DNA of 55,238 nt from Clostridiales bacterium (GTDB lineage: Bacteria > Bacillota > Clostridia > Peptostreptococcales > Anaerovoracaceae), in contig SVCQ01000012.1 in NCBI GenBank assembly GCA_015058275.1, positions 1 to 55,238 of the forward strand. The letters are read 5' to 3'. Within the stretch, counting starts at the first letter, position 1; the number at the start of each line of letters is the position of its first letter. Made by a program: the position numbers and the translations under genes. The notes under the pieces are model-generated. The model searched no databases. It saw only the letters and a list, made by a program, of their open reading frames with translations, and had not been told where the DNA came from. Shown here piece after piece: positions 1-55,238 of this stretch.

Positions 1-26
1 TACGGAAGAACCCTCGTGATGAAAAT

Positions 27-70
27 TGTACATTCTTATTTGATAGAAAATGTGCATTCTTATATTGACA
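27..70. mobile_element. IS21-like terminal repeat (possible)
   Basis: Two near-identical tandem units are visible at 27-43 and 51-68, each reading TGT(A/G)CATTCTTAT followed by T-rich sequence and TTGA. Ends carrying several short tandem repeats of this kind are typical of IS21-family elements, which suggests that such an element lies to the left of the window. No transposase sequence is present here, so the assignment rests on resemblance only. Confidence 0.3.
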
Positions 71-90
71 TTAACACATGTTGAAGTTGA

Positions 91-160
91 TTTGAACCGC
101 CGTATGCCGAACGGCACGTACGGTGGTGTGAAAGGGTGGAGAAAATCCACCCTATTCGAT
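91..160 (+). mobile_element. Group II intron 3' relic (domains V and VI)
   Basis: Bases 96-127 fold like a group II intron domain V. A nine-pair lower helix (ACCGCCGTA with TACGGTGGT, one G-U) is followed by a two-base CG bulge on the 3' side, a four-pair upper helix and a GAAC tetraloop. Bases 133-153 then form a perfect eight-pair domain VI-like hairpin (AGGGTGGA / TCCACCCT), followed by ATTCGAT, which resembles the 3' end of bacterial class C introns. No intron-encoded reverse transcriptase or domains I-IV are present before the IS21-like repeat, so this is a truncated remnant. It lies just upstream of the toxin-antitoxin genes. Confidence 0.7.
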
Positions 161-193
161 TGTGCCTGGATTTCAAGAAAGGAATTGACAAAA

Positions 194-706
194 ATGAAGG
201 CGAACAATAGAATGGTATCAAATGATACTAACATGCGGCAGGGTGAATCTGCCCGTATCGAGAGTCGGACCGAGATATCGATATATCTGCAGAATCTCAA
301 ATATGCATTGGAGCATGGGGCAAAAATATCATTTCAGGACGAGAGAATAATCGATAAGAATCGAGATGTAAAGTATACCAATGGCTATACGATGGCGGCA
401 CTCTTTCCGAATGAGAATTGGGAGGATGCGCTTAAAAGAGAGCTTACGAGTCTTTCAATAGAAGAATACATGCGCACGGTCAAAGACCTTCGTTATCCAG
501 AGCGAAGTGAAATGCGTGAATTCGGAAGAGCATATGACGGAACAGATGATGTGTATATCAAGATTCGGGTAGAACTGCTATCTTTGGACGGATACCACAC
601 AACATTTGTAATGTCATTCCACTATGCAATGTATCAGTTTACAAGTGAGTCATTCCCGTACAGGAACGGAAAGGGAGTAAATGATGAAAACAAAAGGTTT
701 AAATGA
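194..706 (+). CDS. MqsR-like toxin (putative mRNA interferase)
   Basis: A 170-aa protein whose C-terminal half follows the MqsR pattern: a leucine helix with LTSLSIEEY, an acidic segment, then FGRAYDGTDDVYIKIRV and VMSFHYAMY. The VYIKI and SFH strands are the recognisable core of MqsR-type RelE-fold mRNA interferases. The N-terminal 60 residues are longer than in E. coli MqsR (98 aa). The start was chosen at ATG 194, behind AAAGGA, because the longer reading frame runs back through the group II intron relic. It overlaps the next gene, an MqsA-like regulator, by 26 bases, matching the toxin-first order of mqsRA. In the family the toxin cleaves mRNA and the partner neutralises it. The call rests on motif resemblance, and a non-toxic relative is possible. 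Confidence 0.55.
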   Translation: MKANNRMVSNDTNMRQGESARIESRTEISIYLQNLKYALEHGAKISFQDERIIDKNRDVKYTNGYTMAALFPNENWEDALKRELTSLSIEEYMRTVKDLRYPERSEMREFGRAYDGTDDVYIKIRVELLSLDGYHTTFVMSFHYAMYQFTSESFPYRNGKGVNDENKRFK

Positions 707-1229
707 GAATACGGAGCAGCTGCTATGTCCCAGCTGCATGCGAATGCATCCGGAAGAGGTAGTGCGATATCGCGAGATAATGCCGTTCAGAGGGATTGAT
801 GTCGAGTTCGACAAGGTGCTGTATCATTGTATTGTAACGGATGAGTACTTCGCATCCGGAGATATGTTGAACGCCAACGAACGATCTCTGAAAGAAGCGT
901 ATCGAAGGAAGTGTGGACTGATGACCGCTGAAGAAATCACGGAGCTTCGCAAAAGCTACGGGATAAGTCAGACAGATCTCTGCATACTGCTAGGATGGGG
1001 AGAAAAGACAGTCACTCGTTACGAGGGGCCTCAGATCCAGGATCGTGCGCATGACCTGATCCTTAAAAAGATAAAAGAAGATCCCGAGTGGTTTATTGAA
1101 TTGCTGGAGGCGTCTAGGAGCAAGTTCTCAGAGCGCGCATATAACAAATACCTCAGCAATGCCAGAAAGCTATATTCCAAGGCATACAAGCAATATGCGA
1201 ACAAAGCCGAAAGGGCACTTGCCATTTAA
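681..1229 (+). CDS. MqsA/YgiT-like antitoxin with HTH domain
   Basis: A 182-aa (181 if the second ATG is used) protein with a zinc-finger-like N-terminus (CPSC at about 16-19, and a single later Cys in the LYHCIVTDEYF segment) and a helix-turn-helix of the YgiT/MqsA type. The HTH contains EEITELRKSYGISQTDLCIL followed by LGWGEKTVTRYEG, the signature of these antitoxins, where the RYE helix reads DNA. The basic C-terminal tail (about 145-182) is extra. It follows and overlaps the MqsR-like gene and would be co-translated. In the family this protein binds the toxin and represses its own promoter. The second CxxC of a full zinc finger is not visible, so metal binding is uncertain. Two adjacent ATGs (681, 684) follow AAAGGGA. 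Confidence 0.65.
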   Translation: MMKTKGLNENTEQLLCPSCMRMHPEEVVRYREIMPFRGIDVEFDKVLYHCIVTDEYFASGDMLNANERSLKEAYRRKCGLMTAEEITELRKSYGISQTDLCILLGWGEKTVTRYEGPQIQDRAHDLILKKIKEDPEWFIELLEASRSKFSERAYNKYLSNARKLYSKAYKQYANKAERALAI

Positions 1230-1342
1230 GTAAATGTAGGTAAAAATCAAAAAAAACCGAGGTTTAAAAAATTTGATAGGAATAGTGTATTGAAAAGGGA
1301 TAACAGATATTCAATATGAGAAGAAAGAAGAGGTGGTAGTTA

Positions 1343-1495
1343 ATGGCATTCATCAAAGCGGATATTGAAAAAGAGCAAAAGGAACTTGAAAAGCTTGTCG
1401 AGAGCGATGATAGTGCTAGAAATGCTTACGAGAATTTTCAGACAAAGATCTCGACGCAGCGTCAGACTGCAAGCAACAGGGAATCCGAAAAATAG
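1343..1495 (+). CDS. Small acidic ORF, probable truncated XRE-type antitoxin
   Basis: A 50-aa reading frame starts with MAFIKADIEKEQKELEKL and has a good ribosome site (AGAGGTGG) seven bases before ATG. This beginning resembles the N-terminal coiled segment that precedes the helix-turn-helix in HigA/XRE-type antitoxins of Clostridia, but the frame stops at residue 50 before any HTH. No matching HTH continues in another frame that I could see before the convergent MATE gene. It is either a broken antitoxin or a genuine small protein of unknown function. It sits just after the MqsRA-like pair in AT-richer sequence. Confidence 0.4.
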   Translation: MAFIKADIEKEQKELEKLVESDDSARNAYENFQTKISTQRQTASNRESEK

Positions 1496-1561
1496 AACAG
1501 TGATTCAGCAGTAGGTGTGATGTCAAAACAGAAATAATATGCTGTTGGACATCACGCAGGT

Positions 1562-2926
1562 TTACTCTGTCGGGAGCAGGGTTTTGCGGTCTTTGAAGTA
1601 GATGATCGCTATGATGGCGGCGGTGATGGCCCAGCTGATCGGGAAGAGCAGCATAAGCGGTACCCATGAGTGGTAGATCTTAAAGCCCGTGAACACCCAT
1701 GTTATACGCACGCCGCACACTCCTATCACAGATATGAGAGCCGGGGCGAAGGACTTGCCGAGGCCTCTCATGACTCCAGAGAGATTGTCCATGATAACGT
1801 TGAACGTCTCTCCGTAGAGAAGTATCTTCACTCTGGTCACGGCTATGTCGAGGACTGTCGCATCGTCTGTAAAGAGACTGAGAGCCGGTCTGGCCAATAT
1901 CAGCATCAATATGCAGAGACCTACGGTGAAGGCCCAGCTCATGAGCATGGTGCGTCTTATCACCGTCCTGCATCTGTCGTACTTGCCCGCGCCGCAGTGC
2001 TGGCCCACGAAGGTCGTGAGAGCCTGACCAAAGGCGTTGATGAAGAAGTAAACAGCCATCTCTATGTTGTACGCTGCGGATGATGCCGCCATGTAGTCGG
2101 CACCGAGGCTGTTGATCGCAGACTGCATGCAGAGATTTGACAGGGAGAACACAGCACCCTGAAGTCCGGCCGGAAGACCGATCTTCGCAATGCTGATGAG
2201 GATCTGCCTGTCGATTTTTATTGCTCTCAGATCCACATGGATGACACCCTCCACCCTGCGCAGGAAGTATAGCAGCATCATGGAGCTGACGACGTTTGCC
2301 AGTACCGTGGCTATGGCGACACCGTCAACGTCCATGCCGAGCACGATCACAAAGAAGAGATTGGCTCCTACGTTGAGGACTCCGCCTGTGAAGAGGCAGA
2401 TGAGAGGCGTGCGGGTATTTCCGGCGCTCCTGAATATGGCCGCCTCGAAATTGTAGAGCATTATAAAAGGCATGCCCGCGAAGTATATCCTGAGATAGAG
2501 GATCGAGTAAGCTCTGACCTCGGCCGGTACACCCAGAAGGTCTACAATCGGGCCTGCGATGAGATTGCCAAGAGCCGCGACGGTGACGCCGGAGATCAGA
2601 GCCAGGGCCATCGCCGTGCCTACTGCGGACTTTGCCTTTTCGAAATTCTTTGCTCCTATGTTACGGGCTATGATGACGTTAGCTCCGACCGAAAGGCCCA
2701 CAAAGAAGTTGACCATAAGTGAGACTATAGGGGCGTTACTGCCGACGGCCGCCATAGCCTCCTTGCTCGCGAACTTGCCGACAACGGCTACATCCGTCGC
2801 GTTGAAGAGCTGCTGGAGCATGCTCGTCAGAGCGAGCGGTATTGCAAACATCAGGACCTTGTCCAGTATGGAGCCCTGAGTCAGATCTGTTTCCTTTTTT
2901 ACTTCTGTTTTTATCTTATTATTCAT
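1562..2926 (-). CDS. MATE family multidrug/cation efflux transporter
   Basis: A 12-helix membrane antiporter of the MATE family, which exports cationic drugs or metabolites in exchange for Na+ or H+. The N-terminal segment LTQGSILDKVLMFAIPLALT and the following LFNATDVAVVGKF are typical of the NorM/DinF-like group. A second half-repeat begins near residue 240 (LISIAKIGLPAGLQGAVFSL). The reading frame can extend to 2989, but ATG 2926 (MNNKIKTEVKKE) follows an AGGAAATATAG stretch and gives the usual length of about 454 aa. The gene faces the small ORF at 1343-1495 and diverges from the DUF5692 gene. Its substrate cannot be told from sequence. Confidence 0.9.
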   Translation of the reverse strand: MNNKIKTEVKKETDLTQGSILDKVLMFAIPLALTSMLQQLFNATDVAVVGKFASKEAMAAVGSNAPIVSLMVNFFVGLSVGANVIIARNIGAKNFEKAKSAVGTAMALALISGVTVAALGNLIAGPIVDLLGVPAEVRAYSILYLRIYFAGMPFIMLYNFEAAIFRSAGNTRTPLICLFTGGVLNVGANLFFVIVLGMDVDGVAIATVLANVVSSMMLLYFLRRVEGVIHVDLRAIKIDRQILISIAKIGLPAGLQGAVFSLSNLCMQSAINSLGADYMAASSAAYNIEMAVYFFINAFGQALTTFVGQHCGAGKYDRCRTVIRRTMLMSWAFTVGLCILMLILARPALSLFTDDATVLDIAVTRVKILLYGETFNVIMDNLSGVMRGLGKSFAPALISVIGVCGVRITWVFTGFKIYHSWVPLMLLFPISWAITAAIIAIIYFKDRKTLLPTE

Positions 2927-3115
2927 ATTTTCTATATTTCCTATATTTCCTGCAGAGCCCATTCTAAACCCATCCCGGGGATGTATCAACCACGGATGTC
3001 CGCAAATACGGGCGATTTTTAGATTGTCTCTTGATTAATGCAATCAGCGAGGATATAATGAGTCAGCATTTTGGAAACTAAGTTGAGAGAAGTAGTTTCC
3101 ACTAGGAGGTATTAT

Positions 3116-4237
3116 ATGTTATTTCAACTTTACAGCAATCACGCAGTGATGCAGCTCATCGGCTGGGTGCTCGTATTCTGCGGACTGATCCTCATGAACG
3201 AGATCGGCCGTCGCACAAAAGCGGGCGGCATGGTCGTATTCGTTATCATTCCGGTGATCCTGACCGTTTACTTCATACTCGCACACATGGGTATGTTCGG
3301 CGGATCCGAGAACCCTACAGTCGCATTCATGGACGGCTGGTTCCACTACTTCAAGCTCTATGCCGCTGATATCGGCTGCGTAGGCTTCATGATGATCAAG
3401 TACGAGTGGGGCATCGGCAAGGAGAAATGGTTTAAGTGGTTCCCATGGTTCATCGTTGCGGCCAACATCATGATCGCAAACGTATCTGACATGGAGTCTG
3501 CACTCGCTGCTTACGCTATCACCGGCGACCTCAGCGGAGCTTGGTGGGCATCGAACGAGGGCGTATTCATCTACGGCGGATGGTGGAACGTTGTCAATGC
3601 TATCGCAGGCATGATCAACATCTTCTGCATGACAGGATGCGTACACCTGCTCACTTCCAAGGACAAGAACATGTCCGACATGATCTGGCCTGACATGACC
3701 ATCTGGTTCATCGTGGCTTACGACATCTGGAACTTCGAGTACACTTACCTCAACCTGCCTACACATTCGTGGTACTGCGGCGTAGCACTTCTGCTCGCTC
3801 CTACATTCGCGAATGCTCTGTGGAACAAGGGCGCATGGATCCAGAACCGTGCCAACACACTGGCAATCTGGTGCATGTGGGCTCAGGTCGTACCTGCATT
3901 CCAGCTCTCCAGCAGATTCGCTGCTGCTCTCCCATCGGTTTACGGCGGAGCTACAGCTAAGGGCATCACAACCATGGATCTGTACGAGAAGGCTATCGCT
4001 CTGTACAACGCAGGCGGCGGCAAGACTGCTGAGGCAGGACAGATCATCGCAGATATGGGTATCACGGCTCATCCGACAGCTCAGGGCGTTGTCGCTATCC
4101 TCTCTATCGCAGCCAACGTTATCTGCATCGCAGTGATCATCAAGCGTTCCATCGAGATGGGCAAGAACCCATACTCCAACGATGTATTCGCAGGTACAAA
4201 GGATTACGAAGAGGCTATGGCAAGAGCCAGAGCATAA
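3116..4237 (+). CDS. DUF5692-like polytopic membrane protein
   Basis: A 373-aa, very tryptophan-rich membrane protein with about nine hydrophobic segments, which I recognise as the DUF5692 family of unknown function. Residues such as FPWFIVAANIMIA and WNFEYTYLNLPTHSWYCG mark membrane and loop regions. The start at ATG 3116 follows a perfect AGGAGGT five bases upstream; the frame is open to 3071 but that extension has no ribosome site. Codon choice is strongly biased (ATC, GGC, AAC, TAC), suggesting high expression. It stands alone, with its own terminator at 4274-4301. No function should be assumed; transport or sensing of a small hydrophobic compound is only a guess. Confidence 0.75.
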   Translation: MLFQLYSNHAVMQLIGWVLVFCGLILMNEIGRRTKAGGMVVFVIIPVILTVYFILAHMGMFGGSENPTVAFMDGWFHYFKLYAADIGCVGFMMIKYEWGIGKEKWFKWFPWFIVAANIMIANVSDMESALAAYAITGDLSGAWWASNEGVFIYGGWWNVVNAIAGMINIFCMTGCVHLLTSKDKNMSDMIWPDMTIWFIVAYDIWNFEYTYLNLPTHSWYCGVALLLAPTFANALWNKGAWIQNRANTLAIWCMWAQVVPAFQLSSRFAAALPSVYGGATAKGITTMDLYEKAIALYNAGGGKTAEAGQIIADMGITAHPTAQGVVAILSIAANVICIAVIIKRSIEMGKNPYSNDVFAGTKDYEEAMARARA

Positions 4238-4273
4238 TCTGCGCAATCTGAGTTACGAATGATCGAAATGAGG

Positions 4274-4301
4274 TCCCGGTCGCAATTGCGGCCGGGATTT
4301 T
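4274..4301 (+). terminator. Rho-independent terminator after DUF5692 gene
   Basis: A ten-pair GC-rich hairpin (TCCCGGTCGC, AATT loop, GCGGCCGGGA) is followed immediately by TTTT. It ends the single-gene DUF5692 transcript. Confidence 0.8.
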
Positions 4302-4430
4302 GTAATGCCGGAAATGTTGGCGCAGACGATGCCGGAAATGATGACGAAAACGATGCTAGAAATGTCTCAACTGAGTGGCGCGACGGACCGTCAGATATGG
4401 TATTATTAGCACGTAGAGGAGGTATTTGCG

Positions 4431-5360
4431 ATGAAGAAATATCTTAGCCTTTTGGTCATCATGGCGCTAACGCTTTCGATGGCATTCACAGCCGCATCCT
4501 GCGGTAATAAACAGGAGGAGACGTCTGATGACGGCCAGAATCCTATCATGAACTATGTAGGCAATTATGTCTGCGGCAGGGCGGCCATATTCATCGAGGC
4601 CGACGGAGATGAGGGCGCACAGGCCACAGTCACATGGAGCAGCAGTGCTGCAGAGAACAGCGGCTGGACCATGAAGGGCACGTTCGATGAGGGCAGCCTG
4701 ACCTTCAGCTACAAAGACGCTGTCAGGACTGACTATGTATACGGCGAGGACGGAGAGGTCGCAAGCCAGACAGAAGTATACAATGACGGCACCGGTACGA
4801 TGACATTCAAGGAAGGCGACCCTGTGACTCTCACATGGAAGGACGACAAAGAGGACGCTGCCAGGGACATGGTATTCGAATTCGCAGGAGCCGCTCCTGC
4901 AAACGGCGGCGAGGAGGTCGGCATGGAGAATCCATGGCATGAGGCTGCTGCTGCTGAGGAGGCTGCCAAGGGCGCAAGCCTTGATTCGTTCAGCGCGGCC
5001 GAAGGCGTAGAGATCAGCCTCGGCGAGATCAAGGCAGACAAGTACAGATACATGGACGGCATGGCAGAGGCTGTCGTTGAGTTCCCTGCGGTCGAGATGA
5101 CTATCCGCAAGGGCCGCGCAGACCTGGCCGTCGACGACATGGGCATCTCGGGCGACTACAGCGAGTATGCACATGACTGGACACAGAGCGTCAAGGGCCT
5201 CGAGATCCACTGCTTCGGCAATGAAGAGGGACGCGCTACCAGGACTATCTGGCAGGTGGACGACACTTGCTGGTCGATCGTGGTTCAGGGCCTTGGAGGC
5301 GATGAGAACTACGGCCTCAGCGCAGACGATCTGAATTCGATCATCAACGCAATGCAGTAA
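4431..5360 (+). CDS. Lipoprotein of unknown function
   Basis: A 309-aa exported lipoprotein. The signal peptide MKKYLSLLVIMALTLSMAFT ends in a lipobox with the acylated cysteine at residue 24 (AASC, then GNKQEE). The mature part is acidic and repetitive in flavour, with two similar beta-rich halves (about 35-150 and 175-309) separated by an Ala/Glu-rich linker near residue 165. AGGAGG lies upstream of the ATG. Twenty bases separate it from the HD-domain gene, so it may head a three-gene run with that gene and the symporter. No known domain was recognised. Confidence 0.75.
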   Translation: MKKYLSLLVIMALTLSMAFTAASCGNKQEETSDDGQNPIMNYVGNYVCGRAAIFIEADGDEGAQATVTWSSSAAENSGWTMKGTFDEGSLTFSYKDAVRTDYVYGEDGEVASQTEVYNDGTGTMTFKEGDPVTLTWKDDKEDAARDMVFEFAGAAPANGGEEVGMENPWHEAAAAEEAAKGASLDSFSAAEGVEISLGEIKADKYRYMDGMAEAVVEFPAVEMTIRKGRADLAVDDMGISGDYSEYAHDWTQSVKGLEIHCFGNEEGRATRTIWQVDDTCWSIVVQGLGGDENYGLSADDLNSIINAMQ

Positions 5361-5380
5361 AATACTGGGGAGGGACGGAT

Positions 5381-6250
5381 ATGCCTGACGATTTCATTAT
5401 GGAAAAGAGACTCAGGGAACTGGACCCGGAACTGCACAGACGCTTCACGGACACCGTATTCGTCATGCACAATACCCTGGCGAAGTTCAAAAGACTTTTC
5501 CCGGAGTATACGGACCATTCCATATACCATTCACTCAATGTGCAGGAGTTCTGCAACAAACTGATCGGTTCGGAACAGATAGAGATGCTATGCGCTCATG
5601 AGCTATATGTACTGCTAATGGCATGTTACCTGCATGACTCGGGCATGTCCATATCCGAGTCTGACTACGAGGAGTTCAAGGACGAGCTGGGTGCGGAAGA
5701 GTTCTTCCGGATGTTCCCGGATGCGGACGAATGCGACTTCGTGCGCGAGAAGCACAATGAGTTCAGCGGTAAGTTCATTACCAAGTACGCAGATATGCTC
5801 GAGATACCGTCGCCTGAGCTGCTCTTTGCGATAGTGCAGACATCGAGGGGCCACAGGAGGACGGACCTCTTCGACGAGAGCGAGTATCCGATCACGCTGG
5901 ATACGGGCGGAGGCAATACGGTGTGCACACCTTATATGGCGGCGCTCATCCGTCTGGCCGATGAGGTGGACGTGACGGCTGACCGAAATCCAAAGCTGGT
6001 CTACGATATAGACTCGCTGACGGACGGGACGCAGATACCGCACGCGCGTATGCTCGAGGCAGTGCCGTCTATGGACCTGACGCCTCAGGGCTTCCTGATG
6101 CATGTGCATACAGACGACGAGATGCTGTTTACCGGTATCGAGATGAGGCGGCGCAAGATGCAGGACACGCTCGATCTGTGCCGCGGCGCGACTAACAGAC
6201 GTACCAAGTTCAAGATCTCCCAAAGATGGGTAAGGATCAAAAGAATATAA
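5381..6250 (+). CDS. HD-domain metal-dependent phosphohydrolase-like protein
   Basis: A 289-aa soluble protein with an HD-type active site. YTDHSIYHS (about residues 47-55) supplies the first histidine, ACYLHDSGM (about 80-88) the HD pair, and LADEVDVTAD the distal aspartate. HD proteins hydrolyse phosphate esters using two metals; the pattern here (TDHS...HS, then LHDxGM) resembles the HD domains often paired with HSP90/kinase-type ATP-binding domains. This is notable because the next gene, only four bases away, encodes a transporter with an N-terminal domain that may have an ATPase-like fold. GGGAGG precedes the start. The substrate is unknown. Confidence 0.75.
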   Translation: MPDDFIMEKRLRELDPELHRRFTDTVFVMHNTLAKFKRLFPEYTDHSIYHSLNVQEFCNKLIGSEQIEMLCAHELYVLLMACYLHDSGMSISESDYEEFKDELGAEEFFRMFPDADECDFVREKHNEFSGKFITKYADMLEIPSPELLFAIVQTSRGHRRTDLFDESEYPITLDTGGGNTVCTPYMAALIRLADEVDVTADRNPKLVYDIDSLTDGTQIPHARMLEAVPSMDLTPQGFLMHVHTDDEMLFTGIEMRRRKMQDTLDLCRGATNRRTKFKISQRWVRIKRI

Positions 6251-6254
6251 TTTA

Positions 6255-7889
6255 GTGGACGGAAGAAGAGACGATACAGTAAAGACAGTAGTAATGACAA
6301 ATCTTGAGGGGGACTTCAAGGAGGCCCGCTCTTTTGTCATGGAGCTGCTCATACGCAATAACGTCGGCAAGTCCATGACCTCCGAGACGATGCTGATCTT
6401 TGAGGCGCTGTGCTACAAGATCTTTGAACAAAGAGAGCGCGAAGACGCTGTGGTCAGGATCTCCGGCAGCGAGCTCTTTGGGGAGACCAAGATCAAGCTG
6501 GCCTTTGAGGGCGGCATGTACTATCCGACGCAGGAGCACGGCTCTGATCTGTCTCCCGAGGACAGCATCCTGAGGGCGTACAGGGACAAGGTCGACTACA
6601 GCTACCAGCTGGGACAAAACAAGATAGTCATAAGTGTCAACCGAAGCCATCACAGGACCATGGTCATATACGGCGTTGCGCTCCTTATTTCGCTGATCGT
6701 ATACACTCAGATCAATTCAATGCTCAGTCCGGGCGGCGTCAAAACGCTGCTTGACAATGTAATAGTCCCGCTTGAGGATCTCTTTACGAACGTGATGATC
6801 ATGATCGGTGCGCCGGTCACATTCCTCTCGCTTCTCAAGAACCTCACAGACGTGTATATAATATCCGAGCGCAGCTCAGAGACGGCAAAGATCCAGAGGG
6901 TCACGGTCTACACATCGGTCTTTGCCGTTATGCTCGCCATACCGACGGCCATGCTGACCTGTCGTATCGCCAGGGGCTTCTCGGATCCGCTTTCCCACTA
7001 TGAGCAAATGTCGCTGGACCTGCCGCTCGCGCAGTTCATACGAAGTCTGATGCCGGACAACATGTTCGCTCCGTTCATGACGGTATCGCCGTTCCCTCTT
7101 CTGATCATAGCGATACTGTCGACTGTAGCGTTCTGCTCGTCGGGCAAGTACTTTGACAAGCTCAAGGAAGCCATAGACGTATGCTATACGCTCTTTACAA
7201 AACTGCTCAGCATAGTGATGCAGCTCCTGCCGTTCTTTGCGTTCGTCGCGATGCTCGACCTGATGCTCACAAGCGGGATCAGCTTCCTGCTGCACTTATC
7301 CGAACTGGTGCTGGGCGTTTTGGTATCCATGGCTGTGCTCAACATATTCTACGCTATGAGGCTGATGGTGAACGGCGTCAGAATAATACCATTCCTCAGG
7401 GAGCTCAGACCGATCATCATGGAGAACAGCGAGATACCTAACAGCATAGAGGCGGTCCCGTTCAACATCCGCTGCTGCACGAGAAGCTTCGGACTGAACC
7501 GCAAAAAGCTCGAGTCATCAATGCCGGTGCTGGCTGAGGTCAACCTCGACGGCAACTGCTTTATCATCACGCTGATCTCGGTGTCATTCCTTATACTGAG
7601 CGGGTCACAGTATAAGGTTACTGATATCGCGATACTGGGAGCGCTGGTCTTCTTCCTGTCGCTCGGCGCGCCTAACCAGCCGGGATCCTGTCTGATCGGC
7701 ATGCTGATCCTCCTGAACTACCTGAATGCAACAGATCTGATGCCTATGGCTATATTATGCGAGGTGCTCTTTGGCGGCCTGCTCAACCTGACCAACGTAA
7801 CAGGCGACATCGTCACCGTTGTATGCGAGGAGAAGAACCTGCTCAGAGAGGATCTTAAAAACAAAAACCACAAAAAGCTCTTTAGTTGA
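6255..7889 (+). CDS. SDF-family (dicarboxylate/amino acid:cation) symporter with N-terminal ATPase-like domain
   Basis: A 544-aa protein. Residues about 1-130 form a soluble domain (MLIFEALCYKIFEQ, then alternating strands to NKIVISVNRS) that looks like a kinase/anti-sigma ATPase fold, though its nucleotide motifs are weak. From about 135 the protein matches the GltP/DctA sodium:dicarboxylate symporter family: several helices, then NSIEAVPFNIR where the serine-rich hairpin normally lies, NLDGNCF in place of the NMDGT motif, and NVTGD intact near residue 515. The start is a GTG at 6255; ATG 6294 is an alternative. It follows the HD gene by four bases. A paralog of the same architecture is at 28127-29728. 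The altered serine hairpin suggests a non-standard substrate. Confidence 0.8.
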   Translation: MDGRRDDTVKTVVMTNLEGDFKEARSFVMELLIRNNVGKSMTSETMLIFEALCYKIFEQREREDAVVRISGSELFGETKIKLAFEGGMYYPTQEHGSDLSPEDSILRAYRDKVDYSYQLGQNKIVISVNRSHHRTMVIYGVALLISLIVYTQINSMLSPGGVKTLLDNVIVPLEDLFTNVMIMIGAPVTFLSLLKNLTDVYIISERSSETAKIQRVTVYTSVFAVMLAIPTAMLTCRIARGFSDPLSHYEQMSLDLPLAQFIRSLMPDNMFAPFMTVSPFPLLIIAILSTVAFCSSGKYFDKLKEAIDVCYTLFTKLLSIVMQLLPFFAFVAMLDLMLTSGISFLLHLSELVLGVLVSMAVLNIFYAMRLMVNGVRIIPFLRELRPIIMENSEIPNSIEAVPFNIRCCTRSFGLNRKKLESSMPVLAEVNLDGNCFIITLISVSFLILSGSQYKVTDIAILGALVFFLSLGAPNQPGSCLIGMLILLNYLNATDLMPMAILCEVLFGGLLNLTNVTGDIVTVVCEEKNLLREDLKNKNHKKLFS

Positions 7890-7907
7890 TAACTGATGAT
7901 AAGTATG

Positions 7908-7933
7908 CGGGCAGCCCTCCTGTGGGCTGCCCG
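7908..7933. terminator. GC-rich hairpin between convergent genes
   Basis: A nine-pair stem (CGGGCAGCC / GGCTGCCCG) with a loop of about eight bases lies between the symporter and the oppositely oriented His-rich gene. It has no strong T-run, so it may be a weak or factor-assisted terminator. Confidence 0.5.
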
Positions 7934-7961
7934 TGTCTGCTTAGCCGATCGACGCGCTCTA

Positions 7962-8309
7962 TTATGAGTTGGATATCAGGGACAGGGCCTGCTCGATGAG
8001 GTCGTTGCTCTCGCCGAGCTTGTCGACCGCCTCGTGGATGAGGTCGCCTGCGACTTCGTCAAAGCTGTGAGCGAGGTCGTGGAGCTCCTCGGCGTGATGG
8101 CGGTTGTGATCGAGCATGTACTTTAGAAGTGCGAGTGCCTCCTCAGGCGAGGAAGCCGCAGCATGTGAGTGAGTATGTCCGTGCGAATGGGTGGTGCCAT
8201 CCGAGTGTGTGTGCTCATGGCAGTGGCCGCAGTGCTCGTGCTCATGTGTCTGGCTGTGGTCGTGATCGTGTTCAACGGATGCATGATCGTGTGTGTGTTC
8301 GTGGCTCAT
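7962..8309 (-). CDS. Histidine-rich small metal-binding protein
   Basis: A 115-aa soluble protein. Residues 1-50 are dominated by His with Glu, Asp, Thr and Ser (MSHEHTHDHAS, HCGHCHEHTHSDG, HSHGHTHSH), including two cysteines in HCGHCH. Residues 52-115 form an amphipathic helical region (EEALALLKYMLDHNRHHAEEL and on). Such proteins bind Ni, Co or Zn and are often annotated as cobalt/nickel chaperones. It is transcribed away from the dehydratase-like cluster that contains a CooC-type ATPase. Because CooJ, a His-rich nickel chaperone, partners CooC in CO dehydrogenase maturation, a similar role is plausible here, but this is inference from context only. Confidence 0.75.
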   Translation of the reverse strand: MSHEHTHDHASVEHDHDHSQTHEHEHCGHCHEHTHSDGTTHSHGHTHSHAAASSPEEALALLKYMLDHNRHHAEELHDLAHSFDEVAGDLIHEAVDKLGESNDLIEQALSLISNS

Positions 8310-8486
8310 TTCGGTCTCCTTTTGTGTCTCTTTGCGCCCTGCTGAAGGCGCTCTTTACTCTTCGAAGATATAGTATTTTCAGGCGGTTTACAACCCCATA
8401 TAGGGGATATTGATAAGGGCCTCAGTCAAGTACTAAAAAAATACAAAAACTGAATAGCCAAAACCAGTTTCCAGCCTCATATCTCA

Positions 8487-8516
8487 TTGACACATCGTTA
8501 ACAAGAGCCTTAAAAT
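8487..8516 (+). promoter_or_regulatory. Sigma-A-type promoter of the first dehydratase-like operon
   Basis: TTGACA at 8487-8492 and TAAAAT at 8511-8516 are separated by 18 bases. Transcription would start near 8523, leaving a leader of about 128 bases before the first subunit gene. Confidence 0.65.
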
Positions 8517-8522
8517 ATATCC

Positions 8523-8640
8523 AAGAGTATATCGTTAGGGGCAGTCTGTCCCCTGCGACCGGGCCAAAAACCGCTTTATATAGTCGCGGGCAGACCTGCC
8601 TCCCGATTTAGATTTTGCTGCTCAGAGAGGGAGAGGTAAG
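8523..8640 (+). promoter_or_regulatory. Structured 5' leader, candidate RNA switch
   Basis: Two mutually exclusive foldings are visible. A local hairpin pairs AGGGG (8537-8541) with CCCCT (8550-8554). A long-range helix pairs GGCAGTCTG (8540-8548) with CAGACCTGCC (8591-8600), one base bulged, and encloses an inner GCGAC (8555-8559) / GTCGC (8583-8587) helix. I do not recognise a known riboswitch class, and no terminator follows, so any control would probably act on translation or RNA stability. The remaining gap from 8310 to 8486 is AT-rich and shows nothing I can name. Confidence 0.4.
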
Positions 8641-8650
8641 GTGACACATA

Positions 8651-9841
8651 ATGCGTGACTTAAAGCATCTGATCTACTTTGAGGACCTGCTTCAGGAGGC
8701 TAACAACGAGTTAGTACGCAAAGGCAAAGAGGATGGCAATCTTTGCTTGGGCTACACTTGTTACTTCATGCCTGAGGTCCTTCTCGATCTGCCTGGCTGC
8801 TTCGCAGTAAGACTGAGAGCGCCAAGATGTACTTCCCCGGATATGGCTTCTTACTATATGTCCGGACGTACATGCCACTACGGCAGATCTCTACTGGAAA
8901 GAGCTCTGGAGGGAGGCTTCAATTTCATTGACGCCCAGCTTGCAACCGAGACCTGCACGGTCACTTGCAGATTCCAGGAGCACCTCGAGTACATGGACGG
9001 CGTTATCAACAACGCTACGTTCAAGACCGAATTCACCGACGTACCATTTAAGAAAAACGAAAACAGCATCGATCACTACAGGAAACAGCTTAGGATCCAC
9101 GTACTTGACTTCCTTTCAAGGGAGTTTGGCGTGGACGTTTCTGATGATGCTATCCGCAAGGCGATCGAGATCAACAACGAGGTCAACGACATCATCACTG
9201 AGATCGGTAACTTCCGCAAGCTCGACAACCCGACTATCACGGGATATGAGTTCAGCGTGATCACACTGGTCTCGATGGTATGCCCTAAGTACCTGATCGT
9301 CGACAAGCTCAGAGAGACCCTCGAAGAGCTCAAGACAAGAGAGCCTGACGACAAGCCTAACTACAAAATCAAGGTCATGCTGGCAGGTTCCGAAAACGAC
9401 GATCCTGACTTCATCAAGCTGATCGAAGGCTGCGGAGCTCTCGTAGTAGCTGACAGATACTGCTACGGCTCGCTCGAAGCCAGAAATCACATCGATATCG
9501 CGGACGGCGAAGATCCTCTGACTGCTGTCGCAAGACACTACCTGATGACAAGCCAGTGCGCGAGATTCATGGAGCAAAAGGAAATGAGACACCGCAAAAA
9601 GGTGCTCGCCGATTACGCCAAGGAGTACAAGGCTGACGGTATCATCGTAGAATCCAACAAGTTCTGCGAGTACTGGAGCTTTGAGAGGATGATCGATACG
9701 ATCGTACTGCCGAGAGACTTCGGATATCCGGTATGCTCCATCGAAAAGGAGTACATCAACACCGCATCCGGACAGCTCAGGACAAGATTCCAGGCGTTCG
9801 TCGAGAGCGTAGAGCTCAAGAAGATCCAGGAGGGCAAGTAA
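8651..9841 (+). CDS. 2-hydroxyacyl-CoA dehydratase-like subunit (HgdB/BcrC type), pair 1
   Basis: A 396-aa member of the 2-hydroxyacyl-CoA dehydratase / benzoyl-CoA reductase family (HgdB, HadC, BcrC). Likely iron-sulfur ligands are Cys37 (GYTCYFMPE), Cys75 (TCHYGRSLLE) and Cys339 (KFCEYWSFE); DRYCYG at about 271 is also conserved with its paralog. The C-terminus GQLRTRFQAFVESVE is the family hallmark. The family removes water from, or adds electrons to, activated acyl-CoAs after ATP-driven one-electron injection by an HgdC-type activase; one lies at 18307-19098. It ends two bases before the pair-1 large subunit. Paralog: 14916-16106, same length. The true substrate, and whether it is a CoA ester at all, is unknown. 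Confidence 0.85.
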   Translation: MRDLKHLIYFEDLLQEANNELVRKGKEDGNLCLGYTCYFMPEVLLDLPGCFAVRLRAPRCTSPDMASYYMSGRTCHYGRSLLERALEGGFNFIDAQLATETCTVTCRFQEHLEYMDGVINNATFKTEFTDVPFKKNENSIDHYRKQLRIHVLDFLSREFGVDVSDDAIRKAIEINNEVNDIITEIGNFRKLDNPTITGYEFSVITLVSMVCPKYLIVDKLRETLEELKTREPDDKPNYKIKVMLAGSENDDPDFIKLIEGCGALVVADRYCYGSLEARNHIDIADGEDPLTAVARHYLMTSQCARFMEQKEMRHRKKVLADYAKEYKADGIIVESNKFCEYWSFERMIDTIVLPRDFGYPVCSIEKEYINTASGQLRTRFQAFVESVELKKIQEGK

Positions 9842-9842
9842 G

Positions 9843-11480
9843 ATGAAGAAACCTGATTTAAGCAAACTCAAGGAAGTCGACTTCAAGAAGGCAGCCAGGG
9901 ATTTCGTCTACGGCAAGCCTCACGGAGAGAGAAGACTCGGAGACCTGTACATCCCTAAGACAGGTCTGTACAAACACAGAGAATGGCGTGGTATCAAGGA
10001 TACCATGTACTACTTCAATAACATCTGGCTGTACAACTACGGCATGATCGTACGCGACCTCATGGTCTACGGCGGCGGCCCTAAGGGTGCGGTCCAGTTC
10101 CTCAAGGGTACCTGGAGATACAGATGGATGGGCCAGACATATCTGACAGTTATGCACTGGTTCGACCGCTGCCTCGAGGGTATGAGAGGTGAGACGCTCA
10201 AGGCGTCCGCATGGCACTTCAGAGGTATCACAAGCGCATGCCTGTACCAGATCACAGGTTTCTTCAACAGAGACCTCAACATCGGCGGAGACCCGGCTCT
10301 GAGAGCCAAGACTATCGGTACCGACGAGACAGTCTGGGGCGGCATCATCTATCCGTACATGGATCAGGGCGGCTACTACCTGCCTACACAGATGATCCCG
10401 TACTTCGTAACATGCCACTGCAATAACCACACAGTACTCAACTACATCGATGCTGTTCAGGCTTACGGACTTCCGGGCGACCCTTGCCCGATGTGCCAGG
10501 CCGAGGCCGGCATCTACATCGAGGACGATGTACCTGATTCATACGTCGCAATGGTTACTACAAACGAGGCCTGCGACAGCTCGGTAGGTACTTCTGTCAT
10601 TCAGGACTGGATGATGAACAAGCCGCTCTTCGCGATGCCTCAGGTAATGCAGTTCGACGACGATTCCGTTCTCGAGAACTGCGCCAAGGAGATCGAGATG
10701 GCCTGGAGGTTCATTGAAGAGCAGACAGGACTCGAGTTCCACTGGGAAGAGCTCAAAAAGCACATCGAGCTCCAGAACAAACAGACCCAGTTCGAGAGAG
10801 AGAAATGGGATGTGGCTGCCAATACACACAGCTATCCTATCAACGGCGTAGCTCAGGCTCTGTACAGGATCTTCTACTCGCAGTACGGCGAGAGACCGTT
10901 CTGGCACGATGTTGACGCCAAGGTCAAAAAGATCATGGAGAAGTGCGTAAACGAAGACATCAACACCTTCCCTATGACAAGACACAGAGTCATCGCATGG
11001 TCATGCGCTCCTCTGTACTACTCGGCATGGTGCACATGGGCTTACAACTGCTGGGGACTCAACACCATCATCAACATGGACTCGCTGATGTTCGACCTGG
11101 ATATCAGGACAGACACTTACGAGAACTGCCTGATGGATATAGCAAAATATCACGAGTGGGCACCGATGAGAAGAATGGCCGTAGGCGGACTGCAGCACAT
11201 CTTCGAGCTCTGGGAGAACATGGAGAAGTTCAACTGCGACATGGTCATGATGTACGACCAGCTCCAGTGCAAGGGCATGCAGGGCGTTGTCGGCCTCTTC
11301 GAGGACGAGTTCAGAGCCCGCAACATCCACGCTATCTGGATGCCGCACGCACTGCCTGACAAGAGGACAGTTCCAAGGTCACAGATCAGACAGATCATCA
11401 ACGACTACATGTTCACCGTAATGGGTGAGGAACCTCTCGATCCGTCACTGCTTGACTTTGACGATATCGACAGCTGGTAG
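9843..11480 (+). CDS. 2-hydroxyacyl-CoA dehydratase-like large subunit (HgdA type), pair 1
   Basis: A 545-aa partner subunit of the same superfamily, distinctly longer than the usual 400-480 residues. Three cysteines shared with the pair-2 subunit are Cys215 (GLPGDPCPMC), Cys244 (NEACDSS) and Cys476 (LQCKGM), consistent with one Fe-S cluster per subunit. The C-terminal stretch after Cys476 follows the family pattern (IHAIWMPHALPDKRTVPRSQ). The N-terminal 130 residues are aromatic-rich (REWRG at 46-50, then YYFNNIWLYNY and RYRWM) and are not part of ordinary HgdA proteins. The gene starts two bases after the small subunit and is followed, 14 bases on, by a one-helix small protein. Heterodimer formation with the 396-aa protein is expected. 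Confidence 0.8.
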   Translation: MKKPDLSKLKEVDFKKAARDFVYGKPHGERRLGDLYIPKTGLYKHREWRGIKDTMYYFNNIWLYNYGMIVRDLMVYGGGPKGAVQFLKGTWRYRWMGQTYLTVMHWFDRCLEGMRGETLKASAWHFRGITSACLYQITGFFNRDLNIGGDPALRAKTIGTDETVWGGIIYPYMDQGGYYLPTQMIPYFVTCHCNNHTVLNYIDAVQAYGLPGDPCPMCQAEAGIYIEDDVPDSYVAMVTTNEACDSSVGTSVIQDWMMNKPLFAMPQVMQFDDDSVLENCAKEIEMAWRFIEEQTGLEFHWEELKKHIELQNKQTQFEREKWDVAANTHSYPINGVAQALYRIFYSQYGERPFWHDVDAKVKKIMEKCVNEDINTFPMTRHRVIAWSCAPLYYSAWCTWAYNCWGLNTIINMDSLMFDLDIRTDTYENCLMDIAKYHEWAPMRRMAVGGLQHIFELWENMEKFNCDMVMMYDQLQCKGMQGVVGLFEDEFRARNIHAIWMPHALPDKRTVPRSQIRQIINDYMFTVMGEEPLDPSLLDFDDIDSW

Positions 11481-11494
11481 AAAGGAGGCCGGTA

Positions 11495-11704
11495 ATGAAG
11501 GCAAAAAAAATCATCAAAAGAACGCTCGGTCTCGCTGCTGCCGCTTACGCGGGACTGTTCTGCGTATTCTATTTCGATCTCGACGGCAAGCTGCTCTACT
11601 ACGTTGTTGAGCCGTTCATGAAGAACCACTTCGACAACATGGAGAGAAGAGATCCGCACACAGTACCGTACGACATGCTCGATTCCGAATACATGGACAA
11701 GTAA
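11495..11704 (+). CDS. Small one-helix membrane protein of dehydratase-like pair 1
   Basis: A 69-aa protein with a basic N-terminus (MKAKKIIKRTLG), one hydrophobic helix (about 10-28, LAAAAYAGLFCVFYF) and a soluble C-terminus with DLDGKLL followed by FDNMERRD. AAAGGAGG precedes the start, 14 bases after the large subunit, so it is co-transcribed. It resembles the 60-aa protein at 19117-19299: both have a basic start, one helix, then LDxKLL and, 10-11 residues later, FD. No family is recognised. A role in membrane tethering or subunit assembly of the dehydratase-like complex is inference from position. Confidence 0.75.
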   Translation: MKAKKIIKRTLGLAAAAYAGLFCVFYFDLDGKLLYYVVEPFMKNHFDNMERRDPHTVPYDMLDSEYMDK

Positions 11705-11747
11705 TTCAATTAAAACGAAAGGCGGCGTCCTAATACAAAACAAAGGG

Positions 11748-11856
11748 CTGTCATCCTGAGCGCAGCGAAGGATCTCATGGATTACGCAGATTGCGATGAG
11801 ATTCTTCGTCGCTGCGCTCCTCAGAATGACAGAGGACGCGGACTCAGAATGACAGA
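11748..11856. repeat. Interspersed palindromic repeat (GTCATCCTGAGCGCAGCGAAG type)
   Basis: An imperfect inverted repeat. CTGTCATCCTGAGCGCAGCG at 11748 is mirrored by CGCTGCGCTCCTCAGAATGACAG ending at 11832, and a shortened extra arm (CTCAGAATGACAG) follows at 11843-11855. Repeats with this sequence are scattered in many bacterial genomes and produce spurious translated matches such as ILRSAATKN and EILRCAQDD on the minus strand. It is flanked by the inverted heptamers GGCGGCG and CGCCGCC. It separates the pair-1 genes from htpG. Confidence 0.8.
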
Positions 11857-11926
11857 GCGGTGTTGTCCGCAAGGTAATGAGGGCGCCGCCTAGTTACAAA
11901 TCAGAATAGAAAGAAGTTATCGCTAA

Positions 11927-13831
11927 ATGAAGAAGAAGTTTAAAGCCGAATCCCAGCGTCTGCTGGATATGATGATCAATTCGATCTACACGCACAAGGA
12001 GATCTTCCTGCGTGAGATCATCTCCAACGCATCCGATGCCATCGACAAGATGTGCTACCTGGCACTCACCGACAAGAACGTCGGCATGAGCCGCAGCGAT
12101 TTCGAGATACTCATAACTCTCGACAAGGAGAACCGTACTCTTACGGTCAGCGACAACGGGATCGGCATGAACTCCGAAGACCTCGAGCAGAACCTGGGAG
12201 TCATCGCATTCTCGGGCAGCCACGAGTTCTCTGAGGAGCTCGAAAAGAAAAAGAACGAGCCGGGTCTCAGTGACACCGACAAGGTGGATATCATCGGACA
12301 GTTCGGAGTGGGATTCTATTCCGCATTCATGGTATCCGACAAGGTCGAGGTAGTCACCAAGAAGTACGGCGAGAACAAGGCCTGGAGGTGGACCTCCGAG
12401 GGCACGGGCGGATACACAATAGAGGAAGCCGAGAGAGACGGCCAGGGTACGGATGTCATCATGCACATCCGCCAGGACGGCGAGGAGGAAGACGAATACA
12501 GCAAGTACATGAGGGAATACCCTATCTACAAGCTGGTAAGGAAGTACTCCGACTACATCCGCTTCCCGATCAAGATGCTCATGCCTTATCCGAAGGTCAA
12601 GGAGGGCTCAGACCCTGAGAACCCTGAGTACGAGGAAGTCTACGATTACGAGACTCTCAACTCCATGGTGCCGCTGTGGCAGCGCAAGCGCGCAGACGTC
12701 ACAAAGGAGGAGTACGACGAGTTCTACAAGTACACATTCCAGGACGACCTGACTCCGCTTGAGGTCATGACGGCCTCGGTCGAGGGCATGGTCAGCTACG
12801 ATGCTCTGATGTTCATCCCGCAGATGGTGCCTAACAAGTACTACACGGATGAGTTCTCAGGCGGACTCCAGCTGTACAGCTCGGGCGTCCTCATCATGGA
12901 GAAGTGCAAGGAGCTCCTGCCGGAGTACTTCAACTTCGTAAGGGGCGTGGTCGATTCGCCGGATCTCTCGCTGAACGTTTCGCGAGAGATGCTCCAGCAC
13001 GACCGCCAGCTCCGCCTTATCTCGCAGAACCTCGAGAAGAAGATCAGATCCAAGCTCGAGGAGATGAGGGACAAGGACCGTGAGACATACGAGACCTTCT
13101 ACAAGAGCTTCGGGCGCCAGCTCAAGCTCTGCGCTCTCGATGACTACGGCAAGTACAAGGATCAGCTTCAGGACTTCCTGATGTTCTACTCCTCGACAGA
13201 GGAGAAGCCTGTCACTCTCGCGGAGTACGTCGGGAGGATGAAGGACGACCAGGAGTACATATACTACGCATCGGGCGACAGCCTCGAGGCTGTGGACAAG
13301 ATGCCGCAGACAGAGATACTCAAGGACAAGGGCATCGAGATCCTGTACTTCACAGACAGCACGGACGAGTTCATCCCTGACATGTTCAGGGTCTACAAGG
13401 ACAAGAAGTTCATGTCCGTCATCGACGGCGATTACGACCTCGGCGACAGCAAGAAGGATGAAGAGGCAGACAAGATCTTCAAGGATTGCTTCGACTTCGT
13501 CAAGGAGACTCTGGGCGACAAGGTGGATGTGGTCAAGGCGACCACCAAGCTCAAGACTCACCCGGTATGCCTCTCCAGCGGCGAGGGCATCACCTTCGAG
13601 ATGGAGAAGTACTTCACGGCTGTCAATCCGGATCTGGGCATGAAGGCCAAGCGCATACTCGAGCTCAATGTGGATCACAAAGCCTTTCTGGCGCTCGACA
13701 GGGCCAGGGTGGATGATCCGGAGAGAGCAAAGGCCATGTGCGAGGTGCTCTTCAATCAGGCTCTCCTGATAGCGGGTCTCCCGCTCCAGGATCCGAGCGC
13801 CTATACTGACACAGTTACGTCGCTATTCTAA
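11927..13831 (+). CDS. htpG: Molecular chaperone HtpG (Hsp90)
   Basis: A 634-aa bacterial Hsp90. The N-terminal ATPase (GHKL) domain begins KAESQRLLDMMINSIYTHKE and shows IFLREIISNASDAIDK, the DNGIGM motif and GQFGVGFYSAF. The middle and C-terminal dimerisation domains follow to the usual length. HtpG assists folding of selected cytosolic clients, using ATP. It lies between the first dehydratase-like operon and the CooC-like gene, with repeats on both sides (11748-11856 and 13940-13997). This may be chance, but a chaperone inside a complex-metalloenzyme locus could serve its assembly. The start site has only a weak ribosome site (AGAAAGAAG). Confidence 0.97.
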   Translation: MKKKFKAESQRLLDMMINSIYTHKEIFLREIISNASDAIDKMCYLALTDKNVGMSRSDFEILITLDKENRTLTVSDNGIGMNSEDLEQNLGVIAFSGSHEFSEELEKKKNEPGLSDTDKVDIIGQFGVGFYSAFMVSDKVEVVTKKYGENKAWRWTSEGTGGYTIEEAERDGQGTDVIMHIRQDGEEEDEYSKYMREYPIYKLVRKYSDYIRFPIKMLMPYPKVKEGSDPENPEYEEVYDYETLNSMVPLWQRKRADVTKEEYDEFYKYTFQDDLTPLEVMTASVEGMVSYDALMFIPQMVPNKYYTDEFSGGLQLYSSGVLIMEKCKELLPEYFNFVRGVVDSPDLSLNVSREMLQHDRQLRLISQNLEKKIRSKLEEMRDKDRETYETFYKSFGRQLKLCALDDYGKYKDQLQDFLMFYSSTEEKPVTLAEYVGRMKDDQEYIYYASGDSLEAVDKMPQTEILKDKGIEILYFTDSTDEFIPDMFRVYKDKKFMSVIDGDYDLGDSKKDEEADKIFKDCFDFVKETLGDKVDVVKATTKLKTHPVCLSSGEGITFEMEKYFTAVNPDLGMKAKRILELNVDHKAFLALDRARVDDPERAKAMCEVLFNQALLIAGLPLQDPSAYTDTVTSLF

Positions 13832-13939
13832 TTCAATAAAAGGAGCGTTTTTATAGTCTCTGCCGGGCACGCTCGCGCTAAAGTTCGGACGCAGCGGTAC
13901 TAAGCTCTGTCTGCGCCTAACGGCTCGTCAATCGCATTT

Positions 13940-13997
13940 ATCGGAGGCGCTTGCCGCCGAAGATCAATGCTTTCGACATTACGGCAACGCCGTTATG
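13940..13997 (-). repeat. 58-bp palindromic repeat (REP-like), copy 1
   Basis: One unit of a dispersed element seen also at 17978-18193 and 41122-41179. Read on the minus strand it has an ACGGCGTTGCCGT hairpin, a GATC-containing linker and a second hairpin (CGGCGGC / GCGCCTCCG). The unit is 58 bp long at each locus. Confidence 0.8.
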
Positions 13998-14077
13998 TCA
14001 AAGAAAGCATTTAGTGCCGGCGTCCTCAATTTACCCGGCCAGAGCCTATAAAACCGCACAGTAACACAGTAACAATA

Positions 14078-14845
14078 ATGGAAGAGAAGAGAGATACTAA
14101 GATTTTAACAGTGGCCGGCAAGGGCGGCGTAGGCAAGACCTCGATCTCATCTGCGATGGTCAGGATACTCACTGAGGAGTACCCTGATGCGAGGATTCTT
14201 GCGATCGACGCAGACCCGGCCATAGGACTCACTACCGCACTCGGAGTTGAGGTCACAGACACGCTCGACGGCATCCGCAAGAAGATCGTCGGCAGCGTGG
14301 AGGACGGCCGCCCGAAGGAGGCCATCGAGATGCTCAACGAGGCGCGCTTCCGCATCTTCGACACCATGCTCGAGGAGCAGAAGTTCAGCTTCCTGGCGAT
14401 CGGACGCCCGGAGGCAGCAGGTTGCTACTGCAAGGTCAATGCTTACCTCAAGGAGGTCATCAGCCTCCTGGCCAATGACTTCGACTACGTCGTCATCGAC
14501 GGTGAGGCCGGCATCGAGCAGATCAACCGCCGCGTCATGGAGAAGGTCACACATCTTTTCCTGATCACGGATCCGAGCCGCAAGGGCTGCAAGGTAGTGG
14601 ATACCATCAAGGAAGTTGCCGATGAGCTCGTCATGTACGACAAATGCGGAGTCATCGTCAACAGAGTCAAAGAGGAGTCGATCCCTCACATCAAGATCGA
14701 ATCGGCTGAGGTGCTGACGTACATACCTGAGGACAGGACCCACGCCGAAAACGACATCATGGGAGTCAGCGTGTTCGATCTGCCGGAGGATTCACCGGTC
14801 ATGCTCGGTACACGCGAGGCGCTCCGCAAGATGGAGATAATTTAG
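14078..14845 (+). CDS. CooC/AcsF-like nickel-insertion-type P-loop ATPase
   Basis: A 255-aa MinD/SIMIBI-class ATPase. It has the deviant Walker A motif GKGGVGKT at 14-21, IDADPA at 43-48 and the CooC-type CXC metal site at Cys116-Cys118 (GCYCKVN). Walker B-like DYVVIDGEAGIE follows. CooC proteins dimerise, bind Ni(II) at the CXC pair and drive nickel insertion into CO dehydrogenase; AcsF does so for acetyl-CoA synthase. No CODH gene is in the window; instead it sits between two dehydratase-like pairs and 4.5 kb from an acetyl-CoA-synthase-like protein. The client is therefore unclear. The start ATG has a poor ribosome site, which may mean translation is limited or that the start lies slightly downstream. 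Confidence 0.88.
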   Translation: MEEKRDTKILTVAGKGGVGKTSISSAMVRILTEEYPDARILAIDADPAIGLTTALGVEVTDTLDGIRKKIVGSVEDGRPKEAIEMLNEARFRIFDTMLEEQKFSFLAIGRPEAAGCYCKVNAYLKEVISLLANDFDYVVIDGEAGIEQINRRVMEKVTHLFLITDPSRKGCKVVDTIKEVADELVMYDKCGVIVNRVKEESIPHIKIESAEVLTYIPEDRTHAENDIMGVSVFDLPEDSPVMLGTREALRKMEII

Positions 14846-14915
14846 TTATTAATGTCATCCGGGCGCTGCCGCGGATGGCGGGTAGTTTATAACTGTTAGA
14901 GAGGGGGTTAGCACA

Positions 14916-16106
14916 TTGAAAGACTTGAAGCACCTAATCTACTTCGAAGGTCTTCTTGACAACGCTGACAACGAACTCGTGGAGCAGGCCAGAAAGGACG
15001 GCAAGTATATCATGGGATATACCTGCTATCACATCCCTGAGGTGCTCCTGAACGTTGACAAATGCGTTTCAGTCAGACTGCGCGCTCCGAGGACGGGATC
15101 GATCGACATCTCTACCTACTACATGTCGAACTACGTCTGCGAGTATGCGCGTGCTCTGCTCGAGAGGGCGATCGAAGGAGGATTCCAGTTCCTGGACGGA
15201 CTTGCTGCAGTTGATGCCTGCTCAATGATGAACAGATTCTATGAGCATTTTGGCATCCTCAAATGCAACACCAAGGACCACTTCTTCCTGCCGATACTGG
15301 ATGTTCCTTACAAGACTGAGGACTTCTCCTACGATCACATGCAGAGACAGCTCGAGACCAGACTGCTCGCTGCCATGCATGACCATCTGGGAGTGGATGT
15401 TTCCGACAAGGCCATCAGAGAGGCTGTCAAGGAGCACAACGAAGTCTGCAAGATCATGCAGGAGATCAGCGAGATGAGAAAGGCCGACAATCCGGTCATC
15501 ACGGGCTATGAGTTCCACGTTCTCAGCATCGTGACCTACACATGCCCTAAGTACCTGATCCTGCCTTATCTCAAAGAGACTCTCGAAGAGCTCAAGAAGA
15601 GAAAACCGGACGACAAGCTGCCTAGAGCAAGAGTCGGCATCGTAGGCTCGGAGATCGACGATCCTGAGTTCACAAAGATGATCGAAGCTGCAGGCGCGAG
15701 AGTAGTATTCGACAGACACTGCTTCGGTACTATTCCTGGAAGAGAGATCATCGAGCTTTCCGACAAGGAAGACGCTCTGCCGCAGATCGTACGCCACTAC
15801 ATGAACACTTCCGAGTGCGCCCGCTACATCGCAGACAACAAGGTCAAGCAGAGAAGAGAGACTGCGGACAGACTCGCCAAGGAGTTCAAGGCAGACGGAA
15901 TCATCTACGAGCAGATGAAGTACTGCGACTTCTGGGGATTCGAAAGAGCTCTGGTCAGCCACATCATGTCGGAGGAGTACGGATGGCCTGTACTGTCGAT
16001 CGACAGACTGTACAACGCAAAGGGCTCCGGCCAGCTCAGGACGAGATTCCAGGCGTTCGTAGAATCGCTTGAGATCAAAAAGATCCAGAAAGGAGGCAAG
16101 AAGTAA
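14916..16106 (+). CDS. 2-hydroxyacyl-CoA dehydratase-like subunit (HgdB/BcrC type), pair 2
   Basis: A 396-aa paralog of the 8651-9841 protein. It shares the opening LKHLIYFEGLL, Cys37 (GYTCYHIPE), Cys75 (YVCEYARALLE), the DRHCFG motif, Cys337 (KYCDFWGFE) and the GQLRTRFQAFVESLE ending. The start is a TTG at 14916 behind GAGGGGG, giving exactly the paralog's length. Its stop TAA shares one base with the ATG of the large subunit (TAATG), so the pair is translationally coupled. It is expected to form a heterodimer and to receive electrons from the HgdC-like activase. The substrate is not known; the paralog pair may act on related substrates or as sequential steps. Confidence 0.85.
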   Translation: MKDLKHLIYFEGLLDNADNELVEQARKDGKYIMGYTCYHIPEVLLNVDKCVSVRLRAPRTGSIDISTYYMSNYVCEYARALLERAIEGGFQFLDGLAAVDACSMMNRFYEHFGILKCNTKDHFFLPILDVPYKTEDFSYDHMQRQLETRLLAAMHDHLGVDVSDKAIREAVKEHNEVCKIMQEISEMRKADNPVITGYEFHVLSIVTYTCPKYLILPYLKETLEELKKRKPDDKLPRARVGIVGSEIDDPEFTKMIEAAGARVVFDRHCFGTIPGREIIELSDKEDALPQIVRHYMNTSECARYIADNKVKQRRETADRLAKEFKADGIIYEQMKYCDFWGFERALVSHIMSEEYGWPVLSIDRLYNAKGSGQLRTRFQAFVESLEIKKIQKGGKK

Positions 16107-17971
16107 TGGTAATAAGCACAGAATTATTGGGCATCAAAAACTCTCTTGCCGAAAAAGCCGAAAAGAGAGCCCAAAAGGCTGCTGCCAAAGGCAAATTCAA
16201 ATATCCTAATCCTGCATTCTGGCGCTGCAAAGACAATATGGACTTCAAGGCCCAGGGCAAGAACCTCATGGAAGTCGGCAAGATCATCATGGACATGACC
16301 AAGGAAGCCGACATCAAGGCGTTTTGCGAGAAGCAGGTAGAGAGATGCAGAGACGACCTCGCAAGATGCGCTCTCGAGATCAAGCAGGCGACTGAGATGA
16401 GCCCTGAAGAGCTCAAGGAAGTATTCCTCTACGGAGAGAAGACCCTCGGCAAGCTCTACCGCAAGGGCGACATGGTCCCTGTAAGAAGAGAGTGGAGAGG
16501 TGCTGCTGACACAGCATACGACTTCTACAGATGGGGCAAGATGTGGCTCATGCTGCTGACTACATTCAGCAGAGACCTCATTCCGGCCCTCAACTCCACC
16601 TTCTACTACAGATGGATGATCTCGTACTTCTGCTGCGTAGGCTTCATGGACAAGAACACATCGGGTCAGAAGGGCAGCGCACTCAAGATGTCGCACCTCA
16701 TGACATACGATATCTTCCGCTATGTAGCTGAGAACCTCGTATTCCTTGCCAAGTGCGACAAGAAGAACGGTAACTCCGCAGCACTCAACAAAAAGGTCGT
16801 ACTCTTCGACGAGATGACCATGGGACAGATCATGGCCGGATTCCCGGATCTGCTCGGTATCCCTTACCAGCTGATGCCGGTATTCCTGGTATCCGAGATC
16901 GACCAGCTGACCTGCGTACCGTATATCGATGCAGTCGAGTCCTTCGGACTGCCGGCTGACACCTGCCCGGTACCTTCGTCAGAGTGCGGTGCGCTCGTAA
17001 TCGACGCTCTGCCTCACATGGGATCCTGCTTCATCTCGAGTTCGATGCCTTGCGACGGCTCGGTAATGGCTTCCGAGTACATGTCGAGAAGGTTCCCGGA
17101 TCTGCCGGTATACCACCTGACATTCCCGGTAAGATACGAGTACGAAGAGACTACTCAGGATGCGGTACAGGATATCAAGGGCTGCATCAAGTTCGTAGAG
17201 GAAGTCACAGGTGCGAAGTGGAGCTGGGATGCTTACTTCAAGCAGATGAAGCGCTTCAACGAAGAGACTGCATATGAGCTGCAGAAGTGGGAAGTCAACA
17301 AGACCGACTATCCGCAGATCATCGGACCTTCGTACGAGCTCTTCCGTAAGTGGAACTACGAGATGGACGGCGGTGCCGATCCTCGTATCATAAAGACCTT
17401 CGAGAAGGTCAACGACATCATGATGAAGGGCTACGAGAGACGCGAAGAAGCATGGCGCGGCAAGATGAAGTACAGAGGAATCGTATGGTCCTGCCCGGCT
17501 CACTACTACGCAAACTTCTCGAACTGGCTCGCAAACTGCTGGGGAATCGACATCCTCGTCGAGATGGAGTCGCTCAACTTCACCAAGAAGCTCGAGACAG
17601 AGGACAAGGAAGAGGCTCTCATGGACCTCGCAAGACTCTACGAGCGTATGGTAATGAGAAGACACACCAACGGCGGTTACCACAACGTTGTAGACGAGAT
17701 GTGGAGACAGGTCGAAGACTGGAGAGCGGAGATCATCATCATGTACCAGAACGTAGCATGCAAGAACATGGCTACACTTCAGGGAATCCTCGACGATACA
17801 TGCAGAGACAGAGATGCTCACATGATCTGGATCGAGCACGACCTGATGGACCCTCGTACAGTATCGCGTAAGACGATGAGAGACAAGGTCAACGAGTACA
17901 TGAGGACGGTCATGCACGCTGAGCCGGTAGACCCGACACTCTGCGACTTCGACGACGAGTTAGGTATGTAA
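16106..17971 (+). CDS. 2-hydroxyacyl-CoA dehydratase-like large subunit (HgdA type), pair 2
   Basis: A 621-aa subunit, longer still than its 545-aa paralog because of about 82 extra N-terminal residues (Lys/Ala-rich start, then FCEKQVERCRDDLARC, a cysteine-bearing helix). The shared part begins at REWRG (128-132). Conserved cysteines are Cys287 (GLPADTCP), Cys316 (MPCDGS) and Cys552 (VACKNM), at almost the same spacing as in pair 1. The C-terminal HMIWIEHDLMDPRTVSR matches the family pattern. It overlaps its small subunit by one base. Immediately downstream are three tandem copies of the 58-bp palindromic repeat, which separate it from the activase. The family assignment is firm in the C-terminal half and weaker for the N-terminal third. 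Confidence 0.8.
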   Translation: MVISTELLGIKNSLAEKAEKRAQKAAAKGKFKYPNPAFWRCKDNMDFKAQGKNLMEVGKIIMDMTKEADIKAFCEKQVERCRDDLARCALEIKQATEMSPEELKEVFLYGEKTLGKLYRKGDMVPVRREWRGAADTAYDFYRWGKMWLMLLTTFSRDLIPALNSTFYYRWMISYFCCVGFMDKNTSGQKGSALKMSHLMTYDIFRYVAENLVFLAKCDKKNGNSAALNKKVVLFDEMTMGQIMAGFPDLLGIPYQLMPVFLVSEIDQLTCVPYIDAVESFGLPADTCPVPSSECGALVIDALPHMGSCFISSSMPCDGSVMASEYMSRRFPDLPVYHLTFPVRYEYEETTQDAVQDIKGCIKFVEEVTGAKWSWDAYFKQMKRFNEETAYELQKWEVNKTDYPQIIGPSYELFRKWNYEMDGGADPRIIKTFEKVNDIMMKGYERREEAWRGKMKYRGIVWSCPAHYYANFSNWLANCWGIDILVEMESLNFTKKLETEDKEEALMDLARLYERMVMRRHTNGGYHNVVDEMWRQVEDWRAEIIIMYQNVACKNMATLQGILDDTCRDRDAHMIWIEHDLMDPRTVSRKTMRDKVNEYMRTVMHAEPVDPTLCDFDDELGM

Positions 17972-17977
17972 GCTTTC

Positions 17978-18193
17978 CTCCGAATGATACGGCGTTGCCG
18001 TAAGGTCGGAAAGCTTGATCTTCGGAGGCTGGGCTCCTCCGATAGAAGCTATCTCCGAATGATACGGCGTTGCCGTAAGGTCGGAAAGCTTGATTTTCGG
18101 AGGCTGGGCTCCTCCGATAGAAGCTATCTCCGAATGATACGGCGTTGCCGTAAGGTCGGAAAGCTTGATCTCCGGAGGCTGAGCTCCTCCGAT
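17978..18193 (+). repeat. Three tandem 75-bp units of the REP-like palindromic repeat
   Basis: Copies start at 17978, 18053 and 18128, exactly 75 bp apart and nearly identical; the third differs by a few bases (CTCCGGAGG, GAGCTC) and lacks the end. Each holds a 58-bp core with two hairpins, TACGGCGTTGCCGTA and CGGAGGCTGGGCTCCTCCG, plus a 17-bp spacer. The array lies between the pair-2 large subunit and the activase, and each copy can form stable RNA hairpins that may stop 3' decay or dampen read-through. Confidence 0.92.
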
Positions 18194-18232
18194 AAAACGT
18201 GGAAACTGAGAGACAAAAATCGGTTCCACATA

Positions 18233-18277
18233 CAGTTGGAATATGATAGAATCCAACTGGCAAAATAGTACTTTTTT
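18233..18277 (+). terminator. Hairpin plus T-run upstream of the activase gene
   Basis: A perfect eight-pair stem (CAGTTGGA / TCCAACTG) is followed twelve bases later by TTTTTT at 18272-18277. It resembles a weak terminator or attenuator in the activase leader; the gap to the T-run makes this uncertain. Confidence 0.35.
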
Positions 18278-18306
18278 AACAAAAAGATATATAAGGAGAA
18301 AAAGAA

Positions 18307-19098
18307 ATGAAATATTATGGCGGCTGTGATGTAGGTTCAACTTATACTAAGGCAGTTATCCTCGATGAGGACGGCAAGATCGTAGCTGATACTACCATCA
18401 AGAGCAAGATCAATTCCGAGCAGTCTGCAAAGCTCGCTATGGACGAAGTTCTCGGTAAGGTAGGTCTCAAGTCCTCCAAGGACCTCGAGTACCTCATCGG
18501 TACAGGTTACGGACGTAACAAGGTTCCGTTTGCTGACGAGAACATCTCCGAGATCTCCTGCCACGCTATGGGAGTTCACGTAACAGATCCGAGCGTAAAG
18601 GCTATCATCGATATCGGCGGACAGGACGTCAAGGGTATCGCTGTTGACACAGACGGCACAGTCAAGAACTTCGCTATGAACGACAAGTGCGCCGCAGGTA
18701 CAGGCAGATTCTACGAGGCTATGGCCAGATCCTTTGAGATGACTCTCCCTGAGTTCTCGAAGCTCTCCCTCACAGCCAAGAACGTAATTCCTATCACTGC
18801 ACAGTGCACGGTATTCGCTGAGTCCGAGGTAATCACTCTCGTTGGTGAGAACAAGCCTATGGACGAGATCGCTGCAGGCATCCAGATGGCCGTAGCCAAG
18901 AGATGCTTCGTAATGGCCAAGAAGGCCGGCGCTACTGACTCCATCACTCTTACAGGCGGATGCGCCAAGAACGACGGACTCAAGGACGCTATCGAGCACG
19001 TACTCAAGCTCAAGGTCATCAACCTCAAGACTGACCCGCAGCTCATGGGAGCTCTCGGCGCTGCTGAATTCGCTCGCCAGAAGGGACAGGCCAGGTAA
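18307..19098 (+). CDS. 2-hydroxyacyl-CoA dehydratase activase (HgdC type, ATP-dependent)
   Basis: A 263-aa BadF/BadG/HgdC-family ASKHA ATPase. Visible are the phosphate loop GGCDVGSTYTKAVI, GTGYGR (65-70), DIGGQDVKG, the NDKCAAGTGRF motif with Cys128, and Cys167 in AQCTVFAESEV. In HgdC a homodimer holds one [4Fe-4S] cluster between two cysteines from each subunit and uses ATP to fire a low-potential electron into the dehydratase. AAGGAG precedes the ATG. It is the only activase in the window, so it probably serves both dehydratase-like pairs. It is followed by a one-helix small protein and the acetyl-CoA-synthase-like gene. Confidence 0.93.
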   Translation: MKYYGGCDVGSTYTKAVILDEDGKIVADTTIKSKINSEQSAKLAMDEVLGKVGLKSSKDLEYLIGTGYGRNKVPFADENISEISCHAMGVHVTDPSVKAIIDIGGQDVKGIAVDTDGTVKNFAMNDKCAAGTGRFYEAMARSFEMTLPEFSKLSLTAKNVIPITAQCTVFAESEVITLVGENKPMDEIAAGIQMAVAKRCFVMAKKAGATDSITLTGGCAKNDGLKDAIEHVLKLKVINLKTDPQLMGALGAAEFARQKGQAR

Positions 19099-19116
19099 TC
19101 CGAAAGGAGCACTACA

Positions 19117-19299
19117 ATGAAGAAATCCAAAAAATGCCCGGTCTGCAGGCTGCTCAAGACTACATGTGTGGTCGGCACCACTGCAGTGGGAACGCTCTTT
19201 ACGGTCTACATGCTCAACCTCGACCAGAAGCTCCTCGCATGGGCTTACGCAAGAGTGAATGAGATCTTCGACCGCAAGGAAGTGGACATCAAATTCTAA
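19117..19299 (+). CDS. Small one-helix membrane protein next to activase
   Basis: A 60-aa protein: basic, cysteine-containing start (MKKSKKCPVCRLLKTTC, with CPVC), one hydrophobic helix (about 18-34, VVGTTAVGTLFTVYML), then NLDQKLL and IFDRKEVD. GAAAGGAG precedes the ATG, 18 bases after the activase gene. It shares the basic start, single helix and LDxKLL...FD pattern with the 69-aa protein at 11495-11704. The extra CPVC might bind metal or Fe-S. Unknown function; the repeated association with the dehydratase-like genes is the main clue. Confidence 0.7.
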   Translation: MKKSKKCPVCRLLKTTCVVGTTAVGTLFTVYMLNLDQKLLAWAYARVNEIFDRKEVDIKF

Positions 19300-19311
19300 T
19301 TGCACTTACAC

Positions 19312-19343
19312 GGAATCCCCTGTACTCGAGTGCAGGGGATTCC
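19312..19343. terminator. Perfect inverted repeat between small protein and ACS-like gene
   Basis: An 11-base arm (GGAATCCCCTG) and its exact complement (CAGGGGATTCC) enclose ACTCGAGT, itself a palindrome. No T-run follows, so it could be a processing or stability element rather than a terminator. Confidence 0.5.
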
Positions 19344-19389
19344 TGTATATTTCAAACCGTACGGACGCAACGGGACCGAGAGGAATATT

Positions 19390-20130
19390 ATGGAACTGTA
19401 TAATTCAATTATCGAAAAGATCGACGGGCTGATCGGTGATTCTGTCCAGCCTAAGCGTTATGAATATAACCCGGCGAAGTGCTGGGAGGACGTCGGCGGC
19501 AACCAGCTCGTAATGATGAAGGAAGCCGCATATGAGCTCGGCGGAGACGGCAAGGCGGCTGTGAGCTATGCCTGCGTTACTTCGGGCGACTATGTAGACA
19601 AGGACGAGATCCTCGTATACGGCAAGGACCTCGGCGAGATAAACGGCAGTGTACCATTCGCGAGGATAGCCGTCATCAAGGTCGGCGATCTCCGAGGAGA
19701 GGGCGAGGAGGATACCGAGACTCTCTTTAGGGCGATACAGGACATCGACTTCGTCAAGTACCACGTATATCCTAAGGGATACATGATCAGATCGTCTTCG
19801 GACAGCCACCGCGAGCAGGTAAGAGTCTCCAAGGAGGCCGTCAGGAAGGGCATCAACTTCGAGGAAGTCGGCAACTCATACATCAGCCAGTTCAAAAAGA
19901 ACCCTGATGTAAAGGCCGTCAGGATGATATTCATCACCTGCGACGGACCGGACTTTGCCGAGATGAAGAAAGACGCCAGGAAGGTCAGAGACATCACCAA
20001 GACCCTGTCCAAGATACTCGAGGGCATGTCGACGGACTGCCATACATGCAGCCTCAAGGACATCTGCGACGAGGTGGAGGGCCTCAAGGAGCTGCACTTC
20101 GGCAAGGAGAAGAAAGAGTTCAAGGGCTAA
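19390..20130 (+). CDS. Stand-alone acetyl-CoA synthase (CdhC/AcsB) central-domain-like protein
   Basis: A 246-aa protein similar to the middle domain of acetyl-CoA synthase up to the start of its A-cluster. The run DEILVYGKDLGEI, then PFARIAVIKVGD, then HREQVRVSKEAVRKGINFEEV and SYISQFKKNPDVKAVRMIF corresponds to AcsB segments around its HTAQRDLTWVRISKEAF region. Near the C-terminus Cys217-X2-Cys220-X5-Cys226 sits where AcsB has the first A-cluster cysteines; the nickel-binding C-terminal domain and the N-terminal CODH-binding domain are absent. ATG 19390 follows AGAGGA; the open frame from 19300 crosses a hairpin and is unlikely to be translated. It could be a small Fe-S or ligand-binding subunit for the neighbouring enzymes. 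Family by recognition, not search. Confidence 0.65.
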   Translation: MELYNSIIEKIDGLIGDSVQPKRYEYNPAKCWEDVGGNQLVMMKEAAYELGGDGKAAVSYACVTSGDYVDKDEILVYGKDLGEINGSVPFARIAVIKVGDLRGEGEEDTETLFRAIQDIDFVKYHVYPKGYMIRSSSDSHREQVRVSKEAVRKGINFEEVGNSYISQFKKNPDVKAVRMIFITCDGPDFAEMKKDARKVRDITKTLSKILEGMSTDCHTCSLKDICDEVEGLKELHFGKEKKEFKG

Positions 20131-20182
20131 AGGACTCCGGGGGCAGATCAAAGAATCCGGGACAAAAAGTTCAGAGGATAAT

Positions 20183-20215
20183 AAAAATCCCGCATCGCAC
20201 GGATGCGGGATTTTT
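20183..20215. terminator. Bidirectional terminator between ACS-like gene and rpmE
   Basis: AAAAATCCCGCATC, loop GCAC, then GATGCGGGATTTTT: a strong stem with A-run and T-run, able to end transcripts from both sides. Confidence 0.9.
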
Positions 20216-20225
20216 GCGTCTTTAA

Positions 20226-20423
20226 TTAAAGGCCGTACTTGTTCTTGAACTTCTCTACGCGGCCGCCTCTGTTAGCAAACTTCTGCTGGCCTGTAAAGAA
20301 CGGGTGGCATTCCGAGCAGATGTCTACTCTCATCTCTTCCTTGTCGGACAGAGTTGTAAATGAATTACCACATGCGCAAGTAACTTTACATTCCTTGTAA
20401 TCAGGATGGATTCCTTCCTTCAT
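20226..20423 (-). CDS. rpmE: 50S ribosomal protein L31 (zinc form)
   Basis: A 65-aa ribosomal protein of the large subunit. It starts [22 protein letters not shown] and carries four zinc-type cysteines (C12, C16 or C18, then CSEC near 36-39), marking the primary zinc-containing L31 rather than the cysteine-free replacement. It is monocistronic, with promoter at 20503-20531 on the minus strand and a shared terminator. Confidence 0.97.
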
Positions 20424-20502
20424 GTCGGTACCTCTTTCTAACCAATAAGTTGTAAAAATAAACGTTTATCTGCCGCGCGGGCGATCCCGCGACAGCTTGT
20501 AA

Positions 20503-20531
20503 ATATTATCACCAGGACGAGGGATTTGCAA
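20503..20531 (-). promoter_or_regulatory. rpmE promoter
   Basis: On the minus strand TTGCAA (20526-20531) and TAATAT (20503-20508) are 17 bases apart. The transcript leader includes a GCGGGATCGCCCGC hairpin. Confidence 0.6.
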
Positions 20532-20688
20532 GGCTTTTTTGCAATAGCTAAATCGGACGTGGGATTATGTCGTGATTTGTGATAAAATACAACAAGGTAT
20601 GTGGTCGTGAGGCTCGGCTGCAGACTCCGCCCGGCAGCAGCCGGGACTAAGACTGATAATACAGATCCAAAGGAGATATAAATACATA

Positions 20689-21756
20689 ATGTTTGACAAG
20701 TTGGATTTCATAACGGAGAAATACACAGAGCTCAGCGGCAAGGTCGCCGATCCCGCTGTCATCGCGGATCAGAACACCTGGCAGAAGTACATGAAGGAGA
20801 TGTCAGAGCTGGAGCCTGTCGTCAAGGCGTATGAGTCATACCGCAAGATGCAGAGCGACCTCAAGGATGCCCACGAGATCATCGATCTCGAGGACGACGA
20901 GGAGATGCGCGAGATGGCCAAGGAAGAGGCCAGGGAGCTCGAGGACCGGATGGAAAAGGCCCAGGAGGAGCTCAAGGTGCTCCTCCTGCCAAAGGACCCT
21001 AACGATGACAAGAACGTCATCCTTGAGATCAGGGCCGGCACGGGCGGCGAGGAGGCTGCTCTGTTCGCCAACGACCTTTTGAGGATGTACTTAAGATACG
21101 CCGAGCGCCGCCGCTGGAAGGCGGAGATCATCGAGATCAGCGACACCGGTATCGGAGGCATCAAGGAGGCCGTGGTCATGATCAAGGGCAAGGGCGCTTA
21201 CTCGAGGCTCAAGTTCGAGTCCGGAGTACACAGGGTGCAGAGAGTCCCTGAAACGGAGTCCTCCGGCAGGATACACACTTCGGCCGCTACCGTAGCGGTG
21301 CTGCCTGAGGTCGATGACGTTGAGGTGGAGATCAACCCTAACGATGTAAAGGTCGACGTATACAGGGCGTCTGGCAACGGCGGACAGTGCGTCAACACCA
21401 CCGACTCGGCTGTGCGTATGACCCACCTGCCGACAGGCATAGTCGTCACATGTCAGGACGAGAAGTCACAGATCCAGAACAGAGAAAAGGCCATGAGAGT
21501 CCTCAAGGCCAGGCTTTACGATAAGATGCTCCAGGAGCAGAACGACAAGATCTCTGCGGACAGGAGGAGCCAGGTCGGTTCCGGAGACCGCTCGGAGAGG
21601 ATACGTACATACAACTTCCCTCAGGGCAGGATGACGGATCACCGCATCAACCTCACGCTGTACAAGCTCGAGCAGTTCCTCGACGGAGATATAGATGAGG
21701 CTATCGACGGGCTTATCACGGCGGATCAGGCAGCTAAGATGAAGGAGTTCGGTTAA
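20689..21756 (+). CDS. prfA: Peptide chain release factor 1
   Basis: A 355-aa class I release factor that ends translation at UAA and UAG. The GGQ motif is in [19 protein letters not shown] and the codon-reading PxT-type tripeptide is PET in [18 protein letters not shown], which identifies RF1 rather than RF2. AAGGAG precedes the start. The leader (about 20590-20680) holds a CCCGGCAGCAGCCGGG hairpin. No PrmC methylase gene follows directly; instead a diguanylate cyclase starts at the next base, suggesting co-transcription with the cyclase, the Sua5-like gene and perhaps upp. Confidence 0.97.
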
Positions 21757-22839
21757 TTGGCAGTATCTATCAAAAGTAAAATCAATAATGCAATGCAGAA
21801 GGACGCGGTCCTGATCGACGCGAAGACTTCGCGCGTGGTCGCGAATGCCGTTACGGTCTCGTTCCTCCTGATACATATTTCGCTGTTCATCCTCTTCGCC
21901 CTGACAGGCGTAAGACCGATGGCGATATTCAATGTATTCAGCATAGCGTTTTATATATTCTGCTTTTATATCAGCTACAGGGCCTGGTACAGAGGCTTTG
22001 TGTTGCTTTCGCTTATCGAAGTCCTGCTCCACATGACGGCGGCGGTGTACTATACCGGCTGGGAGAACGGATTCCAGATATCTCTTGTAGGCATCACGGT
22101 CATGCTCGTGATCTCGGAGTATCTCGGCAGGATGATGGATACAAAGACGCTTCCTACATTCCCGCTGTGCGGACTGGTAATGATGACCTACATACTGGAG
22201 TACATCATCAGCTTCTTCCACACGGCTCCGTACACGCTTCCTGTCAGGGTCACGTTCTGGCTCAATATCGCATGGGCGCTGTCCACCTTTATTATCTCGG
22301 TAGGATCCATGATCAGCTTTGTATGGCTGGTATTCTCGACACAGTCCATGTTGACAAGGCGTGCTGCCAGGGACAACCTGACAGGTCTCAGCAACAGGAG
22401 CGGTATCAGGGGCATCCTTGAAGACATCACTGAGAGCAGGGGCCTCGACGGATGCTGGGCGGCGATGATGGATATCGATGACTTCAAGGTCATCAATGAT
22501 ACATACGGTCACCTGTGCGGCGACTATGTCCTGAGAGAAGTAGCCAGGCTGATGGAGGGCAGCAATGTGGATGCCTATCTGAGCAGATGGGGCGGCGAGG
22601 AATTCCTCGCTGTAGGCTATACTGACGGCAATATGCAGCTCCATCTCGACAGGCTCGAGAACTTCAGGAAGGACGTTGAGTCACACGACTTCGTATATAA
22701 CGACACTCACTTCAGTGTAACCCTCACTATAGGCGTGGCTGAGTATGTCAGCGGCGAGAGCCTGAATGAGTGGATAGACAACGCAGACAAAAAGCTCTAC
22801 GAGGGCAAGAGAAGCGGTAAGAACAAGGTGGTCAGTTAA
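21757..22839 (+). CDS. Membrane diguanylate cyclase (GGDEF)
   Basis: A 360-aa protein with six hydrophobic segments in residues 25-205, then a GGDEF domain (MDIDDFKVINDTYGHLCGDY, active site RWGGEEF). It would make cyclic di-GMP from two GTP in response to a membrane signal. The inhibitory RxxD site that normally stands five residues before GGEEF is missing, so product inhibition is not expected. The start is TTG 21757, directly after the prfA stop, with AAGGAG inside the end of prfA; this tight coupling supports that start. Two further cyclases with different sensory parts lie at 35301-37680. Confidence 0.88.
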   Translation: MAVSIKSKINNAMQKDAVLIDAKTSRVVANAVTVSFLLIHISLFILFALTGVRPMAIFNVFSIAFYIFCFYISYRAWYRGFVLLSLIEVLLHMTAAVYYTGWENGFQISLVGITVMLVISEYLGRMMDTKTLPTFPLCGLVMMTYILEYIISFFHTAPYTLPVRVTFWLNIAWALSTFIISVGSMISFVWLVFSTQSMLTRRAARDNLTGLSNRSGIRGILEDITESRGLDGCWAAMMDIDDFKVINDTYGHLCGDYVLREVARLMEGSNVDAYLSRWGGEEFLAVGYTDGNMQLHLDRLENFRKDVESHDFVYNDTHFSVTLTIGVAEYVSGESLNEWIDNADKKLYEGKRSGKNKVVS

Positions 22840-22841
22840 TA

Positions 22842-23870
22842 GTGGATACATTAAGATTGACGACAAACGAGAGCGATATCAGACGTGCCGGTGAGATCAT
22901 ACGCAGCGGCGGTCTTGTCGCCTTCCCTACGGAGACGGTCTACGGGCTTGGAGCGGACGCTCTCAATGCCGAGGCCGTCAGTTCTGTGTATAAGGCCAAG
23001 GGACGTCCGTCGGACAACCCGATGATCGTCCATATCGCCTATGTGGCCGCCCTGGACGAGCTGGTGGCGGGCGGCATACACGCTCTTAATAATGATGTAC
23101 ACAAACTGATCAGCCGGCTATGGCCGGGACCGCTGACGCTGGTGCTGCCAAAGTCAGACAAGGTGCCGGATGTGACCACGGGCGGGCTCGACACCGTGGC
23201 CGTCAGGATGCCTTCAAACGGCACGGCCCGGTCTCTCATCCGAATGGCGGAGAGACCGATAGCTGCCCCGAGCGCCAATATATCGGGCAGGCCGAGCCCG
23301 ACCACCGCAGACGACGTGCTCGAGGACATGGACGGACGCATCGACGCAGTCATAATGGGAGAGATGTGCGATGTCGGCATAGAGTCGACCGTACTCGACA
23401 TGACGGGCGATGAGCCGGTCATCCTGAGGCCGGGCATACTCAGCAAGGAGTACATATCCGATGTGCTCGGCAGGGAAGTCATCTACGATCAGGCTCTGCT
23501 CGAGATACCTGACGAGGTGGCCGATCCGGGCAAGGGAGTCGCTGACACTCTCTTCAGACCGAAGTCGCCGGGCATGAAATACAAACACTACGCGCCAAAG
23601 GCCGATGTCGTCGTCATAACCGGCAGCGCAGAGAGGTTCAAGCTAAGAGCCAGGGAGCTCGGTCTCGAGGCGATGAAGCAGGGCAAGCGCGCCGCTATCA
23701 TCGACTACGGGGATGATGCCAACCAGGCTGCCCACCAGTTCTTTGCGGATCTGAGGGAGCTCGACAGGCAGGGCTACGACTTCATACTCATCAGATCGAT
23801 GGAGCAAAAGGGCAAGGGCTTCAGCGTCATGAACCGCATGCTCAAAAGCGCGGGCTACGACGTAGAATAG
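22842..23870 (+). CDS. L-threonylcarbamoyladenylate synthase (Sua5/YwlC)
   Basis: A 342-aa enzyme for the first step of tRNA t6A37 formation, making threonylcarbamoyl-AMP from threonine, bicarbonate and ATP. The YrdC domain shows GGLVAFPTETVYGLGADA, KGRPSDNPMIVHI and the RMPSNGTARSLI region. Residues about 235-342 form the Sua5 C-terminal domain, joined by the SPGMKYKHYAPKA linker typical of the long (Sua5/YwlC) form. The start is GTG 22842, two bases after the cyclase stop, without a strong ribosome site, consistent with coupling. It would act with TsaD/B/E, which are not in the window. Confidence 0.93.
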   Translation: MDTLRLTTNESDIRRAGEIIRSGGLVAFPTETVYGLGADALNAEAVSSVYKAKGRPSDNPMIVHIAYVAALDELVAGGIHALNNDVHKLISRLWPGPLTLVLPKSDKVPDVTTGGLDTVAVRMPSNGTARSLIRMAERPIAAPSANISGRPSPTTADDVLEDMDGRIDAVIMGEMCDVGIESTVLDMTGDEPVILRPGILSKEYISDVLGREVIYDQALLEIPDEVADPGKGVADTLFRPKSPGMKYKHYAPKADVVVITGSAERFKLRARELGLEAMKQGKRAAIIDYGDDANQAAHQFFADLRELDRQGYDFILIRSMEQKGKGFSVMNRMLKSAGYDVE

Positions 23871-23951
23871 AAGAAAAACAGGCAATAGAGGACACTTTTC
23901 ATAATATATTTATACTTATCCAAAGATAACGACATGCAAGGGAGGTAAGAA

Positions 23952-24581
23952 ATGGCAAAGATAATGGTATTCGATCACCCGCTGATCCAGCACAAGGTAT
24001 CGATGATGAGAGACAAGAACACCACGAGCAAGGAGTTCAGAGACCTCGCAAGAGAGGTAGCTATGCTCATGGCGTACGAAGTCACCCGTGATCTGCCTAC
24101 AAAGGATGTCGAGATCGAGACTCCTATCTGCAAGACCAAGGTCAAGATGCTCGCAGGTCTCGATACTGCGATCATCCCTATCCTGAGAGCGGGACTCGGA
24201 TTTGTAGACGGCATGCTCGAGATCATCCCTAATGCCAAGGTCGGCCACGTCGGACTCTACAGAGACCCTGATTCACATGAGCCGGTAGAGTACTACTGCA
24301 AGCTCCCTGAGGACATCGACAAGAGGAGAGTCATCATCGTAGATCCGATGCTCGCCACAGGCGGAAGTGCTGTTGCGGCATGCGACTTCGTAAAGAGGAA
24401 GGGCGCAAAGGACGTCACATTTATGTGCCTCATCGCAGCTCCTGAGGGCATCGAGGCTCTGACGACTGCTCACCCTGATGTAGACATCTTCATTGCAGCC
24501 AAGGACGAGTGCCTCAACGAGAACGCATACATCGTACCGGGTCTCGGCGATGCAGGCGACCGTATCTTCGGCACCAAGTAA
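23952..24581 (+). CDS. upp: Uracil phosphoribosyltransferase
   Basis: A 209-aa enzyme converting uracil and PRPP to UMP in pyrimidine salvage. The N-terminal [20 protein letters not shown] and the PRPP loop [10 protein letters not shown] (about 130-140) are diagnostic, as is the C-terminal [23 protein letters not shown] precedes the start. A short AT-rich gap from the Sua5-like gene (23880-23940, with TATATT-like sequence) may hold its own promoter. Confidence 0.97.
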
Positions 24582-24600
24582 TAAGGTAATAAAAGCACAG

Positions 24601-25023
24601 ATGGAAAGGCTTAAACTTCTCAGAGTCGTAATGAGGAGGCTGCAGTTCGACAGGATAATCGCGGGCTTCGTTGTCTTCCTGTTTGTCGCATCAGCCATAA
24701 TAGCCGCGGTCGAGCCGGGCATCCACGGCCTGGGCGAAGGCCTGTGGTATTCATTCGTTGCCTGCACATCGATAGGCTTCGGTGACCTCGTGGCCGTGAC
24801 CTTCACCGGCAGGCTGCTGACGGTGATAATCACGATATATGAGATACTGATAGTGGCCATGTTCTCGGGCGTGGTCGTGAGCTACTACCTCGAGGTGGTG
24901 CACCGCAGGGAGAACGAAACGCTCACTGCCTTCCTGGACAGGCTTGAACACCTGACCGAGCTGTCAGACGAAGAGCTCTCCGAGATGCAGGACCAGGTCA
25001 CGCGCTTCAAAAAAGGAAGGTAA
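24601..25023 (+). CDS. Two-helix potassium channel
   Basis: A 140-aa ion-channel protein of the Ion_trans_2 type. Two hydrophobic helices (about 18-36 and 78-98) flank a pore loop with the selectivity filter TSIGFGD (GFGD replacing the commoner GYGD). A C-terminal cytosolic helix is Glu-rich (LEHLTELSDEELSEMQ), a likely tetramerisation coil; there is no RCK nucleotide-binding domain. The start at ATG 24601 avoids overlap with upp; the frame is open back to 24493. The ribosome site (AAGGTAATAAAAG) is weak, so translation may depend on upp. Confidence 0.85.
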   Translation: MERLKLLRVVMRRLQFDRIIAGFVVFLFVASAIIAAVEPGIHGLGEGLWYSFVACTSIGFGDLVAVTFTGRLLTVIITIYEILIVAMFSGVVVSYYLEVVHRRENETLTAFLDRLEHLTELSDEELSEMQDQVTRFKKGR

Positions 25024-25062
25024 AACGTCGAGGCGCAGGCTCCGGACACATGCGTCCGGCAT

Positions 25063-25092
25063 TTGACACAGGCTGCTTTGCAGTGGTATATT
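25063..25092 (+). promoter_or_regulatory. tyrS leader promoter
   Basis: TTGACA (25063-25068) and TATATT (25087-25092) are spaced by 18 bases. Transcription would start near 25099, just upstream of a tyrosine-rich leader peptide. Confidence 0.7.
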
Positions 25093-25119
25093 TTGTGCAT
25101 CTTTAAGAAAGGATCCCGT

Positions 25120-25188
25120 TTGGCAATGACAGGAATCAACATCGTATACATCTATTATTACAACGGTTCTTCGTCCATCGAAGAGTAG
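25120..25188 (+). CDS. Tyrosine-rich leader peptide of tyrS
   Basis: A 22-codon reading frame starting at TTG 25120 (or 20 codons from ATG 25126) behind AAAGGA. The peptide is MAMTGINIVYIYYYNGSSS followed by IEE. Four of five consecutive codons around its middle (TAC ATC TAT TAT TAC) call for tyrosine. It lies between a promoter and a terminator hairpin ahead of tyrS, the usual arrangement for ribosome-mediated attenuation, in which ribosome stalling at Tyr codons during tyrosyl-tRNA shortage lets RNA polymerase pass. Too short for ordinary gene finders; the function is inferred from codon content and position. Confidence 0.7.
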   Translation: MAMTGINIVYIYYYNGSSSIEE

Positions 25189-25229
25189 TTTTGTTGCGAT
25201 GTGAATGGGATCATACAATAGTTGACTCA

Positions 25230-25261
25230 GGCTCCGCATCAAAACTGCGGAGCCGTTTTTT
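25230..25261 (+). terminator. Attenuator terminator upstream of tyrS
   Basis: A perfect nine-pair stem (GGCTCCGCA / TGCGGAGCC) with loop TCAAAAC is followed by GTTTTTT. It is placed between the Tyr leader peptide and tyrS, 30 bases before the start codon, so it would block tyrS unless prevented from forming. Confidence 0.85.
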
Positions 25262-25290
25262 AAGCTATAGCTAAGGACAAGGAGAAGAAA

Positions 25291-26625
25291 ATGAGTTCAC
25301 TTATTCCTGACAATGTAAGCAAGCACACCAACGTGTACGACGTCCTCGAGGAGAGAGGACTCCTCGCGCAGTGCACCAATCCGGAAGGCTTCAGAGATCT
25401 GCTCGGCAGAGAGAAGATCAAGTTCTACATCGGATTTGACCCGACTGCAGACTGCCTGCATATCGGACACTTCATCCCGATGATCACGATGATGTACATG
25501 CAGAAGTACGGTCATACGCCTGTATTCCTGCTCGGCGGCGGCACCGGTGAGATCGGTGACCCTTCGGGCAAGGCCGACATGCGTCAGGTCATGACCATCG
25601 ACACCATAGACGAGAACTGCAAGCAGTTCAAGAAGCTCTTCGACAAGTACATCGACTTTGACGACGAGTGGAGGTACGAGGGCAACGAGGGCGTATACAC
25701 TCCGGGACATCAGAACAGAGAGCCGCTTCCGGGCAAGGCTGTCAGCGTCAACAACGCTGAGTGGATCAGACCTGCGAAGTTCACCGAGTTCGCAAGATAC
25801 ATCGGTTCGCAGTTCAACGTCAATACGATGCTCCGCGCGGACTGCTTCAAGACACGTATGGAGAGGGATACGGGACTTACCTTCTTTGAGTTCTCATACA
25901 TGCTGCTCCAGAGCTATGACTTCTACGTCATGCACAGAGACTTCGGCCTCATGGCACAGCTGGGCGGCAACGACCAGTGGTCCAACATCATCGGCGGAGT
26001 CGACCTCACAAGGAAACTCTGCGGAGACGAGGTATACGGCCTGACGGTGTCGTTGCTCCTCAAGAGCGACGGCCAGAAGATGGGCAAGACAGTCGGCGGA
26101 GCTCTCTGGCTCGATGAGCGCAAGACTCCTGTATACGACTTCTTCCAGTACTGGAGGAATGTCGACGACGCAGACGTCAACACATGCCTCCGCATGCTGA
26201 CCTTCCTGCCTATGGAGGAGGTCAACAGACTCTCGGCTCTCGAGGGATCCGAGATCAACAAGGCCAAGGAGGTCCTCGCATTCGAGGTCACCAAGCTCGT
26301 ACACGGCGAGGAGAAGGCTCAGAAGGCACTTGAGGCCAGCCGCGAGGTATTCGCAGGCGGCGGAGTATCCGCAAACATGCCGACCGTGGAGATCGAAAAG
26401 GCTAAGTTCGAAGGCGAGGGCTTCGGACTCGCTCTCCTCCTCAAGGAGGCCGGTCTTGAGCCGTCGACATCCGAGGCTTACAGGACCATCCAGGGCGGCG
26501 GCGCCAGAGTCAACGGCGAGCAGATCACAGACAAGAAGTATGCTGTGACAGAGGCCGACTTCAATGACGGCGAGCTCGTACTCCAGAAGGGCAAAAAGAA
26601 ATTCATGAAGATCGTCATGAAGTAA
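25291..26625 (+). CDS. tyrS: Tyrosyl-tRNA synthetase
   Basis: A 444-aa class I synthetase charging tRNA-Tyr. The HIGH signature is intact (CLHIGH, residues 55-60), and KMGKT stands for KMSKS. QLGGNDQWSNI and the S4-like RNA-binding domain at the C-terminus (EAYRTIQGGGARVNGEQIT) confirm the family. AAGGAGAAG lies before ATG 25291. Expression appears controlled by the Tyr-codon leader and attenuator upstream. The gene ends at a strong terminator shared with the convergent TetR gene. Confidence 0.97.
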   Translation: MSSLIPDNVSKHTNVYDVLEERGLLAQCTNPEGFRDLLGREKIKFYIGFDPTADCLHIGHFIPMITMMYMQKYGHTPVFLLGGGTGEIGDPSGKADMRQVMTIDTIDENCKQFKKLFDKYIDFDDEWRYEGNEGVYTPGHQNREPLPGKAVSVNNAEWIRPAKFTEFARYIGSQFNVNTMLRADCFKTRMERDTGLTFFEFSYMLLQSYDFYVMHRDFGLMAQLGGNDQWSNIIGGVDLTRKLCGDEVYGLTVSLLLKSDGQKMGKTVGGALWLDERKTPVYDFFQYWRNVDDADVNTCLRMLTFLPMEEVNRLSALEGSEINKAKEVLAFEVTKLVHGEEKAQKALEASREVFAGGGVSANMPTVEIEKAKFEGEGFGLALLLKEAGLEPSTSEAYRTIQGGGARVNGEQITDKKYAVTEADFNDGELVLQKGKKKFMKIVMK

Positions 26626-26646
26626 GAGGACGGATCCGGACATTAC

Positions 26647-26692
26647 AAAACCGGAAGGCTGCACACCATGCACCTTCCGGTTTTCATTTTTT
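26647..26692. terminator. Bidirectional terminator between tyrS and tetR-like gene
   Basis: AAAACCGGAAGG pairs with CCTTCCGGTTTT, extended inward by TGCA/TGCA, with a T-rich tail on each strand. Confidence 0.9.
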
Positions 26693-26699
26693 GACTCTT

Positions 26700-27257
26700 T
26701 TATTTCGTGGCGTTTTTGATGATAAGCTCGGCTGAGCCTTTTTTGAGCTCGCAGATACGCTTCATGTCCTCGACGTAGTCCTCCTTCATCCCCGAATTGA
26801 TCCAGTCTGTCACCAGCCCAAAGCATGCGCACTTGTGATATCTGATGAAGAGCTCCTTGTCATAGTCCGAGATCGGGACGCTCGGGAAGACCGTGTCGGC
26901 ATATGTAGTGATGAAATGCTCGCACACCCTCCAGAGCGACGCGATGTTGGTGCTGCTGCCGGAGTTGAATATGTGCATTATGATGCGTTTGTTGGCTCTT
27001 GCGAACTCCATCGCCGCCCCGAGGCATTCCTCGATCGAATTGAGTTTTGGGTAATCTGCGATGACGCGGTCTGCGTCCTTCTCAAGTATGTCCTCGAGCA
27101 GAGCCGGGATATCCTGATAGTGATAATAGAAGGTATTGCGGCTGATGCCGGTCTGATCCGTGATATCCCTGACGGTGATCTTGTCCAGGGACTTTTTGCT
27201 GAGAAGCTCGATAAAAGCCTCGTGTATAGCGCGTTCCGTTAAATTACTGTTAGCCAT
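26700..27257 (-). CDS. TetR/AcrR family transcriptional regulator
   Basis: A 185-aa repressor-type regulator. The N-terminal HTH reads LTERAIHEAFIELLSKKSLD then ITVRDITDQTGISRNTFYYHY, the TetR signature. The C-terminal ligand-binding domain resembles the group with a helical domain ending in WINSGMKEDYVEDM, often found next to small-molecule or stress genes. The start at ATG 27257 (MANSNLTERAI) follows AGGAGA; 14 more codons are open upstream but unsupported. The divergent neighbour is a membrane-anchored protein of unknown function, whose promoter region it may control. Confidence 0.88.
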   Translation of the reverse strand: MANSNLTERAIHEAFIELLSKKSLDKITVRDITDQTGISRNTFYYHYQDIPALLEDILEKDADRVIADYPKLNSIEECLGAAMEFARANKRIIMHIFNSGSSTNIASLWRVCEHFITTYADTVFPSVPISDYDKELFIRYHKCACFGLVTDWINSGMKEDYVEDMKRICELKKGSAELIIKNATK

Positions 27258-27471
27258 TTGAATGCATCTCCTGACATTTTTTTGGGCACATCGGCGCATC
27301 CGTCACAAAACTGTGCACTAAGCCCGATGTATCAGTTCCATCCCTCTTCGGACAGGCCTATTATGTAGCTGTCAAATGAAGCGGGGCCTTGAAACCATAC
27401 AAATGGTAACAGAAGCGCCGGATTAAATAAAGCCCCCGGACGGGGCACCAGACAGAAAGGACGTGGAAAAA

Positions 27472-28002
27472 ATGAAGATGACACAGAGAGCAATCAACAT
27501 TACAGTATTCACAGTCGCAGCACTCATGATTATGCTGGTATCCGGATATTGTTTCAAAATGTTCCATGAGATCAACGCAATGGACTTAAGCAGCCTGAAC
27601 GGCACAGCGATGGGCATCGCAGCCACTGACATCGTCGAGGATCCGGGAGATGCTACACAGAGCGAGATCGCAGAAGTTCAGAACGTAGAGACAGTTATCA
27701 CAAACTGCATGACTGATGAGAACGTGATCAGCAGCGTAAGAGCAGACTATGCAAACCACCGCATCGTATATCTGATGCTCGCAGACGGAACAGCCGCAGC
27801 AGCAAAGGGCGGCAATGCAGATGAGTGGAACAAAGTACGTGAGCTCGGAGATCAGGCATCCCTCGAGGGAATGGAGATCCTTGAAGACAACGGCCTCAAT
27901 GGATGGAGCTTCGATGTAGAGATCCTCAACGACGTACATCCGACAAACGCTCTCATCACATTCAATGACGGCGAGTGCACATACGACTGCATGGCTAAAT
28001 AA
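27472..28002 (+). CDS. Membrane-anchored protein of unknown function
   Basis: A 176-aa protein with a single N-terminal hydrophobic helix (INITVFTVAALMIMLVSGYCF) and an exported acidic domain ending in FNDGECTYDCMAK, whose two cysteines could form a disulfide. ATG 27472 is placed well behind AGAAAGGA; a GTG at 27463 is too close to it. It has its own terminator. The divergent TetR gene may regulate it. No family recognised. Confidence 0.7.
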   Translation: MKMTQRAINITVFTVAALMIMLVSGYCFKMFHEINAMDLSSLNGTAMGIAATDIVEDPGDATQSEIAEVQNVETVITNCMTDENVISSVRADYANHRIVYLMLADGTAAAAKGGNADEWNKVRELGDQASLEGMEILEDNGLNGWSFDVEILNDVHPTNALITFNDGECTYDCMAK

Positions 28003-28006
28003 AAAA

Positions 28007-28027
28007 GCCGGGAGCTTTGCTCCGGGC
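28007..28027 (+). terminator. Hairpin after membrane-anchored gene
   Basis: GCCGGGAGC, loop TTT, GCTCCGGGC with one central mismatch and an upstream A-run; a plausible weak terminator. Confidence 0.5.
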
Positions 28028-28079
28028 ATGCAGCAGGGAGATTCCCTCTCACCGGCTGATGAATAAAAGATAACATACT

Positions 28080-28114
28080 ACAGGCGCGGGGCCCGAAAGG
28101 GCCCCGCGTCCTGT
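28080..28114. terminator. Strong GC hairpin between convergent genes
   Basis: CGCGGGGCCC and GGGCCCCGCG around a GAAA tetraloop, extended outward by ACAGG/CCTGT. It lies between the membrane-anchored gene and the convergent symporter. Confidence 0.75.
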
Positions 28115-28126
28115 ATTGCGTGATGA

Positions 28127-29728
28127 TCAGACGTCGGCGCTGCGAAGGGTATCCTCGTCTATCATGCCGAGGCCGGCTGACACATTGATGAGCGAGAGCG
28201 GCAGGACAAGCATCTCAAATGAGGTGACTATGAAGTCGGTGATGATGTCGAGCGCGAGCGCGACTGCCAGGGCTTCGGACGGGATGCCCATCTGCATGAA
28301 GAGTATTGAATATGCCACGGCGCCTCCGCCCGGGATAGGCGGGGTCGCTATAGCGATGATCGAGGATATGAATACCGCCACGCATATCCATGCGACAGAA
28401 CAGCTCACGTCATACTGCGTCGCAAAGAAGAACAGTATGAACAGGTTGTAGACGGCGGATATCGGCTTGTGCATCACCATGCCGAGAGGTATTCCGAACC
28501 TGATGAGGGATTCATCAATACCGAACTTCTTCTCGCAGGTGGTGACGTTGCTGCTGAAGGCGGCCGCCGAGGATGCCGTCGTGAGCGCGACAAGGAATGT
28601 CGGGAGGCTCTTCCTGATAAGCACGCCGACCGGAGCCTTCCTCCGGGCCGAAGTCAGCGTGAAGAATACCGCGGCGATCAATACGCAGGCGGCTGCGAAG
28701 AGCGCTATCAGCTTCCATGTGGATATGAGCACACTTATGCCGTTCGACCATATCATATTGATGATAACAAGGAATATGACATACGGAACGAGCCTGGCGA
28801 TGATCTCCATGAGGAACTGCACCAGCAGGTTGACCTGCTCTATGGCCCTCGCGATCGAGCTTGTCTGTTTGCCGAGATAGAGCATGGCTATGCCTATCAC
28901 TATGGCCATGAATATTATCTGAAGGGTGTTGCCCGTTGCAAACGGCTCGATTATCGTGGACGGGAATATGCCCAGTATGAGCTCGGATATGGAGGCGAAC
29001 TGTCCGCTGCCCTGCGAGGATGAGGACAGTCCCGGACCGAGCAGAGGGAAGAACGCCGAGCACAGGGCCGCGGTCAGCAGGACCGTGCCTACAAAGCGAA
29101 GCATCATCCTTTTGCCTATGCGCCCGAGTGTCGCGACATCTCCTATGCCGTAAACACCCCAGGATACCGAGAGGAATATCATCGGACCGGCTATACAGCC
29201 GAGTATGTTGAAGAATGTATTGTATATAGGATCGACCAGTGAGTTTAGCAGCAGCTCACGCAGGTGATCGGGCAGGAGGAAGAGTCCCGCCATACCGACT
29301 ATGATGGCCGAGAGTATTACGATACAGAGGGTGGCGATCTGCCCCAGTGATTTCTTCCTGAGTCTGAATTTGATGCAGTTGAAGCCGTTGTTGTAGCTGT
29401 ACTCCGGCTCGAGACGCATGCTGACGAGTATGCTGTCGCAAAATGAGCCGAACTCATCGTCGTTTTCGTAATACGGATCGAGTGACTTGCCCTCAGCCTC
29501 GATGGTGATATACGGAGTTCGCAGGAATCTGCCCGTCGAAACGACGACGCGATTGCCCTCACATCCGTGATTAAGCCAGTAAAGCAGGCATTCCTCCGCG
29601 GAGAGTCTGTATCTGAGCGCGTCCTTTCTCTCTGAGCCTATGCTGATGCAGTGGTCGAAGACCATCTCGGATATCTCGTCGCATGCAGCCGGCTCCAGTA
29701 TGTATTCCTTTTTTAAAAGCTCTGCCAT
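28127..29728 (-). CDS. SDF-family symporter with N-terminal ATPase-like domain (second copy)
   Basis: A 533-aa paralog in architecture of the 6255-7889 protein. Residues about 1-130 are soluble and resemble a histidine-kinase/anti-sigma ATPase fold: RLSAEECLLYWLNH as an N-box-like helix, ITIEAEGKSLDP, and NNGFNCIKFRLRKK. From about 135 it is a dicarboxylate/amino-acid:cation symporter, keeping a serine hairpin (TTASSAAAFSSN) and PPIPGGGAV, while MHKPISAVYN replaces NMDGT and the NVTGD motif is not recognisable. It is therefore closer to GltP at the first hairpin but divergent at the substrate site. It is convergent with the 27472 gene and divergent from prmA. The substrate is unknown. Confidence 0.8.
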   Translation of the reverse strand: MAELLKKEYILEPAACDEISEMVFDHCISIGSERKDALRYRLSAEECLLYWLNHGCEGNRVVVSTGRFLRTPYITIEAEGKSLDPYYENDDEFGSFCDSILVSMRLEPEYSYNNGFNCIKFRLRKKSLGQIATLCIVILSAIIVGMAGLFLLPDHLRELLLNSLVDPIYNTFFNILGCIAGPMIFLSVSWGVYGIGDVATLGRIGKRMMLRFVGTVLLTAALCSAFFPLLGPGLSSSSQGSGQFASISELILGIFPSTIIEPFATGNTLQIIFMAIVIGIAMLYLGKQTSSIARAIEQVNLLVQFLMEIIARLVPYVIFLVIINMIWSNGISVLISTWKLIALFAAACVLIAAVFFTLTSARRKAPVGVLIRKSLPTFLVALTTASSAAAFSSNVTTCEKKFGIDESLIRFGIPLGMVMHKPISAVYNLFILFFFATQYDVSCSVAWICVAVFISSIIAIATPPIPGGGAVAYSILFMQMGIPSEALAVALALDIITDFIVTSFEMLVLPLSLINVSAGLGMIDEDTLRSADV

Positions 29729-29805
29729 ATCTGATTCCTCTTGCCCCGTCGATTTGTTTTGTAAAAGTATACTACAAAACCCGCCGCTTGTTCATGTCCA
29801 TGTTG

Positions 29806-29811
29806 TATAAT
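29806..29811 (+). promoter_or_regulatory. -10 element suggesting leaderless prmA transcript
   Basis: A consensus TATAAT ends six bases before the ATG of prmA, which would put the transcription start at or within the start codon. No ribosome site or clear -35 box is seen. Confidence 0.4.
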
Positions 29812-29817
29812 TGTTCC

Positions 29818-30744
29818 ATGAGATATATACAGTTACAGATCAGGACAGATAAGGCGTCGGCGGAGGCGCTGGAGGCGGTCCTCATAGAGGGCGGCTTTGA
29901 GTCGATGCAGATAGACGACAGCTCGGTCGCCAGGGACATCCTGGACAATCCGGAGCTTTATAAATACGACTATCTGAGCGATGAGATAGCGGACTTCGCA
30001 GACCATGCCACAGATGAGGTCACGATCACGCTCTACTTCACGGATGATGAAGAGGGGCGCTCCAGCCTGGCCAAAGCCCAGGCTTTGACCGGCGGATACG
30101 AGAGCGCAGTCTCTGTGACCGGTGATGACAGCGAGTGGCTGTACAAATGGCAGGAGCACTTCAGGCCGACTAAGATAGGCGGGCGCATAGTCGTCAAGCC
30201 GTCGTGGGAGGACTATGAGGCTTCGGACGGCGAGCTTGTGATCGAGATGGATCCCGGCATGGCCTTCGGAAGCGGGCTTCACGAGACGACATCGCTTTGC
30301 ATCAGGGCCCTCGAAGAGTACATGAAGGAAGGAGAGAGGGTGCTCGATGTCGGTACCGGCACAGGCATACTCGCCATGGCGGCAGTCCTGCTCGGAGCGT
30401 CTGATGCGCTGGGCATAGACATCGATGACGAGGCTGTCAGGGTCGCTTCGGAGAACATCTCTCTAAACGGCATGTCCGGCAGCATCCGGATCATAAAGGG
30501 CGATCTCACTGAGGGAGTCAGCTACGACGCGGATGTCATAGTGGCCAATCTCATGGCCGATCTTGTGATGAGGCTCTCGCCTGCAGCGGCTTCTCATCTC
30601 AAACCGGGCGGCCTGTACATCACATCGGGCATACTGGATATTAAGGAAGAGATCGTCTGTGACTCGATCAGGGATGCAGGCTTTGAGATCATCGAAGTGC
30701 TCTCGGACGGAGAGTGGCGGGCGGTCGTAGCAAGGAGATCGTAG
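29818..30744 (+). CDS. prmA: Ribosomal protein L11 methyltransferase
   Basis: A 308-aa SAM-dependent methyltransferase that trimethylates ribosomal protein L11. The N-terminal substrate-binding domain (MRYIQLQIRTDKASAEALEA) is followed by WQEHFRPTKIGGRIVVKPSW, GMAFGSGLHETT, the SAM motif VLDVGTGTGILAMAA and the NLMADLV motif. ATG 29818 gives the family's length; the longer frame from 29683 would overlap the divergent symporter. It has no ribosome site, but a TATAAT box lies just upstream. Confidence 0.93.
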   Translation: MRYIQLQIRTDKASAEALEAVLIEGGFESMQIDDSSVARDILDNPELYKYDYLSDEIADFADHATDEVTITLYFTDDEEGRSSLAKAQALTGGYESAVSVTGDDSEWLYKWQEHFRPTKIGGRIVVKPSWEDYEASDGELVIEMDPGMAFGSGLHETTSLCIRALEEYMKEGERVLDVGTGTGILAMAAVLLGASDALGIDIDDEAVRVASENISLNGMSGSIRIIKGDLTEGVSYDADVIVANLMADLVMRLSPAAASHLKPGGLYITSGILDIKEEIVCDSIRDAGFEIIEVLSDGEWRAVVARRS

Positions 30745-30799
30745 CCGGCAAAGCAAAGCAAGGCCGGCGCCGCAGGGAGATTACAGCAGGAGGGATGAA

Positions 30800-31255
30800 A
30801 TGGTAAAGGAAGTTGTTCTTGAGAAGATGCTCGCTGATGCGACAGAGAATTTCACAACGGGATACATGTGCTCCGAGTCCGTGCTCGAGGTGCTTAACCG
30901 CCACTATGAGCTCGGCATCGGCGAGGAGGCGATAGCGCTGTCGACGGGCTTCCCGTACGGCTTCGGCGACGGCGGCAATGTATGCGGCGCAGTCGCTGGC
31001 GCGACCATGTGCCTCGGCAAGGTCTTCGGCAGGACGGTCAAGGGCGATCCGGCCTTCCGGAAGTGCATAGACCTTGTAAGGGAGCTCAACGAGGACGTAG
31101 CGAAGGAATACGTGAGCAGCATCTGTCCTGAGCTGATCGCGGATTATGAGTTCACAGATCCGGAACGCAAGAAGTACTGCACCGGAATAGTGCACTGCTG
31201 CATCAGGTCCTTTGCGAAGATAATGGAGCGTGAATGCGGGGTCGCGGTCAGATAA
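30800..31255 (+). CDS. C_GCAxxG_C_C family putative redox protein
   Basis: A 151-aa protein with the cysteine pattern that names the family: Cys24 in YMCSESV, VCGAVAGATMC with two cysteines, and KKYCTGIVHCC near the C-terminus. Members occur widely in anaerobes, sometimes as selenoproteins; here every position is a normal Cys codon. A redox or metal role is assumed for the family, but the reaction is unknown. AGGAGG precedes ATG 30800, shortly after prmA. Confidence 0.9.
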   Translation: MVKEVVLEKMLADATENFTTGYMCSESVLEVLNRHYELGIGEEAIALSTGFPYGFGDGGNVCGAVAGATMCLGKVFGRTVKGDPAFRKCIDLVRELNEDVAKEYVSSICPELIADYEFTDPERKKYCTGIVHCCIRSFAKIMERECGVAVR

Positions 31256-31282
31256 TTACGGGCCTTCGCCCGATACTTCAAA

Positions 31283-31312
31283 TTGACACGGGGAGCCCCA
31301 AGCAGTTAGAAT
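31283..31312 (+). promoter_or_regulatory. Promoter of the DUF937 gene
   Basis: TTGACA (31283-31288) and TAGAAT (31307-31312) with an 18-base spacer that contains a GGGGAGCCCC palindrome, a possible operator. Confidence 0.65.
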
Positions 31313-31373
31313 TTGAGAGTAAACAACAGGTCTAAGACCGCATCTCAGAGGCGCAGAGCCGGGAGGATCATAT

Positions 31374-31892
31374 ATGGATATCAAAGACGTAATGGAGATG
31401 GCAATCAAGGCCGGTGCCGTCGAACAGGTAAGCAAGATGATGGGAGTCTCCGACAAGGAGGCAAGCTCGGCGATCGCAGAGATCCTGCCGGTACTCATCC
31501 AGGGCATGCAGGGCCAGGCCAAGGGCAAGGACACCAAGGAAGGCTTCCTCAAGGCTCTTGATGACCACGGCAAGGACGATACCAGCGATATCGGCAAGTT
31601 CATCAAGAACATCGACCTCGATGACGGAGCCAAGATCGTAAATCACCTTCTCGGATCCAAGGGGAAGGAGGAGGCCGCAGCCAAGGCCGGCAAGAAGAGT
31701 GGACTTGATGCAGGCACCATCATCAAGATCATGGCTATCGTAGCACCGATCCTGATGACTCAGATGGGCAAAAAGGCCAACAACGAAGCCAAGAACAGCA
31801 GCTCCGGCGACATGGGCGGCATCGTAGGAAGCCTCCTCGATAACGTTGACGTAGGCGATGTTATCAAGATCGCAGGCATACTTCTCAAGTAG
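31374..31892 (+). CDS. DUF937 domain protein
   Basis: A 172-aa Ala/Lys/Gly-rich protein with the DUF937 layout: helical N-terminus (IKAGAVEQVSKMMGVSDKEA), a central GAKIVNHLLGSKGK segment and a hydrophobic stretch IIKIMAIVAPILMTQMGKKA near residues 115-135, ending in GGIVGSLLDNVDVGDVIKI. Function is unknown for the family. A good ribosome site (GGGAGG) precedes the ATG. The next gene, encoding a membrane protein, starts three bases after the stop, so the two form an operon. Confidence 0.85.
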   Translation: MDIKDVMEMAIKAGAVEQVSKMMGVSDKEASSAIAEILPVLIQGMQGQAKGKDTKEGFLKALDDHGKDDTSDIGKFIKNIDLDDGAKIVNHLLGSKGKEEAAAKAGKKSGLDAGTIIKIMAIVAPILMTQMGKKANNEAKNSSSGDMGGIVGSLLDNVDVGDVIKIAGILLK

Positions 31893-31895
31893 GTC

Positions 31896-32594
31896 ATGGA
31901 CCAGGACAGAAGAGAAGCCGCAGCCTGGGCTGAGGAATGGCGAATAGAGCACAAACGTAAGAGGATCATCGCAGCAGCCGCTGCGGTGATTCTTATTGCC
32001 GTGATTGCATTTGCGGTCATATTCATCACAAGGATGGCGATGCGCTCGACGTTCTCATCCGCTGATGAGATGAAGGAGGCCGTGCAGGGCCGCTATGCGA
32101 TCGGCAGATACTACGAAGACATAGTCATCGAAGGCAACAACATCACACACACTTATCTGGCATGGAGCCATTACGACAGGCGCTATGCAGAGGAGTACGG
32201 ATATGACGCCGACGAGGACAGTGTCTATGAGGACCGCGTGGTCAAGTGGGACTACAGGCGCGGTGTCATAAAGACCGAATGGATGGGCGACTTCATAGTC
32301 GACAAAGACGGCAATCTCCGCCGCGGAAGCTACTCGATATACTACAAGACCGACGAGCCGCGTCCTGATCCGATCGATCCGGCCACGCTGGGACAGTCGT
32401 CTTCGGATGAAGAGGCTGATGCAGCTGAAGATGCAGGAGGCGATGCGGACGAAGTTGCGGCTGACAATGCGGATGACAGTGATGCAGCTGAAGAAGCCGC
32501 AGACGATATCCCTGACGAGAGGCAGGAAGGCCTCGATGCAGTCGAAGCGGCAGCAGCCGCAGCCGGCGTTAGCGCAAAGTCCAAAGACCAATAG
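31896..32594 (+). CDS. Single-pass membrane protein with acidic tail
   Basis: A 232-aa protein of no recognised family. Residues 1-22 are charged, 24-46 form a membrane helix (RIIAAAAAVILIAVIAFAVI), about 50-155 a beta-rich exported domain with repeated Asp/Tyr (WSHYDRRYAEEYGYDADEDS), and 165-225 an extreme Ala/Asp/Glu low-complexity tail. It starts three bases after DUF937. The tail suggests a surface or linker role; no more can be said. Confidence 0.75.
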   Translation: MDQDRREAAAWAEEWRIEHKRKRIIAAAAAVILIAVIAFAVIFITRMAMRSTFSSADEMKEAVQGRYAIGRYYEDIVIEGNNITHTYLAWSHYDRRYAEEYGYDADEDSVYEDRVVKWDYRRGVIKTEWMGDFIVDKDGNLRRGSYSIYYKTDEPRPDPIDPATLGQSSSDEEADAAEDAGGDADEVAADNADDSDAAEEAADDIPDERQEGLDAVEAAAAAAGVSAKSKDQ

Positions 32595-32686
32595 ACAAAC
32601 GGGCGGATGACGAAAGCGCAAAACCAAATGATCAGTAAAACTGCGGGCAGGGAGAGGTCCCTTGCCTGCCATAAAGGGTAACAGGA

Positions 32687-33682
32687 ATGGAAGAGACCAG
32701 GCTCAGAGTCATAAGGACGGACAATACCGATCCCTACATCAATCTTGCGACCGAGGAATACCTCACCATGAATGCAGAGGAGGGCGTCATGACTCTCTTC
32801 CTGTGGCAGAATGCGCATACCGTCGTCATCGGCAGGAACCAGAACCCGTGGCGTGAGTGCAGCGTCGAGGCAATCAAGCGCGACGGAGTCTATCTCGCGC
32901 GCAGGATGTCGGGCGGCGGAGCCGTATACCACGACATGGGCAATCTCAACTTCACCTTCATCGCAAGAGACGGCCTCTTCGATATCTCCCGCCAGACGAA
33001 TGTCATATTAAAGGCATGCAGGCTCCTTGGCATCGACGCAGAGAAGACCGGCCGCAACGACCTGACCGTCGGCGGACGCAAGTTCTCGGGTCATGCGTAC
33101 TACTCATCCCAGTCATACAACTACCACCACGGTACGATCATGGTGGATGTAAAGGGAGACGACCTGTCGAAGTACCTGAACGTGCCTGAGTCCAAGTTGA
33201 GATCGAAGGGCGTGGCGTCGGTGAGATCCAGGGTGACAAATCTTAGGGATCACTTCAGCGTAGAGCTTGCTGAGGAGGATGTGATCTCCCAGATCAGGGC
33301 CATGCAGGATGCGATGATCGCAGCTGCCGCCGAGGAGTACTCATGCGAGCCTATGTATGAGGACCTGCCGGATGTACCGCAGGAGCTCAAGGACAGATAT
33401 GCATCAGAGGACTGGCGTCTCGGCACGAGGATAGCATTCGAAAAGCAGCTCATCAGGAGGTTCGACTGGGGAGAGGCGGAGGTGCAGCTCAGCATGAAGG
33501 GCGCATACATCAGCGACTGCCGGATCTACTCGGATTCTCTCGAGACAGAGGCCTTCGCGATGCTCGAAGGGCTTCTTAGAGGATGCAGGTATGATGCAGA
33601 GGAGATACTCGGACTGGAGCTTCAGGAGGGGGCTCCGGAGGCCGCATACGAACTCCTTGAATTCATAGCGGAGTCCATCTGA
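32687..33682 (+). CDS. lplA: Lipoate-protein ligase
   Basis: A 331-aa enzyme that activates free lipoate with ATP and attaches it to lipoyl-domain lysines. Visible are RNQNPWRECS, RRMSGGGAVYHDMGNLNFTF, GRNDLTVGGRKFSGHAY with the catalytic lysine region, and the C-terminal accessory domain with AEVQLSMKGAYISDCRIYSD. In this window its obvious target is GcvH. It precedes lpdA by about 80 bases; both support the glycine cleavage operon on the opposite strand. Confidence 0.95.
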   Translation: MEETRLRVIRTDNTDPYINLATEEYLTMNAEEGVMTLFLWQNAHTVVIGRNQNPWRECSVEAIKRDGVYLARRMSGGGAVYHDMGNLNFTFIARDGLFDISRQTNVILKACRLLGIDAEKTGRNDLTVGGRKFSGHAYYSSQSYNYHHGTIMVDVKGDDLSKYLNVPESKLRSKGVASVRSRVTNLRDHFSVELAEEDVISQIRAMQDAMIAAAAEEYSCEPMYEDLPDVPQELKDRYASEDWRLGTRIAFEKQLIRRFDWGEAEVQLSMKGAYISDCRIYSDSLETEAFAMLEGLLRGCRYDAEEILGLELQEGAPEAAYELLEFIAESI

Positions 33683-33763
33683 ATATGCTAAAATCGTATT
33701 GGCATCAAACGCTAATAACGACATCATATATCAATATAAGTAATACACAGCGAGGTACACAAA

Positions 33764-35137
33764 ATGAGCTATCAGTATGATCTTCTTATCATCGGAGCCG
33801 GCCCGGGCGGATACGAGGCCGCTTTTTATGCACAGGAACTGGGCATGAACGTAGCCGTGGTCGAAAAGGACCGCGTCGGAGGTACATGCCTCAACCGCGG
33901 ATGCATCCCTACCAAGGCTCTGATGCACTCATCTGATGTATACAGAGAGGCTGCTCACGGTGCTGAGGTCGGAGTGGAAGTCACAGGTCTCAAGTCGAAC
34001 CGCAAGCGCATCGGCGAGCGCAAGGACGAGGTGCTCGACACTCTCAGGGGAGGTATAACAGGCCTTCTCAATAAAAAGAAGATAGATCTCATCGAGGGCG
34101 AAGCCTGCATCACGGGCGAACATATGGTAAAGGTCGGAGATGATGAGTATACGGCCGAGAACATCATGGTAGCCACAGGCTCCAGGCCGTTCATGCCTCC
34201 TATCCCGGGCTATGACCTGCCGGGCGTCATCGACAGCACTGACCTTATCGAAATGGGCGGTGAGGAGATCCCGGAATTCGTCATCATCGGAGGCGGCGTC
34301 ATCGGTATCGAGTTCGCAACTATATATGCGGACCTCGGCGATCACGTGACCGTCATCGAGGGGATGGACAGACTGCTGCCTGTGATCGACAAGGAGATCG
34401 GCCGCAGCATCAAGATGACACTTGAGAAGAAAGGCGTAGACGTTCACGTCAGCTCGCCTGTACAGAAGATCGAAAAGGACGGAGACAAGCTCGTCGTTAC
34501 ACTCAAAAACAAAAAGGACGAGGAGATCCAGGTCAGGGCCGACAAGGTCCTGATGTGCGTAGGCAGGAGACCTAACACTGCCGGCGTATTCAGCGAGGAG
34601 CTCCTTGCAAAGTATCCTGACCTCCAGGATGCCAAGGGCTTCATCAAGGTGGACGACAGATATGCCACACCGGTTCCGGGCGTATATGCCATCGGTGACT
34701 GCATCGGAGGAATCCAGCTCGCACACGTAGCGTCGGCCGAGGGCCGCAATGCAGTAGCCATGATCAACGGCTGCAAGGCCACCATCAACATGGGCACAGT
34801 ACCGAGCTGCATCTACACAGATCCTGAGATCGCCGTAGTAGGCATGACAGCCGATGAGGCCAAGGAAGCCGGCATCGAGGTAGTTACCAAAAAGTACCCT
34901 ATGTCCGCCAACGGCAAGACCATCATCGCGGGTCTCGACAGAGGTTTCGTCAAGCTGGTAGCCAGAGCTGACGACCACGTGCTGGTCGGAGCTCACCTGC
35001 TCTGCGGCAGGGCATCCGATCTGATCGGTGAGCTTTCCGTAGCCATCGGCAGAGGCATGATGCTCGAAGAGGTTGCGAATATAATCCATCCGCATCCTTC
35101 ATTCGCAGAGGCGATCATGGAGGCCGCCCGCCTGTAA
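33764..35137 (+). CDS. lpdA: Dihydrolipoyl dehydrogenase
   Basis: A 457-aa FAD flavoprotein that reoxidises dihydrolipoyl-GcvH with NAD+. It shows the FAD motif IIGAGPGGYEAAFYA, the redox disulfide GGTCLNRGCIPTKAL (Cys at about 43 and 48), the NAD-binding GGGVIGIEFA motif, and the C-terminal HPHPSFAEAIMEAA active-site base. There is no N-terminal lipoyl domain. It is the L-protein for the gcv operon and has a strong terminator right after it. Confidence 0.97.
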   Translation: MSYQYDLLIIGAGPGGYEAAFYAQELGMNVAVVEKDRVGGTCLNRGCIPTKALMHSSDVYREAAHGAEVGVEVTGLKSNRKRIGERKDEVLDTLRGGITGLLNKKKIDLIEGEACITGEHMVKVGDDEYTAENIMVATGSRPFMPPIPGYDLPGVIDSTDLIEMGGEEIPEFVIIGGGVIGIEFATIYADLGDHVTVIEGMDRLLPVIDKEIGRSIKMTLEKKGVDVHVSSPVQKIEKDGDKLVVTLKNKKDEEIQVRADKVLMCVGRRPNTAGVFSEELLAKYPDLQDAKGFIKVDDRYATPVPGVYAIGDCIGGIQLAHVASAEGRNAVAMINGCKATINMGTVPSCIYTDPEIAVVGMTADEAKEAGIEVVTKKYPMSANGKTIIAGLDRGFVKLVARADDHVLVGAHLLCGRASDLIGELSVAIGRGMMLEEVANIIHPHPSFAEAIMEAARL

Positions 35138-35201
35138 GAACGGCAGCATCAAATCAAATGCCGATCGGGAAGACGGATCCGGATGTAATAGAATTAAAAA
35201 G

Positions 35202-35247
35202 AGTGTGTATAGTACGGTCATAACGACAGTGCTATACACACTTTTTT
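35202..35247 (+). terminator. Terminator after lpdA
   Basis: AGTGTGTATAG and CTATACACACT form an 11-pair stem followed by a run of T at 35242-35247. Confidence 0.85.
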
Positions 35248-35300
35248 ATCTGTATTGCCGGTACCGGGCCGAAAGCCGTTCAGGCAATAAATATCGGGCT

Positions 35301-36458
35301 TTAGCGCAGCATTCTGGCGGCGGCTTTGGCTTCGTAGAGCTTGCGGTCTGCGCGGGCTATGCACTTCTGGGCGGAATCGCCTTCGCGCTCGAGCTTGTCC
35401 CAGCCGATTCCCATTTCGAGCTTGTAAGGCAGGTCCGCTGTTTTGCAGCTTTCGGCTATGGCTTCGTGAACCCTGCCTGCAAGATCCTCAGGCGTCTCGC
35501 TTCCGTCGGTGTGCATCACGAGGGTGAACTCATCACCGCCGTACCTGCAGACGAATATCCGGCTCTCCATGGAGGACACGGCCTTCCTGAGTGCGTCCGC
35601 TGTCAGGACGAGAGCCCTGTCTCCCTCGGCGTGACCGTAAGTGTCGTTGATCTTTTTGAAGCCGTTTATGTCCAGCATGAAGATGTATGTGTCTGTACCA
35701 TCCCTGAAGAGGCTGCTGTCCTGATGGGCATAGCGTCTCAGCTGACCTCTGTTGTTGAGTCTGGTCAGAGGGTCCTGCGAGATCTGGCTGTTCATGCTGT
35801 CTATGTAGAAGGAGACCATGAGAATGGCACTCGCAAGACAGAATACCGCACTGTCAGGCAGGAGAAGGATCTGTACCAGGCCGGCAAGGATTATCGATAG
35901 CGGGAAAAGGCCGAGAGCCAGGTATCTTTTGCGCTCGACTTTGTCACGGGCATCTCGCGCCGCCTTGAACGAATAGTAGAGAGCGGCCAGGATGTATATG
36001 TCCGGAAGCGTCACCTGGAAGGCGTCGTAGAAGCGGGTCGTGTCCAGGTTGGAATCGACGAGGAGCTGAGGCGCTCTGAAGTATACTATTATGAAAACAA
36101 GGAAGCTGATCGCAAGCGGCATTGCGGTAGTCATCTTGAATCTCCTGCGGTTCCTGCCCGGGGTCTGGAGGACGGCCAGCACATAGTTGAGCCAGTGGTA
36201 GGTGATCAGCACCATGAAGAAGAAGTTGAGTATGTTGGTAAGCGCAACGGTATAGATCGTCTTAGGCAGATGACTCGTGATAACGGCGCACCAGAAAATA
36301 TCCGAAATGAAATAAGCGATGAACGCAGCGAGTGCGTTATCGAATTTGATCTGCTTTTCCTGTCTGTCCACACTGAGCAGATCGTGTGCGAGCATGATAG
36401 CAAAGATGATCGCGCATGCCAGATTTGCCTGTGTATATGAAATGAAGTATGTATGCAC
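35301..36458 (-). CDS. Membrane diguanylate cyclase (GGDEF), tandem copy B
   Basis: A 385-aa protein with seven or so N-terminal hydrophobic helices (about 1-215) and a C-terminal GGDEF domain (DPLTRLNNRGQLRRY, DINGFKKINDTYGHAEGD, active site RYGGDEF). It would synthesise c-di-GMP. No RxxD inhibitory site precedes GGDEF. It is a clear tandem duplicate of the next gene upstream on this strand, sharing IFAIMLAHDLLSVDRQEKQ almost word for word. The membrane part is a possible sensor domain of unrecognised family. Confidence 0.9.
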   Translation of the reverse strand: MHTYFISYTQANLACAIIFAIMLAHDLLSVDRQEKQIKFDNALAAFIAYFISDIFWCAVITSHLPKTIYTVALTNILNFFFMVLITYHWLNYVLAVLQTPGRNRRRFKMTTAMPLAISFLVFIIVYFRAPQLLVDSNLDTTRFYDAFQVTLPDIYILAALYYSFKAARDARDKVERKRYLALGLFPLSIILAGLVQILLLPDSAVFCLASAILMVSFYIDSMNSQISQDPLTRLNNRGQLRRYAHQDSSLFRDGTDTYIFMLDINGFKKINDTYGHAEGDRALVLTADALRKAVSSMESRIFVCRYGGDEFTLVMHTDGSETPEDLAGRVHEAIAESCKTADLPYKLEMGIGWDKLEREGDSAQKCIARADRKLYEAKAAARMLR

Positions 36459-36492
36459 CAGATCTCCCGTGTTCTGTTTGGTGACTGTTTAA

Positions 36493-37680
36493 TTACTGTA
36501 TAATTACGGCTTGATTGCTGTTCTTGCTAAGACTCTTCTGAGTCTCCTTGTCCTTATATGACTTTTCGTCGGCGCGTTTAAGGCAATCGTCGAAGGTCTC
36601 CCCGTACGGACTGAGCTCGTCATAACCGTATGCTATGGAGATGGTATACGGGATGCCGGCTGCATTTGAATTATCCTGTATCCTGGCGCGTATCGTATCT
36701 CTTAACGTCTCAGGCGCCTTGTCATCCTTGCAGTTGATGATGACGACGAATTCATCTCCGCCGTATCTCGAGATAAAGACAGGGAAGCCCGCCGAGCCCG
36801 CAGCATGCCTGAGAGAATTTCCGATGATGACCAGCGCGCGGTCTCCCTCCGCGTGGCCGTAATTGTCGTTTATAAGTTTGAAATCGTTGACATCGATCAT
36901 GATGACATAGGTCTTGAGGCCTTCTCTAAAGAGACTGCTCTCCTGCGAGATGAAGCGGTGAAGCTGCCCCCTGTTGTTGAGACCGGTCAGAGGGTCCAGG
37001 GATATCTGGTCCTCCATCGACTCTATGTAGAAGATCAGCATCAGTATGGTGCAGGAATAACAGAATATAGGGGTATCCGGAAGCACCACTAACTGGAGCA
37101 GGCCGCCAAAAACCACCACCAGAGGGAATAATCCGACATAGTAGAACTGCCTCCTGAGCGTCGGGTTCTTTTCGCTGCCTGCCCTGCGTACGGCATAGAT
37201 TACGGATGCGACTATATATATGACAGGGACCAGGACCAGGAAGGCAAAGTATAATATTGTAAGATTCCCCTTGTCGTCAATAAGCCTGCCGGGGGAGACC
37301 AGAAAGAGCATGGTCAGAGCGGCAAATGAGACTACGAGAGGAAACGATATCGCGAATCTGATGACAGGCATGTTCCTGCTAGGAGCCTGCTGTACAGCCA
37401 GCGCGTATTGAAGCCACGAATATGTGATATATGCCAGAAATACAAAATTGAGGATATTAGGGATAACAAGCGTAAAGTGTGTCTTAGGGAGCACGTTTGC
37501 TATGACGGCAGCCCAAAGCATATCGGAAGCGAAATAGAGCATGAACGCGATCAGAGCGCGGTCATACTTTACCTGCTTTTCCTGTCTGTCCACATTAAGA
37601 AGGTTGTGTGCGAGCATGATCGCAAATATGATCAGGCATATTATCTGAGATTCGGAATAGTAGATGAAATATTCTGACAT
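36493..37680 (-). CDS. Membrane diguanylate cyclase (GGDEF), tandem copy A
   Basis: A 395-aa paralog of the downstream gene: N-terminal multi-helix sensor (IFAIMLAHNLLNVDRQEKQ), GGDEF domain with DVNDFKLINDNYGHAEGD and active site RYGGDEF. The inhibitory RxxD is again absent. Only 34 bases separate the two copies, so they are likely co-transcribed. The retained active sites in both mean that neither looks decayed. Confidence 0.9.
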   Translation of the reverse strand: MSEYFIYYSESQIICLIIFAIMLAHNLLNVDRQEKQVKYDRALIAFMLYFASDMLWAAVIANVLPKTHFTLVIPNILNFVFLAYITYSWLQYALAVQQAPSRNMPVIRFAISFPLVVSFAALTMLFLVSPGRLIDDKGNLTILYFAFLVLVPVIYIVASVIYAVRRAGSEKNPTLRRQFYYVGLFPLVVVFGGLLQLVVLPDTPIFCYSCTILMLIFYIESMEDQISLDPLTGLNNRGQLHRFISQESSLFREGLKTYVIMIDVNDFKLINDNYGHAEGDRALVIIGNSLRHAAGSAGFPVFISRYGGDEFVVIINCKDDKAPETLRDTIRARIQDNSNAAGIPYTISIAYGYDELSPYGETFDDCLKRADEKSYKDKETQKSLSKNSNQAVIIQ

Positions 37681-37761
37681 TTGTAAAATGAAATACCTCT
37701 GAAACGATATCCCCCTATACTATATTTTAATCCTTTTTGCGCTCGGGATAAACAATAAATT

Positions 37762-37792
37762 AGCGGCCGGGAGGATTAAAATCCCGGCCGCT
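37762..37792 (-). terminator. Terminator of the gcv operon
   Basis: AGCGGCCGGGA and TCCCGGCCGCT form an 11-pair stem, with TAATTT following on the minus strand after gcvPB. Confidence 0.8.
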
Positions 37793-37845
37793 GTCATTCA
37801 GTTCTGCCCGTGACAGGGCTTGTGCCGTCCCAGGGACGAAGAGTC

Positions 37846-39264
37846 TCAGTCGAAATCGTATCTCAGGTGAGGCTCTCTCGCCGCCTTGGTGTCATCAAGT
37901 CTCAGTACCGGTGTGGTCTGAGGTGCCTGCTGTACGCTCTCAGGCGCATTGAAGATCCTGTCGTAGATCTCTCTGAATGCTGTGATGGCTTCGTCGAGTG
38001 TCTCCTTGGTCTCCGTCTCTGTCGGCTCGATCATCAGAGCCTCGTGTACGATCAGAGGGAAGTAGATTGTAGGCGGATGGATGCCGTAGTCGAGGAGTGC
38101 CTTGGCTACGTCCAGAGCCGATACGTGTGTCTTCCTGTAGATCGGGTCGAGGCCGATAACGAACTCGTGCATGCAGGTCGTATCGAATGCGATCGGATAG
38201 ATATCCTTGAGCTTCTCCTGCATGTAGTTGGCGTTGAGTACGGCGTTCTCAGCGAGTGTGTGAACGTCCTTGCCGATGGTCAGGAGGTAAGTGTATGCCT
38301 TGACCATAACGAGGAAGTTGCCGTAGAAGCCTGTCATGTTGCCGATCGACTTCTCAGCTCTTGTGTACTCCTTGCCGTCCTTGCAGACCAGTCCAGGTGC
38401 GAACGGTGCGAGGAAGTCCTTGTATGCGCAAGGGCCGCTTCCCGGACCGCCGCCGCCGTGCGGAGTCGAGAACGTCTTGTGGAGGTTCATGTGGATCACG
38501 TCGAATCCGATGTCTGCCGGACGTACGATACCGATTACGGCGTTGAGGTTGGCTCCGTCATAGTAGCAGAGTCCGCCTGCCTCATGGACGAGTCTTGTGA
38601 TCTCCATGATGTTAGGGTCGAAGAGACCTACCGTGTTAGGGTTGGTCAGCATCAGGCCCGCTGTCTTAGGACCGAGGTGAGCCTTGAGGTCGTCGATGTC
38701 GACTGTACCGTTCTCGTTCGACTTGATGACGATGGTCTTGTAGCCTGCCATTGTAGCCGAAGCCGGGTTGGTGCCGTGAGCGGCGTCAGGTACGATGATC
38801 TCGTTACGCTCAGTGTCGCCTCTGTCTGTGTGATAAGCCTTGATCAGGAGAAGTCCGGTGAACTCTCCGTGAGCTCCGGCTGCAGGCTGGAAGGTGACTC
38901 CGGCCATGCCTGTGATCTCGCAGAGGAACTTCTCGAGCTCGCCGATGAGCTCATTGGCACCCTGTACTGTGTGAGCAGGCTGCAGCGGATGGAGCTTGGT
39001 GAAGCCCGGAAGGGCTGCCATCTTCTCGTTGATCCTTGGGTTATGCTTCATTGTGCAGGAGCCGAGAGGATAGAATCCGTCGTTGACTCCGTGTGCTCTC
39101 TTGGCAAGAGCTGTGTAGTGTCTGCCCATCTCATTCTCGGAGATCTCAGGCAGGTGAGCTTTGGCCTTGCGCAGAGGAGCTTCAGGCATTGCCACAGGCA
39201 CATCGCATGCAGGGAATATATCCTGTCCTCTGCCCGGAATGCTCTTTTCGAATATTAACTTCAT
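37846..39264 (-). CDS. gcvPB: Glycine dehydrogenase (decarboxylating) subunit 2
   Basis: A 472-aa C-terminal half of the split P-protein. With GcvPA and PLP it decarboxylates glycine and loads aminomethyl on GcvH. The PLP lysine is in NLHKTFSTPHGGGGPG, and LTNPNTVGLFDPNI and GSCTMKHNPRINEKMA are characteristic. It starts one base after the gcvPA stop. The split form is normal for Firmicutes. Last gene of the operon. Confidence 0.97.
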   Translation of the reverse strand: MKLIFEKSIPGRGQDIFPACDVPVAMPEAPLRKAKAHLPEISENEMGRHYTALAKRAHGVNDGFYPLGSCTMKHNPRINEKMAALPGFTKLHPLQPAHTVQGANELIGELEKFLCEITGMAGVTFQPAAGAHGEFTGLLLIKAYHTDRGDTERNEIIVPDAAHGTNPASATMAGYKTIVIKSNENGTVDIDDLKAHLGPKTAGLMLTNPNTVGLFDPNIMEITRLVHEAGGLCYYDGANLNAVIGIVRPADIGFDVIHMNLHKTFSTPHGGGGPGSGPCAYKDFLAPFAPGLVCKDGKEYTRAEKSIGNMTGFYGNFLVMVKAYTYLLTIGKDVHTLAENAVLNANYMQEKLKDIYPIAFDTTCMHEFVIGLDPIYRKTHVSALDVAKALLDYGIHPPTIYFPLIVHEALMIEPTETETKETLDEAITAFREIYDRIFNAPESVQQAPQTTPVLRLDDTKAAREPHLRYDFD

Positions 39265-39265
39265 C

Positions 39266-40609
39266 CTAGAACACCTCCTTTGCGATAGCTATGACTTCAT
39301 CGATGTCTTCTTTGGTGTTGAGTTCTGTGCAGCACCAGAGGATGCAGTCAGTGTCGCATCCTGCATCGCAGCATCCGCAGCAGAGCTTGAGTCCGCCGAG
39401 GATGCCCTTTGCCTCGAGAGCTGCGAGCAGCTTGTCGGCGTCAGGACATGTGGTAGCGAATTCGTTCCAGAACTCACCCTTGAAGCAGCGCTTCATGCCG
39501 ATCTTTTCGAGCTCGGCAGCCATGTAGTGAGCCTTGGAGGAGCAGAGAGTTGCGACCTCCTCATAGCCCTTAGGGCCGATAGTCGACAGATAGATGCCGG
39601 CTCTGAGTGCGCACCATGCTTCGTTGGAGCAGATGTTGGAGCTGGCCTTCTCGCGGCGGATGTGCTGCTCTCTGGCCTGGATGGTCAGGACGAAGCCTCT
39701 CTCGCCTCTTGTGTCGACAGTCTCACCGATGAGTCTGCCCGGGATCTGGCGCATGTACTCGTTGCGTGTCGACAGGAAGCCGAGGTACGGTCCGCCGAAC
39801 TCGAGTCCGAGTCCGAGAGGCTGGCCTTCGCCGACTGCGATGTCTGCTCCGACTTCGCCAGGGCTCCTGAGAGCGCCGAGTGCGAGCGGATGGCAGTACA
39901 TGATGAACTTCGCGCCTGCATCATGAGTGATCTTGCAGAGCTCATCAGCATCCTCTATGATGCCGTAGAAGTTCGGATACTGCATGAGGAAGCAGGAAGC
40001 CTCAGGGTCGTCTGCGAGAGCTTTCTTGAGAGCATCCTTGTCTGTAACGCCTTCCTTGGCAGGAATGACTACGACTTTGCTGCCTCTGCCGAACGAATAT
40101 GTGTTGATAACCGTGAGGATCCTCTCATCGAGGGCTCCGGATACGTAGATGGTGCTGTGCTTGCGGTCCTTGCACATCCAGCATGCCTCAGCGGCAGCCG
40201 AAGCACCGTCATACATCGAAGCGTTTGCGATATCCATGCCTGTGATCTCGGCGATCATGGTCTGATACTCGAATATCGACTGGAGGATACCCTGGCTGAT
40301 CTCAGCCTGGTATGGTGTATAAGCGGTAACAAATTCTTCCTTGCCCGCGATCGCGTCTACAGCGGATGGTACATAGTGGTTGTACGCGCCGGCGCCGCGG
40401 AAGATCGAACGGAATACGACGTTCTTGTCTGCCAGTCCCTGTACCTTGCGGTCTACTTCGATCTCAGAGAGTCCCTCAGGGAGGTTGAGATCGCCCTTGA
40501 CTTTGGCCTCGGCAGGGATGACTTTAAAGAGGTCGTCGAAATCCTTGTAGCCGATCTCGTTGAGCATCTTAAGTTGCTCTTCCCTGGTGTTAGGAATAAA
40601 AGTGCCCAA
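39266..40609 (-). CDS. gcvPA: Glycine dehydrogenase (decarboxylating) subunit 1
   Basis: A 447-aa N-terminal half of the split P-protein. It begins GTFIPNTREEQLKMLNEIGY and contains YTPYQAEISQGILQSIFEYQ and IPGRLIGETVDTRGERGFVL, all typical. Near its C-terminus is an unusually cysteine-rich stretch (KLCCGCCDAGCDTDC), not expected for the family, possibly metal-binding or an artefact of local drift. A ribosome site (AAGGAGG) precedes it. Confidence 0.97.
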   Translation of the reverse strand: MGTFIPNTREEQLKMLNEIGYKDFDDLFKVIPAEAKVKGDLNLPEGLSEIEVDRKVQGLADKNVVFRSIFRGAGAYNHYVPSAVDAIAGKEEFVTAYTPYQAEISQGILQSIFEYQTMIAEITGMDIANASMYDGASAAAEACWMCKDRKHSTIYVSGALDERILTVINTYSFGRGSKVVVIPAKEGVTDKDALKKALADDPEASCFLMQYPNFYGIIEDADELCKITHDAGAKFIMYCHPLALGALRSPGEVGADIAVGEGQPLGLGLEFGGPYLGFLSTRNEYMRQIPGRLIGETVDTRGERGFVLTIQAREQHIRREKASSNICSNEAWCALRAGIYLSTIGPKGYEEVATLCSSKAHYMAAELEKIGMKRCFKGEFWNEFATTCPDADKLLAALEAKGILGGLKLCCGCCDAGCDTDCILWCCTELNTKEDIDEVIAIAKEVF

Positions 40610-40658
40610 TTTGATTCCTCCTTATATAATCATCAGATGATAGCTTGCGATGAGGCGA

Positions 40659-41027
40659 TTATCCTCTGTACTCGTCGTACTCGTCAGCTGTGAGAAGCTC
40701 AACCTCTCCGCTTACGTTTCCGACCTTGATGAACCACGAACCATAAGGATCGCTGTTGATCAGGGAAGCGTCGTCGAGAAGATCCTCGTTGACCTCCAGA
40801 ACGATACCGGAAACAGGGGAGATGACATCGGCAACAGCCTTTACGGACTCAACATCGCCGAACGGCTCGCCTGCAACTACCTCGTCGTCTACCTCAGGGA
40901 GGTTAACGAATACGAGATCTCCGAGCTCACTCTGAGCATAATCAGTGATTCCTACATAAGCTACGTCTCCTTCGTAACGGAGCCATTCATCGTCTCTGCT
41001 GTACTTGAGTTCTTTCAGATCAATCAT
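40659..41027 (-). CDS. gcvH: Glycine cleavage system H protein
   Basis: A 122-aa lipoyl carrier. The lipoylated lysine lies in [12 protein letters not shown]. The start at ATG 41027 ([17 protein letters not shown]) follows AAGGAG; the 21 extra codons upstream run into the leader. It receives aminomethyl from GcvP and passes it to GcvT; LplA and LpdA elsewhere in the window service its lipoate. Confidence 0.97.
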
Positions 41028-41121
41028 TGTCTTAATCTCCTTTTTAACATTGCTGGATAAATGATAATTATTTCTTCCGCAGGTCTGCATTGAAGCGTGC
41101 TGCGGATTACTGACGGATCAC

Positions 41122-41179
41122 ATCGGAGGAGCTCAGCCTCCGTAGATCAAGGTTCTCTTCCTTACGGCAACGCCGTATG
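41122..41179 (-). repeat. 58-bp palindromic repeat (REP-like), copy inside gcv operon
   Basis: Same element as at 13940-13997 and 17978-18193. Read on the minus strand it has ATACGGCGTTGCCGTAAGG, a GATC linker and CGGAGGCTGAGCTCCTCCG. It lies in the gap between gcvT and gcvH and is carried in their transcript in the same orientation as the genes. Confidence 0.85.
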
Positions 41180-41193
41180 TTCATAAGAGACCC

Positions 41194-42282
41194 TTACTTC
41201 TCTCTCTTGTAGAACGGAAGTCCGACCATCTCGCAGTCGACCATGCGGCCTCTTACGTCTACCTGGCAAGGAGCGCCGATCTCTCTGGCGCCGGATTCAA
41301 CGATAGCCATCGCGAATGAATTGCCGAGGTAAGGCAGGAATGTGCCGGAAGTTGTGTGACCTATGATCTTGCCGTCTCTGTATACGTCGAGATGCTCTCT
41401 GAGGATACCGCGGCCTGTGACCTTGAGTCCGACTCTCCTGTGCTTGAGCGGCTGGTCAGCCTCGAGCGCTGCCTTGCCGATGAAGTCAGGCTTGTCCATC
41501 TTGACTGCGAAGCCGAGTCCTGCGGTGCGCGGGCTGATCTCGTCATTGAGCTCGTGTCCGTAGAGAGGCATGGCGGCCTCCATCCTCAGAGTGTCTCTGG
41601 CGCCGAGTGCGCAAGGGATGAGTCCGTCGTCCTTGCCTGCTGCGATGAGGGCTTCCCATACATCAGGAGCCTTGTCTGCAGGCATGTAGATCTCGAATCC
41701 GTCCTCGCCGGTGTAGCCTGTGCGGGAGATCATTACAGGGATGCCCTGGAAGTCTCCGTCAAAGATGCAGGTGTAGTAGCCGGCTGGGATGTACTTGTCG
41801 TCAACTACCTTGTGGAGGATCTTGTCTGCGTTAGGTCCCTGGAGAGCGACCTGACCCCACTCGTCGCTGACATTCTTGAGCTCAACGCCGTCGATCTTGT
41901 GGTCGACCATCCATGCGAAGTCCTTGTCGGTATTCGCGGCGTTGACTACTACGAAGTAGTCGTTCTCGGCCTTCATATATACGATGAGGTCGTCGACTGT
42001 GCCGCCCTTCTCATTGCACATCGGGGAATATCTTGCGAATCCCGGCTCGAGGTCTGTGTAATCATTTGTCAGGAGCAGGTTGAGGAAATCCCTGGCCTTA
42101 GGGCCCTGTACGAGGATCTCTCCCATATGAGATACATCGAACAGTCCGCACTGTGTCCTGACTGCCATGTGCTCTGCTTTGACGCCCGCTTCGTACTGGA
42201 CAGGGAGCAGGAAGCCGCCGAATTCGACTATCTTGCCGCCGTACTTGACATGGGTATCGTAGAGCGGAGTTTTCTTGTCCAT
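41194..42282 (-). CDS. gcvT: Aminomethyltransferase (glycine cleavage T protein)
   Basis: A 362-aa folate enzyme releasing ammonia and forming methylene-THF from aminomethyl-GcvH. Typical are PLYDTHVKYGGKIVEFGGF, RTQCGLFDVSHMGEI, the ISRTGYTGEDGFEIY segment and the C-terminal GRGILREHL domain. First gene of the operon, with its promoter at 42371-42399 and AGGAGG-like sequence before the ATG. Confidence 0.97.
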   Translation of the reverse strand: MDKKTPLYDTHVKYGGKIVEFGGFLLPVQYEAGVKAEHMAVRTQCGLFDVSHMGEILVQGPKARDFLNLLLTNDYTDLEPGFARYSPMCNEKGGTVDDLIVYMKAENDYFVVVNAANTDKDFAWMVDHKIDGVELKNVSDEWGQVALQGPNADKILHKVVDDKYIPAGYYTCIFDGDFQGIPVMISRTGYTGEDGFEIYMPADKAPDVWEALIAAGKDDGLIPCALGARDTLRMEAAMPLYGHELNDEISPRTAGLGFAVKMDKPDFIGKAALEADQPLKHRRVGLKVTGRGILREHLDVYRDGKIIGHTTSGTFLPYLGNSFAMAIVESGAREIGAPCQVDVRGRMVDCEMVGLPFYKREK

Positions 42283-42370
42283 CGCTATACACCTCCATTT
42301 AATTTATATAACTATCGAGTGCAATCCCGTTTTAAAGCACAAAAAGGGCGCACTTGTCTAACGTATCTTT

Positions 42371-42399
42371 ATAGTAGCACCAATGGTTCACAGCGTCAA
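42371..42399 (-). promoter_or_regulatory. gcv operon promoter
   Basis: On the minus strand TTGACG (42394-42399) and TACTAT (42371-42376) are 17 bases apart. The resulting leader is about 80 bases, too short for the usual tandem glycine riboswitch, and none of its conserved cores is visible. The rest of the gap up to 42581 is AT-rich with no other gene. Confidence 0.65.
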
Positions 42400-42581
42400 A
42401 TAAAATCAAAAGCCTGAAAGCCTTGCAATTACTGGCGTTTAACTTATTTTTTTGCACAAAATAAGTACAAAATTTTGTGGGGGTTAACAAAAAACAAAGA
42501 GCAGGCTCTGTTTTTGACAACAAACTGCGGGGCCGCCTCCAAAGTGCGGAACTGAGGGCCTGTTTGTGGTAGAATTACGGC

Positions 42582-43289
42582 ATGAATATCGAATGGTGGA
42601 TGATAGACGGGATCATAGGACTGATCATCCTGGCAGCTGCCGTGACGGGCGCGGCCAGGGGGATCGGAGATACCGTTATAAGGATAGCGGGCATCGCCGG
42701 AGGCATCATACTCGGAGTCTTCTTCTCCGATAAGGTGTCTGACTTTTTGATGCAGACAAAGATGAGCGAGTCTCTCCACGAGCACATCTTTGTCATACTC
42801 AGAGGCGGCGACCCGGCTGAGGCTGCGGAGGCGGCCAATCCCGCAGTGGATGCACTTGAGTCAAACAGCGCCTCATACCAGGAGTCGCTGTCCAAGTCGA
42901 TAGGCAGCCTCTTTGACAGCGCCGCCGACAGGGCGGCTGATGCAGCGGCCATCAAGCTCACCGAGGTTGCCGTAAGCATAATCGGCTTTGCACTTATACT
43001 TCTGGCGGTTGCGATCGCGGCCGCAGTCATAAGAACCCTCATACGAAGCGGCCGTAAGAGGTCCATAGTGCTCGGCTTTACGGACAGGACGCTCGGCTTT
43101 GCGCTCGGAGCTGTGCGCGGGCTGATGCTTGCGTGGATCGCAGTGGCCCTCCTGATACCGCTGACGACTCTCTTCTCGCCGGACAATGTGCCTGCGATGA
43201 TGGGGGCTCTCAAACAGACGACTCTGTCCAAGGTGCTCTATGATGTAAATCCGTTCCTGCTCGTGGTCAAATACGTATTCAAAGCGTGA
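42582..43289 (+). CDS. CvpA family membrane protein
   Basis: A 235-aa protein with four hydrophobic segments: near the N-terminus GLIILAAAVTGAARGIGDTV, then IRIAGIAGGIILGVFFSDKV, and a pair at about 125-190 with GFALGAVRGLMLAW, the colicin-V-production-protein pattern. An amphipathic loop of 65 residues lies between. The family affects secretion and cell envelope traits, mechanism unknown. A TAGAAT box six bases before the ATG hints at a leaderless transcript. Confidence 0.8.
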   Translation: MNIEWWMIDGIIGLIILAAAVTGAARGIGDTVIRIAGIAGGIILGVFFSDKVSDFLMQTKMSESLHEHIFVILRGGDPAEAAEAANPAVDALESNSASYQESLSKSIGSLFDSAADRAADAAAIKLTEVAVSIIGFALILLAVAIAAAVIRTLIRSGRKRSIVLGFTDRTLGFALGAVRGLMLAWIAVALLIPLTTLFSPDNVPAMMGALKQTTLSKVLYDVNPFLLVVKYVFKA

Positions 43290-43347
43290 CAGCAGACGCC
43301 GTATTTTCTTGCCTTTACGCTGTTTCCTGTGATACAATATCCCGGCT

Positions 43348-43824
43348 ATGGTTTTTGACGGGATTATATGCTCAAATGACGATGAGAGATATATGCTCGA
43401 GGCGCTTCGTGAGGCGGCTTCCGCGGCCTCTCAGGGCGAGGTGCCCGTCGGGGCAGTCATCGTCAGGGACGGGCAGATCATTGCCCGGGCCGGCAACCGC
43501 ATAGAGACCGGGCACAGATCCTCGGCTCACGCCGAGATGCTCGCCATCGAGGCCGCGGAGGCTGCGCTCGATGCCAAGTGGCTCACGGGATGCACGATGT
43601 ACGTGACGCTCGAGCCATGCAGCATGTGCGCCGGCGCCATGGTGCTCGCGAGGCTTGACAGGCTGGTGATCGGCACTGACGATCCCAAGACCGGTGCCTG
43701 CGGCTCGCTTTACAACATTGCGGGCGACGGGAGACTCAACCATCGCATAGAGATCGAGAGAGGCGTGCTCCGCGACAGCTGCTCGGAGCTGCTTAAAGAA
43801 TTCTTTAGAGAAAGAAGAGGATAA
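43348..43824 (+). CDS. tadA: tRNA-specific adenosine deaminase
   Basis: A 158-aa zinc enzyme that converts A34 to inosine in tRNA-Arg(ACG). The active site is SSAHAEMLAI with the Glu proton shuttle, and PCSMCAGAM with the two zinc cysteines; KTGACGSLYNI follows as in TadA. The start lacks a clear ribosome site; TACAAT lies 11 bases upstream, so the leader is very short. Confidence 0.95.
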   Translation: MVFDGIICSNDDERYMLEALREAASAASQGEVPVGAVIVRDGQIIARAGNRIETGHRSSAHAEMLAIEAAEAALDAKWLTGCTMYVTLEPCSMCAGAMVLARLDRLVIGTDDPKTGACGSLYNIAGDGRLNHRIEIERGVLRDSCSELLKEFFRERRG

Positions 43825-43829
43825 TAATA

Positions 43830-44669
43830 ATGAAGAAAGTAAGTCTGATAGCGGTACTTACATCACTGATGATACTTGCTGCATCCGCATTCAGCTTTGC
43901 GGCCGGTGAGCTTACTCTGGTATCTTCGTATCCTGAGGACGGACAAAAGAACACCTCCATGGAGAACTTAGGTGTCAAGCTCAAGTTCAGCGGTCCGATC
44001 AACAGCAAGGAAGCCAAGGCGACAGACGCCGACAAGTTCGCGATCTACGACGAGGACGGCAAGGTAGTCCCTACCAAGATCCTGTTCAGCGACAAGAACG
44101 ACGGACTCGTGCTCGTACTCGCTGACCCTGACGAGGGATTCACCGCCAAAAATAACTCCGAGTACAGGCTCGTGATCGATGAGGGAGTCGCGGACAACGA
44201 CGGCAATGTCCTGGCTGAGGAGCAGACCGTTACATTCAAGACCTACAACCAGAGAGTCAACAACATAGTCAACATGGCGATGATGTTCATCATGTTCGGC
44301 GGTATCATGTTCATCTCGGTTCGTCAGCAAAACAACCAAAAGGAAGAGGAAGAGTCAAAAAAGGACGCGCCTAAGGAGGCTGCATTCAACCCTTACAAGG
44401 AGGCCAAGAAGTCCGGCAAGTCCCTCGAAGAGGTAAAGGCTGAGCAGGCCAAGAAGGAAGAGAAGGAAGCCAAAAAGAAGGCCCGCAAAAAGAAAAAGAC
44501 CGAGGATCAGCCTGAAAAGAAGATCGACAACTGCGCAGAGCTCCTCAACAACGTATACCACGTTCACGCGCCGGCCCCGGTCAGCAAGGAGGACCGTTCG
44601 ATAGAGGCCCTCAAGGAGATGAGGAGAGCCGAGAACAAAGGATCCAAGGGCAGATCCAAAAAGAAATAA
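43830..44669 (+). CDS. Ig-like (Big_5-type) exported membrane protein
   Basis: A 279-aa protein. A signal peptide (residues 1-25, ending SAFSFAAG) precedes a bacterial Ig-like domain with SSYPEDGQKNTSMENLGVKL and VTFKTYNQ, the SbsA/Big_5 pattern. A membrane helix (MAMMFIMFGGIMFISV, about 150-165) leads into a cytosolic Lys/Glu-rich, probably coiled tail (about 170-279, KKEEKEAKKKARKKKKTE). It starts five bases after tadA. The role is unknown; the tail might bind nucleic acid or membrane lipids. Confidence 0.8.
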   Translation: MKKVSLIAVLTSLMILAASAFSFAAGELTLVSSYPEDGQKNTSMENLGVKLKFSGPINSKEAKATDADKFAIYDEDGKVVPTKILFSDKNDGLVLVLADPDEGFTAKNNSEYRLVIDEGVADNDGNVLAEEQTVTFKTYNQRVNNIVNMAMMFIMFGGIMFISVRQQNNQKEEEESKKDAPKEAAFNPYKEAKKSGKSLEEVKAEQAKKEEKEAKKKARKKKKTEDQPEKKIDNCAELLNNVYHVHAPAPVSKEDRSIEALKEMRRAENKGSKGRSKKK

Positions 44670-44684
44670 ATAACAGCTATTGAT

Positions 44685-44708
44685 ACAGGGGAGCTCACTC
44701 CCCTGTTT
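44685..44708 (+). terminator. Terminator before ispE
   Basis: ACAGGGGAG, loop CTCA, CTCCCCTGT followed by TTTT: a nine-pair stem. Confidence 0.85.
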
Positions 44709-44725
44709 TCATCAGGGAGAACACC

Positions 44726-45685
44726 GTGGAAGAGATCATTCTGAACGCACATGCCAAGATCAATCTCTCGCTCGAGATCACGGGCAGGAGACCCGACGGC
44801 TATCATGAGATCGTCTCCTTTATGCAGGGGACGGGGCTTCATGATATAGTCGGAGTCAAAAATTGTGCTGAAAATGGAACAAAATACAATTTGCCGCATT
44901 GCAACATCGATGACATTGTTGTATATTTATGTACGGCTTCAAAAACAATACCGACGGACATGAGCAATCTGGCCTTCAAAGGCATCAAAGCGCTGCTCGA
45001 TGCGTGCTCTGATGCAGGTCTGAGCCACGGGATACCGGCGCTTATGGTCAGCATAGACAAACGGCTCCCGGTAGCCGCGGGCATCGCCGGAGGCAGCGGC
45101 AACGCAGCCGCCTGCATGCTCGGACTCAACGCTCTGCTCGGATATCCGTTCTCGCTCAGAGAGCTGATGACCGCGGGCACTCCCGTCGGAGCTGATGTAC
45201 CGTTCTCGATATTCATGAACGCATACCGCAACAGAGACGTTCTCGGCGGCATGGAGGGTATCGGGGAGGCCGGGGATTCAGCCTGGACGTCAGGCATAGG
45301 GGACGTCGTCGAGGGTGCTGACCCGGTATCGGGTTATGTCCTCATGGCCAACCCGGGAGTGGGTGTCTCCACCAGGGCGGCCTACGAGGCGATGGACCGC
45401 ATCGGTTATTCCGGAGCCGGGGGACGCAGGCTTTTCGTCAACGATCTCGAAAAGTACACCCTCGGCGAGCAGCCGGCAGCGGCGGAGCTCAAGCGCCTGA
45501 TGCTTGGACTTCCGGGTGCCGACGAAGTGCTCATGAGCGGCAGCGGTCCGACCATAGTTGCATATTACAGGGACGAAGACAAAGCGATGGCAGACAGGGA
45601 GGTACTGGTCGAGGCTCTCAGAGATATCCCGGGAGCGAGGCTGTGGATGACTGCCACGGGGGATATGAAAGAAGGGATAAGGTAA
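44726..45685 (+). CDS. ispE: 4-diphosphocytidyl-2-C-methyl-D-erythritol kinase
   Basis: A 319-aa GHMP kinase of the non-mevalonate isoprenoid pathway, phosphorylating CDP-methylerythritol. Typical segments are NAHAKINLSLEITGRRPDGYHE, the ATP loop PVAAGIAGGSGNAAA and the C-terminal LMSGSGPTIVAYY. Residues about 50-75 include an insertion relative to E. coli IspE. Its stop shares a base with the next start (TAATG), coupling it to the GntR gene. Confidence 0.95.
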   Translation: MEEIILNAHAKINLSLEITGRRPDGYHEIVSFMQGTGLHDIVGVKNCAENGTKYNLPHCNIDDIVVYLCTASKTIPTDMSNLAFKGIKALLDACSDAGLSHGIPALMVSIDKRLPVAAGIAGGSGNAAACMLGLNALLGYPFSLRELMTAGTPVGADVPFSIFMNAYRNRDVLGGMEGIGEAGDSAWTSGIGDVVEGADPVSGYVLMANPGVGVSTRAAYEAMDRIGYSGAGGRRLFVNDLEKYTLGEQPAAAELKRLMLGLPGADEVLMSGSGPTIVAYYRDEDKAMADREVLVEALRDIPGARLWMTATGDMKEGIR

Positions 45686-46368
45686 TGACAGATATACAGC
45701 TCAAGGTGCAAAAGCCCCTCAAAGATCTTGTATACCTCGAACTCAAACACAAGATTCTGACAGGAGAGATCGTCTCCCAGACAAGACTTATGGAGATCGA
45801 CCTGTCCGAAAAGATGAACGTCAGCCGTACTCCGATCAGGGAGGCCATCAAGAGGCTCGCGGACGACGGACTTGTCAAGGTCGAGCCGAGACGCGGCGCA
45901 TATGTTGCCAATATCTCGATCAAGGACATGCTCGATGTATTTGAGGTCAGAGAGGACATGGAAGGCTTCGTGGCCAAGCTCGCAGCCCAGAGGATAACCG
46001 AGGACGAGAAGTTCAGGCTCAGAGAGATCGCTGTCGAGTATGAGGAGGCTATAGAGAAGGCCGACGACAAGGAGAGCATCATCGAGCTCGACGAGAAGTT
46101 CCACAACTTCATCGTCAGATGCAGCGGCAATGAGACCCTCAGCGAACTGGTCAAGTACGTACAGGAGCTCTCGCTCAGGTTCAGATATCTGTATTACGAT
46201 GACTTCTCGCTGTACGAGTCAACAGCCGAGCAGCACAACCGCATCATGGAGGCTATCAACGGCGGCCGTGATGAGGAGGCCCGCAGGGAGGCTGATGCGC
46301 ACGTCAAGGCCCTCAAGGAATTCGTCTTTGAGCTCGGCAAAAAGATGGAGTCGATAGGCGACGAATAG
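45685..46368 (+). CDS. GntR family (FCD subfamily) transcriptional regulator
   Basis: A 227-aa regulator. The winged HTH (LTGEIVSQTRLMEIDLSEKM, then NVSRTPIREAIKRLADDGLV) is classic GntR. The all-helical FCD ligand domain (VFEVREDMEGFVAKLAA, DEKFHNFIV, HNRIMEAI) usually binds a carboxylic acid through a metal; the His and Asp positions for that metal are present. ATG 45685 overlaps the ispE stop. The regulated genes are not evident; linkage to ispE is common in Firmicutes. Confidence 0.92.
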   Translation: MTDIQLKVQKPLKDLVYLELKHKILTGEIVSQTRLMEIDLSEKMNVSRTPIREAIKRLADDGLVKVEPRRGAYVANISIKDMLDVFEVREDMEGFVAKLAAQRITEDEKFRLREIAVEYEEAIEKADDKESIIELDEKFHNFIVRCSGNETLSELVKYVQELSLRFRYLYYDDFSLYESTAEQHNRIMEAINGGRDEEARREADAHVKALKEFVFELGKKMESIGDE

Positions 46369-46397
46369 AGATATATACCAATCAAAATGCAATTCAA

Positions 46398-46428
46398 AAC
46401 GGACGGATCATCGTTGATCCGTCCGTTC
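46398..46428. terminator. Terminator after GntR gene
   Basis: ACGGACGGATCA and TGATCCGTCCGT form a 12-pair stem with a T-C tail; it sits between convergent gntR-like and htrA genes. Confidence 0.85.
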
Positions 46429-46473
46429 TTGCATTAGTCGTTATTTCATGTCAGTCCCGATGCCGCACGTCCG

Positions 46474-48057
46474 CTATGGCTGCTGTTGCTGCGTTGACGG
46501 CTGAGTGTCGCTGAGCTCCTCGAGCTCTGTCTTGATCTCGATCTCCTGGCCGTTCCTGCTGACTACGACAGATACCGTATCTCCGACCTTGTGCTTGCGG
46601 ACTATGGTGATGAAGTCGTTGCTGGACTTGATCTCCTGACCGTCGATGGAGACGACTCTGTCTCTCTCCTGGAAGCCGGCCTTCTGTGCGTTCTGTCCTG
46701 TGACCTGAGCGATGTATACGCCTGCGGACTCAAGTCCGTAGTACTGCGCGTTGGAATCGGATACCTCGCTGATGACTACTCCGACTGCAGGAGTGGACTT
46801 GGATGTAGTCGCAGATCCGCCGTTCTCGATCATGTCGTTGATGATCTCGGATACTGAATTGATCGGAAGTGCGAATGCGAGTCCCTCAACTCCGACTGCC
46901 GAGGCCTTCGACTCAACGACGCCGATGAGCTCGCCCTTGCTGTTGAAGAGGCCGCCTCCGGAGTTGCCTCCGTTGATGGCAGCGTCTGTCTGAAGCAGGG
47001 TGAGGGTAGTGCCCTCGATGGTGAGCGTCCTGTCAAGCGCGCTGACGATACCTGCTGTGGCGGTGCCGCCGAGCTGTCCGAGAGGGTTGCCGATCGCGAC
47101 TGCGAGATCACCGACTTCTACCTGGCTGCTGTCGCCTATGGTGGCTGCGGTCAGATCCTTGGCGTCGATCTTGATGACCGCGATGTCGTTATCCTGATCG
47201 CTTCCGATTATCTTAGCCGAGTATGTCTCACCGTTGCGCAGTGTGACTTCTACCTTATTGGCGCCCTCGATGACGTGGTAGTTGGTCGCTATATATCCGT
47301 CCTTCCTGACTATGATGCCGGAGCCCGCGCCCTGTGTCAGCTGGAGCTGGCCCCACATGCCCTGCGTTGTGCCGGACACTACGATCTCGACTACCGAGTC
47401 GCCGGTCTTTTCGACGATCTCAGAGACTGTGAGCTCGCTGCCTGTGGCATCGCTGAGGTTGAGCTGCGAGAGCTTGGAATCATCCCTTGCAGAAGATCCG
47501 CCTGCTGCAGTGCGGGAGAAGAACACTCCGCCTATGGCGCCAAGTGCCGAGCTTACCAGCATGGTGATGACCATGAAGGTGACAAGCAGTCCCTTGGTGA
47601 CGTATTTGTTCTGATCTTTGACAGGCGGCTTTGGCGGCTGCGGCGGCTCTGAGCCGGAAGATCCGCTGCCGTATCCGATGTCCTCAGGCCCCGCCTCCTT
47701 TGTATCGCTGTCAGGAGGCGCTGCGGTATATGCGTCCTCAACCTTAGGCTCTGCGGCATGTATGTCCTCGGCAGGAGCGGCTGCATCCCCGCCTGAAGGC
47801 GCATAAGGATCCGCGTCGCTGCTGAGAGGCTTTGCGGTATAGACCTCACGTGCAGGAACAGGCGTGTCCTCACCCGGTGCAGGTCCGTCATAGGCGAATT
47901 CCATAGGATCAGCCGATGCCGGCTTGACCTCCATCACCGTCTCTGCAGGCTTATCAGGACCATCCTTCGGAACTTCATTTTCGCTGAAAGGAGGGACCTC
48001 AGCATCGTAGCTGAAATCGTTGTCGAATGTAACTGTTAATCTGTCTTTGTCGTCCAT
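46474..48057 (-). CDS. HtrA/DegP-type serine protease with PDZ domain
   Basis: A 527-aa membrane-anchored quality-control protease. Residues 1-150 are a long, acidic, proline-rich cytosolic tail, unusual in length; one helix (about 156-180) follows; the trypsin-like domain has the catalytic triad His261 (TNYHVIEG), Asp291 (DNDIAVIK) and Ser366 (NGGNSGGGLF); one PDZ domain (about 420-510, AGFQERDRVVSIDGQEIKSS) regulates it. The C-terminus is Gln-rich. It degrades misfolded exported proteins in the family. Divergent from DUF1934. Confidence 0.93.
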   Translation of the reverse strand: MDDKDRLTVTFDNDFSYDAEVPPFSENEVPKDGPDKPAETVMEVKPASADPMEFAYDGPAPGEDTPVPAREVYTAKPLSSDADPYAPSGGDAAAPAEDIHAAEPKVEDAYTAAPPDSDTKEAGPEDIGYGSGSSGSEPPQPPKPPVKDQNKYVTKGLLVTFMVITMLVSSALGAIGGVFFSRTAAGGSSARDDSKLSQLNLSDATGSELTVSEIVEKTGDSVVEIVVSGTTQGMWGQLQLTQGAGSGIIVRKDGYIATNYHVIEGANKVEVTLRNGETYSAKIIGSDQDNDIAVIKIDAKDLTAATIGDSSQVEVGDLAVAIGNPLGQLGGTATAGIVSALDRTLTIEGTTLTLLQTDAAINGGNSGGGLFNSKGELIGVVESKASAVGVEGLAFALPINSVSEIINDMIENGGSATTSKSTPAVGVVISEVSDSNAQYYGLESAGVYIAQVTGQNAQKAGFQERDRVVSIDGQEIKSSNDFITIVRKHKVGDTVSVVVSRNGQEIEIKTELEELSDTQPSTQQQQP

Positions 48058-48231
48058 GTTATCCCTTTATCTCTCTTTTCTGTGTTCGCCGGCGCGTCGC
48101 CGGAGAATCCAATCATTACCAAAGTACCCTTGAATTGTACACGAATTATTTTAAGTTTCAAATATGTTATTATTGTGTCATTTGCGTTAAGTGTTATATA
48201 CTAAACAAGTTGTAAGAAGGTCGAAACAGCA

Positions 48232-48708
48232 ATGAAAAAGAACGTAAATCTCAGGATCACAAGCACACAATATGTGGAGAATCTCAAGCCGAGCGGGGAG
48301 GCTTTCCTTCGCGAGCTCGAAAAGGAAGATTCCCTCGAGATATACACCGAAGGGACCATGTACTCCAAAAATGAAGCGACCTACATCTCGTATGAGGAGT
48401 CGCGCGAAGCGGGTCTTGAGGACACAAGGACTCTGGTCAAGCTCGATGACGGGGCGCTGCGTATCAGGAGATACGGCAGGGGAGGCGCCGACGACGGCAT
48501 GGACATGACCCTCAGGCCGGGAGTTCTCAATATCACGAGGTACCAGGTGCCGGCTGTGACCACCATGGACCTCGAGGTCTACACCAACAAACTCGAGGAC
48601 AACCTCGACGATGACGGATACGGCACCATCTCGGTGGATTACAGGATAAAGTTCGACAGATACTTCTCGAGACGCAATGTTCTCGAAATTGAAGTGATGC
48701 CGTCCTGA
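48232..48708 (+). CDS. DUF1934 family protein
   Basis: A 158-aa beta-rich cytosolic protein of the YwiB/DUF1934 (lipocalin-like) family. KNVNLRITSTQYVENL, then TYISYEESREAGLEDTRTLV and the C-terminal VDYRIKFDRYFSRRNVLEIEV are recognisable. Function unknown. The promoter TTGTGT...TATACT lies in the divergent gap before it. It precedes DUF1846 by about 40 bases. Confidence 0.9.
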   Translation: MKKNVNLRITSTQYVENLKPSGEAFLRELEKEDSLEIYTEGTMYSKNEATYISYEESREAGLEDTRTLVKLDDGALRIRRYGRGGADDGMDMTLRPGVLNITRYQVPAVTTMDLEVYTNKLEDNLDDDGYGTISVDYRIKFDRYFSRRNVLEIEVMPS

Positions 48709-48750
48709 TATATTTGCGAAGGTATTATTAAAGGAAGGGAAATCTGAACT

Positions 48751-50262
48751 ATGGTTACGGAAGGCTTCAGTGCAGAAAAGTACATCGAAGAGCAGTCGAA
48801 GTACATTCTCGAAAGGATCAGAGGCGGCGAGGGCAGGCTCTATCTGGAGTTCGGAGGCAAGCTCGTGGAGGACAAGCATGCTATGAGGGTGCTGCCGGGC
48901 TTCGACGAGAACGCCAAGATCAAGCTGCTCCAGAGGATGCGCGACCAGGCGGAGATCATCATCTGCATCTACGCCGGCGATATCATCAAGAGCAAGACCC
49001 GCCAGGACTTCGGCATCACTTACGATCTCGAAGTCATGAGACTGATAGACGAGTTCAGGAGCTACGAACTGGCTGTCAACTCGGTAGTCGTCACTAGATA
49101 CGAGGATGCACCTCCGGTCAATCAGTTCATCGCCAAGCTCGAGAGGCGCGGCATCCGTACCTACAAGCACATGTTCACCAAGGGTTATCCGACCGACGTC
49201 GACACCATCGTGTCCGAGGAGGGCTACGGAGCCAACCCGTATATCGAGGTTTCAAAACCTCTCATCGTAGTGACCGGACCGGGAGGCGGCTCCGGCAAGC
49301 TCGCGACTTCGCTGTCGCAGGTCTACCACGAGTACAAGCGCGGCCGCAAGGCGCGCTACGCCAAGTTCGAGACCTTCCCGATCTGGAACCTTCCGCTCAA
49401 GCATCCGGTCAACATCGCCTACGAGGCGGCGACTGCCGACCTCAAGGATGTCAACATGATCGACCCGTTCCACCTCGAGGCTTACGGTGAGACAGCGGTC
49501 AACTACAACAGAGACATCGACGCCTTCCCGGTGCTCAGCAGGATACTCCATGCTATCACCGGCTCGACAGAGGGCTACAAATCGCCTACCGACATGGGAG
49601 TCAACAGAGCCGGCTTTGCCATCACAGATGACGAGGCATGCAGGGAGGCTGCCAGACAGGAGGTCGTCCGCAGATATCTCATCGCGGAGTGCTCATACAG
49701 GAAGGGAGCCATCGACGAGGCGACTCTCGAGAGATGCAAGCTCCTTATGGAGGAAGTCGGAGCCACAAGGTACGACAGACCGGCAGTTGCCGCAGCCGAG
49801 GAGTACGCTGAGCGCAAGAGGGCACAGAACCCTGAGAGATACGATAACATCGTCGTATCTGCGATGCAGCTTCCTGACGGCAGCATAGTGACCGGCAGAT
49901 CCTCAAGAAGGATGCTGTCGACAGCTGCGATGGTGCTCAACGCCATCAAAAAGCTCGCGGGCATCCAGGATGACATGCTGATCATATCCCCGACGATATT
50001 CGAGAGCATGTCCAGCACAAAGGCCAACGTGCTCAATGACAACACCAGCCTCAACCTCGAGGAGGTCGTCATGGCGCTCACACTGACCAAGCTGACCAAC
50101 CCGTTTGCGGACCTCGCACTCAAGGAGATACCTAATCTGAAGGGCTGCGTTGCACACTGCACAGCCATACTCTCGGAGAAGGACGAGCAGTCAGTCAAGG
50201 CTCTCGGGATCGATATAACCTCGAATCCGGAATTTTCAAATAATAACTTGTATTCGGTATAA
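48751..50262 (+). CDS. DUF1846 family protein
   Basis: A 503-aa conserved cytosolic protein found in many Gram-positives. GFSAEKYIEEQSKYILERI, then VTGPGGGSGKLATSLSQVYH (a nucleotide-loop-like segment) and AKFETFPIWNLPLKHPVNIAYEA are typical; the C-terminal part (SPTIFESMSSTKANVLNDNT) is also conserved. The biochemical activity is unknown to me. It has AAGGAAGGG upstream and a terminator downstream. Confidence 0.93.
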   Translation: MVTEGFSAEKYIEEQSKYILERIRGGEGRLYLEFGGKLVEDKHAMRVLPGFDENAKIKLLQRMRDQAEIIICIYAGDIIKSKTRQDFGITYDLEVMRLIDEFRSYELAVNSVVVTRYEDAPPVNQFIAKLERRGIRTYKHMFTKGYPTDVDTIVSEEGYGANPYIEVSKPLIVVTGPGGGSGKLATSLSQVYHEYKRGRKARYAKFETFPIWNLPLKHPVNIAYEAATADLKDVNMIDPFHLEAYGETAVNYNRDIDAFPVLSRILHAITGSTEGYKSPTDMGVNRAGFAITDDEACREAARQEVVRRYLIAECSYRKGAIDEATLERCKLLMEEVGATRYDRPAVAAAEEYAERKRAQNPERYDNIVVSAMQLPDGSIVTGRSSRRMLSTAAMVLNAIKKLAGIQDDMLIISPTIFESMSSTKANVLNDNTSLNLEEVVMALTLTKLTNPFADLALKEIPNLKGCVAHCTAILSEKDEQSVKALGIDITSNPEFSNNNLYSV

Positions 50263-50301
50263 TATTCAGCATACTATATAGGTTATAAAAGCGTTATAAT
50301 A

Positions 50302-50347
50302 AGAGAATCATCATATGCCGGGACACCGGCCGGGATGGTTCTCTTTT
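50302..50347 (+). terminator. Terminator after DUF1846
   Basis: AGAGAATCATC pairs with GATGGTTCTCT (one G-U), enclosing an inner CCGG/CCGG hairpin, followed by TTTT. Confidence 0.8.
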
Positions 50348-50379
50348 GCACTCAGTAGTAATTGTCAACGAGGAAGAAT

Positions 50380-53300
50380 ATGAACAAGAGAAACAAAAGG
50401 CACAGATTTCTTGCCGCGATAACTGTACTCGTACTGGTGCTCACGATGCTCGCATCGGGGGTATCGGCCCTTGCCCTCGCTCCTGTAGGAACAGATGATG
50501 CGGCTCCGGCGGCGGAGCTTACGAACGGCGGTGGAACGGATGATGTGACAGACACTGAAACCGGAAAGACAGACGGCGGCAAAGAAAAAGAAGATGCGAA
50601 GGCGCCGGAAGATAATGAAAATGATGCGGATGCGGATACAGTCAAGCCTGCAGAGAAGCCGGAAGAAGCGGTTAAAGACAAACCTGCTGAGCCGATGGTA
50701 GGGGCGAAAGGCGGAGTTTCTGTTGCGGAAGAGACAACCGTGAAAGGCTGGAATGCGCTCAAAGTAGAAGTGGAAAACCCAAACGGTGCTTCGATCATTA
50801 CTGTGGAATCGAGCGGCTCGGACAATCCGAACTTCATCAGAGTCCAGCTAAATAACGGGGTCACGGATTCCATCACGGTCAGGAGGCCGGTCACCATTAA
50901 GGGAAAATTCGAAAACGGAAAAGGAACCACGATCTATCAGCCAATTAACGCGGCTACAGCTGTGAAGGAATACAAGCCGATGTTCATCGTTGAAGGCGGC
51001 GGAGACCTTACCCGCGGAGACCTTACCCTGGGAGAGAATCTTACTCTCAGCGGGCAGATGGCGAAAAACCCGAATCTGGTCACTAAGAAGCAGTTCAGCG
51101 GAAGTGTCGACGAAGAGAAGGGCTTCTTTGTTGAAGTCAGGTCGGGAGGGACCTTCAAGCTAAACGGAGCCACGCTCAGAGATCTTATCGCGGGCGGAGA
51201 TGTGGAATATGCCGCTCCGGTGGTATCTCACGGCGGAACGGTAAACATAGAGAGCGGCGCCATAACGCACAACACCATAGGTTACGATGCAGATAACAGC
51301 AAGTCCGGAGAAAAATCCTTTAAGACCGGATTCGAAAGCGAAAGAGGAGATTTCAAAGAGGAGAGCGGCACGCTCATGGCAGAGTGGATGAACACCGAGT
51401 CTGCAGGAGCCATGATACTCACGGACAAGTCCAGCTGTACCATCTCAGGCGGCACTATCAGCCAGAACCGCGGCGACACGGGAGCTATAGTCCTTCAGGG
51501 TCTGCCGGACAATAAAGGAAATACACAGGTATGCAGCGACGAGAACAGATCAAAGCTTCTGATCACCAACGGAGCGATAAGCAGTAATGCCGGGGTCCAT
51601 CACGCGGGAGCTGTTTACGTGTTCAACGGTGCGCACTGCCAGATGGAAGGCGGCGAGGTAAACGACAACTTCGCGTGGATGAAGGGCGGAGCATTCTGGA
51701 TCAGCGAGGAAGTGTATGCGTCTCAGACAGTCAGCAAGGAAGTCCCGAAAGAAGGGGAAACAAGAAGCGTCAAAACAGGAAACGCTGCATTTGTCCTTAA
51801 AGGCGGAACTATCAATAACAACATGGCCATAAAGCGCGGCGGCGGAATACAGGTGCAGTCCAGCCATGTTGCACTGGTCGGAGGAACCGTCAGCAGTAAC
51901 GTTGCCCGCGAACTGGGCGGCGGTATCTATCTTGAGGGCGATCCGGGAAGGCCGTTCCAGATGTACGTCCCTCAGGGGATCATCACCAACAACAAGGCCA
52001 CGATAGTACAGGGTGATGACGGAGCCAGGCTGAAGAGGATCTTTTACGGAAACGGTCTCAACAACGATAATACCTTCGTCAACAATATCAGGGACAAAGG
52101 CGGAGAACCACGAAGCCCGGGGGACAGCACCGGCGGAGATCCTACCGGCAACAACAGCGGAATAAGAGGCTTCTGGGGAGACTACGGCGACGGAGGAGGA
52201 CTGTGGCTCTGTGCGTACGGCGGTACTGCGACCTTCGATATCATGGACAACGACCACGATGTTACGATAACAGCCAATCAGCTCTCCGGAAGAAGAAGCT
52301 TCGGAGGGACGGACGTATTCGTTAGGAATGCGGCTACAGACGCCGGAAACGGTATCAATGTAAAGAACCTCGGAGCGAACAACCATTTCATAAATGAAGA
52401 TGACTCCGAAGAGATACCTATCAATGCTCACAGGCTGTATAATGGACCGCTGAAGCTGAAGAACAAGAATACAAGCGCCTCAATAGAGCAGCATGGAGGC
52501 GTAAAGATAACAAGCAACGTTGCATCGTGCGGAGGCGGGATCGCTGCGAACGGAAATGTGGTCTTCGGAGCTCCGGACAGCACTTACAGAGGAGGAGCGT
52601 CGATAAGGATAACAAAGAAATGGGCTGAGGCTGTTCAGGGCACAAAGCCTGTGATACTCAAGCTGTATGTGAAGATCGAGGGAAAAGAGATACCTGCGGA
52701 CGATCTCATGGCGAAGGGATATGAGGTCAAACTGAACGGAACGGCAGACCGCTTCGTCGATGAGACGGAAGGGGACGGAGAGGACCAGTATACCGAGGAT
52801 ACGCCTGCATATGAAGTCGAGCCGTGGGTAGCGCAGGGAGGACTCCCGCTGAATATCACGATACCGGGCAAGGACGGAAAGGAAGAATCGTTCCCGCTGT
52901 TCACTTTCGACTACAGGAACACTCCGGGCGATACAAGTGATGATCTGGATCCGACAAAAGATCTTGAGACGATATATACAATGCTGGAATCCGGAAAACT
53001 GACCGTCAAAAATGCGCGGCCGACCAACTGGAAAATGGTCGTGGAAGAGATCGCTCCGGACGGCTCGGTGCTGGAGACACGCCTGGTCGATCCAAAAGAT
53101 CCTGAGCTGAAGGCGATCAATGCAGTGAAGACATCGAGCGCCGGACAGGATGATCTGATCCACTACACATACCAGGATGGAACCAACATCGCGGGCATGG
53201 GTACGTTCACCATCGGAATGGAATTCGCGAAGGATGTCACGAACGACCTGACGCCAGCCGCAGAGAAATATGTGGACAAGCAGAAGCATACCAGCATGGG

Positions 53301-53898
53301 CGCAGACGAAGTCCTTACATATGATGTTCTGGCATATGTGCCTCTGGATGCCGAGGAGTTCACCCTGACCGACGAGCTCAGCGCGCCGCTGCAGTTCTGC
53401 AGCAGCAGGGGTGATAAGACAACGAATCCTTCAAAGACCATACAGTCGATAAGCTACAGGCAGACCAACGACCACAGGGAAAACGGCAGCGTTGCCGCCA
53501 GGCCGGACGGGACGGTCAGCCTGAACGATGTCAGCGCAAACATCAGCGGACAGAAACTGACAGTACATCTGGACAAAGGTAAAACTCTCGACAAACTGCG
53601 CGGCAAATGGGTGCAGCTGACATTCACGGCAAACATAAAGCCGGGATACAGGAACTCGAAGGATGTCCTCAACAACGGGGTAACAAATCAGGCGGTCTAT
53701 CACGTTAGCTACGGAAGCGCACACAAGTCGGAAGACAGCGTTAAAACAGATGTCGTGTCTTCCGAAGTTAAAAAAGCTTCCGGCAAAAAAGCCGCGGATA
53801 CCGGCGACCATACAGACGCAGGTCTGTGGATCGCGCTTCTGGCGGCTTCGGTATCCGGCATCATAGTATTGACATTGAGGCGCCGTCGCAGAGTATAA
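50380..53898 (+). CDS. Large cell-surface protein (beta-helix and pilin-type domains)
   Basis: A 1172-aa exported protein. A signal peptide (1-31, cleaved after VSALA) and an Asp/Glu-rich linker (32-110) precede a right-handed beta-helix region (about 125-725) with repeated SGGTISQN-like turns (GGTINNNMAIKRGG, GGTVSSNVARELGGG). A Cna-B-like stalk starts at ASIRITKKWAE, and a fimbrial isopeptide D2-like domain at about 955-1110 (EFTLTDELSAPLQF, VQLTFTANIKPGYRN). The C-terminus has AADTGD, a helix and RRRRRV: a sorting signal with LPxTG degenerated. ATG 50380 follows GAGGAAG. Probably an adhesin; no sortase gene is in the window. Confidence 0.85.
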   Translation: MNKRNKRHRFLAAITVLVLVLTMLASGVSALALAPVGTDDAAPAAELTNGGGTDDVTDTETGKTDGGKEKEDAKAPEDNENDADADTVKPAEKPEEAVKDKPAEPMVGAKGGVSVAEETTVKGWNALKVEVENPNGASIITVESSGSDNPNFIRVQLNNGVTDSITVRRPVTIKGKFENGKGTTIYQPINAATAVKEYKPMFIVEGGGDLTRGDLTLGENLTLSGQMAKNPNLVTKKQFSGSVDEEKGFFVEVRSGGTFKLNGATLRDLIAGGDVEYAAPVVSHGGTVNIESGAITHNTIGYDADNSKSGEKSFKTGFESERGDFKEESGTLMAEWMNTESAGAMILTDKSSCTISGGTISQNRGDTGAIVLQGLPDNKGNTQVCSDENRSKLLITNGAISSNAGVHHAGAVYVFNGAHCQMEGGEVNDNFAWMKGGAFWISEEVYASQTVSKEVPKEGETRSVKTGNAAFVLKGGTINNNMAIKRGGGIQVQSSHVALVGGTVSSNVARELGGGIYLEGDPGRPFQMYVPQGIITNNKATIVQGDDGARLKRIFYGNGLNNDNTFVNNIRDKGGEPRSPGDSTGGDPTGNNSGIRGFWGDYGDGGGLWLCAYGGTATFDIMDNDHDVTITANQLSGRRSFGGTDVFVRNAATDAGNGINVKNLGANNHFINEDDSEEIPINAHRLYNGPLKLKNKNTSASIEQHGGVKITSNVASCGGGIAANGNVVFGAPDSTYRGGASIRITKKWAEAVQGTKPVILKLYVKIEGKEIPADDLMAKGYEVKLNGTADRFVDETEGDGEDQYTEDTPAYEVEPWVAQGGLPLNITIPGKDGKEESFPLFTFDYRNTPGDTSDDLDPTKDLETIYTMLESGKLTVKNARPTNWKMVVEEIAPDGSVLETRLVDPKDPELKAINAVKTSSAGQDDLIHYTYQDGTNIAGMGTFTIGMEFAKDVTNDLTPAAEKYVDKQKHTSMGADEVLTYDVLAYVPLDAEEFTLTDELSAPLQFCSSRGDKTTNPSKTIQSISYRQTNDHRENGSVAARPDGTVSLNDVSANISGQKLTVHLDKGKTLDKLRGKWVQLTFTANIKPGYRNSKDVLNNGVTNQAVYHVSYGSAHKSEDSVKTDVVSSEVKKASGKKAADTGDHTDAGLWIALLAASVSGIIVLTLRRRRRV

Positions 53899-53925
53899 TA
53901 TCCTCAGCGAAGGGGGTAGATCAAA

Positions 53926-54033
53926 ATGAGCGAAGGCAGAAAAAAGATCATCAATAATATAACTGTTGCGATAGCTTTCCTTAATCTGGCGATCATAGTG
54001 CTCAAGCTGGTCAAGGAAGCGGCTAAGGACTGA
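53926..54033 (+). CDS. Micro-membrane protein 1 (35 aa)
   Basis: A 35-codon gene, MSEGRKKIINNITVAIAFLN then LAIIVLKLVKEAAKD, with a strong AGGGGG ribosome site. It is one helix with charged ends. It resembles the following 63-aa protein in the run (V/T)xVAFxNxAxxxxxLVK. It is probably co-transcribed with the surface-protein gene 27 bases upstream. Function unknown. Confidence 0.6.
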   Translation: MSEGRKKIINNITVAIAFLNLAIIVLKLVKEAAKD

Positions 54034-54054
54034 TACCGGAAACGGAGGGCTGAG

Positions 54055-54246
54055 ATGAACGCGAAGAAGATCATGAAAAATCTGGCGGGTTTTTCAACAG
54101 GCCTGGCCGTTACGGTGGCATTCTTCAATGTTGCGCTCCTGATCACAGAGCTGGTGAAGACCGTCACAGATGACGGGCCGGAGCTCGATACCGAAAATGC
54201 ATTCGGACTCGAGGAAGAATCGGCTGAACTCGAAGAAAATAATTGA
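54055..54246 (+). CDS. Micro-membrane protein 2 (63 aa)
   Basis: A 63-aa protein with a basic start (MNAKKIMKNLAGFSTG), one helix (LAVTVAFFNVALLITELVK) and an acidic tail (EEESAELEENN). It follows GGAGGG. The helix core AFFNVALLITELVK parallels AFLNLAIIVLKLVK in the preceding peptide, so the two look like diverged duplicates. Function unknown. Confidence 0.65.
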   Translation: MNAKKIMKNLAGFSTGLAVTVAFFNVALLITELVKTVTDDGPELDTENAFGLEEESAELEENN

Positions 54247-54253
54247 ATTCCAT

Positions 54254-54291
54254 GCCGCGCTCTGTTAAACTAACGGGGCGCGGCGCATTCA
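54254..54291 (+). terminator. Hairpin between small proteins and tRNA
   Basis: GCCGCGC and GCGCGGC arms enclose a second GTTA/TAAC stem; T-run is weak. Confidence 0.5.
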
Positions 54292-54294
54292 TCT

Positions 54295-54369
54295 GCTGAT
54301 GTAGCTTAATGGCAGAGCATCTCATTCGTAACGAGAAGGTTGGGGGTTCGACTCCCCCCATCAGCTCCA
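54295..54369 (+). tRNA. tRNA-Thr(CGU)
   Basis: A full cloverleaf: acceptor GCTGATG/CATCAGC, D-arm GCTT/GAGC, anticodon loop TTCGTAA giving anticodon CGT (codon ACG, threonine), T-arm GGGGG/CCCCC with TTCGACT, and encoded CCA. The last anticodon-stem pair is an A-C mismatch (positions 31/39). Confidence 0.93.
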
Positions 54370-54372
54370 AGC

Positions 54373-54403
54373 AAAAGGACCTCCAGACGGGAGGTCCTTT
54401 TGT
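54373..54403 (+). terminator. Terminator after tRNA-Thr
   Basis: AAAAGGACCTCC and GGAGGTCCTTTT form a 12-pair stem ending in T-rich sequence. Confidence 0.85.
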
Positions 54404-54417
54404 CTTGGAATATAATT

Positions 54418-54445
54418 GAAGGGATCGAACCCCCAACCTTCTCGC
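54418..54445 (-). pseudogene. Inverted fragment of tRNA 3' half
   Basis: On the minus strand CGAGAAGGTTGGGGGTTCGA (54425-54444) is identical over 20 bases to the anticodon-stem/T-arm part of the tRNA at 54332-54351, then diverges. It lacks an acceptor end. Such duplicated tRNA ends often mark past integration or recombination. Confidence 0.65.
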
Positions 54446-54469
54446 ATACAATAATGCTCTCTTCGATTA

Positions 54470-54488
54470 CAACGGCGTTGCCGTAAGG
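54470..54488 (+). repeat. Truncated copy of REP-like repeat
   Basis: Only the first hairpin (AACGGCGTTGCCGTAAGG) of the 58-bp element remains; the sequence then changes two bases before the IS66-type end at 54491, so the insertion seems to have removed the rest. Confidence 0.65.
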
Positions 54489-54537
54489 AAGTAAGCGGTA
54501 AACCTCACGTACCTGTCGGCGCGAATCATTCCAGGAT

Positions 54538-54580
54538 AAAATTGGTTAGAAAAGTGTCTGCACTTTTCTAACCAATTTTT
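54538..54580. terminator. Long perfect hairpin at IS66 end
   Basis: AAAATTGGTTAGAAAAGTG, loop TCTG, and its exact complement ending in TTTTT: a 19-pair stem. It can terminate transcription in either direction and would insulate the element. Confidence 0.75.
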
Positions 54581-54626
54581 ACCATCGTGCCAATAAATAT
54601 GCCCCGCTGGTCGCGAGGCGCTTTGT

Positions 54627-55238
54627 CTAAGATTCGGTATACTGCTTTCGGCATTCAGCCGGCAGCTTGTCTGACCACGGCAGCAATTCTTCCAGAAAAT
54701 CCATATCCGTGTCGTCCATATGCTTAGGTATTTCTGTGAGCAGATGTTTCAGATATTCATATGGCTTCAGGTCGTTTGCCTTGGCAGTCTCTGTGATGCT
54801 GTAGATGATCGCACTGTCTTCAGCGCCGTGGATCGTGTCGCACATCACCCAGTTCTTTCTTCCGATCGTGAACGGTCTTATCGCCCGCTCAGCTGCATTG
54901 TTCTCCATAGGGATGTTCCCATCGGTAAGGAACTCACGCAAATACTGCTCCTGCTCGACTGAGTATGTGAAAGCCTTGCCGGTCTTGGACTGCCGGGTCA
55001 CCTTCGGCCGGTTTTCCTTGACCCACTCAAAGTATTCGTCCACAAGAGGGGCGATCTTCTCTTTTCGCTGTTCATAGCGCTCCTCCGGACTCAGGCCGTC
55101 CATCTGGTTGTCTTTATGCATCATAGTCTGGATCATATCGATGGCTTTGGCTGCAAGCGTTCCGGCTGCCGTATTCAGCCCCGACTTATCCATCGACTTG
55201 ATGGCATCTTTGTATTTTCTGAGTGTGTGGATCCAGCA
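54627..55238 (-). CDS. IS66 family transposase (TnpC), 5' part outside window
   Basis: The reading frame is open through the right edge: 15 codons before ATG 55193 read CWIHTLRKYKDAIKS, matching the IS66 transposase core, so the visible ATG is internal. The following part contains KAFTYSVEQEQYLREFL, then DGNIPMENNAAERAIRPF and the IGRKNWVMCDTIHGAEDSA segment, with the catalytic Glu/Asn region typical of the family. The C-terminus SDKLPAECRKQ is the usual IS66 ending. 204 residues are visible; the N-terminus is missing only because of the window boundary. Confidence 0.92.
   Translation of the reverse strand, partial: CWIHTLRKYKDAIKSMDKSGLNTAAGTLAAKAIDMIQTMMHKDNQMDGLSPEERYEQRKEKIAPLVDEYFEWVKENRPKVTRQSKTGKAFTYSVEQEQYLREFLTDGNIPMENNAAERAIRPFTIGRKNWVMCDTIHGAEDSAIIYSITETAKANDLKPYEYLKHLLTEIPKHMDDTDMDFLEELLPWSDKLPAECRKQYTES

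Follow-up and report, generated by a model that had tools for sequence, protein, structure and literature searches.

What does a clostridial locus do that holds two pairs of dehydratase-like subunits, a single activase and proteins resembling parts of the CODH/ACS machinery? We analyzed a window of 55,238 nucleotides (contig SVCQ01000012.1, positions 1 to 55,238 of the forward strand, assembly GCA_015058275.1) from a Clostridiales bacterium, and the locus was laid out as follows.

7962..8309, minus strand: His-rich protein, 115 aa with 25 His, CooJ-like by size and composition (an analogy only)
8651..9841, plus strand: B1, HGD-D subunit of 396 aa with six double-cubane-type Cys (Pfam HGD-D, 294.8 bits; Cys alignment)
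9843..11480, plus strand: A1, HGD-D subunit of 545 aa with an N-terminal extension and a predicted catalytic [4Fe-4S] (Pfam HGD-D, 99.1 bits; Cys)
11495..11704, plus strand: hel1, one-helix protein of 69 aa, cognate to B1/A1, also found 3' of A1-type genes in Butyrivibrio loci
11927..13831, plus strand: HtpG/Hsp90 chaperone (NF003555, 661.4 bits against a cut-off of 371)
14078..14845, plus strand: CooC-like P-loop ATPase with Cys116-X-Cys118 (top PDB match CooC1, 3kje, E 5e-17)
14916..16106, plus strand: B2, HGD-D subunit of 396 aa with six double-cubane-type Cys and a TTG start (Pfam, 299.8 bits; top PDB match BzdN)
16106..17971, plus strand: A2, HGD-D subunit of 621 aa with a predicted catalytic [4Fe-4S] (Pfam, 122.6 bits; structure model; fold comparison)
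18307..19098, plus strand: activase of the BadF/HgdC type (TIGR00241, 217.1 bits against a curated cut-off of 125.4)
19117..19299, plus strand: hel2, one-helix protein of 60 aa (sequence; neighbourhood comparison)
19390..20130, plus strand: ACSl, ACS middle domain with a Cys-X2-Cys-X5-Cys...His tail (Pfam CdhC; homologue starts; Cys alignment)

An earlier sequence-only reading of this DNA had listed most of these genes. Pfam confirmed both HGD-D pairs (396 + 545 aa and 396 + 621 aa) and the truncated ACS-like protein (CdhC, E 6.9e-7), and the His-rich protein and the two small one-helix proteins were likewise found where that reading had placed them; HtpG, inside the locus, was missing from its list. 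The CooC-like ATPase keeps both Cys of its Cys-X-Cys site in 56/56 sequences. Cys128 and Cys167 of the activase, which we take to be the cluster ligands, are invariant (61/61), and PMC11574389 describes two cluster Cys per activase monomer.

Gene neighbourhoods showed that the genes are linked in relatives. CooC, B, A and the activase precede the ACSl gene in 42 of the 50 named loci with sufficient upstream DNA, and dozens of named contigs, spread over several families, have the genes in the same order. This recurrence exceeds chance; the gene set is a conserved unit, and the parts form one conserved system, as had been proposed. Carriers include many gut and rumen Clostridia, with single loci in Treponema and Acetobacterium dehalogenans. 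One-helix proteins accompany the B/A pairs, and HtpG is present at 19 of 80 loci. The DUF5692 gene of the window was rejected as a part of the system, having no relative at any of loci L020-L104. Literature searches, with subscription journals mostly outside their coverage, found no publication on this operon.

We consider it fairly probable that the locus encodes double-cubane reductases that are driven by ATP and anchored in the membrane, with a common CooC/ACSl maturation arm that is perhaps nickel-related. The system would be a branch of the benzoyl-CoA-reductase/hydroxyacyl-CoA-dehydratase/DCCP superfamily, which performs some of biology's hardest reductions, and would carry out ATP-driven reduction at the membrane. 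ATP spent by the activase would push electrons into B, a [8Fe-9S] double cubane of B would store them, and A would hold the catalytic [4Fe-4S] site. Anchoring of the B/A pair in the membrane may fall to the one-helix protein. Maturation of the active metal site, perhaps through nickel insertion, may be the task of CooC and ACSl with the help of the His-rich protein, and HtpG may assist folding; a single set of these helpers would serve all four B/A pairs of the window's genome. Such a branch, tethered to the membrane, lacking the CoA-ester Tyr and linked to maturation genes of the CODH/ACS type, would broaden what the superfamily can do chemically and connect two metalloenzyme worlds.

The sequence-only reading had counted three conserved Cys in each subunit. 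In B, six Cys are invariant, and alignment matched them to all six [8Fe-9S] double-cubane ligands of BzdN, the top PDB match of B. B therefore has the six-Cys pattern of the BzdN type and not the three-Cys pattern of a 2-hydroxyacyl-CoA dehydratase beta-type subunit, in which three protein Cys serve as cluster ligands according to PMC11574389. The best NCBIfam model for B was the DCCP model NF040772, with 136 and 139.3 bits for B1 and B2 (cut-off 350). The BzdN model TIGR03190 gave 82.4 and 90 bits (cut-off 453.8) and the HadC model NF052456 gave 70.2 and 72.4 bits (cut-off 700). Judged by such scores, far below the cut-offs, B1 and B2 give no sign of grouping tightly within the characterised HgdAB, HadBC or FldBC enzymes.

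For A, the count of three held, as Cys287, Cys316 and Cys552 correspond to the BzdO-type cluster Cys, the third aligning weakly with BzdO and better with MbdO. A further Cys, Cys478, is conserved in 67 of 69 A proteins. It was set aside as a fourth cluster ligand, since the MbdO alignment puts it at the end of the helix following the first strand of the C-terminal domain; by this alignment it probably lies away from the cluster. BzdO and 3o3m_A ranked high among the fold matches of A2, whose model has low confidence over the first ~60 residues and whose N-terminal part was barely covered by the fold comparisons, so that folds beyond those compared are possible. At the position two residues after the first Cys (Cys+2), all 69 A proteins have Met, Val or Leu and never Tyr, whereas Tyr occupies it in the three compared CoA-ester enzymes. 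In class I benzoyl-CoA reductase of the Bzd type this residue, Tyr97, binds the thioester, as stated in PMC11971306.

These features bear directly on whether the complex could be a CoA-ester reductase akin to class I benzoyl-CoA reductase, with clusters and electron flow unchanged and the extra genes helping assembly only. Like BzdNO (PDB 8s02; PMC11971306), the system combines the double-cubane Cys of BzdN in B, the three [4Fe-4S] Cys of BzdO in A and an ATP-driven activase, and the fold matches above agree with this. However, A differs in the missing Tyr and in its long N-terminal part, the equivalog scores lie far under their cut-offs, and the locus links a one-helix protein, CooC and ACSl. 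In addition, a Pfam scan of 39 further window ORFs, our own selection with two one-helix proteins among them, found no CoA-transferase, Etf or CODH, and neither a CoA-ligase nor aromatic pathway genes were found among the scanned window ORFs. We regard this explanation as unlikely. For the scanned ORFs, the result agrees with the earlier remark that CoA-transferase, Etf and CODH genes are absent.

Other grounds make it improbable that the system resembles DCCP and reduces a small soluble molecule, the one-helix protein being an accessory. The six-Cys signature of B, its top NCBIfam model and the stand-alone activase recall DCCP (PDB 6eno; NF040772), and the first-Cys motif of A, Cys-Pro-[MVL], is closer to the Cys-Pro-Leu of DCCP than to Cys-X-Tyr. 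But B and A are two distinct genes with distinct Cys sets, while DCCPs are described as homodimers in PMC11971306. Further, B stays at 136-139 bits against the cut-off of 350, maturation genes are linked to the locus, and contig C17 of the window's genome carries a DCCP-like gene apart from these, accompanied by an activase of its own.

The substrate of the proposed membrane-anchored reductase is probably an unsaturated, hydrophobic compound that is bound in some way other than as a CoA thioester. An ene-reductase-like (OYE-type) flavoprotein adjoins ACSl in 27/27 ACSl carriers and in no other of 79 Butyrivibrio genomes (52 without ACSl); this count, uncorrected for descent, says nothing of absence from vaccenate-forming B. 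fibrisolvens, and the 27 carriers may all belong to one clade. B. proteoclasticus, which is stearate-forming, carries the operon, and strain Su6 forms stearate; B316 was not among the matches of a strict peptide pattern search. We know of no gene for the rumen step from vaccenate to stearate, nor of any fatty-acid link for many carriers, such as A. dehalogenans and mouse and rabbit gut bacteria. As a tentative lead of low probability, the two-pair locus of rumen bacteria could encode the missing enzyme that completes ruminal biohydrogenation. It would be nickel-dependent and ATP-driven, a double-cubane reductase anchored in the membrane that saturates isolated fatty-acid double bonds (vaccenate to stearate), and the neighbouring OYE-type flavoprotein would handle conjugated dienes. 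If true, this would be a new alkene reductase class and a nickel-iron-sulfur system outside CODH/ACS, and it would name a gene set for rumen stearate formation, which shapes milk and meat fat. The window genome's own flavoprotein, 54% identical to that of Butyrivibrio, was dropped as support, because many genomes that lack ACSl have genes at 53-62% identity, and a further Butyrivibrio paralogue stands at ~53-59%. Plasmalogen synthesis was also set aside as a parallel.

Another type of flavoprotein occurs elsewhere. An IsrA-like gene, so labelled from size, domains and a HypA neighbour, lies 3' of ACSl in seven loci (L080, L084-L089) and in L117, and one is found together with HypA on contig C34 of the window's own genome. 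The tree bearing on this label was a quick version, in which the C27 gene is a long, unsure row. According to PMC10134865, IsrA with HypA/HypB, a putative isoprene reductase, resembles our system in its proposed C=C reduction with nickel chaperones, but it is a flavin and FeS oxidoreductase and not an HGD-D protein. The variation of the flavoprotein neighbour by lineage, OYE type in Butyrivibrio and IsrA-like in these loci, would suit a complex that is not a substrate reductase itself but the reductive activator of, or electron donor to, another metalloenzyme, for example these flavoproteins. Most loci are without such a neighbour and A keeps all three active-site Cys, which makes this role quite improbable.

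A classical 2-hydroxyacyl-CoA dehydratase of amino-acid fermentation shares with the locus the HGD-D domains, the activase, the two-subunit layout and the A2 fold (2-hydroxyisocaproyl-CoA dehydratase, PDB 3o3m), but was set aside as very unlikely on the Cys pattern (six cluster Cys in B instead of three, no Cys+2 Tyr in A), on profile scores and on gene context, with neither CoA-transferase nor Etf among the scanned window ORFs. For the same reasons, namely the BzdN/DCCP signature of B and the missing Tyr of A, the "dehydratase" half of the earlier proposal of one reductase or dehydratase system with a metal-maturation arm is less supported, while such an arm is plausible.

The maturation arm of the proposed reductases was considered from ACSl and its partners. 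ACSl probably starts at ATG 19390, where homologues begin, giving 246 aa, rather than at TTG 19300 as read before. It joins an ACS middle domain homologue to a C-terminal motif with three invariant Cys and a His, and by sequence this motif is a new addition to the domain. Against acetyl-CoA synthase equivalog models, ACSl scored 21.9-34.4 bits (cut-offs 356-809). In ACS, the nickel site sits in the module after the middle domain; this A-cluster module is absent from the 246-aa ACSl, which stops after the middle domain and was therefore rejected as a working acetyl-CoA synthase. Searches of the whole MAG (83% complete) gave ACSl as the sole PF03598 match and no match for CODH/prismane (PF03063) or [NiFe]-hydrogenase (PF00374), so that neither a CODH nor a separate ACS client for CooC was found there. 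That ACSl is a catalytic nickel subunit carrying a carbonyl or acyl group, with B/A reducing the C1 or acyl unit on it, would fit the ACS homology and the Cys and His at its end, but is highly improbable given the missing nickel-bearing module, the one ACSl for four pairs and the lack of a CODH match in the MAG.

A shared CooC/ACSl metal-maturation arm is plausible, since the CooC and ACSl pair co-occurs even at sites without B/A and the window's genome has four B/A pairs with only one ACSl; nickel is perhaps the metal. As in CODH/ACS maturation (CooC/AcsF and CooJ; PMC6006190), a Cys-X-Cys CooC-like ATPase, a small His-rich protein and an ACS-derived protein occur together. Here, in contrast, the protein matured would be an HGD-D reductase. 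Relatives of the His-rich protein adjoin the locus in L053, L056, L075, L098, L116 and L121 by blastp, and in L119 and L120 by pattern match.

The window, contig C32, belongs to a metagenome-assembled genome (MAG) of 1.82 Mb that is 83% complete, and the locus is arranged as follows:

7962-20130; His-rich protein on the minus strand, all remaining genes on the plus strand in the order B1, A1, hel1, HtpG, CooC-like ATPase, B2, A2, activase, hel2, ACSl

Here, B1/A1 and B2/A2 are two HGD-D subunit pairs, hel1 and hel2 one-helix proteins, and ACSl the ACS-like protein. One base separates B1 from A1, and the B2 and A2 genes overlap by one base. The gene list of the sequence-only reading was correct overall, but it overlooked HtpG and counted too few cysteines in B. 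A 75-bp unit is present in three tandem copies (17978-18202) between A2 and the activase.

Among PDB proteins, B2 matched the class I benzoyl-CoA reductase subunit BzdN best (88 bits), followed by the double-cubane cluster protein DCCP (61 bits) and 2-hydroxyisocaproyl-CoA dehydratase (3o3m_B, 52 bits). Cysteines 37, 75, 102, 269, 301 and 337 of B2 align with all six reported [8Fe-9S] cluster ligands of BzdN, Cys36/73/100/263/293/327 (PMC11971306), and are kept in 54/54 B proteins, except for position 269 (53/54). The NCBIfam scores of B are far under the cut-offs of BzdN, DCCP, HadC and BcrC. A quick tree, built from 64 B rows, placed the window, a Holdemanella MAG and Butyrivibrio in a supported B1 group, and the window, Butyrivibrio and others in a B2 group. 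We lean towards the view that the system is a conserved branch of the double-cubane reductases that is equipped with CODH/ACS-type maturation genes; no description of it was found in the literature searched here.

To gather relatives, five aligned ACSl proteins were used to scan contigs of named genomes; this gave 81 relatives, and the best 80 were kept (loci L025-L104). The upstream sequence available before ACSl is 6.3 kb or longer in 50 loci, all picked via ACSl so that every linkage count holds given ACSl only. Of these 50, 42 carry CooC, B, A and activase upstream of ACSl on the same strand; the one-helix gene was recognisable by blastp in 33 of these 42 full-set loci. CooC occurs without B/A upstream of ACSl in six of the 50, and two others miss some of the set (the activase in L081; CooC and B in L097). 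Carriers, by title, are Mogibacterium-like rumen, goat, sheep and horse MAGs, Butyrivibrio, other Lachnospiraceae, Oscillospiraceae, Acetobacterium dehalogenans and one Treponema MAG. In the class sample, the ACSl profile matched 13 of 391 genomes; the matching frame was of ACSl size (234-276 aa) in seven and measured 537-719 aa in six, where it is probably a true ACS. The profile had no match in the 7 other own-family genomes of that sample.

ACSl was found in 27 of 79 Butyrivibrio genomes, three of the 27 matches containing one stop codon. In all 27, an OYE-type flavoprotein (at least 80% identity) directly adjoins ACSl on the same contig, whole in 26 and in two pieces in genome G459; a flavoprotein at this identity was counted in 0 of the 52 Butyrivibrio genomes without ACSl. 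In the four Butyrivibrio loci fully read, hel1-A1-B1 is divergent from CooC-B2-A2-activase-hel2-ACSl-flavoprotein. Flavoproteins 27-29% identical to the Butyrivibrio one occur in L023, L076 and L082. The upstream genes in A. dehalogenans include those for an aldehyde oxidoreductase and an alcohol dehydrogenase. B. proteoclasticus is described as the bacterium forming stearate from polyunsaturated fatty acids (PMC2914790, PMC4901502). The operon is present in B. proteoclasticus P18 (L070) and in genome G394; its presence in this species, together with the flavoprotein linkage, is a suggestive pointer to fatty-acid reduction.

In total, the MAG holds four B/A pairs, one ACSl and two stand-alone activases. 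Two pairs lie outside the window:

L009 6463-9473 (contig C27 of the MAG); B/A pair with its own one-helix gene, without adjoining CooC or ACSl
L010 7474-10301 (contig C7 of the MAG); B/A pair without adjoining CooC or ACSl

In the tree, both form a third group together with Lachnospiraceae operon genes. The second stand-alone activase, on C17, adjoins a DCCP-like gene that runs off the contig end (333.5 bits against the NF040772 cut-off of 350). A 1,439-aa frame on C12 (G000:C12:7608-9317; L132, L133) with two activase domains, reminiscent of the large fused activases that take part in plasmalogen synthesis, was set aside, as was a weak match on C25.

Since the MAG has four B/A pairs but one ACSl, CooC and ACSl look like shared helpers. 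In L057-L063, L065, L066 and L078, CooC stands beside ACSl with no B/A or activase directly upstream, and the pair may therefore serve clients elsewhere in the genome. Neither CODH nor [NiFe]-hydrogenase was found in the 83% complete MAG. Nickel insertion into CODH is reported to be served by CooC and the small His-rich protein CooJ (PMC6006190); for the present system, nickel would be a reasoned guess. The joint reading of a fatty-acid reductase with nickel seems improbable.

The one HypA found in the MAG lies next to an IsrA-like gene, so labelled from domains and HypA only:

L129 6338-10207 (contig C34 of the MAG); adjacent genes for an IsrA-like oxidoreductase (930 aa), HypA and a TetR-like protein

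An IsrA-like gene also lies 3' of ACSl in L080 and L084-L089 (HypA in 6/7) and, with HypA, in L117. IsrA is described as a putative isoprene reductase, and DUF5692 as a frequent neighbour of its homologues (PMC10134865). The window encodes a DUF5692 membrane protein (3071-4237, plus strand; PF18948, 424.6 bits), relatives of which were sought in L020-L104 and not found. It also holds a putative redox-active C_GCAxxG_C_C protein (30800-31255, plus strand) and a group II intron match in Rfam (95-160, plus strand; 44.1 bits against a cut-off of 40).
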